DNA of 49,507 nucleotides, from positions 1-49,507 of the forward strand of contig CANGSR010000002.1 of the NCBI GenBank assembly GCA_947456055.1. Reading direction: 5' to 3'. Source of the DNA: Chitinophagaceae bacterium. Its GTDB lineage: Bacteria; Bacteroidota; Bacteroidia; Chitinophagales; Chitinophagaceae. The notes under the pieces were generated by a model. The model ran no database searches. It was given only the letters and a program-made list of their open reading frames with translations, and was not told the origin of the DNA. This document shows positions 1 through 49,507 of this stretch, piece by piece (the first letter of the stretch is position 1; every line of letters begins with the position of its first letter). Both the position numbers and the translations under genes were made by a program.

Positions 1-166
1 CTAAGTGAAGATGACAAAATAAAGTATACCAATTTCACTAATTCTGTTCCATTTCTGCGTTGTTGCAAAAGGTCTTAAATAATTCATTATTCTCGGCTTT
101 TGCGCCTAGCATAAAAGAAACATAATCATCAAACTTGATATACTTTATTTCACCATCTTCACTAAG
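1..166. repeat. Imperfect inverted repeat, arms 1-28 and 139-166
   Basis: The two 28-base arms match at 24 positions after reverse complementation, and weaker similarity continues inward for about 19 bases. The arms carry coding sequence (SED-x-x-IKY) in opposite orientations, so this is better explained by an inverted duplication of a gene segment than by a transposon terminus. No target-site duplication can be judged, because the left arm starts at the window edge. Confidence 0.6.
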
Positions 167-172
167 CAATAA
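38..172 (-). pseudogene. C-terminal remnant of an unidentified protein
   Basis: The minus strand is open for 44 codons between a stop at 173-175 and a TAG at 38-40. The encoded tail contains KYIKFDDYVSFMLGAKAENN, which has a protein-like composition, but there is no ATG before an internal Met. The plus strand at 1-28 encodes a related peptide (SEDDKIKY against SEDGEIKY), so a second copy of the same coding segment enters from outside the window in the opposite orientation. I infer two decayed, tail-to-tail copies of one small gene. The parent family is not recognised. Confidence 0.35.
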
Positions 173-182
173 TTATGAAAAA

Positions 183-240
183 CATCCCCCATGGCCCCTT
201 CGCTGCCGCACAAAGCCAACGCTGAAAGGGGGAATAGCAA
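183..240 (-). repeat. Dispersed C/G-rich intergenic element, copy 1
   Basis: Read on the minus strand, this 58-base stretch aligns over its whole length with 1785-1842 on the plus strand. Shared blocks are ATTCCCCCTT, TTGTGCGG, GAAGGGG and GGGGGATG, with substitutions and one-base gaps between them. The copies are inverted relative to each other and bracket the two YtxH genes and the secreted OB-like gene. No coding content is seen. Confidence 0.55.
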
Positions 241-331
241 ACTCAAGATTATTAAGCTAGTGAACAATGATTTAGCTATTTGATGTGGAGTTTTTCAATG
301 ATTACAAATTAAACTGAAATGAAATAACAGA

Positions 332-364
332 AATGGTCTGGCTTTAATAGTCAGGCCATTTTTA
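332..364. terminator. Hairpin terminator-like structure
   Basis: A stem of about nine pairs (AATGGTCTG against a right arm ending GGCCATT, with one G-U pair) encloses about 11 bases and is followed on the plus strand by a short T-rich run. There is no intact gene directly upstream, so it may belong to the decayed locus or to an unannotated transcript. Confidence 0.45.
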
Positions 365-434
365 TTTAACAGAATATATTGTTATATCCGGGGCCAATTG
401 ATGTGGGTCACTGGCAATAGTGATGCGTATCAAG

Positions 435-463
435 TTGCGGCAAGAGCGGATTAAGTACCTTTG
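435..463 (+). promoter_or_regulatory. Bacteroidota-type promoter of the YtxH pair
   Basis: TTG (435-437), 18 bases, then TACCTTTG (456-463) fits the phylum consensus TTG-N(17-23)-TAnnTTTG. The start codon at 513 lies 49 bases downstream, a reasonable leader length. This is the best promoter match seen in the window. Confidence 0.55.
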
Positions 464-512
464 TGTAGCAAATAAAGGCAGATAGATTGCATTTATTTTA
501 AAACAGTAATTT

Positions 513-761
513 ATGAATAATACAACGAAAATGCTCTTAACAGTAGGTGCCGGATTAGTGGTTGGTGCAGCTATAGGAATACTTTTTGCACCTGAAGAAG
601 GTACTGAAACTCGCAGAAAAATTGCTAAACGTACCAAAAAACTGGTAGGTTCGGTGAATGATAGCATTGATGATGGCAAAGAATCGCTTGAAGACATTAA
701 AAATGTGCTACATAAGCAACTGAACAAGGTGAACAAGAAATTAGAAGAAATAAAATTATAA
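513..761 (+). CDS. YtxH domain protein, copy 1
   Basis: The 82-residue protein has one N-terminal glycine/alanine-rich membrane segment (about residues 8-26) leading into the YtxH signature FAPEEGTETRRKI, then a basic, amphipathic, probably coiled C-terminal tail. YtxH proteins are small membrane-anchored proteins linked to stress in several bacteria; no enzymatic role is known. The next gene, 10 bases on, is a paralogue, so the two are probably co-transcribed from the promoter at 435-463. The ATG at 513 is the only sensible start. Family assignment is firm; cellular function is unknown. Confidence 0.88.
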   Translation: MNNTTKMLLTVGAGLVVGAAIGILFAPEEGTETRRKIAKRTKKLVGSVNDSIDDGKESLEDIKNVLHKQLNKVNKKLEEIKL

Positions 762-771
762 TCTACACTAT

Positions 772-1023
772 ATGGGAACAGCAAAGAAATTCATATTAAC
801 CATGGCCGCTGGTGTGGCTGTTGGCACAATCATAGGCATGCTTTATGCACCAGAAGAAGGTGCTGAGACAAGAAGAAAGCTAGCCAAGCTAAAGCGCAAA
901 TTCACTTGTTGTGACGAGGACATTGACAATGCCCACAACGATAAGGAATCGCTTGAAGAGTTGAAACGTATCCTGGAAAGCGAAGTAAGCCGTATTAATG
1001 AGAAAATCGAGAAAATGGCTTAG
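772..1023 (+). CDS. YtxH domain protein, copy 2
   Basis: This 83-residue protein repeats the plan of the preceding gene: a short hydrophobic segment, then YAPEEGAETRRKLAKLKRK and a charged helical tail with the shared motif KESLEELK. It has a CC pair at about residues 47-48 that its neighbour lacks. The pair looks like a tandem duplication that diverged at the tail. The gene ends two bases from the stop of the convergent gene at 1025, so the two transcripts must overlap or terminate within coding sequence. Confidence 0.88.
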   Translation: MGTAKKFILTMAAGVAVGTIIGMLYAPEEGAETRRKLAKLKRKFTCCDEDIDNAHNDKESLEELKRILESEVSRINEKIEKMA

Positions 1024-1024
1024 T

Positions 1025-1615
1025 CTATAATTCGGTAAAATCTGTTACCGGGTGTAGCTCCCAGCAGGTTTTACGCCAGACCAATTTGCAGCTCGTGCAG
1101 GTATTTGCAGAATTGCCCTTATGCTCAAAATCGTATAAAAGGAAACCTGTTACTTTAACCTGGTTTCCTTTTATTAGTTTATCGCCATAATCAGGATGCA
1201 GTAATTTGTAAGCAGGGGTAATTTCCACTATCATACATTCCCTTTTAGGTGCATCAGGGGATAAACCAATATAGATATGCACATCCCCGGTATGTGCCGA
1301 TTTAGAACCTTCATCACAATTGCACGATTCCGGTCCTTTTTCCTCATAGGAGGTAATATAACCTGTAGTGGTGGCATAAGTACCATTATGAAACCTCGAT
1401 GAGTCTTGCCCCGTAAAGTCGCCAAGGATCTCACTCAACTGCATTGTCAAAGGTGTATGCCTCCCTGAAGGGGTCACACTCCTGTTCTTCATTATATTTA
1501 TCCTACCAATTTTTGAATCCGCAGGCTCGCTCCCCTGTGGCGGACATTGGGCATAGCTGAATAGCGATGCAATTAAAAGGACAAACAAATAAATAAAGGC
1601 TATAAACTTTTTCAT
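1025..1615 (-). CDS. Secreted cysteine-rich protein, possible OB-like fold
   Basis: The 196-residue protein starts with a clear Sec signal (MKKFIAFIYLFVLLIASLFS-YAQ). The mature part has beta-rich blocks (GDVHIYIGLS, VKVTGFLLYDFEH) and cysteines in CNC and CTSC pairs, and ends in WELHPVTDF. Short beta-barrel proteins with a VHI/VTG core and a WE-HPV ending are common among secreted OB-fold-like hypotheticals; that assignment is inference. The cysteines may form disulfides in the periplasm. It converges on the YtxH pair, and nothing in the context points to a specific role. Confidence 0.75.
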   Translation of the reverse strand: MKKFIAFIYLFVLLIASLFSYAQCPPQGSEPADSKIGRINIMKNRSVTPSGRHTPLTMQLSEILGDFTGQDSSRFHNGTYATTTGYITSYEEKGPESCNCDEGSKSAHTGDVHIYIGLSPDAPKRECMIVEITPAYKLLHPDYGDKLIKGNQVKVTGFLLYDFEHKGNSANTCTSCKLVWRKTCWELHPVTDFTEL

Positions 1616-1784
1616 CTTTCTATATATTATTTCAAACCCATTTCCCAGCTAGGAACACCAAACTTACGGATTATAAAATCACCATCAATTTCCTTTTTGA
1701 TTAATCCTGACTTGGAGATTTTTGCCATATTCTACAGCAACATCAAAAAGCCCAATAAAGATAATCCGCCAAATGGACTTGAAC

Positions 1785-1842
1785 TAGCAATTCCCCCTTG
1801 GAGCATAGCCTTGTGCGGTGGCAGAAGGGGGTTAGGGGGATG
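1785..1842 (+). repeat. Dispersed C/G-rich intergenic element, copy 2
   Basis: Aligns with the minus strand of 183-240 over 58 bases (shared ATTCCCCCTT, TTGTGCGG and GGGGGATG). Its composition resembles extragenic palindromic elements of Bacteroidota genomes. It lies between the start of the OB-like gene and the terminator of the DUF1573 genes. Confidence 0.55.
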
Positions 1843-1870
1843 TCGTATTTAAAAATATTCCTACCCCCAT

Positions 1871-1910
1871 AAACAAATAAAGGCTACCCAATGGTAGCCT
1901 TTATTTGTTT
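1871..1910. terminator. Perfect 18-bp hairpin terminator
   Basis: Eighteen-base perfectly complementary arms (1871-1888 and 1893-1910) flank the loop CAAT. The outer part of each arm is A/T-rich and the inner part is GGCTACC, so the structure could work on either strand. It lies 20 bases beyond the stop of the DUF1573 gene at 1931 and most likely ends that transcript. Confidence 0.75.
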
Positions 1911-1930
1911 AGTATTTTTATATCCAAAGC

Positions 1931-2368
1931 TTATTTGGGGTCTTCGCCTTTTGCATCACCTTTGATGTAAAGCGTGTAACGCTTATCACCATGTGGGTTG
2001 ATTGCATTTGACCTTACATAAACCTCTTTGTTGAATACACCATGCTGTTCAATGGTCTTAAGACCCAGCTTAATCCAGCCCTTCTGGCCAGGTAATACAG
2101 GGGTTTTAATCCAGTCAACACCGGTGCAACCACAAGAAGGTGTTACGTCCATTACAATAATAGGCTGGTTGCCAACATTGGTAAATTCAAATTCATGATT
2201 GGCTATCGGGCCACGAGGAACCACACCAAAATCATGGGTATCACCACCATCAAATTTGAATACAGGACCATCTACCTTTGCTGTAGCAGCTGCAGGTTTA
2301 TTCTGTGCCTGCAGGCTAACGTTGGATAATAATACAAGAGATAATAAAGCTACAAATAACTTCTTCAT
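1931..2368 (-). CDS. Secreted DUF1573 protein, copy 1 (distal)
   Basis: The 145-residue protein has a Sec signal (residues 1-21, ending LQAQ) and one DUF1573 domain, an immunoglobulin-like fold related to the ASPM/SPD-2/Hydin group. The domain begins at THDFGVVPRG (44-53), continues through FEFTNVGNQPI, and carries the hallmark SCGCT at 78-82. The cysteine pair is conserved across the family; its role is not known. It is the last of three tandem paralogues reading leftwards, 107 bases after the middle one and followed by the terminator at 1871-1910. It is the shortest copy and lacks a proline-rich linker. Confidence 0.88.
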   Translation of the reverse strand: MKKLFVALLSLVLLSNVSLQAQNKPAAATAKVDGPVFKFDGGDTHDFGVVPRGPIANHEFEFTNVGNQPIIVMDVTPSCGCTGVDWIKTPVLPGQKGWIKLGLKTIEQHGVFNKEVYVRSNAINPHGDKRYTLYIKGDAKGEDPK

Positions 2369-2475
2369 AAAATTGGTTTTACTTTATCAGGCAAAAAACT
2401 TGCCATTTTTTAAAAAAGTTGGCCGGAGCCAACTATTTTAACATACTTATATAAATTCGAAAATCTTAAATAAGA

Positions 2476-2991
2476 TTATTTACCAGGTGCAGCTGGTGCT
2501 GGTGGAGCCGCTGGTTTTGGATCAGCTGGTTTAGCTATTACATTACCTTTGATGTACAACATCATTGGAGCCTGAGCTGCATCAGAATTGATGGTTACAG
2601 CTTTGTCAATTGGACCAGGACGACCTTGTGTTGTATAGGCAACGTGAATCTTAGCTTTAGCACCAGGTAGAATTGGTTCGTGAGGCCATGTAGGAACCGT
2701 ACAACCACATGAGCCATGAGCATCAGTGATATTGATTGGTTTCTTACCGGTATTCTTGAATTCAAAGTCATACTCAGCCAATGGTCCTTCCGGAACATCC
2801 TTGAAAGTATGGATTTCCTCCTTGAACTGGAACTTACCTGCATTAGGGTCTGATTCCTTTGGAGCCGGTGGTGGCGGAGGAGGAGTTGCAGCATGTGCAG
2901 CAGGGTTTGGAGGTGTCTGTGGTTGGTTTTGTGCGTTTACTACTGCTGCGCTGATTGTAAGGCAGAATAGTGTGATGATTACTTTTTTCAT
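2476..2991 (-). CDS. Secreted DUF1573 protein, copy 2 with proline-rich arms
   Basis: The 171-residue protein has a signal peptide (1-20, VVNA-Q), a linker very rich in proline and alanine (about 23-46, with a run of seven prolines), a DUF1573 domain (about 54-150, SCGCT at 94-98) and a second Pro/Ala-rich tail. Such arms suggest an extended spacer, for instance across the periplasm or into peptidoglycan; that is inference. It lies 57 bases from its upstream paralogue and is probably co-transcribed with it. Confidence 0.88.
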   Translation of the reverse strand: MKKVIITLFCLTISAAVVNAQNQPQTPPNPAAHAATPPPPPPAPKESDPNAGKFQFKEEIHTFKDVPEGPLAEYDFEFKNTGKKPINITDAHGSCGCTVPTWPHEPILPGAKAKIHVAYTTQGRPGPIDKAVTINSDAAQAPMMLYIKGNVIAKPADPKPAAPPAPAAPGK

Positions 2992-3048
2992 AAGCCTTGT
3001 TCTGTTGTTATACTATTTGTTGTTTGGTTAAATAAAATCGTTATACTA

Positions 3049-3567
3049 CTAGTTAGTTTTAAACATTGATGTGTTTTCAGGAGCCGAACCAGTAGGTGCT
3101 TTTTCTACATTTCCTTTAATGGTCAGTACTTTAGTACCAGCATTAGATGAAACGGTAATTGTTTTTGTAAATGGGTTTGGATGATTTTTGGTATGGTAAG
3201 CCACGCTTATTGTACCATTAGCTCCTGGTGGAATTGGTTCCTTAGAAAAAGAAGGAACGGTACAACCGCATGATGGCTGTGCTTTCTCAATAATTATCGG
3301 CTCAGTACCGGTATTTTTGAATGTGAATTCACATACTGCATCAGGGCCTTCGGCTAGTGTACCAAAGTCATGGGTAAGATCCTTAAAAGCCATATCATCG
3401 GCTTTCAGTGTAGTAGCAGGTTTATTAGTAGCTGCTGGTGCTGCAGGAGTTGCAATGCTTTGTGGCGTTTCGGTAGTAGCATCGTTTTTCTTATGCTTCT
3501 TTCCCTGTGCCATGGCCATACCGGCAAACAATAACAACATTCCTAATGACAGAATAATTTTTTTCAT
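3049..3567 (-). CDS. Secreted DUF1573 protein, copy 3 (proximal)
   Basis: The 172-residue protein has a signal peptide (1-20, AMA-Q), a basic then Thr/Pro/Ala-rich linker (22-55) and a DUF1573 domain (about 58-158, THDFGTLAEGP then SCGCT at 99-103). It is the first gene of the tandem trio. A TAAATTTG element on the minus strand (3604-3611), 37 bases upstream of the start, fits the -7 box of Bacteroidota promoters, but no TTG box stands at the usual distance. Function unknown. Confidence 0.88.
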   Translation of the reverse strand: MKKIILSLGMLLLFAGMAMAQGKKHKKNDATTETPQSIATPAAPAATNKPATTLKADDMAFKDLTHDFGTLAEGPDAVCEFTFKNTGTEPIIIEKAQPSCGCTVPSFSKEPIPPGANGTISVAYHTKNHPNPFTKTITVSSNAGTKVLTIKGNVEKAPTGSAPENTSMFKTN

Positions 3568-3869
3568 TTTTAAAAGTTTTACTTAGTTATAGCCTTGTAG
3601 AAACAAATTTAGTACCAAATTTTCAAAAATTGATTTTTTTATTGTTAAAACCTTCAAAAACCTAATGAATGAAATTTATACCAAGTCAACTATACTTAAG
3701 ACACTTAAACCCCTTAATACCCCCATCCTACCTACAACAATTGCTATAAACAATTGATTATTTGTGGTTTCGGTAAATTGCACACATAAAAAATCCATGC
3801 TCATTGTATTTGACTTTATTTACTCAAGGTTCCTAAACCTTTGTAGCTTTGTAATCCTTAGTGCCTACG
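3568..3869. other. Divergent intergenic region between DUF1573 and GT9 genes
   Basis: This AT-rich region must hold promoters for both sides. TAAATTTG (3604-3611, minus) faces the DUF1573 genes and TAGCTTTG (3844-3851, plus) faces the glycosyltransferase gene. Both match the TAnnTTTG -7 consensus, but neither has a TTG at 17-23 bases, so they are tentative. A plus-strand open frame at 3764-3961 overlaps the real gene and is not believed. Confidence 0.4.
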
Positions 3870-4871
3870 ATGTTGAAAATACTAATAATTCAGACTGCTT
3901 TTACGGGAGATGTGGTATTGGCTACAGCTCTTATAGAGAAATTACATACCGCATTACCTAATGCCAAAATTGATTTTTTACTCCGCAAGGGTAATGAAGG
4001 CCTACTGGCTGGCCACCCACTTTTGAACAAGGTGTTGGTTTGGGACAAGAAAAAAAATAAGAACCTGAAACTGATTAAAATGGCATTGAATGTGAGAAAG
4101 GAACAATACACCCATGTCATCAACGCACATAGGTTTGCCACTTCCGGATTAATCACATTCCTATCAGGTGCCCCCTTTATGGCAGGGTTTGATAAAAATC
4201 CTTTTTCATTTTGCTTTACTCATAAGGTAAAACATATTTTATCTGAGCCATATTCCTCAAACCCCATACATGAAACCGGGCGTAACCAACAACTTATAGA
4301 AAGCCTTACGGATAAAAAAGCAGCATTCCCAAAGCTCTACCCTTCAGAAGCTGATTATACCAAGGTAAAACAATACCAGGCCAAACCCTATATCTGCATA
4401 GCCCCATCATCAGTTTGGTTCACAAAGCAATTTCCTGCAAGCAAGTGGGTGGAATTGATTAATGACCTTCCGCCCATGTATGCCATATATATTTTAGGTG
4501 CACCGGGCGATAAATCTCTAGGTGATGAAATTGTATCGAGTAACATACATGATGATGTGACCAACCTTTGCGGCCAGCTCAATTTCCTGCAATCCGCAGC
4601 CCTAATGCAAAAAGCCGATATGAATTATGCCAATGATTCAGCCCCCCTGCATTTTGCATCAGCTATGGATGCACCTGTTACAGCTGTCTTTTGTTCTACG
4701 GTACCTGCATTCGGATTTGGGCCTTTACGACCGAATGGTCATATAGTTGAGGTTGCAGAACGATTGTCCTGCCGCCCATGTGGCCTGCATGGCCATAAAC
4801 AATGTCCCAAAGGCCATTTTAAATGCGCATATGATATTACCAATGAGCAGTTGTTGCAATATTTGAAGTGA
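3870..4871 (+). CDS. Glycosyltransferase family 9 (heptosyltransferase-like)
   Basis: The 333-residue GT9 protein would transfer a sugar to a lipopolysaccharide core or related glycan from a nucleotide-activated donor, at the inner face of the membrane. Visible family marks are the N-terminal LKILIIQTAFTGDVVLATAL, the domain junction APSSVWFTKQFPASKW, and the donor-site region NDSAPLHFASAMDAPVTAVF. The C-terminal cysteine cluster (CRPCGLHGHKQCPKG) is typical of GT9 enzymes. I chose ATG 3870 over GTG 3861 because the conserved strand begins directly after it. The exact acceptor cannot be told; no other LPS gene is adjacent. Confidence 0.85.
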   Translation: MLKILIIQTAFTGDVVLATALIEKLHTALPNAKIDFLLRKGNEGLLAGHPLLNKVLVWDKKKNKNLKLIKMALNVRKEQYTHVINAHRFATSGLITFLSGAPFMAGFDKNPFSFCFTHKVKHILSEPYSSNPIHETGRNQQLIESLTDKKAAFPKLYPSEADYTKVKQYQAKPYICIAPSSVWFTKQFPASKWVELINDLPPMYAIYILGAPGDKSLGDEIVSSNIHDDVTNLCGQLNFLQSAALMQKADMNYANDSAPLHFASAMDAPVTAVFCSTVPAFGFGPLRPNGHIVEVAERLSCRPCGLHGHKQCPKGHFKCAYDITNEQLLQYLK

Positions 4872-5033
4872 GATTTTTGTAAATGTTATAATTTCAATGT
4901 GTGCAGGCCCAAGGGAGCCTTATAAGGGTTAAAATTATTTAACAACAAATTTGTCGCACAAAAGTTCTTTGAAAATGACGTGGCCAATCATGGAGGGATT
5001 TCAAAAAATACTGTCATAAACATCAGGATACGG

Positions 5034-5259
5034 CACCCTCTCCCTTTGGAGAGGGCTGGGGTGAGGCCTCCTAATGGCAATCCAAATTTTGCTTAAAAAC
5101 CATACTTGTCAATGGGAGAGGGCCGGGGTGAGGCCACCTAATGGCAATCCAAATTTTGCTTAAAAACCACACTTGTCAATGGCAGAGGGCCGGGGTGAGG
5201 CCTCCGCACGGCAATTCTCTTTTTGCAGCAAGTACCCTGTAAACAATACTTGTCAATGG
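5034..5259. repeat. 67-bp tandem repeat with G-rich core
   Basis: Three units share the core AGAGGGCYGGGGTGAGGCC at 5050, 5117 and 5184, exactly 67 bases apart. Units 1 and 2 are nearly identical for the full period (including GGCAATCCAAATTTTGCTTA). Unit 3 keeps the core and the end (ACTTGTCAATGG) but has diverged in between and is longer. The first core sits in a perfect 8-bp hairpin, CCCTCTCC-CTTT-GGAGAGGG. The unit is noncoding in all frames. Confidence 0.8.
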
Positions 5260-5324
5260 AGCCAACAGGATGAATAGGTTTGTTTTAGTTCTTCATCACA
5301 TTATATGGATAACATCAATATTGC

Positions 5325-5394
5325 TTGCCCCATCGGGGCAAGAGGCTTTGTAGAAAAAAAATACATAAATAGGCATACTGCTCCATAGGAGCAG
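5325..5394. repeat. Dispersed hairpin repeat, locus 1 (two units)
   Basis: Two 7-bp stems with 3-base loops, TTGCCCC-ATC-GGGGCAA (5325-5341) and CTGCTCC-ATA-GGAGCAG (5378-5394), begin 53 bases apart. The first is followed by GGCTTTGTAGAAA, matching the GGTTTGTAGAAA after the hairpins at 21362-21478. Stem sequences differ between loci while pairing is kept, which suggests that structure matters. Confidence 0.65.
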
Positions 5395-5448
5395 GGCACA
5401 CATTAGCAGACAATACATAATTTATAAAACTAATAAAAGATCAAGATA

Positions 5449-6018
5449 ATGGACTTTGAATCAGATATCAAAAACTGTATGCAGGCATTGCAAAATGGTG
5501 GGGTAATCCTCTACCCTACCGAAACCGTTTGGGGATTGGGTTGCGATGCCCTCAATGAGGCTGCTGTAGAAAAAATATTTACCCTAAAACAAAGGCCAAA
5601 AGAAAAAAGCATGATAGTATTGCTGGCTGAACCCCGTGATGTATTGCAATATGTTGCTGCCCCCCCACCCGATATTATTGCTATTATCGAATCCTTCGAC
5701 AGACCCACTACAGTAATCTATGAAAACGCCCTCGGCTTCCCCTATAATGTGGTGAACAATGATGGCAGCTTGGCAATACGTGTCACCACCGACCCATTCT
5801 GCAAAGCCCTCATCAAGCGGTTCAAAGGGCCTATTGTCTCCACATCAGCCAATATTAGCGGAAAACCCACTGCCCCAACCTATTCTACCATTTCCATCGA
5901 GATAAAAGCCGCAGTCGACTACCAGGTAGCCTACAGGCAGGATGACGAAACCATTAAAAGCCCTTCACGCCTCATTAAGGTGAATGATGAGGGGGATGTG
6001 GTGGTATTGAGGGGGTGA
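5449..6018 (+). CDS. L-threonylcarbamoyladenylate synthase (Sua5/YciO/YrdC family)
   Basis: The 189-residue protein is a single YrdC-like domain. Enzymes of this family make threonylcarbamoyl-AMP from threonine, bicarbonate and ATP for the t6A modification at position 37 of ANN-decoding tRNAs. Visible marks are PTETVWGLGCDA (23-34), the KQR motif at 47-49, RPTTVIY (85-91), the SLAIRV strand and STSANISG (131-138). It lacks the extra C-terminal Sua5 domain, so it matches the short TsaC-type form. A YciO-like paralogue is the alternative. It overlies no operon partner; the convergent M28 gene starts four bases from its stop. Confidence 0.88.
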   Translation: MDFESDIKNCMQALQNGGVILYPTETVWGLGCDALNEAAVEKIFTLKQRPKEKSMIVLLAEPRDVLQYVAAPPPDIIAIIESFDRPTTVIYENALGFPYNVVNNDGSLAIRVTTDPFCKALIKRFKGPIVSTSANISGKPTAPTYSTISIEIKAAVDYQVAYRQDDETIKSPSRLIKVNDEGDVVVLRG

Positions 6019-6021
6019 ACT

Positions 6022-7392
6022 TTATTTGTCCATCAAACCCTTCTCACTAACCAGATAAATAAACTGAGCCAGCACTACAGCACCAAGTCTTAGTTCCCTG
6101 TGGTTTACATTTTCAAAGATATCAGCATTGGTATGGTGGTAATCGAAATAGCGCTGGCAATCTGGATTAAGACCTGCCATTGGCACCTTTAGTTTTTCGC
6201 CTAATGGGCTAATATCAGATCCACCCTCTTCGCGGGTAAAATCATATACCCCGTAAGGCAGAAATAGGTCTTTGTACTTAATCACCTTTTCCTTTTTGTC
6301 TTGGCTCATTTCCATGCCAATACCCCTTGGTGAGAAACCACCAGCATCAGTCTCGATAGCCAAAATATGGTTTTCGTGCTTAGATACAGCAGAATCGGCA
6401 TAAGCCTGGCCGCCTTTCTGGCCGTTTTCCTCATTCATGAAAAGCACTGCTCTTATGGTGCATTTTGGCTTGAGACCCAACGCCTTAAACGCCCTTAAAA
6501 TCTCTATCGATTGCACACATCCAGCACCATCATCCATAGCACCTTCCCCTACGTCCCATGAATCAAGATGACCACCTACAGTGATGATTTTTTCAGGTGT
6601 TTCACTACCTTTTATTTCACCAATCACGTTATAAGACCTTACAGGATTTGGCATCATATGACATTGCGATTTCAGCTTTGCCATTGGTGTTTTTTTCTCG
6701 CATACTTTTTCAAAAGCATCGGCAGTAATATTACCAATTGCCATTACAGGTATGCGCTTTGTGCTATCCTTATAGTGCATAGCACCCGTATGCGGAAAGT
6801 CATCAGCACCTGTAGACATTGAACGGATGATAACCCCTACTGCACCTTTCTCCGCAGCCACACTGGCACTGCCACCACGGTATTTCACCGCATCGCCATA
6901 TCCCTCGAATGTAAATATGAAATCCTGCCTGAAACAGTAATTGAAGAACACAATTTTACCGGCCACAGCGGTTACTGGCAGCGCCTTAAATTCATCATAA
7001 TTATGCACCATTATTACCTGGGCTTCTATCTCCTTGCCATCACTACCCTGACTATTACCCAATGAAAGTGCATCTACTTTTTTGTATTTGCCATCCATCA
7101 TCAGTTGCAGGCTTTCATCGCCCCTATACCAATAGGGCACATCGGCAGGTTGTAGCCACACTTTGTCTGCTCCGGCTTCCTTCATGGCTTTTTCACCCCA
7201 GGTCACTGCCTTGGCAGCCGCAGGTGATCCGCTTATCCTATGCCCTACGGTTTTGCAAAGCACCCTTAGGTTGTCATAACAAGTGCCATGCAACATTATC
7301 TCATCAGAAATTTTCCTGAACGATAATGAATCCTGCGCAGAGGAAGTGAGTGCCAATCCGAAGGCAATGGCAGTAAGGAAACCTGATTTCAT
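6022..7392 (-). CDS. Secreted M28-family zinc peptidase with PA domain
   Basis: The 456-residue protein has a signal peptide (1-19, SSA-Q), a protease-associated insert (about 120-235) and an M28 metallopeptidase domain (about 250-450). Ligands of the co-catalytic zinc pair are visible: H275 in GGHLDSWDVG, D287 in MDDGAG, the Glu pair at 321-322 in MNEENGQKGG, D349 in ETDAGG and H420 in DYHHTNAD. The arrangement resembles plasma glutamate carboxypeptidase/CPQ-type exopeptidases. It is expected in the periplasm or outside the cell, releasing amino acids from peptides. It stands alone on its strand, and all key residues appear intact. Confidence 0.9.
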   Translation of the reverse strand: MKSGFLTAIAFGLALTSSAQDSLSFRKISDEIMLHGTCYDNLRVLCKTVGHRISGSPAAAKAVTWGEKAMKEAGADKVWLQPADVPYWYRGDESLQLMMDGKYKKVDALSLGNSQGSDGKEIEAQVIMVHNYDEFKALPVTAVAGKIVFFNYCFRQDFIFTFEGYGDAVKYRGGSASVAAEKGAVGVIIRSMSTGADDFPHTGAMHYKDSTKRIPVMAIGNITADAFEKVCEKKTPMAKLKSQCHMMPNPVRSYNVIGEIKGSETPEKIITVGGHLDSWDVGEGAMDDGAGCVQSIEILRAFKALGLKPKCTIRAVLFMNEENGQKGGQAYADSAVSKHENHILAIETDAGGFSPRGIGMEMSQDKKEKVIKYKDLFLPYGVYDFTREEGGSDISPLGEKLKVPMAGLNPDCQRYFDYHHTNADIFENVNHRELRLGAVVLAQFIYLVSEKGLMDK

Positions 7393-7531
7393 ATTTTAAA
7401 CCAATATTTTTTTTGCAACAAAATGATTTGCACCCTATGAGATGCATTTTGCATTACCACATTGAACCCGCCTTAGGGTTTTTTATCGGTAGCTTTCATT
7501 CCCCCTGATTTCACCAAGGGCTATTCATATT

Positions 7532-7548
7532 GAAGCCCGATGGGCTTC
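7532..7548. repeat. Isolated hairpin resembling the dispersed family
   Basis: GAAGCCC-GAT-GGGCTTC is a perfect 7-bp stem with a 3-base loop. On the minus strand its loop reads ATC, as in the hairpin at 5325-5341. It lies in the 224-base gap upstream of the M28 gene, beyond the stop of the gene at 7617. It lacks the GGTTTGTAG follow-on, so membership of that family is uncertain. Confidence 0.4.
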
Positions 7549-7616
7549 TTGCACTTATTAATTTAAGGCCAACCTGCCCAAAATCTCTGTAAAAGCTATT
7601 TCATTATCTTCAAAAA

Positions 7617-8165
7617 CTAATCCCTTCCACCCTGTCCTTTGAACTGGTGGTGGGTTTCTTTGAACAATACGTTGAAAGTAGTTAGCGAACCATAAATTGA
7701 GGTAATATATTGTTGCAGGTCTACCTTTTCATCGTCGGTCATTACCTTATGGGCATTAATTTTCTGCTCCATCACACGTAGGCGGTCACGCACCATTACA
7801 ATCTTGTGGAAGAATGTTTCTATTGGCACTTCCTTTTGAGCCATGGTTGGGTCACCTGGTTTCAGAATCATATTACCCCTGCGCCATTTTGGTCCAATTG
7901 GCACTAACTGCATATCGTGTAGGCGCTGGTCCAGGATATTGCTTAGTGCCTGCTCAATATCAGCAATGGTTATATGCTCACTACCACCACCCGTGGCTGC
8001 AACTTCTTCCAGCGTTTTCAGGCCTTCATAATCCTTGCTGATGCTTTTGGTACCGTTTTGCGACTTAAACCATATAATATAAAATTCGGCCGCTGTATCA
8101 ACGATAACTCCTTTTCCAAAATGTTGGTGGTCTACTCTCGAACCTATTCCTAATTGATTACTCAT
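7617..8165 (-). CDS. Conserved Bacteroidota protein with N-terminal Tudor/SH3-like domain
   Basis: The 182-residue soluble protein starts with GIGSRVDHQHFGKGVIVD, which resembles the small Tudor-like barrel at the C-terminus of UvrD/PcrA helicases (pattern G-V-H-FG-G-V). A helical part follows (about 65-182), containing RRGNMILKPGDP and a heptad-like stretch near residues 122-150. There is no signal peptide. The likeness suggests nucleic-acid or polymerase binding, but that is inference. It stands alone, with an inverted repeat in its upstream region (8192-8348). Confidence 0.75.
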   Translation of the reverse strand: MSNQLGIGSRVDHQHFGKGVIVDTAAEFYIIWFKSQNGTKSISKDYEGLKTLEEVAATGGGSEHITIADIEQALSNILDQRLHDMQLVPIGPKWRRGNMILKPGDPTMAQKEVPIETFFHKIVMVRDRLRVMEQKINAHKVMTDDEKVDLQQYITSIYGSLTTFNVLFKETHHQFKGQGGRD

Positions 8166-8191
8166 AAAGATTTATTGAGCCTCCAAAATAA

Positions 8192-8348
8192 GGAACTTTG
8201 TCACAATAAATTAGGTAAGTTGACGAAGTTATTTTTCTTTTATGCGAATTGTAAAATCTGCGAATAGCGACCTATTTAAAGACTTTTACTATGAAGCAGA
8301 AATGGAAAAGAACGAGTCAGGTTGCCTAATTTATCGTGACAAGGTTCC
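8192..8348. repeat. Inverted repeat, 27-bp arms at 8192-8218 and 8322-8348
   Basis: The arms match at 24 of 27 positions after reverse complementation. All three differences are transitions, and in a plus-strand transcript two of them would be G-U pairs. The arms include TGTCAC and ATAAATTAGG. They enclose 103 bases carrying the start and most of a 50-codon open frame; the right arm lies inside that frame. The whole is 157 bases, a size compatible with a small MITE-like element or a large RNA hairpin. No flanking duplication was recognised. Confidence 0.6.
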
Positions 8349-8394
8349 GAGGGAAAAAGTACAAAAGGGAGTAGCTTATTATTTCAACAAGTAA
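8242..8394 (+). CDS. Possible 50-residue small protein
   Basis: ATG at 8242 opens 50 codons to TAA at 8392-8394. The peptide is soluble and mixed-charge, beginning MRIVKSANSDLFKDFYYEAE and containing GCLIYRDKVPREKVQKG. It has no signal peptide and no recognised family. Codon choice looks protein-like, but the frame overlaps an inverted-repeat arm, so it could be a passenger or a fortuitous frame. No Shine-Dalgarno or good promoter was seen. Confidence 0.3.
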   Translation: MRIVKSANSDLFKDFYYEAEMEKNESGCLIYRDKVPREKVQKGVAYYFNK

Positions 8395-8428
8395 ATTTCA
8401 CCCATTAATTACCACCTAATACCAAGAA

Positions 8429-10921
8429 TTAGTATTTTACAGCCTTTAAAGTTGTATGAATCCCATTGGCAAATACACCTATTTGATATAATCCAGGTGC
8501 TAATTTTGAAGCATCAATAAGGTCACTATTTTTTTGGGTAAGTAGGCATCGCCCCATCATATCATAAACCATTACCTCATACGATGCAGGAATAGAAGTC
8601 CCCAATTTCAGCTTCCAATTATCATGTGTGGGGTTAGGGCTTATTTCAGCAACAATTGGGTCAACGTGTTTAATTGCTAGTGGTGAGCCGGGGTTTACCA
8701 AATTGCATTCCCATATACTGCGACCATAGGTTGCAGCCCTCACCTTGTAATTCCTGTAGTTCACCTCAATATCATCTACTATTACATTTGGCAGGCCAGT
8801 GCTATATAAAGACCATGAACCCACATGCGTAGAATCGGTATAATACACACCTATATCCGTACCTACAAATAAAGCACCGGGTGTAGTAGAATCAACCGCT
8901 ATACAGTTCACTGGTATATTTGGCAATGCATAGCTTATGTTGCTCCATGTAGCACCGGCATTATTACTCATATACACTTTTTGACCAGCCACATACCCTG
9001 AGAAGGTGGCATATAGTCTTGATGGGTTTTTATAATCAACTGCTAAGCGGGTAATCGCTCCCAATGCTGAAGTCAGAGTTCCGGTAATATCAGTCCAAGT
9101 TAGTCCGCCATCCATAGTGCGGATTACCCGATTAAAATCTGCAGCATAAATATAATTCGTATTAGATGGAGCGACAACTAAAGATACGGCCCCTCCGGGA
9201 AAGGGAGCGGTGGTGGTCAAAGCCCCATAATTAGTATAGATATCATGAAGACCATAGTAAAAGGTATCTGAGGTATTAGGATTGAAAGCTACTGGTGATG
9301 TCCAGAATCCACCGGTTCCCGTTCCAAACGGATTATAAGTTACACCTCTATCTGTTGACAACTGGAAATTCCCATATTGTGTTGACGCTATCTGAAAATT
9401 ATCATCTCCCTGAAAAATCGCACAGGCCTCACCATCCCCGAAAGGCCCGTTTGATAGTACCCACCCAGTCCCATCATTATAATAAGTGGCATTATCCTGT
9501 AGACCAGCCAACATAATATATGGGTTCTGGCGTGAAGACGCCATTCTGTAAATTTGAGAAATCATCAAACCGTTGCTGATATTTGTCCATGACCTACCAC
9601 TATCCCTGGTTACAACTATACCACCATCATTGCCAAAAAATATGGTACCTCTATGAAGTGGATTAAATGCCACTGCATGATTATCAGGATGTACATAGTA
9701 AATAGAAGAATCAAAATAAGACCAAGTATTGCCTCCATCATCCGACGCTGCAATATCTAATCCCGATGACAATATAAAATTTGAGTCCAATGGAGATACT
9801 CCTAAAACCCTATCGTAAAATCCATAAAATCTAGCAACACTTGCTGGCGAGGTGAGGTAATTAAATGTCAATCCCTCATCATTCGAAACCGAAAGATTAT
9901 CACCATCATCAAGCATCCATACATTTTTTGGCGCCGCCTGCGAAACAGCTATAGTACATCGATTATGTGTGGTATTAATATCAGGATACAATGTGCTCCA
10001 GGTAATACCTGCATCATACGACACTCTCAGGTGCGATGCATTTACAGCATATATAGTATCGGGCCTATTGGGCCTAAAAGCCATACTATAAACCAAACCT
10101 GTATCCACCAATGTCCAGGTGGCACCAGCATCAGCTGTTCGGTAAATACCATGCGTGGTACCAGCCAATAACACATTGGGATTCCTTGGGTGTATCAATA
10201 ATCGCTGAATAATATCTCTGTCGCTTTGTATTCGGCTCAATCCGGTCATACTCCACGATGCTCCACCATCCACACTTTTCATCACACCCGCAGAGTATAG
10301 GCCTCCCCAAAAATAGGGAATAGTATGAGGTATATAACCATACTTGTCGCCTGTGGCAGCATAGATAGTATCTGTATGTCTCGGATTAACTGCTATATCT
10401 GCCACACTCAAAGATGGAAAATCACTGGTATGGGTAACCCATGTTGCACCACCATCATGGCTTATCCATACTCCACCACAGGCAGCCCCTACATATATAG
10501 TATTAGTATCTAACGGGTCAACTACTATACAGTCTATCCTACCAATACCATTCCAATTAATGGGCACGTTTACCGGACCCAATGGTTGCCAACCACTAAG
10601 CGTTGTTTTGGCTCCTATTCTTTTTGCCGTTTTTGATTTTTCATATTCATCAAGCAAAATACCCGGCCTAGGCAAATTTCCTGAGGGGTAACACCGAGGT
10701 TCAACGAAATGAAACCATCTATTGAATCTTTCCAGGTCATTATCATCCTTTCCTGTATTTTCTTCCTGTGGATTGTGCAATACATTTTTAAGAAACAGCT
10801 TCTTAATCTCATAAATATTGCTGCTTTTTGAAACTGTCTGGGCAGGATTTGCAGCAATAGATTGTGCCTGAATCTTATTGGTAAAAAATAAGGCTAGGAC
10901 TAACAAAGGTAAATAGCGCAT
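8429..10921 (-). CDS. Secreted BNR/sortilin-like repeat protein with type IX secretion domain
   Basis: The 830-residue protein has a signal peptide (1-19, IQA-Q) and a long region (about 110-745) of beta-propeller repeats. Asp-box-like motifs SHDGGATW, SVDGGASW, TADAGATW, SNDEGLTF, SDDGGNTW, TRDSGRSW and TMDGGLTW recur, as in BNR/VPS10-type proteins. The last 75 residues (ISPNPTHDNWKLKL through MVYDMMGRCLL to GLYQIGVFANG) are a type A T9SS sorting domain, so export across the outer membrane is expected. Similar folds act as glycosidases, adhesins or binding propellers; no catalytic residues can be assigned. The gene is single and reads leftwards. Confidence 0.88.
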   Translation of the reverse strand: MRYLPLLVLALFFTNKIQAQSIAANPAQTVSKSSNIYEIKKLFLKNVLHNPQEENTGKDDNDLERFNRWFHFVEPRCYPSGNLPRPGILLDEYEKSKTAKRIGAKTTLSGWQPLGPVNVPINWNGIGRIDCIVVDPLDTNTIYVGAACGGVWISHDGGATWVTHTSDFPSLSVADIAVNPRHTDTIYAATGDKYGYIPHTIPYFWGGLYSAGVMKSVDGGASWSMTGLSRIQSDRDIIQRLLIHPRNPNVLLAGTTHGIYRTADAGATWTLVDTGLVYSMAFRPNRPDTIYAVNASHLRVSYDAGITWSTLYPDINTTHNRCTIAVSQAAPKNVWMLDDGDNLSVSNDEGLTFNYLTSPASVARFYGFYDRVLGVSPLDSNFILSSGLDIAASDDGGNTWSYFDSSIYYVHPDNHAVAFNPLHRGTIFFGNDGGIVVTRDSGRSWTNISNGLMISQIYRMASSRQNPYIMLAGLQDNATYYNDGTGWVLSNGPFGDGEACAIFQGDDNFQIASTQYGNFQLSTDRGVTYNPFGTGTGGFWTSPVAFNPNTSDTFYYGLHDIYTNYGALTTTAPFPGGAVSLVVAPSNTNYIYAADFNRVIRTMDGGLTWTDITGTLTSALGAITRLAVDYKNPSRLYATFSGYVAGQKVYMSNNAGATWSNISYALPNIPVNCIAVDSTTPGALFVGTDIGVYYTDSTHVGSWSLYSTGLPNVIVDDIEVNYRNYKVRAATYGRSIWECNLVNPGSPLAIKHVDPIVAEISPNPTHDNWKLKLGTSIPASYEVMVYDMMGRCLLTQKNSDLIDASKLAPGLYQIGVFANGIHTTLKAVKY

Positions 10922-11019
10922 ATAAAAGATTTTACAATAAAGTTATTGAAAAATCCTCAAATTACACTTTCTGATAAAAATATTTATGTGCTATTGTGAA
11001 TGGTAAATCCTTATAAAAA

Positions 11020-11877
11020 CTAGTTCGATGTAGGCAAGGTCACTACACTATCTACCTTGCCAGTCTTGCTACGGTATTCTATTATTCTAGCCTTAGGTTT
11101 TGGTAAACTAATAGCCTGCATATCCTGATAGATGCTACCACCGGGCAGGTTCATTATCTTCTTATTCAGCCAAACGGTTGATTTCAAATAATTTTCCTCT
11201 GGATAATAAATAAACAGGCAGGTACTATCCTTTATGGTATTAATGATTTTGTTTGAGAGCTTGGCAGGTACAGCAGGACAACCCCAACTACGGCCCAAAT
11301 GGTCATTCCCCCTTATAAATTTCTGGCTTACATATTTGGCTCCATGCACCACTATTCCCCTATCGAAGGCTGCATCATTAAAACCCTGGTCCATACCTAC
11401 CAAATGCAACGACATTCCATGGTCGCCATCATAAGTATCGGTAGTCACATAAAATCCAAGGCTGGTTTGGTGTGAATCGAAATTATTAGAAAATGCATAA
11501 GCATATTCATCACCCGAACCCTGGCCATGCGCTACGAAAGTATTGTACAATACTTTTTTCTTTTCAAGGTCTATCACCCACATCCTGTCTTCTGATGAAG
11601 ACAAACTCATATCACAAATGGTGAGCAATTCTTTTTCTGAAGATAATTTACCCTCGCTTTTCAGATTCAGATAACCCCTGCAAGCCTTACTAAAAACATC
11701 AAAGGAAACCTTTTTGTAATCGTCAAAGTCAATTTGTTGGTAGACTTTTGCAATATAAGTTTTAATCAACAATTCATTATTCACCAAACTGCTCTCACTC
11801 TCACCCACAGGTTTGAATGAGGTTAATGCCAACATTACTACAAGATATACCACCAAGCTCCTAACCATTTTCATCAT
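11020..11877 (-). CDS. Murein L,D-transpeptidase catalytic domain family protein (YkuD_2 type)
   Basis: The 285-residue protein has an N-terminal hydrophobic leader (about 5-21). A catalytic region follows with VIDLEKKKVLYNTFVAHGQG, IVVHGAKYVS (His-Gly at 178-179) and LGRSWGCPAVP (Cys200 as nucleophile). This order, HG then S-x-GCP, is that of the YkuD_2 family, thought to make or edit L,D-crosslinks in peptidoglycan. It is expected in the periplasm. TAACTTTG on the minus strand at 11942-11949 could be a -7 promoter box 65 bases upstream, without a clear partner. Start chosen at the first Met; the second Met, one residue later, is equally possible. Confidence 0.85.
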   Translation of the reverse strand: MMKMVRSLVVYLVVMLALTSFKPVGESESSLVNNELLIKTYIAKVYQQIDFDDYKKVSFDVFSKACRGYLNLKSEGKLSSEKELLTICDMSLSSSEDRMWVIDLEKKKVLYNTFVAHGQGSGDEYAYAFSNNFDSHQTSLGFYVTTDTYDGDHGMSLHLVGMDQGFNDAAFDRGIVVHGAKYVSQKFIRGNDHLGRSWGCPAVPAKLSNKIINTIKDSTCLFIYYPEENYLKSTVWLNKKIMNLPGGSIYQDMQAISLPKPKARIIEYRSKTGKVDSVVTLPTSN

Positions 11878-12029
11878 ATCCTAGTATTAATCGTGAATTA
11901 ATAACCTTATCGGTATAAAGTTAAGGGTAATTTGCACAACCCAAAGTTAAAAACGCAAATTTATCATAGAATTGTGTAAGAAATTATGGGTAGGTAATAC
12001 ATGTTTTCAGATTTCTATTATATTCGCTT

Positions 12030-12545
12030 ATGACCATTAAAAGACTATTGCTTATAGTTGCCTTACTCGCAAATTTCTGTACCCATGCTCAGGAAAATGA
12101 ATTCTGTACGGCACTGCATACCATAATGAAAGACGCACCCAACCAGTTTAAAAACATAAGGGGAAAAACTATGAAAGCCGGTGGACAATCCTCTATTTGG
12201 ACTTGCGGCATCACTATTCCTGGCACTATCAGTTCACATTTTGTATCCTATATGGGCTTATTTTATGAGGGTGCTGTGTATGCCTCTAAAGACAAGTCGG
12301 GCCTTGCCAATGCCTATAAGGAGTATAAGAGTAAATTGAGCGATTGTCTTTTATCCCAGGGATACGAAATATCCTATACCCCCAATTTCTACCCAGAAAT
12401 GGGTGATTTCAAAAAAGTAGCTTTCCTTAAATCAAAAAGGGAGAACATAGCAGGTAAAGATGCACCTGCCCATGTGGCATTAGAAGCTCTTTACAATAAA
12501 ACTGTAGGCATGTATACAGTTGTATTTTACATCTACGAACACTAA
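12030..12545 (+). CDS. Secreted hypothetical protein
   Basis: The 171-residue protein has a signal peptide (about 1-20, CTHA-Q) and a mature part with three spaced cysteines (FCTAL, WTCGI, DCLLS), which may form a disulfide. A helical middle carries the block LANAYKEYKSKLSDCL. No family is recognised. It may be a small periplasmic protein. It precedes, by 144 bases, another secreted protein on the same strand; a shared transcript is possible but not shown. Confidence 0.7.
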   Translation: MTIKRLLLIVALLANFCTHAQENEFCTALHTIMKDAPNQFKNIRGKTMKAGGQSSIWTCGITIPGTISSHFVSYMGLFYEGAVYASKDKSGLANAYKEYKSKLSDCLLSQGYEISYTPNFYPEMGDFKKVAFLKSKRENIAGKDAPAHVALEALYNKTVGMYTVVFYIYEH

Positions 12546-12689
12546 TAATTACCCATTAATTCAAAAGCATCTAATTATACAGTTATTTAAAGGATGAATC
12601 TAATTATTCCACCTACTTTTACTCCAAAAACACCCTAATATAACCATTGCAATAATTGCCTTTTTAGGCTTTACCAAATACTCAATAAA

Positions 12690-13439
12690 ATGAAACCAAT
12701 ACTATTCCTGCTTCTATCTACCCCATTGTTTGCCCTGGCACAGGATAAAAACAATAACCATAAGGACAACCTTAAGGGTAAAGTGAAAAAAATCACAGAA
12801 ACCGAATACCACTTTGAGCGTAAATCAGGTAAAAATGTAAAAACCCTGGCAAATACTACAGTTTTTAAGTATGATGAAAAAGGTCACGAATATGAGCTAA
12901 TTGCCTACCAGGGAAAAAGTGACTTCGATTTTAAATTGGAATATAAGCTCGATGAAAAGGGTAATAGAATTTCATCCAAAGAATATTCTGAAAATAACCA
13001 GCTTGAAATAAAAACGGTTTATAAGTATGATGCCAATGGCAACCAAACCGAACAGGTTGATTATACATCCTGGGATAGCCTATTGAAGAAGAATGTCTTT
13101 AAATATGATAATAAGGGCAACCAGATTGAATACATAGCCTACGACGGCAATGGCCAACTAGAGTTTAAAAGCATAAATAAATTTGACGAGACTGGTAATG
13201 AAATCGAGGAGGCTTATTATAACGATAAGGGCACCCTCGATTTCAAAATGGCCTATACCTACGACAGTAAGGGCAACCAACATCAGATGAAACATTATAA
13301 AGCCGATGGCACTAATGATTTCAGTGTGCTTTATAAATATGAAGATTACGACTCAGAGGGCAATTGGCAAAAAGAAACCACATTTGAAGGAGATGAAACT
13401 ACTATGATAATAGAACGTACTTTTGAATACTATAATTAA
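12690..13439 (+). CDS. Secreted YD/RHS-like short-repeat protein
   Basis: The 249-residue protein has a signal peptide (1-17, ALA-Q) and then seven successive units of about 22-30 residues, each with the theme Y/F-K-Y-D-x-x-G-N followed by a short strand. Examples are FKYDEKGHEYELIAY, YKYDANGNQTEQVDY, FKYDNKGNQIEYIAY and YTYDSKGNQHQMKHY. These resemble the YD repeats of RHS/teneurin shells, but here they form a small stand-alone protein without toxin or core domain. Such proteins are frequent in Bacteroidota and their function is unknown. It is probably periplasmic or surface-exposed. Confidence 0.75.
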   Translation: MKPILFLLLSTPLFALAQDKNNNHKDNLKGKVKKITETEYHFERKSGKNVKTLANTTVFKYDEKGHEYELIAYQGKSDFDFKLEYKLDEKGNRISSKEYSENNQLEIKTVYKYDANGNQTEQVDYTSWDSLLKKNVFKYDNKGNQIEYIAYDGNGQLEFKSINKFDETGNEIEEAYYNDKGTLDFKMAYTYDSKGNQHQMKHYKADGTNDFSVLYKYEDYDSEGNWQKETTFEGDETTMIIERTFEYYN

Positions 13440-13848
13440 TCTTCGACAATTCATTAAGGTATCCCAGGCTATATAAGTGCAGCCGTCACTTCTGCATCTG
13501 TAATACCAATGAAAATACCTTCCCTTGTTAGCCCAATCCCTGTATGCTTTTGCCAATCCTACCAACCCACATATTTTATCAAATTATTCAGTATCGATAA
13601 AAGAATCAATACTCTATCTACATACTTGCCCACAAGTACAATTTCATACAAAAATATCCTACCCAATTATTTCATGTATATGTACCGTTGATTAACGGTC
13701 TAAAAAACCGTGTTTTTCCCGGTTTATACTAGCTGTTTAACTCCCATTTTTGTAGCCTAATAGTTTCAATTTTGTCCTATTAAACAATATTGGTTAACCC
13801 GCCTAAAACAGGAACCAAACATTATTAATTATCAAAAAACTAAACAAA
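13440..13848. other. Intergenic region, 409 bases
   Basis: No gene is supported. A 60-codon plus frame at 13509-13691 is rich in Ser, Pro and Tyr without a domain pattern and is taken as chance. Two weak hairpins occur close together, ACCGTT-GATT-AACGGT (13684-13699) and an AAACCG/CGGTTT stem just after it, which may end the preceding transcript. The A-rich run before 13849 fits a Bacteroidota translation-initiation region. Confidence 0.4.
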
Positions 13849-14184
13849 ATGGTACAGAAACAGTTCAACAATTATTACGTTACCTATTATAGCCATTACA
13901 ATGCTAATGTGGTTGCTACTATATATTGCTATATGGATGCCAAGGCAGTTGGGGCTATCAGTTTTGCCCACAATAACCTGGCAGTACCTGCACCTATAGT
14001 AGGTGCAGGCCCGCTTGCTGGCAACCTTTATATCTGGTATTCTCAAAATGAATTCGACACTATCATGAACCTATTGCGTTACGACAAAAAACCACTCACT
14101 ATATTCATCAATACCGACCCAGGTCTTAACTACGGTGGCATCACTACATCTGATGACCTAGTTGGTGAGGCTTTGCCAAAATAA
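13849..14184 (+). CDS. Hypothetical protein, 111 residues
   Basis: The protein has no signal peptide. It is rich in Tyr and Asn at the start (QFNNYYVTYYSHYNANVV), then has a hydrophobic strand region and a loop of Ala, Pro and Gly (VPAPIVGAGPLAG). No family is recognised. A strong A-rich leader before the ATG and a good hairpin terminator 27 bases after the stop argue that it is a real, separately transcribed gene. Many tyrosines and beta-strand propensity suggest a small barrel or filament subunit, but this is speculation. Confidence 0.6.
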   Translation: MVQKQFNNYYVTYYSHYNANVVATIYCYMDAKAVGAISFAHNNLAVPAPIVGAGPLAGNLYIWYSQNEFDTIMNLLRYDKKPLTIFINTDPGLNYGGITTSDDLVGEALPK

Positions 14185-14211
14185 GCTTTTCGATTACACC
14201 GTTGCAAACGC

Positions 14212-14250
14212 AAAACAGGAAAGGAGCCAAAAGCTATTTTCCTGTTTTTG
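14212..14250 (+). terminator. Rho-independent terminator
   Basis: Eleven-base perfect arms (AAAACAGGAAA and its complement, 14212-14222 and 14238-14248) enclose a 15-base loop and run into a T-rich tract. It serves the 111-residue gene on the plus strand and could also act on the leftward operon ending at 14290. Confidence 0.75.
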
Positions 14251-14289
14251 TTTATTTAACCCTTATTACGCCAGCTAATTATGAATGTG

Positions 14290-15942
14290 TTATTCCTTCA
14301 CCTTAATCAAATATTCCTTACCAAATTGAATATTATATCCTCCTTCCCAAACTATTTTTTGCCAATCACTCGTGGGGTTGATTATTATACTCTTCTTACC
14401 CGATGATACAGTTACGGGCAATGTAAACCCATCCACACAATTATTAAATTTAAAACCCAGCTCCCCATTTTTTATATGGTACTCCAATTGGGGAATTTGG
14501 GTAGTTCTCAAATATTGGTTAAAGAATGGCTTTAAATCCTTTCCCGATGCCTTACTGATATAATCTTCTACTTGTTGGGATGTAACTGTCTGATGATAAA
14601 ATTCCTTACTTAGCCCCCTCAACAATAACCTGAATTTATCATCATCATGCATGATAGCCCTTATCATAAATATTATGGCAGAACCCTTATCATAAATATC
14701 ACCCGGTCCTTCTTTACTAATCCCATACTCACCTATAATAGGTTTATTATTCATTACGCTATGCCATACCTCTCTGCCATATTCCTGCCCTTTTGCCTTA
14801 CCAAGCAGGCACTCTGCAAACAATGATTCGGTATAGGTAGTAATCCCCTCATGAATCCAGTTATCGGCCATATCCTTAGCCGTAATGCTATTCCCAAACC
14901 ATTCATGACCACTTTCATGAATGATGATATAGTCAAATTCATTCCCAACACCCGTCCCGGTCTTATCAAAACCCCTGTAGCCCATTTTATATTGGTTGCC
15001 ATAAGCTATGGCACTCTGATGTTCCATACCCAGGTAAGGCGCATCTACCAGCTTATAGCCATCCTCATAAAAAGGATAAGGTCCAAGCCAATATTCAAAG
15101 CAATGAATCATTTGTTTTACCACTGCAAAGTGCTCCTTTGCCTTAGCCACATTATTTTTCAGAACCCAAAAATCAAGATCCAGATTACCTTTTTCACCAA
15201 CCAGGGTATCATGCCAATGTATATAATTACCAATGTAAAAGGTCACATCATAATTATTAATCGGATTCGCAACCTGCCAATGGTAATCTTTCAAGTTACC
15301 CTGGTCACTTACTTCCACTAGTTTACCATTACTGATAGCCTCTTTGCCTTGTGGCACCATCAGGTGTATATCTACACCCCTGTCAGGCTCATCCCATTGC
15401 GCATCCTTGCAGGGCCACCATACACTAGCCCCCTGCCCCTGGCAAGCTACCGCAGCCCATGTATTACCAAGGCTGTCTTTTTTCCAAACAAAGCCACCAC
15501 CCCAGGGCGGGTCTACTGCCACCTTCGGCTTTCCATGATAATAAATAATTATAGAGTGGTAACCAATATTACTCCATTCATGAATGGGGTAATGGGCAGA
15601 CGACACCCAATAAACATTTCCCTCCCTTTCAAATTCCAACTCCCTGTAAGCAAAACCATTTACCTCAAATACATTATCAATCACCATTGGCTCCTGCATA
15701 TCTATTTGGATAGAATCCTTTGCCTGGTCCAGCACCTTAAGGTCAATAAATACCGAACCCTTTATAGATTGGTTAAGCGTATCAAACTCCACTTTAAGTA
15801 CATATTTCTGCACATCCCACCAATCTCTGCCCCTGCCATTACCACCCAACAAAGAATCGGCATAGGTATAAGCAAACGTGGTATTTGCGCTCAGCAAATA
15901 CCACGTTACTATTACCAGTCTTAATAAATATTTATTGCTCAT
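14290..15942 (-). CDS. Secreted M1-family zinc aminopeptidase
   Basis: The 550-residue protein has a signal peptide (1-24, WYLLSANTTFA), an N-terminal beta domain and a thermolysin-like M1 domain. The zinc motif is HESGH (342-346) with the third ligand E365 in NWIHEG. The exopeptidase motif appears as GMEHQS (305-310), a variant of the common GAMEN. It ends shortly after the catalytic region and so lacks the large C-terminal helical domain. It is the last gene of the FKBP operon, and its start overlaps the preceding FKBP stop by 11 bases. Its signal peptide is nearly identical in sequence and DNA to that FKBP. Likely role: periplasmic peptide trimming. Confidence 0.88.
   Translation of the reverse strand: MSNKYLLRLVIVTWYLLSANTTFAYTYADSLLGGNGRGRDWWDVQKYVLKVEFDTLNQSIKGSVFIDLKVLDQAKDSIQIDMQEPMVIDNVFEVNGFAYRELEFEREGNVYWVSSAHYPIHEWSNIGYHSIIIYYHGKPKVAVDPPWGGGFVWKKDSLGNTWAAVACQGQGASVWWPCKDAQWDEPDRGVDIHLMVPQGKEAISNGKLVEVSDQGNLKDYHWQVANPINNYDVTFYIGNYIHWHDTLVGEKGNLDLDFWVLKNNVAKAKEHFAVVKQMIHCFEYWLGPYPFYEDGYKLVDAPYLGMEHQSAIAYGNQYKMGYRGFDKTGTGVGNEFDYIIIHESGHEWFGNSITAKDMADNWIHEGITTYTESLFAECLLGKAKGQEYGREVWHSVMNNKPIIGEYGISKEGPGDIYDKGSAIIFMIRAIMHDDDKFRLLLRGLSKEFYHQTVTSQQVEDYISKASGKDLKPFFNQYLRTTQIPQLEYHIKNGELGFKFNNCVDGFTLPVTVSSGKKSIIINPTSDWQKIVWEGGYNIQFGKEYLIKVKE
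15878..15904. repeat. Inverted repeat within the M1 signal-peptide codons
   Basis: GTGGTATTTGC and its exact complement form an 11-bp stem around a 5-base loop. The same 27-base structure occurs at 16377-16403 in the upstream FKBP gene. On the coding strand it encodes part of WYLLSANTT. Confidence 0.75.
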
Positions 15943-16438
15943 TATTATCTATTTCAGTCACCTCAATATCAAAAACAAGAATTGAATTTGGAGGAATCCC
16001 TTTCCCAGGGCTAGTTGCCCCATAGGCCATTGAAGATGGAACATAGATGGTTCCCTTACAGCCGGTATTAAACACTATTAGGGCATCATCCCAACCACTA
16101 ATTACCATCCCTGTTCCCAATCTAAATGTAAACGGGCCTACATGCTTATATTTCTCATCAACATTTGAATCAAATGTCTTACCATCCAGTATTTTGCCTG
16201 TATAGTTTACACTTATTTCCTGCCCCACCTGGGCATAGTCACCAGTACCTTTATGAGTAATAAGACAATAAACCCCATTCTGCGTTTTGATGGGCCTTAT
16301 CATGTTTTTATTGAAGTATGCCCATAACTCAGCATCATCTCGCTCAGCCCTTGTTTGGAACCTCCCTTGCGCAAAAGTGGTATTTGCTACCAGCAAATAC
16401 CACAGTACGAAAATCACATAAAATAATTTATTACCCAT
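15932..16438 (-). CDS. Secreted FKBP-type peptidyl-prolyl isomerase, single domain
   Basis: The 168-residue protein has a signal peptide (about 1-23, WYLLVANTTFA-Q), a short helix (ELWAYFNKNMIRPIKT) and one FKBP domain. Active-site residues of the family are present: NYTGKILDGKTFDSN, GMVISGWDDAL, SSMAYG and PPNSILVFDIEV. It should catalyse cis-trans isomerisation of X-Pro bonds in exported proteins. It is the most diverged FKBP of the operon: the shared TASGLYYVI block is here TQNGVYCLI. It lies 20 bases from the upstream FKBP and overlaps the M1 gene. Confidence 0.9.
   Translation of the reverse strand: MGNKLFYVIFVLWYLLVANTTFAQGRFQTRAERDDAELWAYFNKNMIRPIKTQNGVYCLITHKGTGDYAQVGQEISVNYTGKILDGKTFDSNVDEKYKHVGPFTFRLGTGMVISGWDDALIVFNTGCKGTIYVPSSMAYGATSPGKGIPPNSILVFDIEVTEIDNNEQ
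16377..16403. repeat. Perfect inverted repeat within the FKBP signal-peptide codons
   Basis: Twelve-base perfect arms (GTGGTATTTGCT and its complement) enclose the loop ACC. The block lies inside codons for WYLLVANTT of the secretion signal and is repeated with small changes at 15878-15904. In mRNA it would form a stable hairpin early in the coding region. Confidence 0.8.
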
Positions 16439-16458
16439 AAGAGTGAGTATATTGTAAC

Positions 16459-16944
16459 CTAGTTCCCAACAGATACCAATTCTACATCAAATACTAAAAT
16501 AGTATTTGGTGGAATAGGACCTCTGCCAGATGGACCATAAGCCAAATGAGATGGAATATACAAAGTTGCTTTTGTACCCGGATTCAACAACTCAATACCC
16601 TGGTCCCAACCGGTAATAACCATATGCTGACCTAATGTAAACTGTAATGGTGGCCTTAATGATGTCCAGTTTTCATCTACGTTTGAATCGAATTTTTTAC
16701 CATCCAGGAATTTACCGTAATAGTTCATGTTCACCATTTTACCAGCCTGAGCATTAGCTCCGGTGCCTTTTTTAGTGATTACATAATACAATCCCGAAGC
16801 TGTTCTGGTGGCCTTAATCTTATTCTTTTCGAAATATTTAGTCAGGATTGCATCATCAATAGTTTTTTGATCCTGTGCAAAACCAAGTGTGCTGGCGAAA
16901 ACACAACAAATCATTACAAACGCACCTATTAGATTCTTTATCAT
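16459..16944 (-). CDS. Secreted FKBP-type peptidyl-prolyl isomerase, single domain
   Basis: The 161-residue protein has a signal peptide (1-23, LGFA-Q), the operon-wide helix LTKYFEKNKIKATRTASGL and one FKBP domain. All recognisable pocket residues are kept: NYYGKFLDGKKFDSN, HMVITGWDQG, SHLAYGPSGRG and PPNTILVFDVEL. It is therefore expected to be an active periplasmic prolyl isomerase. It lies 27 bases after the triple-domain FKBP gene and 20 before the next one. Confidence 0.92.
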   Translation of the reverse strand: MIKNLIGAFVMICCVFASTLGFAQDQKTIDDAILTKYFEKNKIKATRTASGLYYVITKKGTGANAQAGKMVNMNYYGKFLDGKKFDSNVDENWTSLRPPLQFTLGQHMVITGWDQGIELLNPGTKATLYIPSHLAYGPSGRGPIPPNTILVFDVELVSVGN

Positions 16945-16971
16945 TTTCGTTTAGATTTTTTTTTGAAAAAA

Positions 16972-18306
16972 CTATTTATCAATGCTCAACATTTCAACAT
17001 CAAAAATCAGGTTTGCATTCTGCGGAATAGCAGGAGGATTACCTGACGGGCCATAAGCTAAACCAGAAGGTATATACAACGTACATTTAGCACCCATATT
17101 TAACAACTGAATTCCCTCATCCCAGCCCTTAATAACCTGGCCTACACCCAGATTAAAGGAAAATGGAGAAACATGGCCCTTAGAAGGATCCGTATTGCTA
17201 TCAAATACATTACCATCAAGCGTTTTGCCAGTATAGTTTACTGTCACCTTCTTGCCTGGCTTTGCCATTGGGCCTAATCCTTTCTGGCTAATGACATAAT
17301 ATAACCCTGAAGCTGTTTTGGTAGCAACAATGCTATGCGCAACAAAATAATCTTGCAGGATTTTATCATCTTTCGCACTCTGGTCTGCCGGAGATTCAAT
17401 ACTCAATGCCTCAACATCAAATACTAAAATTGAATTAGCAGGTATACCTTTCTGGTCTTGCGGACCATATGCAAGGGTAGATGGTATGTAGAAAATAGCT
17501 TTAGAGCCCTTCTTCATAAACTGTAATCCTTCATCCCAACCACGGATTCCCTTACCAACTGTAAACGGATAAGGCTGAACATGCTTGAAAGCAGAATCGG
17601 TATTTGAATCAAAAGTATTACCATCCAGTATTTTACCAGTATAATTTGCAGTAACCAGTTCGCCTTTCTTAGCTGTTGGGCCTTCACCATCTTTCACAAT
17701 TGTGTAGTAAAGACCAGAAGCTGTTTTTGTAGGATTGATGTTATGTTTTTTGAAATAATCTTTCAACAACACTTCGTCAATTGCCATTTGCCTGGCTGCC
17801 TTTTCATCAGCATCCTTTTTGAACTGCTCTTCCGACATTACCGAAACCATGCTTACATTATACTCGATCATCTGGCCTGGGTGAACCCATGGCGGCATCT
17901 GGGCACCAGTTGCCTTCATTGAGTCAACCGAGAACATAAACACTGCACTATCACCAGCTACCATCTCCATAAAACCTTCAGTAAGGTCTCCCCTTTGCTT
18001 CGGTGGGGCAATAGTGAATAGTACAGGTTTGTTATTATACATTTTCCTTGAATCAAACACCGAACTATCACCAATATGAATATGAATATTCATTTCGATA
18101 TGGTCTTTCAATTGTGGTTTGCGGGTTCCAGTACCATGCTTGATATTCTTATAATCAAGACCACCAGCAAGTTTCTTAAAACCAGTTGGCTTTTTCTCAG
18201 TAGAAGATGCTGGCTTTTTTGCCTTTTTGTCCTGCGCACTGGCCGATTGGGTCAATGCACTAAGGCCAAATGCTAGTATAGCTATAAACAGACCTATCCT
18301 TTTCAT
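16972..18306 (-). CDS. Triple FKBP-domain secreted prolyl isomerase
   Basis: The 444-residue protein has a signal peptide (1-24, ASA-Q), a Lys-rich linker and three consecutive FKBP-like units: about 45-170, 185-310 and 320-444. Units 2 and 3 begin with the LxDYF...TKTASGLYY block and retain the FDSN, IRGWDEG or VIKGWDEG, AYGP and NSILVFDVE pocket motifs. Unit 1 keeps the fold outline (HGTGTRKPQLKDHIEMNIH, VFDSR) but lacks the GWD and AYG residues, so it is probably a non-catalytic chaperone-like module. Proteins of this architecture resemble multidomain periplasmic foldases. Second FKBP gene of the operon. Confidence 0.9.
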   Translation of the reverse strand: MKRIGLFIAILAFGLSALTQSASAQDKKAKKPASSTEKKPTGFKKLAGGLDYKNIKHGTGTRKPQLKDHIEMNIHIHIGDSSVFDSRKMYNNKPVLFTIAPPKQRGDLTEGFMEMVAGDSAVFMFSVDSMKATGAQMPPWVHPGQMIEYNVSMVSVMSEEQFKKDADEKAARQMAIDEVLLKDYFKKHNINPTKTASGLYYTIVKDGEGPTAKKGELVTANYTGKILDGNTFDSNTDSAFKHVQPYPFTVGKGIRGWDEGLQFMKKGSKAIFYIPSTLAYGPQDQKGIPANSILVFDVEALSIESPADQSAKDDKILQDYFVAHSIVATKTASGLYYVISQKGLGPMAKPGKKVTVNYTGKTLDGNVFDSNTDPSKGHVSPFSFNLGVGQVIKGWDEGIQLLNMGAKCTLYIPSGLAYGPSGNPPAIPQNANLIFDVEMLSIDK

Positions 18307-18360
18307 TCTTTAGTGTTTAATATTTAGGTTTTACCGTTTAGGTTGATTTGTCAAATACAA

Positions 18361-19383
18361 TTATTGCTGAGGCTGTTGACCCTGGCCTTGTGGACCATTT
18401 GGCATTGGCCTTTCTGGCATAGCCTTGATATCAACAACTTCTACATTAAATACTAAAACTGAATTTGGTGCAATATCCGGACTAGGACTCTGTGTACCAT
18501 AAGCTAATGGAGAAGGAATGTAAAGTGTTGCTTTAGCACCCTTGTTCAATAGAGCAATACCTTCATCCCAACCTTTGATAACCTGGCCCTGGCCAAGACC
18601 AAAGGAGAATGGTTCTTTATGGCCGCCTTTATCAAGAAGGTTACCAGATTCGTCCATATTAGCATCAAACTGCTTGCCTTCAAGTGTTTTACCAATATAC
18701 TTCATGCTCACCATTTGGCCAGCATGTGCATTAGCACCACTACCTGGCTTGTTGATTACATAGTATAATCCGGATGCTGTTTTAGTAGCTTTGATATTGT
18801 TTTTTGCGAAGTAATCCTGTAGTGCCTTATCGTCAATAGGCATTTGGGCTGCAGCCTTATCTTCCATTTCTTTCTGCATCTGCGCACGCTTAGCTTCCAT
18901 GTCTTTCTGGGCTTGCTCCTTAGATTTGATAGAAATGATTGATAAAAGAACCTTTATCTTATTACCCGATTTCAACCATGGTGGTAATTGTTTCTGGTTT
19001 GGTTGTGTTTTCTTGATGTTTTCGATCAATGTATCGCATGAAATTGATACTTCAGCACTATCACCTGCAGCTAGGAAAGGTATTACAGCCTGCCACATAC
19101 CATTACCCTGTACTTCTTCAACTGGAATAGCAGGAGTAATGCCTGGAGACATTTTCCTTGAATCACCTAAAGTATCAGCTGGTTTGCCTGCCATTGTATC
19201 TACAGTGGCTAATATTTGAAACTCAACTACATCACCTATTTTGGCAAGAGGTCCTTCTTTGTGCCTGAGAACCTTGTAATCTACACCTTTTACATGTTTA
19301 AGATCACTACCTTTTGTTCCGCAACCGGTATTGCTAAGTAATGCTACGCCTAGTGCGGCGATTGGTAAAATCCTCTTTATCAT
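18361..19383 (-). CDS. Two-domain FKBP lipoprotein
   Basis: The 340-residue protein has a lipobox leader (ALLSNTGC, Cys about 21). A degenerate FKBP-like unit follows (about 28-155), then a charged coiled stretch (KSKEQAQKDMEAKRAQMQKE, about 155-187), a canonical FKBP domain (about 190-318: FDANMDES, VIKGWDEG, PLAYGTQ, NSVLVFNVEVV) and a Gln/Pro-rich tail. The plan recalls FkpA/Mip foldases, in which a helix links a dimer or chaperone module to the isomerase. It is the first FKBP of the operon and the only lipid-anchored one, 162 bases downstream of nrnA. Confidence 0.9.
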   Translation of the reverse strand: MIKRILPIAALGVALLSNTGCGTKGSDLKHVKGVDYKVLRHKEGPLAKIGDVVEFQILATVDTMAGKPADTLGDSRKMSPGITPAIPVEEVQGNGMWQAVIPFLAAGDSAEVSISCDTLIENIKKTQPNQKQLPPWLKSGNKIKVLLSIISIKSKEQAQKDMEAKRAQMQKEMEDKAAAQMPIDDKALQDYFAKNNIKATKTASGLYYVINKPGSGANAHAGQMVSMKYIGKTLEGKQFDANMDESGNLLDKGGHKEPFSFGLGQGQVIKGWDEGIALLNKGAKATLYIPSPLAYGTQSPSPDIAPNSVLVFNVEVVDIKAMPERPMPNGPQGQGQQPQQ

Positions 19384-19545
19384 TTTTGTCGATTTATTTA
19401 TTCAGTTTAATTTTTGTTTGTATTTTTGATTTCTACTACTCGTTTTATATTATTTATCAATATCTTAAACCTGTAATCACCAATTATTGGGCTTTTCAAG
19501 AAATTTTGAGCGGCCAAATTACTTTAATAATCTTAAATTATAGGC

Positions 19546-20544
19546 TTATTTGGGGTGAATATCCGACAAAATTTTCTTAAAATAAACAATTGTATCCATA
19601 AAATTCGATTTTGTCCTGCCGCCTGATGCATTAAAATGGCCTCCCCCATCAAAATAATTGCGGGCAAATGCACTTACATCAAAACTTCCCTTACTACGGA
19701 ACGACATTTTCACTTCATCGCTGCGCTCTGTTATTAGTGTTGCAAATTTAATACCTGTAATACTCAATGGGTAATTAACCAGGCCTTCGGTATCGCCCGA
19801 CTGAATATTAAACAGATTCATATCCTTACGAGATAAAGTAATAAGGGCCGAATTATACTTCCTCATAATCTCCATCTTATCTATAAGCACATAACCCAGG
19901 AAACGCATCCTGTTCTCAGTCCAAGCATCATATACCTCTTCGTGTATCTTGGTATGGTCCAGTCCCAGGCTCTTCAAATAGGCGGCCATATAATGAGCAC
20001 CTGCCGTTGTAATCGGGAACTTAAAGGAACCTGTATCGGTCATTAAGCCGGTATACAGGCAAGCAGCCATATCAAGATCTAGTAATAATTGGTCACCACA
20101 AAGTAGGATAAAGTCATATACCATTTCGCAGGTACTGCTTTTTTCAGGCAAGCTCATTCCGTAATCCCAATAAGGCTTAGGAAATAAGTGGTGGTCTATT
20201 AATATTTTTGGTTGGGTAGCCTCAGCTAAAGGTTGCTCAAGTGTTTTCGTGCGGCTATAATCATTAAAATCGAGGCAGAAAATAAGATCGGCTTCTTTCA
20301 ATGCTTCCAAAGAAGCAGTAGCTTGTTCCTCGTAATTGAGCATAACAGATACACCGGGCATCCATTCCAAAAACTCAGGGATTTCTCCTGGTGAAACCGG
20401 AGTAACATGATGGCCCTTCTTGGTAAGGTAATGATAAAGCCCTAACATGCTACCTATTGCATCACCATCAGGCTTGTGATGGGTAGTGATAAATATTTTC
20501 TTTGGTGAGTGCAGTAAAGGAAAAGCGTCTTGAATCGGGCGCAT
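19546..20544 (-). CDS. nrnA: Bifunctional oligoribonuclease / PAP phosphatase, DHH family
   Basis: The 332-residue DHH/DHHA1 protein degrades short RNA oligomers (nanoRNAs) and dephosphorylates 3'-phosphoadenosine-5'-phosphate. Metal-binding motifs are visible: THHKPDGDAIGS (21-32), LDFND, IDHHLFP and MTDTGSFKF in the DHH domain, then the C-terminal GGGHFNASGG of DHHA1. Full length with intact motifs. It lies at the head of the FKBP operon and is divergent from ndk; a nrnA-FKBP-ndk neighbourhood is common in Bacteroidota. A promoter and a leader hairpin lie just upstream. Confidence 0.9.
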   Translation of the reverse strand: MRPIQDAFPLLHSPKKIFITTHHKPDGDAIGSMLGLYHYLTKKGHHVTPVSPGEIPEFLEWMPGVSVMLNYEEQATASLEALKEADLIFCLDFNDYSRTKTLEQPLAEATQPKILIDHHLFPKPYWDYGMSLPEKSSTCEMVYDFILLCGDQLLLDLDMAACLYTGLMTDTGSFKFPITTAGAHYMAAYLKSLGLDHTKIHEEVYDAWTENRMRFLGYVLIDKMEIMRKYNSALITLSRKDMNLFNIQSGDTEGLVNYPLSITGIKFATLITERSDEVKMSFRSKGSFDVSAFARNYFDGGGHFNASGGRTKSNFMDTIVYFKKILSDIHPK

Positions 20545-20555
20545 GAGCTAAATAA

Positions 20556-20577
20556 TCCCAAGCCCGCCGGGACGGGA
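20556..20577 (-). promoter_or_regulatory. Leader hairpin upstream of nrnA
   Basis: A C/G-rich nested palindrome (CCC-GCC-GGG inside TCCC...GGGA) lies 12-33 bases upstream of the nrnA start, downstream of the proposed promoter. It stands out against AT-rich surroundings. In the mRNA it would form a short stable stem close to the initiation region. A regulatory role is inference. Confidence 0.4.
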
Positions 20578-20595
20578 ATTTTTCATTTGGGAGCG

Positions 20596-20622
20596 CAAAG
20601 ATAGGAATATTTCAATATTCAA
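20596..20622 (-). promoter_or_regulatory. nrnA: Bacteroidota-type promoter of the nrnA-FKBP operon
   Basis: On the minus strand TATCTTTG (20596-20603) is preceded, 16 bases upstream, by TTG within TTTTG (20620-20624). The -7 box is an exact TAnnTTTG match and the spacing is one short of the usual range. The nrnA start at 20544 is 51 bases downstream. Confidence 0.5.
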
Positions 20623-20825
20623 AAGTTAAAATTAATTTATGATAATTGGCACAAAATTGCGCTAGACACAACCCTCGGGAGTGAATAATCCCTAAAATGC
20701 CCACCAACTTGTCTTAATTTTAACTCAAAAGAAGCTCAATCAACTTATTTAAACATAACTTAATTCATTCTTTTTTAACTTTTAGGCGCAGATTTTTAAC
20801 TTACCTTGCAGCAAAATTAAAATAT

Positions 20826-21242
20826 ATGTCGAATCGTACTTTCACGATGATTAAACCAGATGCAGTAAAAGCTGGTAATATTGGTAATATCCTTCAGATG
20901 ATTAATGCTGGTGGATTTCGTATTGTTGCTATGAAATACCTTCAGATCAGCAAACAACAGGCTGAAAAATTCTATGAAGTTCATGCTGCACGCCCATTCT
21001 ATGGCGAATTGACTGAATTCATGAGTAGTGGCCCTATCGTAGCTGCAATCCTTGAAAAAGAAAATGCAGTAGCTGACTTCCGCAAACTGATTGGTGCTAC
21101 CAACCCAGCCCAGGCAGAAGAAGGTACCATCCGTAAAAAATATGCTGCTTCAATAGGCGAAAACGCAGTTCATGGTTCTGACAGCGATGAAAACGCTGCA
21201 ATAGAAGGTAATTTCTTCTTCAATGGCCTTGAGCGTTTCTAA
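20826..21242 (+). CDS. ndk: Nucleoside-diphosphate kinase
   Basis: The 138-residue enzyme moves the gamma-phosphate from a nucleoside triphosphate to a nucleoside diphosphate through a phospho-histidine. The catalytic His is H116 in [15 protein letters not shown]. Other family marks are [16 protein letters not shown] at the N-terminus, [18 protein letters not shown] and the [17 protein letters not shown] segment. Length and residues are typical. It is divergent from nrnA, with a TACCTTG near-match to a promoter -7 box before an A-rich leader, and ends in the hairpin at 21273-21308. Confidence 0.96.
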
Positions 21243-21272
21243 ATTATAACCTCAAATCTATTTATTAGTATT

Positions 21273-21308
21273 AGCCCCTAGCCATATGGCTGGGGGCTTT
21301 TCTTTTTG
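21273..21308 (+). terminator. ndk: Rho-independent terminator of ndk
   Basis: Twelve-base arms (AGCCCCTAGCCA paired with TGGCTGGGGGCT, one G-U pair) around the loop TA are followed by TTTCTTTTT. A classical terminator 31 bases after the ndk stop. Confidence 0.85.
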
Positions 21309-21361
21309 TGGAAATGCCAGTACATTATAAAATGGTATTCATTCCTAAAAGATATAGGGGA

Positions 21362-21478
21362 TTGTCCCAGCGGGACAACCGGTTTGTAGAAAAATCACAA
21401 AGTAAGGCTATATGTCCCGGAGGGACTACAGGTTTGTAGTAATTTATTAGCCCAAAAGTTATCTGTCCCTGAGGGACA
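21362..21478. repeat. Dispersed hairpin repeat, locus 2 (three units)
   Basis: Three hairpins stand at regular steps of 50-51 bases: TTGTCCC-AGC-GGGACAA (21362-21378), GTCCC-GGA-GGGAC (21414-21426) and TGTCCC-TGA-GGGACA (21464-21478 region). The first two are followed by GGTTTGTAG and an A-rich tail. Loops are always three bases and vary while stems are kept. Locus 3 (23056-23119) and locus 1 (5325-5394) share the layout. Confidence 0.75.
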
Positions 21479-21592
21479 ACGAGTATCTATTCGTTGCTAA
21501 TCAAATTTGCTACAAGAAAGGATTGTTAGTGAAAACACCAATAGTGGCGATACTTGTACAACTTTTTAAAGCTTAAATAAAAGAACATTTAA

Positions 21593-21970
21593 CTATTCAA
21601 ATGGGGTAAGCTCATCCCTTATTTGATATGAAAAATAACCCCTATTTCTATATATAAGAAGGTAGTTTTGGTTGTTTTTAACATAAAAAGCAGATTCAAA
21701 GACTTTTTTGCCTTTTCCTACTATTTTTATAATGTTCTTGCATTTACTCGATGTTATATGAATGTCATATTTAGAAAATACAGAACCTAGTGACTTATCT
21801 GTAATAAAAACACCATCTTTTCTTACTAATTTGCCATTAAAATAAACTGAAAAAGTGTCATTAAAATCAGACATGAAAATGACTCTTATATTATAAGAAG
21901 TCACTTTTTTTTGACCAAAAATGGAATTTGAAATAAGGATTGTGCAAAATAACAAAAAGATACTCTTCAT
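21593..21970 (-). CDS. Small secreted hypothetical protein
   Basis: The 125-residue protein has a signal peptide (1-19, SIFG-Q) and a beta-rich mature part (VTSYNIRVIFMSDFNDTFSV, YLLIYRNRGYFSYQ). No family is recognised. Its DNA is clearly more AT-rich than that of the neighbouring genes, with many AAA, AAT, TTT and ATA codons. This and its position between repeat-rich gaps hint at a recently acquired or fast-evolving gene. It stands alone on its transcript. Confidence 0.6.
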   Translation of the reverse strand: MKSIFLLFCTILISNSIFGQKKVTSYNIRVIFMSDFNDTFSVYFNGKLVRKDGVFITDKSLGSVFSKYDIHITSSKCKNIIKIVGKGKKVFESAFYVKNNQNYLLIYRNRGYFSYQIRDELTPFE

Positions 21971-22143
21971 ATTTCCACCAATGTTAGAGATTTTTCGACG
22001 TAGTTGGTATTTTCATTAACAACAATCGAGGTTAGCCAAAAACGATGTGCCTGTGCGAGCTAAAACGATGTGCTAAACGAAAGGCTTGTCTATAAAAAAA
22101 ATAAAAGCCGAGCAATGTAAAATCCCCCAATTTCAATATCCTC

Positions 22144-22863
22144 CTAATCAATCGCAAACCTTGCCCTCACCCCATAAATGAATTTAATCTTCTTAAATTC
22201 AAATGCCTCATCATCAGCAGCCTTATCATAGGCTTTCTTCAAAAGACCCTGTGGATATGCATCACCTGCCCCACGGGTATAATTACTATTCACATTCCGC
22301 ATTTCCAGTTCTTCTACAAACACAGGTTTGCCCGATTTCTGGTGAATAGCTTCAAGCATGTACGCAGCTTTTTCCTTCGCTTGTGTCATTGCCTCAATCA
22401 GCAATTGCTTCTTCAATTCTTCCTTTTTCGAATATTCAACCTTCGTAATAGTTGCCCCGCTTATTTTCAAACTCTCCAAACCATCCAGCACCTTTCCGGC
22501 CATTTCAGCGGTTTTTACTTTAACCTCATAAACCTTCCGTGCCATCACATCCTTTCTAAACATCCTGGTAGCCCTATACCTTTCATCAGCCGCACCAAGA
22601 GCAATATCAGCAATAGACAATCCACAAGATTTTAGCTTGTCCACCATTTCCTTTTCCTGTGCTTCAATAGAAATCTTTTCCTTCCCTTCAAAACGTTCTA
22701 CTATCGTAATATCAATATAAATTTCATCAGGCACCACCTCCCTCTCAGCGGTAGCATCTACACTTATATAAGGCAATGTTGATACAGGAGCTGTAGTATT
22801 ATTTTGCTGCGCATATCCACCTGTAGCAAAAAGGAAAATTGAAAGAAAAAGCAAGTACCGCAT
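22144..22863 (-). CDS. SIMPL-domain (DUF541) periplasmic protein
   Basis: The 239-residue protein has a signal peptide (1-18, GYA-Q) and a SIMPL domain starting at PYISVDATAEREVVPDEIYIDITI, with the usual beta strand, long helix and MTQAKEKAAYMLEAI helix, and ending in a FKKIKFIYGVRARFAI strand. Family members are periplasmic or membrane-associated proteins linked to stress tolerance, of unknown biochemical action. The gene is single. Upstream DNA (22864-22950) shows no clear promoter. Identification is firm at the family level. Confidence 0.85.
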   Translation of the reverse strand: MRYLLFLSIFLFATGGYAQQNNTTAPVSTLPYISVDATAEREVVPDEIYIDITIVERFEGKEKISIEAQEKEMVDKLKSCGLSIADIALGAADERYRATRMFRKDVMARKVYEVKVKTAEMAGKVLDGLESLKISGATITKVEYSKKEELKKQLLIEAMTQAKEKAAYMLEAIHQKSGKPVFVEELEMRNVNSNYTRGAGDAYPQGLLKKAYDKAADDEAFEFKKIKFIYGVRARFAID

Positions 22864-23055
22864 ATTGTTTCTGTATTTAGGACAATTAGAATGGAATGGA
22901 TTGAATTAAATGAAACGCAGTACAGATTTTATTATTGTAGAAAGCTGAATTAATCAAAAGATACAAATACCCTATGTTTCCACATTTTCCCAAAACCCAT
23001 CTTCATATAAATAAATCTTCCAAACTGTGTGCCACTTTGAAAGATTTGTGCAGCT

Positions 23056-23119
23056 GTCCCGGAGGGACTACCGGTTTGTAGTAAAATATACCAAAATAAG
23101 GACTTTGTCCCAGAGGGAA
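23056..23119. repeat. Dispersed hairpin repeat, locus 3 (two units)
   Basis: GTCCC-GGA-GGGAC (23056-23068) followed by TACCGGTTTGTAGTAAAA, and a second, partly decayed hairpin GTCCC-AGA-GGGAA starting at 23107, 51 bases on, followed by TACCGGTCTGTA. This is the same family as 21362-21478. It lies in the 297-base gap between the SIMPL gene and the stop of modC; nothing else is recognised in that gap. Confidence 0.75.
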
Positions 23120-23160
23120 TACCGGTCTGTATTTTCATATTCCTCAGAAAATCAGCTAAA

Positions 23161-24012
23161 TCAAAGTTCAAAACTATTAACGCCCACCTTACCCCCCACC
23201 CTATACTTCCCTATCTCCTCCCTGGGTACTTTCAACTCAAATACCTGATTCAATATAGAAAGTGATACCAAAAATCCCATACCCATTTCCACCACAGATA
23301 CTACCTCTCCAATGAAATTAAACCCTGCCTCATTTCCTGATGTAGGAAATAATATTACAGGTTTACCACTACTTTTTATCCTTCCTTCTTCCAGAACAAA
23401 AACCTTATCCGATAGTTTTATAATCTCATCCTTATCGTGGCTTACCAATATGGTGGTTAGCTTATATGCTTTATGGATATCGAGGATATGGTCTTGTAGT
23501 TTCAACCTCATTTCTGTATCCAGGGCTGATAATGGCTCATCGAGTAGAAGTATTTTGGGCTTCCTAACCAAGGCTCTTGCGAGGGCTACCCTTTGTTGCT
23601 GCCCGCCTGACAAATTATGAGGATATCGGGTTTGTAGTTGCTCCAAATCCATCAATGCCAATAATTCATCAATATCATTTTCAGCTTGTCCCTTTTGTAA
23701 GGCATAGGCCAAATTACCCCTAACGGTCATATTGGGGAATAAGGCATAATGCTGGAACACAAAGCCAATGTTTCGCTTTTGTGGCGGTAAGTTAATCTTC
23801 TTACCAGTATCTAACCATGTTTCATCGCCTATTTTGATACAGCCCTTTTCAGGTATTAATAATCCTGCAAGAATTCTAAGTATTGTAGTTTTACCCGCCC
23901 CCGAAACACCATAAATTGTTACCAACTCTCCCTTATTAATATGGCATTCTACGTCGAGCATCATTTGCCCAGCCGCAGATTGTAATTGCTTATTAATATG
24001 GAATGAAATCAT
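23161..24012 (-). CDS. modC: Molybdate ABC transporter ATP-binding protein
   Basis: The 283-residue ATPase energises molybdate (possibly tungstate) import. It has Walker A GVSGAGKTT (35-43), Q-loop FVFQHYALFP, signature LSGGQQQRVALARAL (134-148), Walker B ILLLDEPLSALD (154-165) and the switch His in VSHDKDE. A short C-terminal extension (about 215-283) is smaller than a complete ModC TOBE/MOP domain and may be a single MOP-like module. Its start overlaps the modB stop by four bases (ATGA), which implies translational coupling. Order modA-modB-modC on the minus strand. Confidence 0.9.
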   Translation of the reverse strand: MISFHINKQLQSAAGQMMLDVECHINKGELVTIYGVSGAGKTTILRILAGLLIPEKGCIKIGDETWLDTGKKINLPPQKRNIGFVFQHYALFPNMTVRGNLAYALQKGQAENDIDELLALMDLEQLQTRYPHNLSGGQQQRVALARALVRKPKILLLDEPLSALDTEMRLKLQDHILDIHKAYKLTTILVSHDKDEIIKLSDKVFVLEEGRIKSSGKPVILFPTSGNEAGFNFIGEVVSVVEMGMGFLVSLSILNQVFELKVPREEIGKYRVGGKVGVNSFEL

Positions 24013-24683
24013 AGGTTACGGGTAATGGCGTATCGCTTGTTAACAATATTAACTACCAGAAGCACCACAAAAGTAATGGCAAACAAAATGCCTGCATAAA
24101 TATTAGCCGTATGGTAATTGAGGACTTCCACCTCATCGTAAATGGCTATTGATACCACCCTGGTTTCATTGGGTATATTGCCGCCAATCATCAATACCAC
24201 CCCAAACTCACCTATGGTATGTGCAAAAGTGAGCACAATGCCCGTAAGCAGGGCAGGTTTAATATTGGGTAGTTGCACCTTGAAAAAAGTCTCCCATTTA
24301 CTTTTGCCTAAAAGGTAAGAAGCCTCCCTGATATCAGGCGAAAGCCCAGACAGACCTGATTGAATTGGATGAATCATAAATGGCAGGCTATATATTATAG
24401 AGGCCAACACTAGCCCAGGAAATGAAAACACGAGGCGCAGATTGAAATAATGCTCCAGGAAATGCCCCAGCCCATAAGCAGGCCCAAAGGCCACCAAAAA
24501 ATAAAACCCTATCACTGAGGGCGGCAATACCAGGGGCATACTTATGAATGCCTCTATAACCGACTTAAACTTACCCTTTCCCGATGCCAACCAATTGGCT
24601 ACCGGCAATGAAATAACCAATAGTATTGCCGTAGTAATTAGGGCAAGTTTGAAGGTTATCCAGAAAGGCAGTAAATCAACCAT
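24009..24683 (-). CDS. modB: Molybdate ABC transporter permease
   Basis: The 224-residue inner-membrane protein has about five hydrophobic segments and the family signatures SMPLVLPPSVIGFY (about 48-61) and, in the coupling loop, EASYLLGKSKWETFFKVQLPNIKPALLTG, where EAS...LG...F..V.LP contacts ModC. The segment FAHTIGEFGVVLMIGGNIP is typical of ModB/CysT-type permeases. It lies 32 bases after modA and overlaps modC. Full length for the family. Confidence 0.9.
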   Translation of the reverse strand: MVDLLPFWITFKLALITTAILLVISLPVANWLASGKGKFKSVIEAFISMPLVLPPSVIGFYFLVAFGPAYGLGHFLEHYFNLRLVFSFPGLVLASIIYSLPFMIHPIQSGLSGLSPDIREASYLLGKSKWETFFKVQLPNIKPALLTGIVLTFAHTIGEFGVVLMIGGNIPNETRVVSIAIYDEVEVLNYHTANIYAGILFAITFVVLLVVNIVNKRYAITRNL

Positions 24684-24715
24684 AATTTTATTGCAGTAAA
24701 GTGGAAGACACCGAA

Positions 24716-25486
24716 TTATTTACCCTCCACAATATAACCATATTTGGCGAAAATAGCCCTGGCTTTGGGAGAAAACAAAAACTGGTAATAAAGCTTTGAT
24801 ACTTCCTTATTGTTGGCCTCACCATGTTTCAATATGGCTACTCCCTGCTTTATAGGGGTATATGCCCTGCTATCTATATCCACCCAATTGCCCTTACCAT
24901 TTATTTTCTCCGACATTACCAACGACTTTGCAATAAATCCTAGGTCAGCCCCGCCAACAGTCACAAATTGTTCAGTCTGACTAATACTTTCACCAAAAAT
25001 TAATTTCGGCCTCACCTTATCATATAATTTGTAGTATTTCAAGGCTTCTTCTGCAGCCTTTCCATAAGGAGCAGATATCGGATTGCCCATTGCAATTTTC
25101 CGAATGCCGGGTGACAATAAAATCTGTAAATCAGTGCCTATTTTCATTTGGGTATTAGGAGTCCATAAAACCAGTTGGCCTATTGCATAGGTAGTAGGAA
25201 CATTAGCCGCAAATCCTTTTTTAAACAATTGCTGAGGGTATTTCATATCCGCAGAAACAAAAACATCATAAGGGGCACCTTGTATTATCTGGGCGTATAG
25301 CTTACCCGAAGATTCAATATTTGTTTCTACTTTCACATGACTGTCTTCTTCAAATGCTGCATTCAAAGACGCTATTACTCCTTGCATATTTGATGCAACT
25401 GCTACCGAAACTTTGGGTTGTGCCATAGCCCTAGTGTAGGTAAACAAAAAACAGAAAAGTAAAATAAATCCGGATAATCGGGGCAT
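24716..25486 (-). CDS. modA: Molybdate-binding periplasmic protein
   Basis: The 256-residue protein has a signal peptide (1-22, AMA-Q). The ModA fold follows: VSVAVASNMQGVIASLNAAFE at the first strand, ESSGKLYAQIIQGAPYDVFVSAD for the oxyanion-binding Ser and the hinge, then GNPISAPYGKAAEEAL and TVGGADLGFIAKS. It captures molybdate and hands it to ModBC. TATTTTTG on the minus strand (25506-25513), 20 bases upstream, matches a -7 box; no -33 box was seen. No ModE gene or riboswitch-like element was recognised near it. Confidence 0.9.
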   Translation of the reverse strand: MPRLSGFILLFCFLFTYTRAMAQPKVSVAVASNMQGVIASLNAAFEEDSHVKVETNIESSGKLYAQIIQGAPYDVFVSADMKYPQQLFKKGFAANVPTTYAIGQLVLWTPNTQMKIGTDLQILLSPGIRKIAMGNPISAPYGKAAEEALKYYKLYDKVRPKLIFGESISQTEQFVTVGGADLGFIAKSLVMSEKINGKGNWVDIDSRAYTPIKQGVAILKHGEANNKEVSKLYYQFLFSPKARAIFAKYGYIVEGK

Positions 25487-25629
25487 TATTCAATTATTTA
25501 CCTGCCAAAAATACAATAATAGCTATGCTTGGGGTAGGAAATTATTTGGCAAACCAATTTAGAACCTTTGGTTGAATAAATTACAAGATATAACAAGCCA
25601 ACCTATTAGATGTTAACAATTACCACACC

Positions 25630-26382
25630 TTAATCTTTAGGTAAGTATAAAGCCACTTTACCCCTTTTAAGCTCCATTTCATCAAGGTGACCCATTATTT
25701 TCTTATCGGTAGTAAGTAGGTGGATATGTAGCCATGTATCGTGATGGGTAAAGATTGTTTGGTGTTCCTTGGAGAAAAATCCTAGCAAATCTACCTCCTG
25801 ATTGTTTATCGTATACACTTTTTGACCTTTACGGGCATCCTCGGGTGACGAAACCTTGGTTCCGGGAGGCAAGTTCATCAGATGCACTTTAGCTGAAATG
25901 ACCACTGCTTTTATTTTAAAGAAATATGGCCTGGGTTTAGTTGTTGTTTGTGCATCAAGATATTGCTCTAATTGGGCTATGGTCGAAATCGAATCTGGTA
26001 TCGGCATTTGCTGCCATTCGTCAATATTGGCATATCCAAAAAATGGAGCCTTGAGTGCCAGTGTAGAGGTAATATTCATTGTTGTATCGGTTAATACACC
26101 TGCTTTATAACCAATGCCATCCCAAACCAGTATTTCACCTGCCAGATTTTCCACAGGCCCCATGCCATATAGGTGTTCCTTATCTGCCAGGGTATCTAAA
26201 TCTATCCTTGCAAACAATTCCCCCTTGTGCATCACATTCTTCATGGCCCCAATAATATGTGGACGGGAATCGTGCTTCACTACCTTTTTATTGCTAGATG
26301 CCGTGGTAATATTGCAGCCAGGCAATAAAACAAAACAGAAAAAGGCAGCTATGATAGCTACCAAAGATTTAAGATTCTTCAT
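25630..26382 (-). CDS. Acetolactate-decarboxylase-like lipoprotein
   Basis: The 250-residue protein has a lipobox (LLPGC, Cys23), so it is predicted to be membrane-anchored outside the cytoplasm. From about residue 44 it matches the acetolactate decarboxylase fold: the N-terminal PVENLAGEILVWDG (Glu83 where the family has its conserved GE) and the C-terminal TWLHIHLLTTDKKIMGH. Here H219, H221 and H232 repeat the zinc spacing of known enzymes, HxH then a third His 11 residues on. The conserved Arg of the enzyme family is not evident (the aligned region reads VVISAKVH). Cytoplasmic relatives turn 2-acetolactate into acetoin; whether this one does is uncertain. 27 bases downstream of the Rieske gene. 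Confidence 0.72.
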   Translation of the reverse strand: MKNLKSLVAIIAAFFCFVLLPGCNITTASSNKKVVKHDSRPHIIGAMKNVMHKGELFARIDLDTLADKEHLYGMGPVENLAGEILVWDGIGYKAGVLTDTTMNITSTLALKAPFFGYANIDEWQQMPIPDSISTIAQLEQYLDAQTTTKPRPYFFKIKAVVISAKVHLMNLPPGTKVSSPEDARKGQKVYTINNQEVDLLGFFSKEHQTIFTHHDTWLHIHLLTTDKKIMGHLDEMELKRGKVALYLPKD

Positions 26383-26409
26383 ACCAGAAACAATTACTTA
26401 ATAACCAGA

Positions 26410-26826
26410 TTACGAAGTTACTGTAAGTATATTACCTGATAAGGATGTTTTGTAAGTAGTTAATGATGATGGAGGCGGGCCACCTAATACCGCACCGGTA
26501 GTTGCATTAAATGTACCATTATGGCAAGGACAGACAATCTTTGCAGCTGATGCATTATAATTTACAGTGCAACCCTCGTGGGTACATGTTGACGAAAGCG
26601 CAGAAAATACTGTAGCTGAGGTCCTTATAATGATTAATCCATTAACTGAAACAGCACCACCCACAGTATTAAGGCTTGTATTGGCTGCCTGTGTTAGGTC
26701 TAGTGTAAAGTTCACATTAGTAGGACCCGAATTAGATGCCTTACTACAACTTTGCATCAATCCTGCCGGAATCATTGATAAACCACACAATGCCAATCCT
26801 TTTTTCAAAAAATCTTTCCTTTCCAT
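26410..26826 (-). CDS. Rieske [2Fe-2S] lipoprotein
   Basis: The 138-residue protein begins MERKDFLKKGLALCGL, a degenerate Tat-like start (RK in place of RR), followed by a lipobox-like LMQSC (Cys27). The Rieske cluster motifs are complete: CTHEGC (81-86) and CPCHNGTF (99-106), giving two Cys and two His ligands plus the disulfide cysteines of the high-potential type, then GGPPPSSL. It is a small stand-alone electron-transfer protein, not a bc1 or oxygenase subunit by its length and neighbours. Apparently co-transcribed with the acetolactate-decarboxylase-like gene. Confidence 0.88.
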   Translation of the reverse strand: MERKDFLKKGLALCGLSMIPAGLMQSCSKASNSGPTNVNFTLDLTQAANTSLNTVGGAVSVNGLIIIRTSATVFSALSSTCTHEGCTVNYNASAAKIVCPCHNGTFNATTGAVLGGPPPSSLTTYKTSLSGNILTVTS

Positions 26827-27032
26827 TTTTCCTTTTTAGTATTCCTATCCAATAACGTGTAGGTACATCTAAATATTATTGTGGCTGGAACCTATTTATT
26901 AAAAAACATTTTCATAATGTACATCGCCAAAATAATCAGGCCATAATATATATTTCAAGGTATTTATAATCAGATTTTTTATTCCTGAATAAAAAGCCGA
27001 CATTTGCAATAACCAAAAATTTATAAGGAAGC

Positions 27033-27596
27033 ATGGGTCAGGAAACGATGGGTAAAAAAGAAAAAGAAAAGAAAAAACAAAAAAACAGACAGGACAAAGA
27101 AGAGAAAAAACAAGAACGCAAAGCGAACAACAACAAAGGTAAAGGCCTCGATGCAATGATGGCCTATGTGGATGAGTATGGAAACCTTACTGCCACCCCA
27201 CCAGACCCCCGCAGGAAACTGGTAATTAACCACGAGACAATTCAACTAGGTGCTACCAAGCGTGAACCTATTGACCCGGCTGATTTAATCAGGACAGGTG
27301 TGGTAACCTTCTTTAATGATGCTAAGGGTTACGGTTTTATCACAGACCTTAAGAGCCAGGAAAGTGTATTTGTGCATGTAAACCAGCTAAAAGAAACTAT
27401 TAAAGAAAGAGACAAGGTAACTTTTGAAGTGGAAATGGGCCCTAAGGGTGCAAGTGCAGTATCGGTAAGAAAAGAAGTACCTAAAGCAGTAGTAAAAGAC
27501 GCTCCAAAAGCAGCAGTAGCACCAGTTGTTACAGAAGCTCCGGTGGTAGAGGCAACTCCTACAGCAGCACCATCTGAAACGCCAACAGCGGAATAA
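27033..27596 (+). CDS. Cold-shock-domain protein with basic N-terminal arm
   Basis: The 187-residue protein has a highly basic, low-complexity N-terminus (about 5-37, mostly Lys, Glu and Arg), a linker, a cold-shock domain (87-147) and an Ala/Pro/Thr/Val-rich tail. RNA-binding motifs KGYGFIT (98-104, RNP1) and VFVHV (112-116, RNP2) are intact. It probably binds single-stranded RNA or DNA as a chaperone. It is preceded by AAGGAAG, one of the few SD-like sequences here, which supports the start at 27033 over a second ATG 15 bases on. A strong terminator follows. Confidence 0.88.
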   Translation: MGQETMGKKEKEKKKQKNRQDKEEKKQERKANNNKGKGLDAMMAYVDEYGNLTATPPDPRRKLVINHETIQLGATKREPIDPADLIRTGVVTFFNDAKGYGFITDLKSQESVFVHVNQLKETIKERDKVTFEVEMGPKGASAVSVRKEVPKAVVKDAPKAAVAPVVTEAPVVEATPTAAPSETPTAE

Positions 27597-28100
27597 GTTG
27601 CAACCATTAAATTAATCTCTGGAATTATTTTCTTTCAGATAAACATAAATAAAGCGGGCAAAATCTTGATGATTTTGCCCGCTTTATTATTTTGAGTATC
27701 AGTCTAATCGCAGGTCACTCTATTATATACAGGTTTCTATACTGGCAATCAAGCCCCTCTTTAGCATCCTTCGGAATAGAAATTATCCAGTTCAATAGTC
27801 GTTGAGGTTGATATACTTATACCGGCAGCAGTGGTAAAAAGAATTACATGGATTATGTACCCTGCTTGAAAAACCAACCTGGACTTGGGAATTATCTGCT
27901 ACGATTAGTATCAATCCCACGATGGTATTGCTGAAAATTTGAAAAGGGATATAATAAGTATATAATTAAACCGAATTTTCAGAAAAATAATATCCGGTTT
28001 TTACACTCTCCTACATTATTTTTTTTAAATAATTTCATCAGAGGATACCCTTATACCAATTGTGCAACATTTCTATTGATAAAGAAACAAGTCCCCGAAA
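27597..28100. other. Intergenic region with terminator and possible gene fragment
   Basis: Apart from the terminator at 27649-27687, no gene is supported in 504 bases. On the minus strand a 46-codon open stretch (27761-27898) has protein-like composition (GISISTSTTIELDNFYSEGC at its end) but no start codon, and a second overlapping frame is also open nearby. A decayed gene tail is possible. Bases 27900-28100 are AT-rich and otherwise featureless. Confidence 0.4.
27649..27687. terminator. Strong hairpin terminator after the cold-shock gene
   Basis: Seventeen-base perfectly complementary arms (27649-27665 and 27671-27687), with the core GCGGGCAAAATC, enclose a 5-base loop and run into TATTATTTTG. 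Located 53 bases after the stop at 27596. Confidence 0.85.
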
Positions 28101-29219
28101 TTAATTTGCCTCCGCAATTGCCTTCATTAGGTAAGGCCAGTCACCCTTTCCTTCCTTCTTGCCCAAACGCACGATGATGATGTTTTTAGATGGATAAACA
28201 TATACAAACTGCCCCAACAAACCCTGGGCAAAAAAATCAGCTCCCTTTCCTTGCCAGGTATGCCACCATTGGTAAGTGTATATGCCATCATTTTTATTAC
28301 CTTGGATATCAATTGATTTTTTCACCCATTGTTCCGGCACTATTTGCTTACCATTCCAATTACCCTTGTTGAGGTATAATCTGCCCAGTTTAGCAAAATC
28401 CACAGTCCGGGCATTGAAGCAACAAAATGCTTTAACCTCTTTGTCTTTTTTACTGTCAATACTCCAGCTTGCATCATATTCAGCACCAATGTTTTTCCAT
28501 ATTTTCTCCTCCATATAATCGGCTAGCGATTTATGTACTGCCCGCTCTATAATCATACCTAGCAATTGGGTATTGAGGCTTATGTATTCAAATTCAGTAT
28601 CGGGTTCCTTCTTTATTCTTAAATGTTTTATGTACTTACTAATATTTACACCATAATAGTACTTTGCCACGTCCCCAAAAGGATTAACATAACCTTCATC
28701 AAAGCGAATACCTGAGCGCATATTGAGCAGATGCTCTATCGTGATTTTTTCAAATCCCGGCCTGGTGAGTTCGGGAAGATATTTGGTGATGGGTTCATTT
28801 ACATTTTTAATGGCGCCCTCTTCAATGGCAATACCCATTAACATAGATGTAAATGATTTGGCCATTGAAAATGAGGGAACAATTGACTCCTTTGTATAAC
28901 CATACAAATATTCCTGGTCAAGTATAGAATCATTCCTGATTACCATAAAAGCCACGGTTTTCGTTTTTTTCAGGTAGGTCTTAAAATCGTATTTCTTCTT
29001 TTTGATGGTTACATCCTTGGGAAGTTTCACCTTGGTGTCCTTATCTGCATTGGCGAATTGAAACTCTGCCCCACCCTTCGGCATTTCTACTTTGGGAAAT
29101 TTCTTATAATCCCTGATATCAGCAAAATTCCAGACAAAAAACCGCACAACATGGCAGGAACTTATTAAAATACAGGTTGCGAGTAATAGTAAAACCGGAA
29201 ATTTGACCATCTTTTTCAT
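28101..29219 (-). CDS. Serine beta-lactamase-like lipoprotein (penicillin-binding fold)
   Basis: The 372-residue protein has a lipobox leader (LISSC, Cys22) and a beta-lactamase/class C PBP-like domain (about 80-370). The nucleophile motif S118-M-A-K121 (FSMAKSFTSML) is clear. The second motif appears as YISLNT, and the C-terminal FFAQGLLGQFVYVYPSKNIIIVRLG is the usual last strand pair. Family members include esterases, D-aminopeptidases and carboxypeptidases as well as beta-lactamases, so the substrate is unknown. TAAATTTG on the minus strand at 29224-29231, five bases before the start, is a -7 box match, but too close unless the transcript is nearly leaderless. Confidence 0.85.
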   Translation of the reverse strand: MKKMVKFPVLLLLATCILISSCHVVRFFVWNFADIRDYKKFPKVEMPKGGAEFQFANADKDTKVKLPKDVTIKKKKYDFKTYLKKTKTVAFMVIRNDSILDQEYLYGYTKESIVPSFSMAKSFTSMLMGIAIEEGAIKNVNEPITKYLPELTRPGFEKITIEHLLNMRSGIRFDEGYVNPFGDVAKYYYGVNISKYIKHLRIKKEPDTEFEYISLNTQLLGMIIERAVHKSLADYMEEKIWKNIGAEYDASWSIDSKKDKEVKAFCCFNARTVDFAKLGRLYLNKGNWNGKQIVPEQWVKKSIDIQGNKNDGIYTYQWWHTWQGKGADFFAQGLLGQFVYVYPSKNIIIVRLGKKEGKGDWPYLMKAIAEAN

Positions 29220-29397
29220 GTATCAAATTTAGGAATAAGATGCATAACATGCCCTATTTTTAATAAGGCCAACCGTAAATCAACCCTAATTTCAAACTTT
29301 AACAATCGTAATTATCAAATCATTTTTTAGTCAGCTAATTTTAGGCCCACTTAGTAATTATAATTCCTATTTTTACTATACATTGTAGCATACCCTT

Positions 29398-31905
29398 ATG
29401 AACACTATAGAGCAAATAAGAAAATGGTGTAACGGCAATTGGCTGACTAAGCATGATGAGCAATCCAAAATCAGCTCATTATCTATTGATAGCCGCCAAA
29501 TTGACCAACCCGAAAACACGCTATTTATAGCCCTTAAAACCAACTTAAGGGATGGACATACCTATATTGCCGATGCATGGGTGAAAGGGGTAAGAAATTT
29601 TTTGATTTCGCACGAACTGGATATTACTAACCTGAATGGCGCTAACATTATCCAGGTAAAAGATACGCTACAGGCCTTGCAACAAATTGCATCGGGCCAC
29701 CGTAAACAATTCAACATCCCTGTAATTGGCATAACCGGCAGTAATGGTAAAACCATGGTAAAAGAATGGCTTTACCAATTACTAGCCGACAAGTTTAATA
29801 TTGTCAGGAGTCCTAAAAGTTATAATTCACAGATAGGGGTTCCATTATCGGTTTGGCAAATGGAGCCTGATAACCAGATAGCCCTATTTGAAGCCGGTAT
29901 TTCACAGCCCGGTGAGATGGAGAAACTTGAGCGCCTCATCCTTCCACAAATAGGCCTGTTTACCAATATCGGTGAAGCTCACAGTGAGGGCTTTATGAAT
30001 ATGCGGCAGAAAATAAATGAAAAGCTCATTTTATTCCGCCACGCATCAAAATTGGTTTATTGCCATGACCATAGCGAGCTGAACCAATGTATAGTACAGT
30101 ATGTGCATCAGGTAAGAGGTGGCAGAACTGAAGACCCAATAGAATTATTTACCTGGTCGGTAAAACAACCTGCCAACCTGCATATAATCAATACTGAAAA
30201 GAAAGCGGGAAAGACAAGTATTGTAGCACTTTACAAAGGCAAGGAAATAAGCATCACAATACCTTTTACTGATGATGCCTCGCTTGAGAATGCCATCCAT
30301 TGCTGGTGCATACTCCTGATCTTGAATATTGCTCAGGAAGAAATAAAAACCAAAATGGCCTTATTGCAGCCTGTCTCAATGCGGCTGGAACTAAGGCAGG
30401 GCATTAACGATTGCACGGTTATTAATGATGCCTATAACTCTGACCTTACCTCTCTGCAAATGGCCCTCAACTACCTGGAGCAGCAAAAGCAGCATAAATC
30501 ACATACTGTTATTATGTCTGACATTATGCAGCCCGGTAAGCGAGACCTTGATTTGTATGATGAAGTAGCTGAATCCATCAGCAGGCGAAAAATATTGAGG
30601 TTTATAGGTATAGGCCCCGCTTTGTACAAAAACAAGGCATCTTTCAGAAAGCATAAAAAGCTAAGGAGTATATTTTTCAAGTCAACAGAAGATTTTTTAA
30701 AGCATTTTCACCTGCTCACCTTCGACAAGGAAGCGATCCTGCTCAAGGGCGCAAGGGTGTTTGCCTTTGAAAAAATAGGTTTGCTATTAGAGCAGAAAGT
30801 CCACCAAACGGTAATGTCGGTAGACCTTACTGCCCTCACCAATAACCTTAATGTTTACCGCTCTTTACTATCACCAGGTGTAAAGACAATGGTAATGGTA
30901 AAGGCTTTTGCCTACGGTAGCGGCAGCCATGAAATAGCTAATCTGCTCCAATATGCCGGGGTTGACTACCTTACGGTTGCCTATACCGATGAAGGAATAG
31001 GCCTGCGCAGGGCAGGGCTTAAAATGCCCATCATGGTGATGAGCCCCGATGCTACATCCTTCGACCGGATGATAGCATGGAAGCTGGAACCTGAATTGTA
31101 TAATTTCCGGTCCATTAGTGAATTTATAAGTATCGCACGGACATTTGGAAGCAAGAACTACCCTATCCACATAAAACTGGATACAGGTATGCATCGCCTG
31201 GGCTTTAATCCTGAGGATATTGAAGAATTATTAGCCATCATTAAGGACAACCCAATAATACATGTAGCTAGTATTTTCAGCCACCTGGCGGCTAGCGATA
31301 ACCCTGCCGAGGATGAATTCACATTTCAACAGGCAAGGGCATTTGATGCTATGAGTGAACAAATATTGGCCATACTTCCCTACAAACCACTAAGGCATAT
31401 CAGCAATTCGGCAGGTATTGCTCGCCACAAATCCTTGCAGTACGATATGGTGAGGCTAGGCCTGGGCCTATATGGTATTGACAGCACACCATCCATTCAG
31501 CAGAAACTGAAACAAATAAGCACACTAAAGACAAGTATTGCCCAGATAAGGGAGGTAAAAGCTGGAGATAGTATAGGTTATGGGCATAATACCATAGCCT
31601 TCCAACCGATGAAGATTGCCACCATTTGCATAGGTTATGCAGATGGCTACCCAAGATCTATGGGGCACAGTAAGGCCCATGTACTCATTCATGGTAAACC
31701 AGCGAAAACAATGGGTTCTATATGTATGGATATGTGCATGGTGGATATCACTGACATACCTGATGTAAAGGAAGGCGATGATGCAATTATTTTTGGCCCA
31801 GGATTATCAGTGACCCAATTAGCCCTATGGGCAGATACAATTTCCTACGAAATTATGACCAGTATCTCACAAAGGGTGAAAAGGGTATATGTAAATGAGG
31901 AATAG
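29398..31905 (+). CDS. Bifunctional UDP-MurNAc-tripeptide:D-Ala-D-Ala ligase / alanine racemase
   Basis: The 835-residue fusion joins MurF (about 1-455) to alanine racemase (about 460-835). The MurF half has the ATP loop GITGSNGKT (111-119), the block ALFEAGISQPGEMEKL and NDAYNSDLTSLQMAL. The racemase half has the PLP lysine in VKAFAYGSGSHEI, GYGHNT, GYADGYPRSMG and the catalytic-Tyr region SICMDMCMVDI. It makes D-Ala from L-Ala and adds D-Ala-D-Ala to the wall precursor in the cytoplasm. This fusion is known and widespread in Bacteroidota. It converges on a sugar kinase gene with only eight bases between stops. Confidence 0.95.
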   Translation: MNTIEQIRKWCNGNWLTKHDEQSKISSLSIDSRQIDQPENTLFIALKTNLRDGHTYIADAWVKGVRNFLISHELDITNLNGANIIQVKDTLQALQQIASGHRKQFNIPVIGITGSNGKTMVKEWLYQLLADKFNIVRSPKSYNSQIGVPLSVWQMEPDNQIALFEAGISQPGEMEKLERLILPQIGLFTNIGEAHSEGFMNMRQKINEKLILFRHASKLVYCHDHSELNQCIVQYVHQVRGGRTEDPIELFTWSVKQPANLHIINTEKKAGKTSIVALYKGKEISITIPFTDDASLENAIHCWCILLILNIAQEEIKTKMALLQPVSMRLELRQGINDCTVINDAYNSDLTSLQMALNYLEQQKQHKSHTVIMSDIMQPGKRDLDLYDEVAESISRRKILRFIGIGPALYKNKASFRKHKKLRSIFFKSTEDFLKHFHLLTFDKEAILLKGARVFAFEKIGLLLEQKVHQTVMSVDLTALTNNLNVYRSLLSPGVKTMVMVKAFAYGSGSHEIANLLQYAGVDYLTVAYTDEGIGLRRAGLKMPIMVMSPDATSFDRMIAWKLEPELYNFRSISEFISIARTFGSKNYPIHIKLDTGMHRLGFNPEDIEELLAIIKDNPIIHVASIFSHLAASDNPAEDEFTFQQARAFDAMSEQILAILPYKPLRHISNSAGIARHKSLQYDMVRLGLGLYGIDSTPSIQQKLKQISTLKTSIAQIREVKAGDSIGYGHNTIAFQPMKIATICIGYADGYPRSMGHSKAHVLIHGKPAKTMGSICMDMCMVDITDIPDVKEGDDAIIFGPGLSVTQLALWADTISYEIMTSISQRVKRVYVNEE

Positions 31906-31913
31906 CTAGGGTT

Positions 31914-32780
31914 TTAGGCCGGCACACTGCTTACCAACTCTGTATAGTATTTGATTAAGCCCTCCATAGGACTTTTAATTACATTGCCTATTTCCAGTTC
32001 GTATTGGTGGCACAAGTTTTCCAAAACATCACTGAACTCAAATGCAATAGAACCAGAAAAAAACAAGGGTAATTTCCAGGTATTGCGATGCTTCAATATA
32101 CTTGTGTGAAAAAAATCGTTGAGGCAGTCTTCAATAATATTTTCCACCATGTAGTGGCCACGGTTTTCTTTTAGTAGGGTAACAAATGATGCCAGGTATC
32201 TGTTTGGATTGGGTTCATGATACAGCTTATCAATTATCTTCCTAATATCATTACCAAACCTCATTTCAAAACCCATCCTTAATTCCTCATCAAACGTATC
32301 GTAAGCATAGTATTGCAGTATACGCTTGCCCATATAGTTGCCCCCACCCTCATCACCGGCTATATAGCCAAGACTTGGCTTCTGTTCCTTGATAATATCT
32401 CCATTATAATAGCAACTTGCACTACCTGTCCCCAAAATACACACTATCCCCTTCTGGGTGCCACACAATGCCCTTGCAGCTGCCATTATATCACCCTGTA
32501 CCTCTGCTTTTGGTATTCCAAAATGTGCCTCGAAAATTTCTTTTAGAAAAACCTGTTTTGCTGGATTGGCCGCCCCTGCACCAAAATACTCCAGACTTTC
32601 AGCTCCATAGACCGAATTATCCCATGGAAGCTCATTTTTCAGTAAATCAATTATGTATTCCCTGCTTTGCAAGTAAGGATTAATACCCTGTGTACCAAAC
32701 CTTAGCGGCTTCTTTCCTTCAGAAATCAGGCACCAGTCGGTCTTTGTACTTCCACTATCTGCAATCAGGTAAGTCTTCAT
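31914..32780 (-). CDS. BadF/BadG-type N-acetylhexosamine kinase
   Basis: The 288-residue protein is an ASKHA-fold ATPase. The phosphate-1 motif is ADSGSTKTDWCLI (7-19), the phosphate-2 motif ILGTGSASCYYNGD, and the GDEGGGNYMGKRIL segment is typical of the N-acetylglucosamine kinase subfamily of BadF/BadG/BcrA/BcrD proteins. It would phosphorylate GlcNAc or a related sugar, plausibly recycled from cell wall, with ATP in the cytoplasm. The stop lies eight bases from that of the MurF-Alr gene on the other strand. No promoter match was found upstream. Confidence 0.85.
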   Translation of the reverse strand: MKTYLIADSGSTKTDWCLISEGKKPLRFGTQGINPYLQSREYIIDLLKNELPWDNSVYGAESLEYFGAGAANPAKQVFLKEIFEAHFGIPKAEVQGDIMAAARALCGTQKGIVCILGTGSASCYYNGDIIKEQKPSLGYIAGDEGGGNYMGKRILQYYAYDTFDEELRMGFEMRFGNDIRKIIDKLYHEPNPNRYLASFVTLLKENRGHYMVENIIEDCLNDFFHTSILKHRNTWKLPLFFSGSIAFEFSDVLENLCHQYELEIGNVIKSPMEGLIKYYTELVSSVPA

Positions 32781-33008
32781 ACATATCGTTTACTATACAA
32801 ATATGCATCAGGAAAAATGAAATTCCTAGGATATAAGACAGAAATCTGAAAAATATAATCTTGTTATACGTAAGTTAACAATCTCATGACTGAAAAATAT
32901 TATAGCCTAATAAAAAAGGCTTTGGAATGAACTGATTTTCACAGGTAAAGTTTTTCTATTAGGGGAAAAACACCCTATCATGAGTTATAAAAAAAGCAAG
33001 AAATGTAA

Positions 33009-33404
33009 TTAATAATTAGAAAAGGGCGACTTTACTCTTTGGGCTTCACCGCCTGTATGTATCAGGTATTGCTCAAACTGACTCTCGTTAAGAACAGCTT
33101 TAAATAGAACATCCTTATTTTTCTTGAGTTCTTGTTGCAGTTTTTTCACTACACGTTTATCACTTATTTGCCCAATACTATCTATAGAGCTATAATAACC
33201 AAGGTTTGTATTTTTTACAATTTCGTACTGCTTTGCATTTACCACTAGGTTTTGTTGAATCCAGCTTGTTTCACTATTAGCCTTTTGTTCCCATAATTTA
33301 AGATTATGAGCCTGAGCAGATGAAAATATGGATAAAAATAGCATTAGTGTAAGAACCAACGAATTGATTATCAACCTATTATATAATTTACCAGTCAAAA
33401 TCAT
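33009..33404 (-). CDS. Small secreted hypothetical protein
   Basis: From ATG 33404 the 131-residue protein begins with a signal peptide (MILTGKLYNRLIINSLVLTL through FSSAQA). The mature part is helical and charged (KKLQQELKKNKDVLFKAVLN then ESQFEQYLIHTGG), a plan seen in small periplasmic Spy/CpxP-like or hypothetical Bacteroidota proteins; no family is claimed. The frame is open further upstream to 33485, but that extension (MYCGICCIDCIGMAFHQK) would bury the signal peptide, so I chose the internal start. Confidence 0.65.
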   Translation of the reverse strand: MILTGKLYNRLIINSLVLTLMLFLSIFSSAQAHNLKLWEQKANSETSWIQQNLVVNAKQYEIVKNTNLGYYSSIDSIGQISDKRVVKKLQQELKKNKDVLFKAVLNESQFEQYLIHTGGEAQRVKSPFSNY

Positions 33405-33554
33405 AAGATTAACTAAAGTAAAATGCCCGCTTTTTTGGTGAAATGCCATTCCTATGCAATCTATGCAACAAATTCCACAATACACTATCTACAGGGTATC
33501 ATTTTTTTCTAAGATTGGGGCATAGAAATCTATAATTGACATATCATCAATACC

Positions 33555-35453
33555 CTATTTCTTCCACACTATCTTATCTAGGCTTTCCTGCGCCAATGGA
33601 TGGTAGTTCTTCCTGTAATTATTATAAATCTTAATTCCCATTTCAGCAGTTTGGGGCGATTTCATCATCTGACCATATAGCGGTTCAAGGAATTTCCTCC
33701 TGCCTACCATACTCAAAAACTCCTCCATTTTAGGATAGGCCTTTGTGTAGCCTGCCCTCACTGCCATTATAAACCATAGGTCTGCAATTTCGCTGTTTTC
33801 GGAGTTAGAAAAATTATAACCATCATCTAGCTTTTTCATTTGCAATGATGATAGTGCAGGTGGCATTTTGCGCAAGAAATGAAGCCATTCATGGGTAGTC
33901 CATTCAGTAGTATTCAAATGGGCAGGTTCTACATCTGCCAAAAACTTATCCCTTTCAGAATCTACTTTGGCAAATCGCTCCTGGTCGGCCCTTGGACAAT
34001 TCTCAGGAATTCCTGCACCATAGACCCATTGCTTAATATTTATCTTGCTTTTAAGCACCTCCTCATCCTTAAACAAGGCAGTATCCATATAAGTCAAAAA
34101 TGCTTCTGTGGTTATGGTCTTAAAGGCATATTGGTTGAAATATTGTTTCAAAAAACGATCGAACCTGTCACGACCAACAGAAATCTCCAATAACTTCAAA
34201 AAATGGCTACCCTTTTCGTAAGGAATATCAGTAAGGCCATCATCGGGGTCACGACCCTTAAGGTCAAGCTTTAACCATGTATCCTTTTTATTTGAAAGGG
34301 TCAATTCATCGACAGCAGTTACCAAATCCTGGTACCCAAGCTCCCACAGCATATCGCTATAACTCTTACCCATCATCTGCTCCATTATCCTGCGCTCAAA
34401 ATAATCGGTGAACCCCTCATTGAGCCAAAAATCGTTCCAGGTGGCATTGGTAACCAGATTACCACTCCAGCTATGTGCTAATTCATGAGCAATGAGGCTC
34501 ATCAATGACCTGTCGCCTGCAATAATGGTAGGTGTAGCAAAAGTAAGTTTGGGGTTCTCCATCCCCCCAATCGGGAATCCCGGAGGCAAAACTATGGCAT
34601 CATACCTACCCCATCTATATTGACCATAAAGCTGTTCGGCATTATCTACCATACGGCCAACCCCGTCAAACTCATAACGAGCTTTGTCAATCATCCCTTT
34701 CTCGGCATAAACCCCGGTACGGTCATCAATACTTCTAAAGGCAATATCACCTACAGCCAAAGCCATTAGGTATGCTGGTATAGGTTGGTCCATCACAAAC
34801 CTGTATACTCCACTATCGTTAGACTCCTGGGGATTCACTGCACTCATCAAGGCCATTAACTCTTTAGGAACACTCACCTTGGCATTGTAGGTAAACCTGA
34901 TCCCCGGTCCATCTGGGCAAGGAATCCAGGAGCGTGCATAAATACTTTCAGATTGAGTAAATAAAAATGGATATTTCTTGTCGTGGGTCTGTTGTGGGTC
35001 AAGCCATTGCAAGGCTCTTGCATTGGGGCCTGTGGCATACCATACGGTCACTGACTGGGTATTTGCAGTAACAGGCACATGTAAAGCACTACCCAGAAAC
35101 TTAATTGGAGAATCGAGCCTGAAAGCCACCTTTTTACCATCTACCCACACGCTATCAATCGTAAGGTCGTAGGTATCCAGCCTTAAATCCTTATTTGCAT
35201 TTTTGTTATTGATAGTCCAATGAGCATTCCCACTTATCTTCTTGCCTACCATATCTACCTTTATATCCAGGTCCAGATGCTCGAAAACAATACTATCTCC
35301 ATTAGATAAAGTATGTACATCTTTTACTGATACCGAATCATTATTAGGTTTCTTATCCACCTTTTTTTTGGAGCCACAACCTGTATTTACCATCAATAAA
35401 GAACACAAGAATAGAATAACAAGATTTCTCAACATAGTATATTTGTTCTGCAT
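33555..35453 (-). CDS. M1 metallopeptidase lipoprotein, leukotriene-A4-hydrolase-like
   Basis: The 632-residue protein has a lipobox (MVNTGC, Cys about 26) and the full M1 plan: a beta domain, GFPIGGMENP (substrate-binding GGMEN near 297-301), HELAH with the distal Glu in FWLNEGFTDYFE, and a C-terminal helical domain similar to that of LTA4 hydrolase. It is expected to be an aminopeptidase anchored to a membrane, facing the periplasm or outside. ATG 35453 was preferred to a TTG at 35462; the ATG at 35435 (MLRNLVI) gives an even shorter lipoprotein leader and is possible. CAAAATTA at 35512-35519 could be a minus-strand -7 box. Confidence 0.9.
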   Translation of the reverse strand: MQNKYTMLRNLVILFLCSLLMVNTGCGSKKKVDKKPNNDSVSVKDVHTLSNGDSIVFEHLDLDIKVDMVGKKISGNAHWTINNKNANKDLRLDTYDLTIDSVWVDGKKVAFRLDSPIKFLGSALHVPVTANTQSVTVWYATGPNARALQWLDPQQTHDKKYPFLFTQSESIYARSWIPCPDGPGIRFTYNAKVSVPKELMALMSAVNPQESNDSGVYRFVMDQPIPAYLMALAVGDIAFRSIDDRTGVYAEKGMIDKARYEFDGVGRMVDNAEQLYGQYRWGRYDAIVLPPGFPIGGMENPKLTFATPTIIAGDRSLMSLIAHELAHSWSGNLVTNATWNDFWLNEGFTDYFERRIMEQMMGKSYSDMLWELGYQDLVTAVDELTLSNKKDTWLKLDLKGRDPDDGLTDIPYEKGSHFLKLLEISVGRDRFDRFLKQYFNQYAFKTITTEAFLTYMDTALFKDEEVLKSKINIKQWVYGAGIPENCPRADQERFAKVDSERDKFLADVEPAHLNTTEWTTHEWLHFLRKMPPALSSLQMKKLDDGYNFSNSENSEIADLWFIMAVRAGYTKAYPKMEEFLSMVGRRKFLEPLYGQMMKSPQTAEMGIKIYNNYRKNYHPLAQESLDKIVWKK

Positions 35454-35646
35454 AAAAACCAATCCATGAATTAAAATGGGAAGGCAGGAAATTTTTAGAT
35501 TTGCAAATTTGCAAAATTATGTTGACTTAAGCAGGTAAAATTTAATACCAGCAAGAACATATAACCCAATTGACCAAATACACCAATTTAACATCAATTT
35601 CAAGACATAAAACCAAATCCAAACACGATTTAAACTACCTTTAATT

Positions 35647-35961
35647 ATGATTGAGGAATTAGACGAACCAGATTTTGAAACGCAGGAGTTTTTCACCTCC
35701 GAAACTACCTACACCGACCTGGTATTCATCAATGGTATAAAAACCGAAATAAACTTCATTTGTTGTCGCAAAGGTTTTGCCGACCAGTATTTCGCTGTGA
35801 ATTTAAGCCGGAAAGGCACATGCATCAATAGCTATACGATGGTAGCAGTGGGCCGTGATGAAAACGGGTTGATATGGCGATTTGAGGAAGATGCTGTTCC
35901 TAAGGAAATAAAAAGCAGGGAAAAGGAATTTAGTGAACTTCTGGAGAGTAGGACTAAATAA
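35647..35961 (+). CDS. Hypothetical protein, 104 residues
   Basis: A soluble acidic-to-neutral protein without a signal peptide. It starts MIEELDEPDFETQEFFTSET and has a beta-rich core (TYTDLVFINGIKTEINFICC, FAVNLSRKG, YTMVAVGRDENGLIWRFEED) and a charged helix at the end. No family is recognised. It is divergent from the M1 gene, and its stop lies one base from that of the convergent MFS gene. The start ATG follows an A/T-rich leader, as is usual here. Confidence 0.6.
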   Translation: MIEELDEPDFETQEFFTSETTYTDLVFINGIKTEINFICCRKGFADQYFAVNLSRKGTCINSYTMVAVGRDENGLIWRFEEDAVPKEIKSREKEFSELLESRTK

Positions 35962-35962
35962 A

Positions 35963-37279
35963 CTATTCCTTCTTATCATCCCCATGAATATTTAGGGTAC
36001 GAAGTGCCGGAGCCGCAAACCAGGTTACAGCTACTACCACAATGGTCATACAGCCTCCAAATACCACAGCCGGTATGGTGCCCATCCATTTTGCAGTTAC
36101 CCCACTCTCCATGGCACCCAATTCATTTGAGGAACTAATGAACATGGTATTTACTGCCGCCACCCTGCCCCGCATGGCATCAGGAGTATAGACCTGTAGG
36201 ATTGTACCCCTTATAACCACGCTAATAGCATCGAGCAGGCCGCCTAGTAGCAACATTAAGAAAGCTACAATAAAGCCCCATGAAATACCAAAATCGAGTA
36301 TGGAAATAATATTAGTGGTGCCGAAATAACCACAATAGCCGAAAATAATGGTAGTAATACCAAAACCAGCAATACTCAACATCAGCTTTATGCCTGGATT
36401 TGTTTTCAGTGGCATAAAGGACAATATGACTAGCCCGATTACCGAACCAATACCCGGTGCGGCCCTCATCCACCCATAACCAATTTCGCCTACCTTCAGT
36501 ATATCATCTGCATAAACTGGGAGTAGGGCTACGGCTCCGCCAAAAAGCACCGCAAACATATCCAACGACAGAGCTGCAAGGATAATCTCTGTTTTAAACA
36601 CAAACCTAATCCCCTCACTCAGGCTTTTAAATATAGGTTCCTTGTCTTTTTTATGAATGGCTTGCTTCGGTATACGTAATAGAGCCAATAAGGAGATTAC
36701 CTGAATCAAAACAATGCTTATAATACTAACCCAGAACCCCGAAATAGCAATCATAAACCCACCAATGAAAGGACCGACTACAGCCCCGGTTTGCCATGAT
36801 GCACTACTCCATGTGGTGGCATTGGGGTAGAGTTCCCTTGGTACAAGCATGCCCATCATAGCAAATGATGCAGGGCTTAAAAAGGCACGCAATGCTCCTC
36901 CCACAAAAATGCCGAAATAAATTAGCCACACAATCTGACTAACTGCAATGTGCTGCTGGATATTTGGCCATGCTAAACCCACAAAAAAAGCTGATAGGAG
37001 TAAATAACCAATGAGGCATCGGGCCAAAAGGCTTTTTTTCTCAGATATATCTACAAAATGACCGGAAAAGAAGGAAACACCAATGGCGGGTATTACTTCC
37101 ATCAAGCCCAACATACCCAAGGCCAACTTATCGTGGGTGAGCTTGTAAACATAATAGCTAATAATGGTATTCTGCATGAACAACGACAGGATAACTGTAA
37201 ACCTCAACAGCATATGGTATCTGAAATGAGGGTACTGTAATGCCTGGTTTCTCTGTAGAAATTTCCCTAGTGGTGACAA
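35963..37279 (-). CDS. MFS transporter, EntS-like exporter family
   Basis: The 438-residue protein has twelve predicted hydrophobic segments. It resembles the MFS_3 group that includes the enterobactin exporter EntS and antibiotic exporters. Marks are GLMEVIPAIGVSFFSGHFVD in the second helix and loop, VGPFIGGFMIA and the C-half VYTPDAMRGRVAAVNTMF. The substrate cannot be told. TAGGTTTG on the minus strand (37299-37306), 20 bases upstream, matches a -7 promoter box; a -33 box is not evident. The C-terminus is hydrophilic and cytoplasmic. Confidence 0.87.
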   Translation of the reverse strand: MSPLGKFLQRNQALQYPHFRYHMLLRFTVILSLFMQNTIISYYVYKLTHDKLALGMLGLMEVIPAIGVSFFSGHFVDISEKKSLLARCLIGYLLLSAFFVGLAWPNIQQHIAVSQIVWLIYFGIFVGGALRAFLSPASFAMMGMLVPRELYPNATTWSSASWQTGAVVGPFIGGFMIAISGFWVSIISIVLIQVISLLALLRIPKQAIHKKDKEPIFKSLSEGIRFVFKTEIILAALSLDMFAVLFGGAVALLPVYADDILKVGEIGYGWMRAAPGIGSVIGLVILSFMPLKTNPGIKLMLSIAGFGITTIIFGYCGYFGTTNIISILDFGISWGFIVAFLMLLLGGLLDAISVVIRGTILQVYTPDAMRGRVAAVNTMFISSSNELGAMESGVTAKWMGTIPAVVFGGCMTIVVVAVTWFAAPALRTLNIHGDDKKE

Positions 37280-37460
37280 TGAATTAAATTTATGGGTGCA
37301 AACCTACATGAAAAATGAAATTTCTCATCAGTGTTCCTTATTTATCTCTTTGGAAAAGGATTATTGAATGACGAATCAGATACCGATAAAAGACTTTTTA
37401 ATCCTAAAATCTCATCTGGCACGGTTTTTGAACTTATCAAGGTAATTAAATATTAATTTT

Positions 37461-37541
37461 ATGAGCAAGAAAGCAATAGTATCCGTAATAGTATTCCTCT
37501 TCGCTGATGTTATACTATATTTTTTGAACGGTTGTATGTAA
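37461..37541 (+). CDS. Possible 26-residue hydrophobic peptide
   Basis: The frame starts MSKKAIVSVIVFLFADVILY and ends FLNGCM then TAA. The plan is a basic start, one hydrophobic stretch and a terminal Cys in a lipobox-like LNGC. It could be a minimal membrane or lipid-anchored peptide, or the remnant of a lipoprotein leader whose mature part is lost. It is preceded by an A/T-rich leader without SD or a clear promoter. It is far below the length at which chance can be ruled out. Confidence 0.2.
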   Translation: MSKKAIVSVIVFLFADVILYFLNGCM

Positions 37542-37723
37542 TTCATTATCAAGGTAAACCATCCAACCAAATGGGTAAATGCCCTGAAAAACATTAAAAT
37601 TTGTTGCTCCCTATCTTCTTACAACCAATTGCTACAATGAATAGCATCCAAATGCTTACATTGTAGCCAATAAAAAAGGTTGATTAATTTAAAATTTTCT
37701 GCTTAAAGCAAGATTGCATATAA

Positions 37724-37731
37724 TAACTTTG
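37724..37731 (+). promoter_or_regulatory. Candidate -7 promoter box before the ABC permease
   Basis: TAACTTTG matches TAnnTTTG exactly and ends seven bases before the start codon, which would give a very short or leaderless transcript. No TTG stands at 17-23 bases upstream, so this rests on one box. Confidence 0.3.
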
Positions 37732-37738
37732 CGGGTAG

Positions 37739-38995
37739 ATGAATAATATCACGCAGATTATTGGAACAAGTATTGTCCAGGCCTTTTTAGAGCTTAAGGC
37801 CAATAAGTTGCGTACTTTCCTTTCTCTTCTAGGTATCACCATAGGTATCTTCTGTATCATAGCTGTGAAAACAGTAGTAGATAGCCTTAAGAATAATATT
37901 CAAAAAGAAATGGCCTCACTAGGCTCAAACGTCCTCTACATAGGCCGGTGGCCATGGATGGATGAGGGTGGCGAGTATAAATGGTGGGAGTATATGCGCA
38001 GACCTAGCATGGGGCCTACTGAAGTGAAAACCATTCTTGCACAGGTACCCGATGCTGCAATAGCTACCCTTTGCCTCAATACCCGACGTATGAATGTGAA
38101 GCACGACGACCTGGAGGTGCAAAATATTACAGGTTATGCAGTGTTACCCGACTTCGAAAAGATACAAAGCATAGATATTAATTTAGGCCGCTACCTAAGT
38201 ACATCAGACCTTGAAGGTGGCAGTAATGCCGTAGTATTGGGTAGTGAAGCCTGCAAAGGGCTGTTTCCTGGCAGTCTTAACCCCTTAGGGAAAACAATTT
38301 CATTCCATGGTAAAAAATTCAATGTAGTTGGTGTATTGAAAAAAGCTGGCGAAAACATGGCGGGTTTCGATTTCGACAATTCGGTTATTTTCTCCTACTA
38401 CATGGCCTCCTCATTTGTAAATGTAAAGTCACTCAATTACGACCCATTATTGGCAGTAAAATCTGCCAATGGCAAGGATGTAGATGATGTGAAATACGAA
38501 GTAGAAGGCGTATTGCGCAGAATTAGAAAAGTAAGACCAGGTCAGGGAAATAATTTTGCCATCAATCAATTAAGTCAGGTATCTTCTCGTATAGAAAGCA
38601 TTTTTGTTAGTATCAACATAGGCGGCTTTTTCATAGGTATCTTCTCTCTTATTGTGGGTGCGTTTGGCATTGCCAATATTATGTTTGTAACCGTAAAAGA
38701 ACGCACAAAAATAATTGGTCTTAAAAAAGCTATTGGTGCCCGCAAGGCATCAATTATGTGGGAATTTTTATTGGAGGCTATTGTTTTATGCCTTGTTGGC
38801 GGTGCTATTGGTATTATTGTAGTGCTTTTGTTGAGTTACTTACTCACCTATGCATTCGATTTCGAGGTAAGTCTATCATTTTTCAATTTCTTTTTGGGTA
38901 TAATGGTTTCGGTGGTAGTAGGTGTTCTTTCAGGTATTATTCCAGCCTGGTCAGCCTCCCGCCTCGACCCAGTTGTGGCCATAAGGTCGAATTAG
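37739..38995 (+). CDS. ABC transporter permease, MacB/FtsX type
   Basis: The 418-residue membrane protein has the MacB plan. A first TM helix (LRTFLSLLGITIGIFCIIAV, about 24-43) is followed by a large periplasmic MacB_PCD-like domain (about 45-275) and three further TM helices, with VKERTKIIGLKKAIGARKASI in the coupling region and the ending PAWSASRLDPVVAIRSN. It would need a separate ATPase, and none is next to it here. The exported substrate is unknown; relatives export peptides, lipoproteins or macrolides through mechanotransmission. It stands alone on its strand segment. Confidence 0.88.
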   Translation: MNNITQIIGTSIVQAFLELKANKLRTFLSLLGITIGIFCIIAVKTVVDSLKNNIQKEMASLGSNVLYIGRWPWMDEGGEYKWWEYMRRPSMGPTEVKTILAQVPDAAIATLCLNTRRMNVKHDDLEVQNITGYAVLPDFEKIQSIDINLGRYLSTSDLEGGSNAVVLGSEACKGLFPGSLNPLGKTISFHGKKFNVVGVLKKAGENMAGFDFDNSVIFSYYMASSFVNVKSLNYDPLLAVKSANGKDVDDVKYEVEGVLRRIRKVRPGQGNNFAINQLSQVSSRIESIFVSINIGGFFIGIFSLIVGAFGIANIMFVTVKERTKIIGLKKAIGARKASIMWEFLLEAIVLCLVGGAIGIIVVLLLSYLLTYAFDFEVSLSFFNFFLGIMVSVVVGVLSGIIPAWSASRLDPVVAIRSN

Positions 38996-39107
38996 AGATG
39001 AGCATTTTGATAATCTACTATGCTTAAGTAAGAATTCAATAAATGGTAATTCACGATTAAGTGGAATGAGATTTCACAATGTTGACTACAATACAATTAC
39101 TCTTTTT

Positions 39108-39179
39108 AACTTTTGAATTTTTACTTTTGACCTAATTCACCGTTTTAACTTTTGACTTTTAACTTTTGACTTAATAACA
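39108..39179 (+). repeat. TTTTAACTTTTGAC-type low-complexity leader, copy 1
   Basis: Repeats of ACTTTTGA and ACTTTTAA run directly up to the start codon at 39180. The last 40 bases resemble the leader at 39791-39830. The array includes TACTTTTG (39122-39129), a -7 box match, and several TTTGAC strings. Confidence 0.55.
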
Positions 39180-39680
39180 ATGAAAAAGAAAAGGGTTTTA
39201 GTACTCGATAAAGAAAAGATAGGGCATATCCTCAGGCGTATGGCTTATGAAATATGGGAGCGAAATAGTGAGGAAAAAGAAATAGTGCTAATGGGTATAG
39301 AGCGGGGAGGAAAAATCCTTGCTGACAACCTTGTGGGTATATTAGAGGAGATTAGCCCAATAAAAATAGTGAGTATACCTATTACTATCAATAAAAAGAA
39401 CCCACTGAACTATGCTCTAGATGTAAAAGAAAACCTCAATGGCAGGTCAATAATATTGGTAGATGATGTGGTAAATTCGGGAAAGACCATAATGTATTCC
39501 CTCCATTCGGTATTATCCTTCGATCTAAAAAAGGTGATGGTGGCGGTATTGGTGGATAGAAAACATAAGTCATTCCCAATTTCATCAGATATTGTGGGCC
39601 ACACCATTGCTACCACCCTGCAGGAACATATAGAAGTAGAAACCAAGGGCAAAGAAATTATGGCTGTATATCTTGAGTAG
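39180..39680 (+). CDS. Phosphoribosyltransferase, PyrR/uracil type
   Basis: The 166-residue type I phosphoribosyltransferase has the PRPP loop SIILVDDVVNSGKT (about 90-103), the early VLMGIERGGKILADNL and the late VLVDRKHKSFPISSDIVG typical of the PyrR family. PyrR proteins have uracil phosphoribosyltransferase activity and in Firmicutes also regulate pyr operons by RNA binding. In this setting a nucleobase-salvage role is the safer inference. No pyr gene is nearby. The gene carries a repetitive leader like that of the next gene. Confidence 0.82.
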   Translation: MKKKRVLVLDKEKIGHILRRMAYEIWERNSEEKEIVLMGIERGGKILADNLVGILEEISPIKIVSIPITINKKNPLNYALDVKENLNGRSIILVDDVVNSGKTIMYSLHSVLSFDLKKVMVAVLVDRKHKSFPISSDIVGHTIATTLQEHIEVETKGKEIMAVYLE

Positions 39681-39790
39681 GAAAAGAATTTGGATAATTT
39701 TATCTAATGCCCCAACTACATATTTAACACTTTCGACATGACTCTTAATTTTGTCTTTCTACTTTATACTTTCGACTTTATACTCTGAAA

Positions 39791-39830
39791 ACGTTTTAAC
39801 TTTTAACATTTGACTTTTAACTTAAAAAAA
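39791..39830 (+). repeat. TTTTAACTTTTAAC-type low-complexity leader, copy 2
   Basis: The 40 bases before ATG 39831 share CGTTTTAACTTTT and TTGACTTTTAACTT with the leader at 39108-39179 and have the same position relative to the start codon. A looser TACTTTCGACTTTATACT array continues upstream to about 39720. Confidence 0.55.
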
Positions 39831-40793
39831 ATGCCTTTTACATTACTGATACATGGTGGGGCCGGCAATATTACACCGGCAATAATGAATGCTGAACAGG
39901 AAGAACAATATAGGGAAGGGCTAAAAGATGCCCTGAATAATGGATATGAAATATTGAAAAACGGTGGTTCATCGGTAGATGCTGTGGTTGCGGCCATAAG
40001 CACCATGGAGGACAACACCTTGTTTAATGCCGGCAAAGGGTCGGTATTTACAAAAAAGGGCCAGAATGAAATGGATGCCGCTATAATGGATGGTTCAAAT
40101 CTTGCGGCAGGTGCAATAGCAGGTGTAAGGAATATTAAGAACCCTATTGCTTTAGCCCGTGAGGTAATGTTGCATTCAGGACATGTTTTCCTGAGTGGCA
40201 ATGGGGCGGCAGAGTTTGCCCTTAGCCAGGGAATTGAAATGGCGCCTGATGCTTATTTCTTCAATAAATCCCGTTACGACCAGTGGTTGGAAATAAGGGA
40301 TACTAATTATACCCAGCTAGACCATAAGGGCGACAACCTAAAAGGTGCAGCTGCCCCACTACCCAATCCAGGACATAAATTCGGTACTGTAGGTGCTGTT
40401 GCAGTAGATATGCATGGCAACCTGGCTGCCGGAACTTCCACCGGAGGTATGACCAATAAGCGTTTTGGCCGAATAGGCGATAGTCCTGTTATAGGTGCCG
40501 GCACCTATGCCAATAACAATACCTGCGCAATCTCCTGCACTGGCCATGGTGAATTATTCCTAAGGGCTGTGGTGGCCTACGATGTTTCCTGCCTGATGGA
40601 ATACCGTGGCTTATCAATCCAGGATGCCTGCAATATCGTTATCAAAGAAAAACTGGTAAAACTAGGCGGCGAAGGCGGCCTTATTGCTGTAGATGCCCAA
40701 GGCAACTATGATTTCTGCTTCAACTCAGCCGGTATGTACCGAGGCATGAGAAATAGCGAGGGTAAGGAATTGGTTGCTTTTTATGGGTTGTAA
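39831..40793 (+). CDS. Isoaspartyl peptidase / L-asparaginase (Ntn-hydrolase)
   Basis: The 320-residue plant-type asparaginase cleaves isoaspartyl dipeptides and asparagine after autoprocessing. The N-terminal FTLLIHGGAGN and DAVVAAISTMEDNTLFNAGKG, the cleavage site HKFGTVGAVAVD (nucleophile Thr about 186), STGGMTNKRFGRIGDSPVIGAGTYA and the oxyanion region TGHGE are all intact. No signal peptide from this start, so cytoplasmic. I chose ATG 39831 over TTG 39810 because the latter lies within the repeat leader and adds residues before the conserved strand. Ends in a strong bidirectional terminator. Confidence 0.92.
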   Translation: MPFTLLIHGGAGNITPAIMNAEQEEQYREGLKDALNNGYEILKNGGSSVDAVVAAISTMEDNTLFNAGKGSVFTKKGQNEMDAAIMDGSNLAAGAIAGVRNIKNPIALAREVMLHSGHVFLSGNGAAEFALSQGIEMAPDAYFFNKSRYDQWLEIRDTNYTQLDHKGDNLKGAAAPLPNPGHKFGTVGAVAVDMHGNLAAGTSTGGMTNKRFGRIGDSPVIGAGTYANNNTCAISCTGHGELFLRAVVAYDVSCLMEYRGLSIQDACNIVIKEKLVKLGGEGGLIAVDAQGNYDFCFNSAGMYRGMRNSEGKELVAFYGL

Positions 40794-40814
40794 GTAACAC
40801 ATCGAATAAAACAT

Positions 40815-40863
40815 AAAATAGAAAAGGTGAGTAGAAATTATCTCTACTCACCTTTTCTATTTT
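40815..40863. terminator. Bidirectional hairpin terminator
   Basis: Twenty-one-base perfectly complementary arms (40815-40835 and 40843-40863), with the core GGTGAGTAGA, enclose a 7-base loop. The A-rich left end and T-rich right end allow termination in both directions, fitting its place between the convergent isoaspartyl peptidase gene and sppA. Confidence 0.88.
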
Positions 40864-40877
40864 AAGCCAATTCTTTA

Positions 40878-42659
40878 TTACTCCACCTTCAACACAAACG
40901 GCATAGCCATCATAGCTTTTCCATTCATTTTTGTAAGGCCTTTTAGTTTTTCATACCACTCATATCCTTCGCCTAGTTCAGATTTTACAGCCGACCTAAT
41001 TGCTTCATCTGTACCTGTATTGGCACCTAATTTCTTGAGTATATTGCTTAGTTTATCTGTAGGCTCAGGATAGGTTACTACCTTATAATCCTTTACCTTT
41101 GCCAGACTTGCTACACTAGCTATAGCCCTGTCCAACCCACCAAGACCATCGACAAGACCATTGGCAAGAGCATCAGTACCTGTCCATACCCTACCCTGTG
41201 CTATGCTATCCACATCAGCAGGTTTCAACCTTCGGCCTTCTGATACATGCTTTTTAAACAAGGCATAAATAGTGTCTACCGAGTTCTGCATGCGCTTACC
41301 TTCTTCAGGAGTCATTGGCCTTGTTGCTGTTGGTATATCAGCATATGGTGCGTTTTTAACCTCATCAAAAGTCACGCCTAGCTTATTTTTCATCAGCTTA
41401 TCCATACTGAACATCATACTAAATACACCAATGCTACCTGTAATAGTATTGGGCATAGCGAAAATACTATCGGCATTACTAGCAATATAATAACCACCAG
41501 ATGCAGCATAGTCGCCCATTGATACCACAAGGTGTTTTTCCTGCTTCAATAATTCCAACTCACGCAAAATAACTTCTGATGCCAACGCACTACCTCCAGG
41601 CGAATTTACCCTGAGTACCACTCCCTTTATTTTATCATTCAGCCTCACCTTTCTTATTACTTCGCTAAGGTCTTTAGACGCTATCTGCACCTCGCTGTTC
41701 GATTCTCCATCTACTATATCACCTTCAGCCATTATCACAGCTATCTTATTTTCAGCCAGTTTGCCATCATTTTTTTCATTTGAGGCATAATCATTCATGC
41801 TGATATATTTTACATCCTTACTTTCTTTTTGTCCGGTTTTAGCTCTTACACGCTGTTCTACCTGGTCCCAATAAAGCAAACCAGATATCAATTTATACTT
41901 CAATCCATCGGCAGGAAACTGCACGGCACCGGTTACAGCCAATTGGTGTATTGCCGCCTTGTCGGTATGGGTAAAATCAGCCGCTGCTTCCAAAAACTGG
42001 TTCCACATACCATTTTGGAACGCCTGTATTTGGATGCGGTTAGGCTCACTTATCCTATCTGCCCTGAAGGGCTCTGTTGCACTTTTAAACTTACCTGCAT
42101 AATATATTTCAGGTTCCAACTCCAGCTTATCAAGCGTACCTTTGAAGTAGGCCATTACTGTGGCAAAGCCCTTCAAATCTATACCACCAGCCGGATTGAG
42201 GTAAATACTATCAGCAGCAGTAGCTACAAAATAAGCACTCTGGGTAATATCCTCACCATAGGCATAGATAAATTTACCTGATGTTTTAAAATCGGCCAAT
42301 GCATTTTTCAGTTGTTGTAACGTAGCCCAACCATTAGGACCTGCACTCAGCTTCAACATAATACCCTTGATGCTGCCGTCAGTTTTTGCCGCCTTTAGCG
42401 CCTTAGTAATATCATATAGTCCTGCACCATATCCACTACTATTACCATTAAGCATTGAAAATGGATTTGTAGCTCCTTGCTCATGGATCTTTTTCGAAAG
42501 GTCGATCATGATTACATCACCCTTCGATTTCTTTACATCCTTATCCATCAGCGTCTTTGATGCGCCTACTATCATACCAATTATCAGTCCAATCCCTATT
42601 ACCCCGGCTACTATAATGGCCAGTAATGAAGCGAAAAATGACTTAAAAAATTCTCTCAT
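40878..42659 (-). CDS. sppA: Signal peptide peptidase SppA, 67-kDa type
   Basis: The 593-residue inner-membrane protease has an N-terminal TM helix (about 10-33) and two tandem ClpP-like domains, the long form found in Gram-negative bacteria. The catalytic dyad is recognisable: Lys192 in [10 protein letters not shown] of the first half and Ser387 in [13 protein letters not shown] of the second. [13 protein letters not shown] and the [12 protein letters not shown] loop also fit. It digests cleaved signal peptides within the membrane. TATCTTTG on the minus strand (42683-42690), 23 bases before the start, is an exact -7 box match. Confidence 0.93.
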
Positions 42660-42763
42660 AAAATTGATTTGTAATTATTGAACAAAGATACAGACACCCA
42701 TATATTTTGCAGGGTGAATTTTAGGGTAAGTTTTTTTCAGGCACAACAGTTTAGCAGATTGAC

Positions 42764-43735
42764 ATGAATTTTGATTTAAGCCCTAAACTTTTTACTTTTA
42801 ATGATTCAATGAAGCTATCCCAATTCAATGCCCACCAATGGCCTCCCACCCGTTTCCTGTTCGCACAGGCTAAAAAACTGGTGATTCCCGGTCTCAATGG
42901 GGCTACATTATACGATTTGGGTAGTTTCTTTTACCATGAATTCTATAACCTCAATCTTTTTGAGAGAGCGGCTGTTGCTACCTACAATTTCCTGATGGCT
43001 ATACCCTCCATTTTTCTGTTTATTTTCTCACTCTTTCCCTACCTACCATTTAAGCATATTGACAAGACCATTTACAACGTTATCCAACTAATCACACCAA
43101 ATCGCAGTATTTACCTCAATGTAAGGAATGTAATTGCCGATTTTTTAGCCAAACAACACCATAGCTCCTTATCATTTAGTATTCTATTGGTTATCTACTT
43201 CTCATCAAGCGGGGTTGCAGGGTTCATGGCTTGTTTCGATAAAAGCCAAACATTGTATAAGAAACGTGATTGGTTCCAGCGCAGGTGGTCGGCAATAAAA
43301 CTCACGTTAATGCTATTGGTGCTCAATACAGCAATTATTACCTTATTAATCCTGCAAAACATACATCTTAACCCAATTATTAAGTCTGCTTTTCATAGTG
43401 TTTTCCTAATAAAGACGATCAGTTTCGTATTGCTTATTTTATTGATTTTCATGGCTATATCGCTCATCTATACCTATGGGCCATCACTCACTCACCGATT
43501 TCCTTTCATCAGTAAAGGATCGTTTTGTGCTACCCTCGCATCTGTTACTGCAACCCTCATTTTCTTTTATCTGGTCAATAATTTCCTTAACTATAATCAA
43601 GTATATGGCTCGTTAGGCACACTAATTGCCTTTATGGTTTGGGTTTGGATTAATACTGTTATAATTTTGCTGGGCTTTGAGCTCAATGTAAGTTTACATT
43701 CGGGAAAACTGTCAGGGAAAAGGATGAATAAATGA
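42764..43735 (+). CDS. YihY/BrkB-family membrane protein
   Basis: The 323-residue inner-membrane protein has six hydrophobic helices. Family marks are YDLGSFFYHEFYNLNLFERA, AVATYNFLMAIPSIFLFIFS, YFSSSGVAGFMACFDKSQTLYKKR and the ending LGTLIAFMVWVWINTVIILLG. The family was once labelled ribonuclease BN in error; its function is not established, with envelope or lipid transport suggested. The stop overlaps the start of the next gene (ATGA), so the two are translationally coupled. Confidence 0.88.
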   Translation: MNFDLSPKLFTFNDSMKLSQFNAHQWPPTRFLFAQAKKLVIPGLNGATLYDLGSFFYHEFYNLNLFERAAVATYNFLMAIPSIFLFIFSLFPYLPFKHIDKTIYNVIQLITPNRSIYLNVRNVIADFLAKQHHSSLSFSILLVIYFSSSGVAGFMACFDKSQTLYKKRDWFQRRWSAIKLTLMLLVLNTAIITLLILQNIHLNPIIKSAFHSVFLIKTISFVLLILLIFMAISLIYTYGPSLTHRFPFISKGSFCATLASVTATLIFFYLVNNFLNYNQVYGSLGTLIAFMVWVWINTVIILLGFELNVSLHSGKLSGKRMNK

Positions 43736-45162
43736 GGAATTTAATAAGTAATGTGAACTATTTGAAGGCAATATCCAATCGCCCTACACAATTCTTGCGT
43801 CAAATCTTCATCCTCCTACTCATCACATCATTCTTTACAGCCTGCGACCAAAGTGAAAAAGTACCCGAGAATGTAACCTTTACCCAACATGTAGCCCCCA
43901 TACTCTATAAAAACTGTACCATCTGCCACCGCCCGGGAGGCAATGCCCATTTTTCGTTGGTGACCTATGAGGATGCCCGCAAAAACGCCGGCTCAAATGC
44001 CTTTGTGACCAAAGAAAAAATGATGCCCCCATGGCCAGCCGACCCTCACTATACCGAGTTTATAGGCCAGCGTATGCTAACCGACAGGGAGATTAAAATA
44101 TTGGGTAAATGGGCCAGCGAAGGTGCACCAATGGGCCCTGCCGATGCCCTGCCCAAACTACCCCAATACCCTATTGGTTCCACCATTGGCACACCCGACC
44201 TAAGAATACCGGTAATACCCACTCACCTACCTGCAAATAGTTTGGATAAATTCCTGCTGGTAAAAGTACCCTATGAACTCCCAAACGACACTTTTGCTGC
44301 CCTTATAGAATTTATGCCCGGCACCCATAATGTGGTGCACCATGTAAATGGCGACTTTGTAAAATATAAAGGCGAAGAAAAGACCAATGTCTTCGAAGGG
44401 CAAAAGGTATTTGATATGGTATTTGATACCACTTCTCTGGTGGGTGCTTTTAAGCAAATGGGCTTACCCAATGATAATGGCACATTCCCCCATATGCAAA
44501 AGTCGGTGGTAAACTACCTCCCTGGGGCGGCAGGACAATTATACCCTACCGATATAGGTGGTTATTACCTGCCCCGCAAAGGTGTATTCCTGCTCAATGA
44601 TATCCACTATGGTTTTACCCGAAAGGAAGACATCATTGATAGTTCCTACATCAATATCTTCTTTGCCAAACTCCCACCTAAACGCCCGGTACAGGAGTTT
44701 CAACTAGGCACGCTTAGCTCATTTGGCAATGCACCGGTAGAGCCCGATATGAATATTGAACCGAACACCGTAAAAAATGTGTGGAGTAAATTCAAGGTAC
44801 CCGAAGATATATCTATATTAACTATCAATCCCCATATGCACCTGTTGGGAAAAAGCTTTAAGGCATATGCACTGAAAACCAATGGCGACACCATCAGGCT
44901 TATATCCATCCCCCGCTGGGATTTCAGTTGGCAATATTTTTACACCTTCAAAAAGATGGTAAAAATTCCTGCCGGCAGCACCATAGTAGCCGAGGGCGTA
45001 TACGACAATACCCGCCAAAACCTCAATAATCCCTTTAGCCCACCCCAGCTCATCACCGACCAGTCGGGCAGTATGAAAGCCACCGACGAAATGTTCCAGT
45101 TTATCGTTACCTATCTACCCTACCAGAGTGGGGATGAGAATGTAAGTTTGGAGAGGAAGTGA
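43732..45162 (+). CDS. Heme c plus copper type II monooxygenase-like lipoprotein
   Basis: The 476-residue protein has a lipobox-like leader (FFTAC, Cys38). A single-heme cytochrome c module follows, with CTICH at 62-66 and a candidate axial Met in KMMPPWP (97-98). The larger part (about 150-476) carries what look like all copper ligands of the PHM/DBM family: HH at 203-204 (HNVVHHVNG), H292 (NDIHYGF), HMH at 368-370 (NPHMHLLGKSF) and M454 (ATDEMFQF). PHM-type enzymes hydroxylate C-H bonds using two copper sites and an electron donor; the fused heme could supply electrons. Substrate unknown. Its start overlaps the YihY stop by four bases. Confidence 0.78.
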   Translation: MRNLISNVNYLKAISNRPTQFLRQIFILLLITSFFTACDQSEKVPENVTFTQHVAPILYKNCTICHRPGGNAHFSLVTYEDARKNAGSNAFVTKEKMMPPWPADPHYTEFIGQRMLTDREIKILGKWASEGAPMGPADALPKLPQYPIGSTIGTPDLRIPVIPTHLPANSLDKFLLVKVPYELPNDTFAALIEFMPGTHNVVHHVNGDFVKYKGEEKTNVFEGQKVFDMVFDTTSLVGAFKQMGLPNDNGTFPHMQKSVVNYLPGAAGQLYPTDIGGYYLPRKGVFLLNDIHYGFTRKEDIIDSSYINIFFAKLPPKRPVQEFQLGTLSSFGNAPVEPDMNIEPNTVKNVWSKFKVPEDISILTINPHMHLLGKSFKAYALKTNGDTIRLISIPRWDFSWQYFYTFKKMVKIPAGSTIVAEGVYDNTRQNLNNPFSPPQLITDQSGSMKATDEMFQFIVTYLPYQSGDENVSLERK

Positions 45163-45184
45163 TGAGGGGTATTACCTACATAAA

Positions 45185-45706
45185 TTAAATATTTAGCCTC
45201 CCATATATCCACTCCAGCATTTCAGGATTTTGCTCATAATAATCCCTCACAAACCACCTTACATGTTCATCATCTGTATTGGCAATGAGCTTTATTTTCG
45301 CCTTAGCCTCAGGTGTGCCAATATCATGTAATGCCCTTATACATTTGCGCTGTAAAGCACGAACTTCGTCCCAATCATAAATTATTAGGGAAGCTTTGTA
45401 TAGGCTGTCCACTATTTCAGGGCCACCAATATCAAACCAAAGTATCGTAACTATATCCTCCTCTTTTTCATGCCACCTAAAAGATAGGAGGTGGTCTAGG
45501 ACTTTCAGGTAGGATTTATCTACCCCGTCACTATCTGCGGCTATAAGCAAATACTCAACTATGTCCCTATCTTTCAGTTTGCAGGCTCCATAAAAGCAAT
45601 CAATTATCTCCTGGGTATATTCAAATTTCCCAGAAAAGAAACCAGAAAATTCTTCAATGGTTATTTCATCATTTACTGCTTTGGTAAGGTTTTGTTGGAA
45701 AGTCAT
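45185..45706 (-). CDS. Helical (HEAT-like) hypothetical protein
   Basis: The 173-residue soluble protein without a signal peptide is built of short helices. The C-terminal part (ALHDIGTPEAKAKIKLIANT then DDEHVRWFVRDYYEQNPEML) looks like HEAT-type repeats, in which a paired-helix unit follows the number of sequence changes per site. Acidic overall. The function is unknown; similar proteins serve as immunity or scaffold proteins, but nothing here supports either. It lies 36 bases after the stop of mutS2 and reads in the same direction, so co-transcription is likely. Confidence 0.62.
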   Translation of the reverse strand: MTFQQNLTKAVNDEITIEEFSGFFSGKFEYTQEIIDCFYGACKLKDRDIVEYLLIAADSDGVDKSYLKVLDHLLSFRWHEKEEDIVTILWFDIGGPEIVDSLYKASLIIYDWDEVRALQRKCIRALHDIGTPEAKAKIKLIANTDDEHVRWFVRDYYEQNPEMLEWIYGRLNI

Positions 45707-45742
45707 AGGGTATTTTGAGGTATCTAATTATGTGATTGAATC

Positions 45743-47863
45743 CTACCCTTTCTTCCCCTTAGTCTCCAAAGCTTTTTGCCTCACCACAACCCATTCATCA
45801 ATATTCACTGTAAAAGGCATATTTCCTATTTTCAGAATTGCTTTTTTATCCCGGAACTCTGTTACTGTACCTACCTGGTGGTTTACCTTATTGCGCACCA
45901 GATCACCAATTTTGGCAGTGCCGCCAAGGGTTTCATACGCCTTATCGGCCTTGCGGGCAGCAGCTGCATTAGTGTCCACCAGTTTTTTCCTGAAGAGAAC
46001 ACTTTCGGCGGCTTTTATTACGTCCTGCTTGTTTTCGGCACGTTTCCAGTCCTGTATTATCTGTTTGAATTTACGTTCAGTATCACGCAGGTAGTCCAGT
46101 TCCTCTTTCTTTATCTGGTTTTGTAGCCTTATCGTTTCCTGCTGTTGCCTTAGTTTTTCTCGGTCAGTAAGCTCGTCATACTTGGTTTTCAGCTTTTCAT
46201 TTTCTTTGATTAGCCTGGTCAGTTCCTTTTCCTTGTCGGTCAGCCTTACCGATTGTTGCTCGGTTTGGTGCAGCATCTTATCCAGCTTAAAGTGTTCCCG
46301 CTGAGTGAGCTGTTTGGCACGTTCTATTACAGCAGGTGGCAGGCCGCTGCGCTGGGCTATAGCAAAAGTGTAAGAACTACCCGGCTTGCCTATAGCCAAC
46401 TGGTATAATGGCTCCAGCTTTTCCTCATCAAATGCCATTGCACCATTAAAGATACCCCTCACTTTCCCGGCCATCACCTTTAGGTTAAGGTAGTGGGTAG
46501 TAATGATACCTATGGCATGTTTGGCCGCCAGGTCTTCCACAATAGCCTCGGCAAACGCCCCTCCCAGATTTGGGTCTGAACCACTGCCTAGCTCGTCAAT
46601 AAAAAACAAGGTCTTGCCATTGGCAAAGTCCATATAATATTTCATGGCCTGCAAGTGGGCACTATAGGTACTTAGTTCATGCTCTATTGATTGTGTATCC
46701 CCAATCTGCACCATTATTTGCCTGAAAATCCCCACCTCCGAACTCTCATCTGCTGTTATCAGCAATCCGGCTTGTGCCATTAATTGCAGCAGGCCTACAG
46801 TCTTCATGGAGACTGTTTTACCCCCTGCATTGGGTCCGCTTATGATGAGTATGCGGTTCTGCCTATCGAGGGTAAGATTGAGGGGTATGGTAGGCCTGTT
46901 ATTCTGTTTGTGTATCAGGAACAATAATGGGTGATATGCTTTTACCAGGCTCAAAGCCGGGTGTGGGCTCACACGGGGCATATTGGCATTCATATCCAGT
47001 GCCAGTAAAGCCTTAGCCCTTATATAATCGTAAATGCCACAAATATGAAAATACCCCTCCAGCAATAGCGAATGTTGCGATAAGTCTTTGGTAGCCTGCA
47101 CCAGTATGCGGTGTATTTCCCTCGACTCTGCCCGCTCCAGCGAAAATATCTCATTATTGAGCTCAATAGTTTCTTCGGGCTCTATAAATACCGTCTTTTG
47201 GGAGTCACTCTCGCCGTGTAGAATCCCTTTTACTATTCTCTTATACTCAGCAAGCACTGCAGCTGTGCGGCGGCCATTCAGAAAGCTCTCAGAAATATCG
47301 GCCAGGTAACCAGCCTTATTTAGTTTACGGATTACCCCATCAAATGTACGCCTGGCCTCATGCCTTGTCTTACCCAGTTCCGACCGTATGGACATCAATT
47401 CCTTAGAGGCATTATCCCTCACAATACCACTTTCATCAATCACGGCATTTATCTGCTCATTGATTTTCTTTTCGTAAGTAATACCCTTGCATATTGATTC
47501 AAGCAATGGGAAAAGCTCGTTGTGTTTTTTAAACCATTGCAGGATATCACGGGTATTAAAAGCCAGATTGGCAAATGACAACAATTGTTCACCCAACAAT
47601 ACCCCACCATGAACCGACAGCAGTTTCATTTCTTTCTCCAGGCTACGGGTAAAATCATTCGGAAAATGTTCGCCTCCTTGTAATATGAATTTGTATTCAT
47701 TTGTCTGCCCCATCTCCCTTTCCATATGGTCCAGACGGGTATGGAAACGTATATTCACCACACGTTCACGGGCTGCATCGGTACGGCACTTGTGCAGCAG
47801 CAGATCGCAAACTTTATGAAATTCAAGAGATTCAGCGGCATGGGCCGGGTATAATAGCATCAT
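45743..47863 (-). CDS. MutS2-family ATPase without an Smr domain
   Basis: The 706-residue protein has the MutS2 order: N-terminal helical core (1-320), ABC-type ATPase with P-loop GPNAGGKT (343-350), LSTYSAHLQAMKYYM and Walker B TLFFIDELGSGSDP, then a long coiled coil (about 510-620, LTDKEKELTRLIKENEKLKT) and a KOW-like barrel (KIGDLVRNKVNHQVGTVTEF). MutS2 acts on recombination intermediates or on collided ribosomes. Typical members are near 780-800 residues and end in a nuclease Smr domain; this one stops straight after the KOW-like part, with only 36 bases before the next gene, so Smr is truly absent from this locus. Confidence 0.88.
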   Translation of the reverse strand: MMLLYPAHAAESLEFHKVCDLLLHKCRTDAARERVVNIRFHTRLDHMEREMGQTNEYKFILQGGEHFPNDFTRSLEKEMKLLSVHGGVLLGEQLLSFANLAFNTRDILQWFKKHNELFPLLESICKGITYEKKINEQINAVIDESGIVRDNASKELMSIRSELGKTRHEARRTFDGVIRKLNKAGYLADISESFLNGRRTAAVLAEYKRIVKGILHGESDSQKTVFIEPEETIELNNEIFSLERAESREIHRILVQATKDLSQHSLLLEGYFHICGIYDYIRAKALLALDMNANMPRVSPHPALSLVKAYHPLLFLIHKQNNRPTIPLNLTLDRQNRILIISGPNAGGKTVSMKTVGLLQLMAQAGLLITADESSEVGIFRQIMVQIGDTQSIEHELSTYSAHLQAMKYYMDFANGKTLFFIDELGSGSDPNLGGAFAEAIVEDLAAKHAIGIITTHYLNLKVMAGKVRGIFNGAMAFDEEKLEPLYQLAIGKPGSSYTFAIAQRSGLPPAVIERAKQLTQREHFKLDKMLHQTEQQSVRLTDKEKELTRLIKENEKLKTKYDELTDREKLRQQQETIRLQNQIKKEELDYLRDTERKFKQIIQDWKRAENKQDVIKAAESVLFRKKLVDTNAAAARKADKAYETLGGTAKIGDLVRNKVNHQVGTVTEFRDKKAILKIGNMPFTVNIDEWVVVRQKALETKGKKG

Positions 47864-48100
47864 TGTGTTCTGTCAGAATTCAAATACCTACAAAGTCTCA
47901 ATAACAATCAGAAATTGCGAAAAGAGCCAATGGCATTTGGTCTGCAAAATTATAAATAGCAAAGGAGAATGATGAAAATGATTTTGCAGGTTGGGGAATT
48001 AAATTATAACTGCCAACAAGCCAGAAAAATATTTTTCACTGAGCTGGATCTTACCTATAAAGAAACTCAAAAACACCTAAATTAGTTCAAAATTCAAAAG

Positions 48101-48319
48101 ATGTCTGAAACATACCAGGTAAGAGTAAAGAAGTATTACGCATCAGATGTTATTAATGATTTGGTAAAAATGGATGCTCTGGAAATAGTTTCAGAGGATG
48201 GAGTACCAAATTGGCATATGCATGTAGTTAGTGAGCGTATTGAGGCATATAAGAATACCCCTGGGGCAATTTACGATTTTGAGGAAGTATTGGATGAAAT
48301 TGAAAAATCCTTAAAATAA
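48101..48319 (+). CDS. Putative type II antitoxin (addiction-module component family)
   Basis: The 72-residue acidic protein has an N-terminal hydrophilic segment and the C-terminal signature PNWHMHVVSERIEAYKNTPG followed by FEEVLDEIEKSL. This fits the short antitoxins of the Unstab_antitox type (W-H-x-x-V-x-x-E-R-x-x-x-Y then an E/D-rich helix) that pair with RelE/ParE toxins. The stop codon overlaps an ATG that begins a toxin-like frame cut off after 14 codons, so this appears to be an orphan antitoxin. It is divergent from mutS2. Confidence 0.62.
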   Translation: MSETYQVRVKKYYASDVINDLVKMDALEIVSEDGVPNWHMHVVSERIEAYKNTPGAIYDFEEVLDEIEKSLK

Positions 48320-48363
48320 TGAAAGCAGTTCTTCTTGATGGTGCTAAATGTGATATACAATAG
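48319..48363 (+). pseudogene. Truncated RelE/ParE-type toxin start
   Basis: The ATG overlaps the antitoxin stop (TAATG), the usual coupling in such operons, and encodes MKAVLLDGAKCDIQ before TAG. The opening M-K-x-V-x-L-D-x-A-x-x-D-I is like the first strand and helix of RelE/ParE toxins. After the TAG no toxin-like sequence continues in any frame I checked, so the gene has been truncated, not merely stopped. Confidence 0.45.
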
Positions 48364-48687
48364 GCTGCCATACCTATCGTGATAATATGTATTTACTATT
48401 CGTATTAATAATTATTATGCTTTTTAGCAATTTCACGGTTTGAGTTCATGGAATAACTAATGTATACATTACAGTAAATAAAGAGCCCTAATGCAACTAT
48501 TGGCACTAAATCATCTATTTTAATATTAGAAAATAGCATCTTTACTTTTTCAAAATAGGTTACCAAATCGATAGATTAGCTCAAAATTTCAATATTTAGT
48601 ACTATTGATAACAATGGGCCTCATAATTCTTAGAGGCCCATTGTTTCATGAAATCAAGCATGTTTATTAAACCGAAATCAACTAGGA
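48320..48687. other. Intergenic region after the antitoxin
   Basis: Holds the toxin remnant (48319-48363) and a strong hairpin (48610-48645). The bases between are AT-rich with no open frame. The loss of the rest of the toxin probably removed DNA here. Confidence 0.45.
48610..48645. terminator. Perfect 13-bp hairpin terminator
   Basis: AACAATGGGCCTC and its exact complement (48610-48622 and 48633-48645) enclose a 10-base loop. It lies 43 bases beyond the stop of the partial gene reading leftwards and also suits transcripts from the antitoxin side. Confidence 0.75.
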
Positions 48688-49507
48688 TTACCAAGTAAGT
48701 GGTAATTTCGACCTGCGCATAGTATTAATTGTAGTATGAGGCCATTTTACTTGTATTGGCTTACCATTAGCACCATGACCAGGGAACAACAAATAAATGA
48801 ATTGGCTGTATTGTAATTGCCATGTACCATCTGCCATTTCTTCAATCCAGAAAGATGCTGAAACCTGAGATGTAGTTACATTATTCTGAATAAATGGTAT
48901 ATTAAGTACGCCACCCGTAGCGTTTCCTGTATCCATTGTAATTTCCCATACGTTTTTGAATTTTTCACCATTAATTGTTGTACTCAGGAACTGGTTAGGA
49001 TTCATATCAGGAAACACAGGGAAAGGCCTTCCTGCTGGGTTCTCTATACCAGATGTGTACCCTAGTTGAAATGAATCGAAATCGCTAACTGGTTCTGGCA
49101 GACCACTAATATCCTTAATTGAGGCTGGGCCAAAATTTGGAACCAACCTTGTCTGTCCTATTGCTAGCACTGAATTTCCATGAGGGATAGTAGCTAGACG
49201 AGCAAAGTCTAATACAAGACCATTTGGATTTTCTAGACCAGCCTGGGTATTGAAATCTTTCACATTAAGGAACAGACCTGTTTCCATATGTATAACGTTT
49301 GGAGCTTTAAGATCCGGATCGTCACACTGTGTATTACACAGACTGTTAATCTTTTGGTTATACATAAGACCAACCAAATGTTGCACTTCTTCAGTATTGC
49401 CATCAAATGGCCCCTTGTTGGCGGCTGCAATCAATACTGGCTTAAACTCAAGAACTTCCGTGTAAGGGATTACTTCAAGTTTAAAACCATTGGCCTTAGA
49501 TGGAACC
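48688..49507 (-). CDS. Partial gene: possible nitrobindin/FABP-like beta-barrel protein
   Basis: The frame is open from the stop at 48688 to the right edge, at least 272 codons, with the N-terminus outside the window. In-frame sequence at the edge (VPSKANGFKLEVIPYTEVLE) shows that the apparent TTG start at 49434 is not the true one. Blocks VIHMETGLFLNVKD and FARLATIPHGNSVLAIG recall the H-x-E-x-G-x-(F/Y) strand and the A-x-x-P-H-G turn of heme-binding nitrobindin-like barrels. The match is limited, and the long insert plus WPHTTINTMRRSKLPLTW end do not fit a minimal nitrobindin. Function uncertain. Confidence 0.5.
   Translation of the reverse strand, partial: VPSKANGFKLEVIPYTEVLEFKPVLIAAANKGPFDGNTEEVQHLVGLMYNQKINSLCNTQCDDPDLKAPNVIHMETGLFLNVKDFNTQAGLENPNGLVLDFARLATIPHGNSVLAIGQTRLVPNFGPASIKDISGLPEPVSDFDSFQLGYTSGIENPAGRPFPVFPDMNPNQFLSTTINGEKFKNVWEITMDTGNATGGVLNIPFIQNNVTTSQVSASFWIEEMADGTWQLQYSQFIYLLFPGHGANGKPIQVKWPHTTINTMRRSKLPLTW

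Follow-up and report, generated by a model that had tools for sequence, protein, structure and literature searches.

The window, a stretch of 49,507 nucleotides from a contig of a Chitinophagaceae bacterium, encodes a putative lipoprotein of 476 amino acids (positions 43732-45162; all features below lie on the + strand unless stated otherwise), predicted to consist of a one-heme cytochrome c domain fused to a two-copper oxygenase core of the kind that animals use for peptide hormones and noradrenaline. This assignment draws on the reading of the open reading frame (ORF), on Pfam and on fold and profile comparisons with the peptidylglycine and dopamine monooxygenases (PHM and DBM, or DBH). We favour, with some reserve, the interpretation that the protein is an exported dicopper monooxygenase wired through heme c, supported by a redoxin and acting on a substrate that is probably not a peptidylglycine. 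The coordinates of the ORF and every residue named in the initial annotation (C62-T-I-C65-H66, M97/M98, H203, H204, H292, H368-M369-H370 and M454) were verified by script and are exact. The chain contains three cysteines in all, the lipobox C38 and the heme-binding C62 and C65.

Identification of the predicted copper core

Residues 153-467 (44188-45132) are predicted to form a double jelly-roll core like that of PHM and DBM. The Pfam domain Cu2_monoox_C (PF03712) scores 29 bits in the window protein (cut-off 23), and it matches 47 of 48 family members at E ≤0.01; the N-terminal domain PF01082 has no match in the window protein and matches 21 of the 48 at the same threshold. When the solved structures were searched with the single sequence, no relevant match was obtained, but a profile of 48 family rows retrieved human DBH (E 1e-14) and rat PHM (E 3.6e-10).

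Available text of PMC6123673 gives H107, H108 and H172 as the CuH ligands of PHM, describes a water network linking Q272 to Q170, H108 and the peptide substrate, and sets the two coppers of PHM about 11 Å apart. The profile alignment, for which PHM numbering is the chain index plus 44, anchored on H107/H108 and counted along the printed alignment, sets the VHH motif of the window protein against H107/H108, HY against H172 and HxH against H242/H244, and the DEM stretch against M314 at moderate confidence only (about 0.6). Accordingly numbered, the predicted CuH ligands are H203 and H204 (44338-44343) together with H292 (44605-44607), and the predicted CuM ligands are the two histidines of H368-M369-H370 (44833-44841) and M454 (45091-45093). 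An invariant WQ places Q401 (44932-44934), present in 132 of 132 homologs, opposite PHM Q272. The alignment to DBH ends short of the Met ligand of that enzyme.

A structure prediction, which the initial annotation had put forward as a check of the copper site, yielded a model that falls on the PHM/DBM fold. The AlphaFold model was built on a 14-row alignment; the best of five predictions has a mean pLDDT of 76.1 and a pTM of 0.73 (worst, pLDDT 58.9), with residues 444-452 beside M454 scoring below 50. The first 31 Foldseek matches of this model are all PHM or DBH. VIA ranked PHM (5wja) at Z 18.5 with an rmsd of 3.2 over 258 residues and DBH at Z 18.3, followed by PNGase as the next-best fold at Z 8.4. 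Sequence alignment and model agree on a PHM/DBM-type core, and the alignment sets six predicted copper ligands at the positions of those of PHM. The initial claim of a heme joined to a complete copper site of this type is supported by family conservation, by the profile alignment to PHM and by the fold match, and holds as a prediction.

The likeness to PHM, which forms part of PAM, extends to the fold, the six copper ligands and the equivalent of Q272. The window protein differs from PHM in being a bacterial lipoprotein with a fused heme c and only three cysteines, and in lacking the substrate residues of that enzyme, which we take to be R240, N316 and Y318.

The predicted heme domain

Ahead of the copper core, residues ~45-150 (43864-44181) are predicted to form a mono-heme cytochrome c domain with the attachment motif CTICH at residues 62-66 (43915-43929). 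Modelled in isolation (111 residues), the domain reached a pLDDT of 83.8. Foldseek returned no significant match for this isolated model, and VIA placed it closest to the monoheme cytochrome PccH with Z 6.2 and an rmsd of 2.8 over 80 residues, in a range (Z <8) which, by the tool's own note, may reflect merely a common arrangement. This VIA comparison covered 150 chains, seven of which scored Z ≥2, and all five listed entries are c-type heme proteins. The Pfam family Cytochrome_CBB3 matches the window protein with 12.1 bits, under its 27-bit cut-off, and 13 of 48 family members at E ≤0.01; furthermore, the 48-row family profile weakly matches the heme region of hydrazine synthase (E 0.012).

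The initial annotation had noted a Met near CTICH. M98 (44023-44025), which stands in an invariant MPP motif, is the predicted distal heme ligand; M97 varies across homologs. The conservation of C62, C65, H66 and M98 together with the model points to a one-heme cytochrome c domain fused to the copper core. DBM, the best profile match, likewise carries an additional domain ahead of its copper core. The N-terminal domain of DBH is a DOMON domain, and the extra domain of the window protein, being helical and bearing CXXCH, is unlike it.

One alternative would make the heme domain catalytic by itself, as a small peroxidase, with the copper core binding the substrate. A peroxiredoxin-like redoxin does accompany the gene, and the VIA matches of the heme model include a peroxidase (9qdt, Z 4.5); against this, the predicted distal Met is invariant (132 of 132 homologs), a feature more readily expected of a heme that transfers electrons than of an open catalytic site, and we regard this reading as the least probable of those weighed here.

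Conservation of the predicted ligands

All ten predicted heme and copper ligands are present in 127 of 132 aligned homologs. C62, C65, H66, M98 and H292 occur in every one of the 132, H203 and H204 each in 131, and H368 and H370 each in 130; M454 is found in 127 of the 128 homologs that are ungapped at this position. The alignment contains 28 His, Met or Cys positions, and exactly the ten ligands among them are at least 95% conserved, the most conserved non-ligand being M369 (106 of 132). As the ten ligands had been picked beforehand from a single sequence, their conservation is a genuine test, albeit one in which relatives were gathered by their likeness to the window protein, which leaves copies without the sites under-sampled. 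By locus origin, the set comprises 82 Bacteroidota and 50 Acidobacteriota sequences and leaves out two fragments of the broken gene L129 and copies with identical last 250 residues. Three loci (L106, L110 and L117) have no row of their own, owing to the removal of repeats or to the choice of ORFs, though their family ORFs show CXXCH and PHxH. Of the five homologs short of the full set of ligands, three (L012, L052 and L115) end, with the contig or the fetched stretch, before M454. In an earlier set of 74 homologs (72 Bacteroidota and two Acidobacteriota, the latter being the copies at L013; the 285-residue fragment L050 was removed), the two heme cysteines, the heme His and Met and five copper histidines are invariant.

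This pattern bears on the possibility that the enzyme fold is vestigial and that the protein chiefly senses copper or redox state, or carries copper. Two of the 132 homologs (L146 and L131) are degenerate, having lost copper ligands and retained the heme motif. Moreover, the TPR repeats of long Acidobacteriota versions suggest scaffolding: strong TPR repeats occur in five of ten versions scanned, most of them long, and a weak match in one more. However, the 132 homologs, from two phyla, conserve the two copper sites as well as Q401 and the motifs WQxxY and NxxxN, as would be expected for catalysis and not for storage, making a sensor or carrier decidedly unlikely. Four of the same ten Acidobacteriota versions fall short of PF03712 at E 0.001.

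Export and gene neighbourhood

The N-terminus reads as a signal peptide with a lipobox (43732-43845), with C38 (codon 43843-43845) predicted to be acylated, so that the mature protein would comprise residues 39-476. All 39 close orthologs have this cysteine in the alignment, and 23 of them show a strict lipobox pattern ahead of the heme motif. A type IX secretion tail was identified in 23 of 48 family members (E ≤0.01).

Upstream, the window encodes a YihY/BrkB-family inner-membrane protein (42764-43735; PF03631, E 6.9e-41), whose stop codon overlaps the start of the heme-copper gene as ATGA (43732-43735). The translational coupling described in the initial annotation is present in the window in the form of this overlap, but the arrangement is confined to one genus: YihY precedes the gene in 22 of the 35 close orthologs for which 1 kb or more of upstream sequence is available, and adjoins none of the six mid-distance homologs inspected. 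It is therefore treated as a local arrangement, and YihY was rejected as functional partner.

A survey of gene neighbours, likewise suggested in the initial annotation, revealed a different recurrent neighbour. The commonest neighbour cluster encodes a redoxin, found beside 32 of 74 homologs: downstream (0-951 bases) in 21 close orthologs, and upstream (≤175 bases) in six of six mid-distance and five of 29 distant homologs. Where the sequence downstream of a close ortholog extends for 900 bases or more, the redoxin follows in 23 of 36 cases. The window genome has its redoxin away from the copper gene, on another contig (C205), and hence out of sight of the initial annotation. All 35 same-genus genomes contain a redoxin match at E 1e-20, with at least 54% identity in 30 of them. 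In a later set of 73 copies, mostly from Acidobacteriota and often with short flanks, eight copy-redoxin pairs occur at five places, with -24 to 43 bases between the genes. At one locus the two are joined: L128:826-3318 encodes a single polypeptide in which a redoxin (residues 15-221) is joined to the heme c and copper portions and to a tail with a weak TPR match.

These partners belong to the redoxin/AhpC-TSA-like proteins (PDB 2ywi, 3u5r and 2cvb), and their sequence relatives of known structure include ResA and a probable thiol-disulfide isomerase besides uncharacterised proteins. Their own feature is a pair of cysteines: among 39 aligned redoxins, that of the window genome included, one Cys is present in all 39 and a second, C-terminal Cys in 38, with one gap. 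Judged by sequence, the recurrent partner of the family is a putative secreted redoxin with two conserved cysteines. In the window itself, the place taken by the redoxin in the 23 close orthologs is occupied by a small ORF (45185-45706, - strand) whose product weakly matches HEAT repeats (E 0.028). Elsewhere, family copies at L149:381-7559 and L150 adjoin SusD-like genes, and L149 also encodes an FG-GAP/ASPIC_UnbV protein.

The window genome also contains a paralog on contig C1 (L061:7731-9317), whose type IX secretion tail scores 26.2 bits, just under the 27-bit cut-off. Two ORFs away from it lies an ORF (L061:3608-5227) with NHL-like repeats recognised by eye. The PAL lyase, which acts after PHM in animals, belongs to this class of fold. 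This neighbour, the PHM fold and ligands, and the peptidases encoded close to two scanned homologs (L131 and L062) would be in keeping with a true peptidylglycine alpha-hydroxylating enzyme that amidates bacterial peptides. The window protein, however, has N366, Q456 and I458 at the positions of the presumed substrate-carboxylate residues of PHM, R240, N316 and Y318, and the family as a whole is variable there; furthermore, no NHL- or PAL-like cluster was recognised by eye among the recurrent neighbour clusters of the 74 homologs. With the substrate residues replaced, peptide amidation is unsupported as a function and highly improbable. Since these residues are not conserved, the substrate is probably not a peptidylglycine.

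Distribution of the family

Homologs were identified in 45 of 60 genomes searched, the window genome included, comprising 35 of 35 from its genus and ten of 25 others. Larger samples of Bacteroidota, which again count the window genome, gave matches to a 14-row profile (E 1e-10) in 23 of 296 genomes and to PF03712 (E 0.001) in 29 of 292. PHM-like cores are present in 41 of 199 Acidobacteriota genomes (27 of 199 by PF03712), and one Blastocatellia genome of this phylum has 17 matches, two being stretches of one gene. As the profile searches of the 296 Bacteroidota and 199 Acidobacteriota genomes scored only five or seven candidates per genome, copy numbers are lower bounds. None of 14 well-known control genomes matches PF03712; likewise, no relatives of the window protein were found among plasmid records, and none in viral contigs searched with an Acidobacteriota homolog as query. 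One Acidobacteriota contig (G354 contig C9, L131:10252-16329) carries four CXXCH family copies in tandem, the last without copper ligands.

The heme fusion appears to be general across the loci sampled. We collected 60 loci as the best matches of the two PF03712 searches in Bacteroidota and Acidobacteriota, some of them previously seen and the window among them. The 62 ORFs at these loci, among the matches listed, comprise 50 with CXXCH and a match to the heme profile, nine with CX3-4CH and three that are broken or truncated; a complete heme-free PHM-like ORF was not found among them. Eleven of 61 core ORFs, lacking CXXCH or the heme-profile match, had been candidates for heme-free bacterial PHMs, and were rejected when eight proved to be CX3-4CH proteins and three defective. 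At L204, where no heme motif was read, the ORF is cut off where the fetched sequence ends; at L174 a stop codon splits the gene, and the ORF read is its latter half, CXXCH lying in the first; and L159 has CXXCH immediately upstream in a different frame. The ORF at L182, missed by the profile and read by hand, has CX4CH. Judging from these sequences, heme fusion looks like the rule for PF03712 proteins in the two phyla sampled. The CX3-4CH proteins (L182, L186, L187, L192, L197, L198, L201, L207 and L208) form a second PHM-like subfamily, marked by this unusual heme motif, in which seven of nine have CATSGCH and the copper motifs HH, HxH and EM are retained.

Proposed function and electron flow

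Cellvibrio japonicus offers a comparison for the role of the heme, in which the cytochrome domain CjX183 and the copper LPMOs are separate proteins and the LPMO copper site is of another kind; the window protein, unlike this pair, would hold heme and PHM/DBM core in a single chain. What the two systems may have in common is a small His/Met mono-heme cytochrome c serving a copper monooxygenase. According to the accessible part of PMC8981238, the His/Met mono-heme cytochrome c domain CjX183 reduces copper LPMOs, which makes heme-to-copper chemistry reasonable. By analogy, it is plausible that the coppers of the window protein are supplied with electrons by its heme instead of by ascorbate. The heme would accept electrons singly from a donor in the periplasm or the respiratory chain and hand them over to the coppers, and O2 would be activated at the CuM-type site (H368, H370 and M454), leading to hydroxylation of a C-H bond in a substrate other than a peptidylglycine. 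The redoxin may support this reaction by reducing thiols or peroxide, or may aid in copper or heme loading.

Electrons might also flow in the reverse direction, the copper domain oxidising the substrate and the heme exporting electrons to the respiratory chain, so that the protein would be a dehydrogenase or oxidase. Heme c domains elsewhere drain electrons from a catalytic site, e.g. in TsdBA (PMC8981238, accessible part), and no dedicated electron-donor gene was recognised by eye among the recurrent neighbours. The retention of the CuM-type HxH and Met and of the Gln of the PHM water network speaks against this direction, as does the use that PHM makes of its coppers, each of which spends a reducing equivalent on O2 (PMC6123673, available text). 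Reversed flow is unlikely on this evidence, though the most serious of the alternatives to a monooxygenase reduced through its heme.

PHM and DBM are textbook enzymes, and their ascorbate supply and long-range copper-to-copper electron transfer are still debated. Electron tunnelling in proteins has a limit of about 14 Å. A natural fusion that feeds single electrons through a visible heme could allow this transfer to be tracked spectroscopically within one chain. The bacterial heme-fused PHM/DBM family is apparently unstudied: a literature search by title or abstract start, with subscription journals mostly outside its coverage, found no account of a fusion between heme c and PHM/DBM. PHM is spoken of as widespread in eukaryotes in the accessible portion of PMC8812541, and the part of PMC3494510 at hand contains nothing specific on bacterial PHM homologs.

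For the family as a whole, a tentative generalisation, judged slightly less likely than not, is that bacteria possess a large secreted branch of PHM/DBM enzymes that would be independent of ascorbate, connected by heme c (CXXCH or CX4CH) to the respiratory chain, provided with a dedicated redoxin and, in some Acidobacteriota, present in many copies per genome. If this holds true, such an ascorbate-independent bacterial branch would be a source of new oxidative chemistry.
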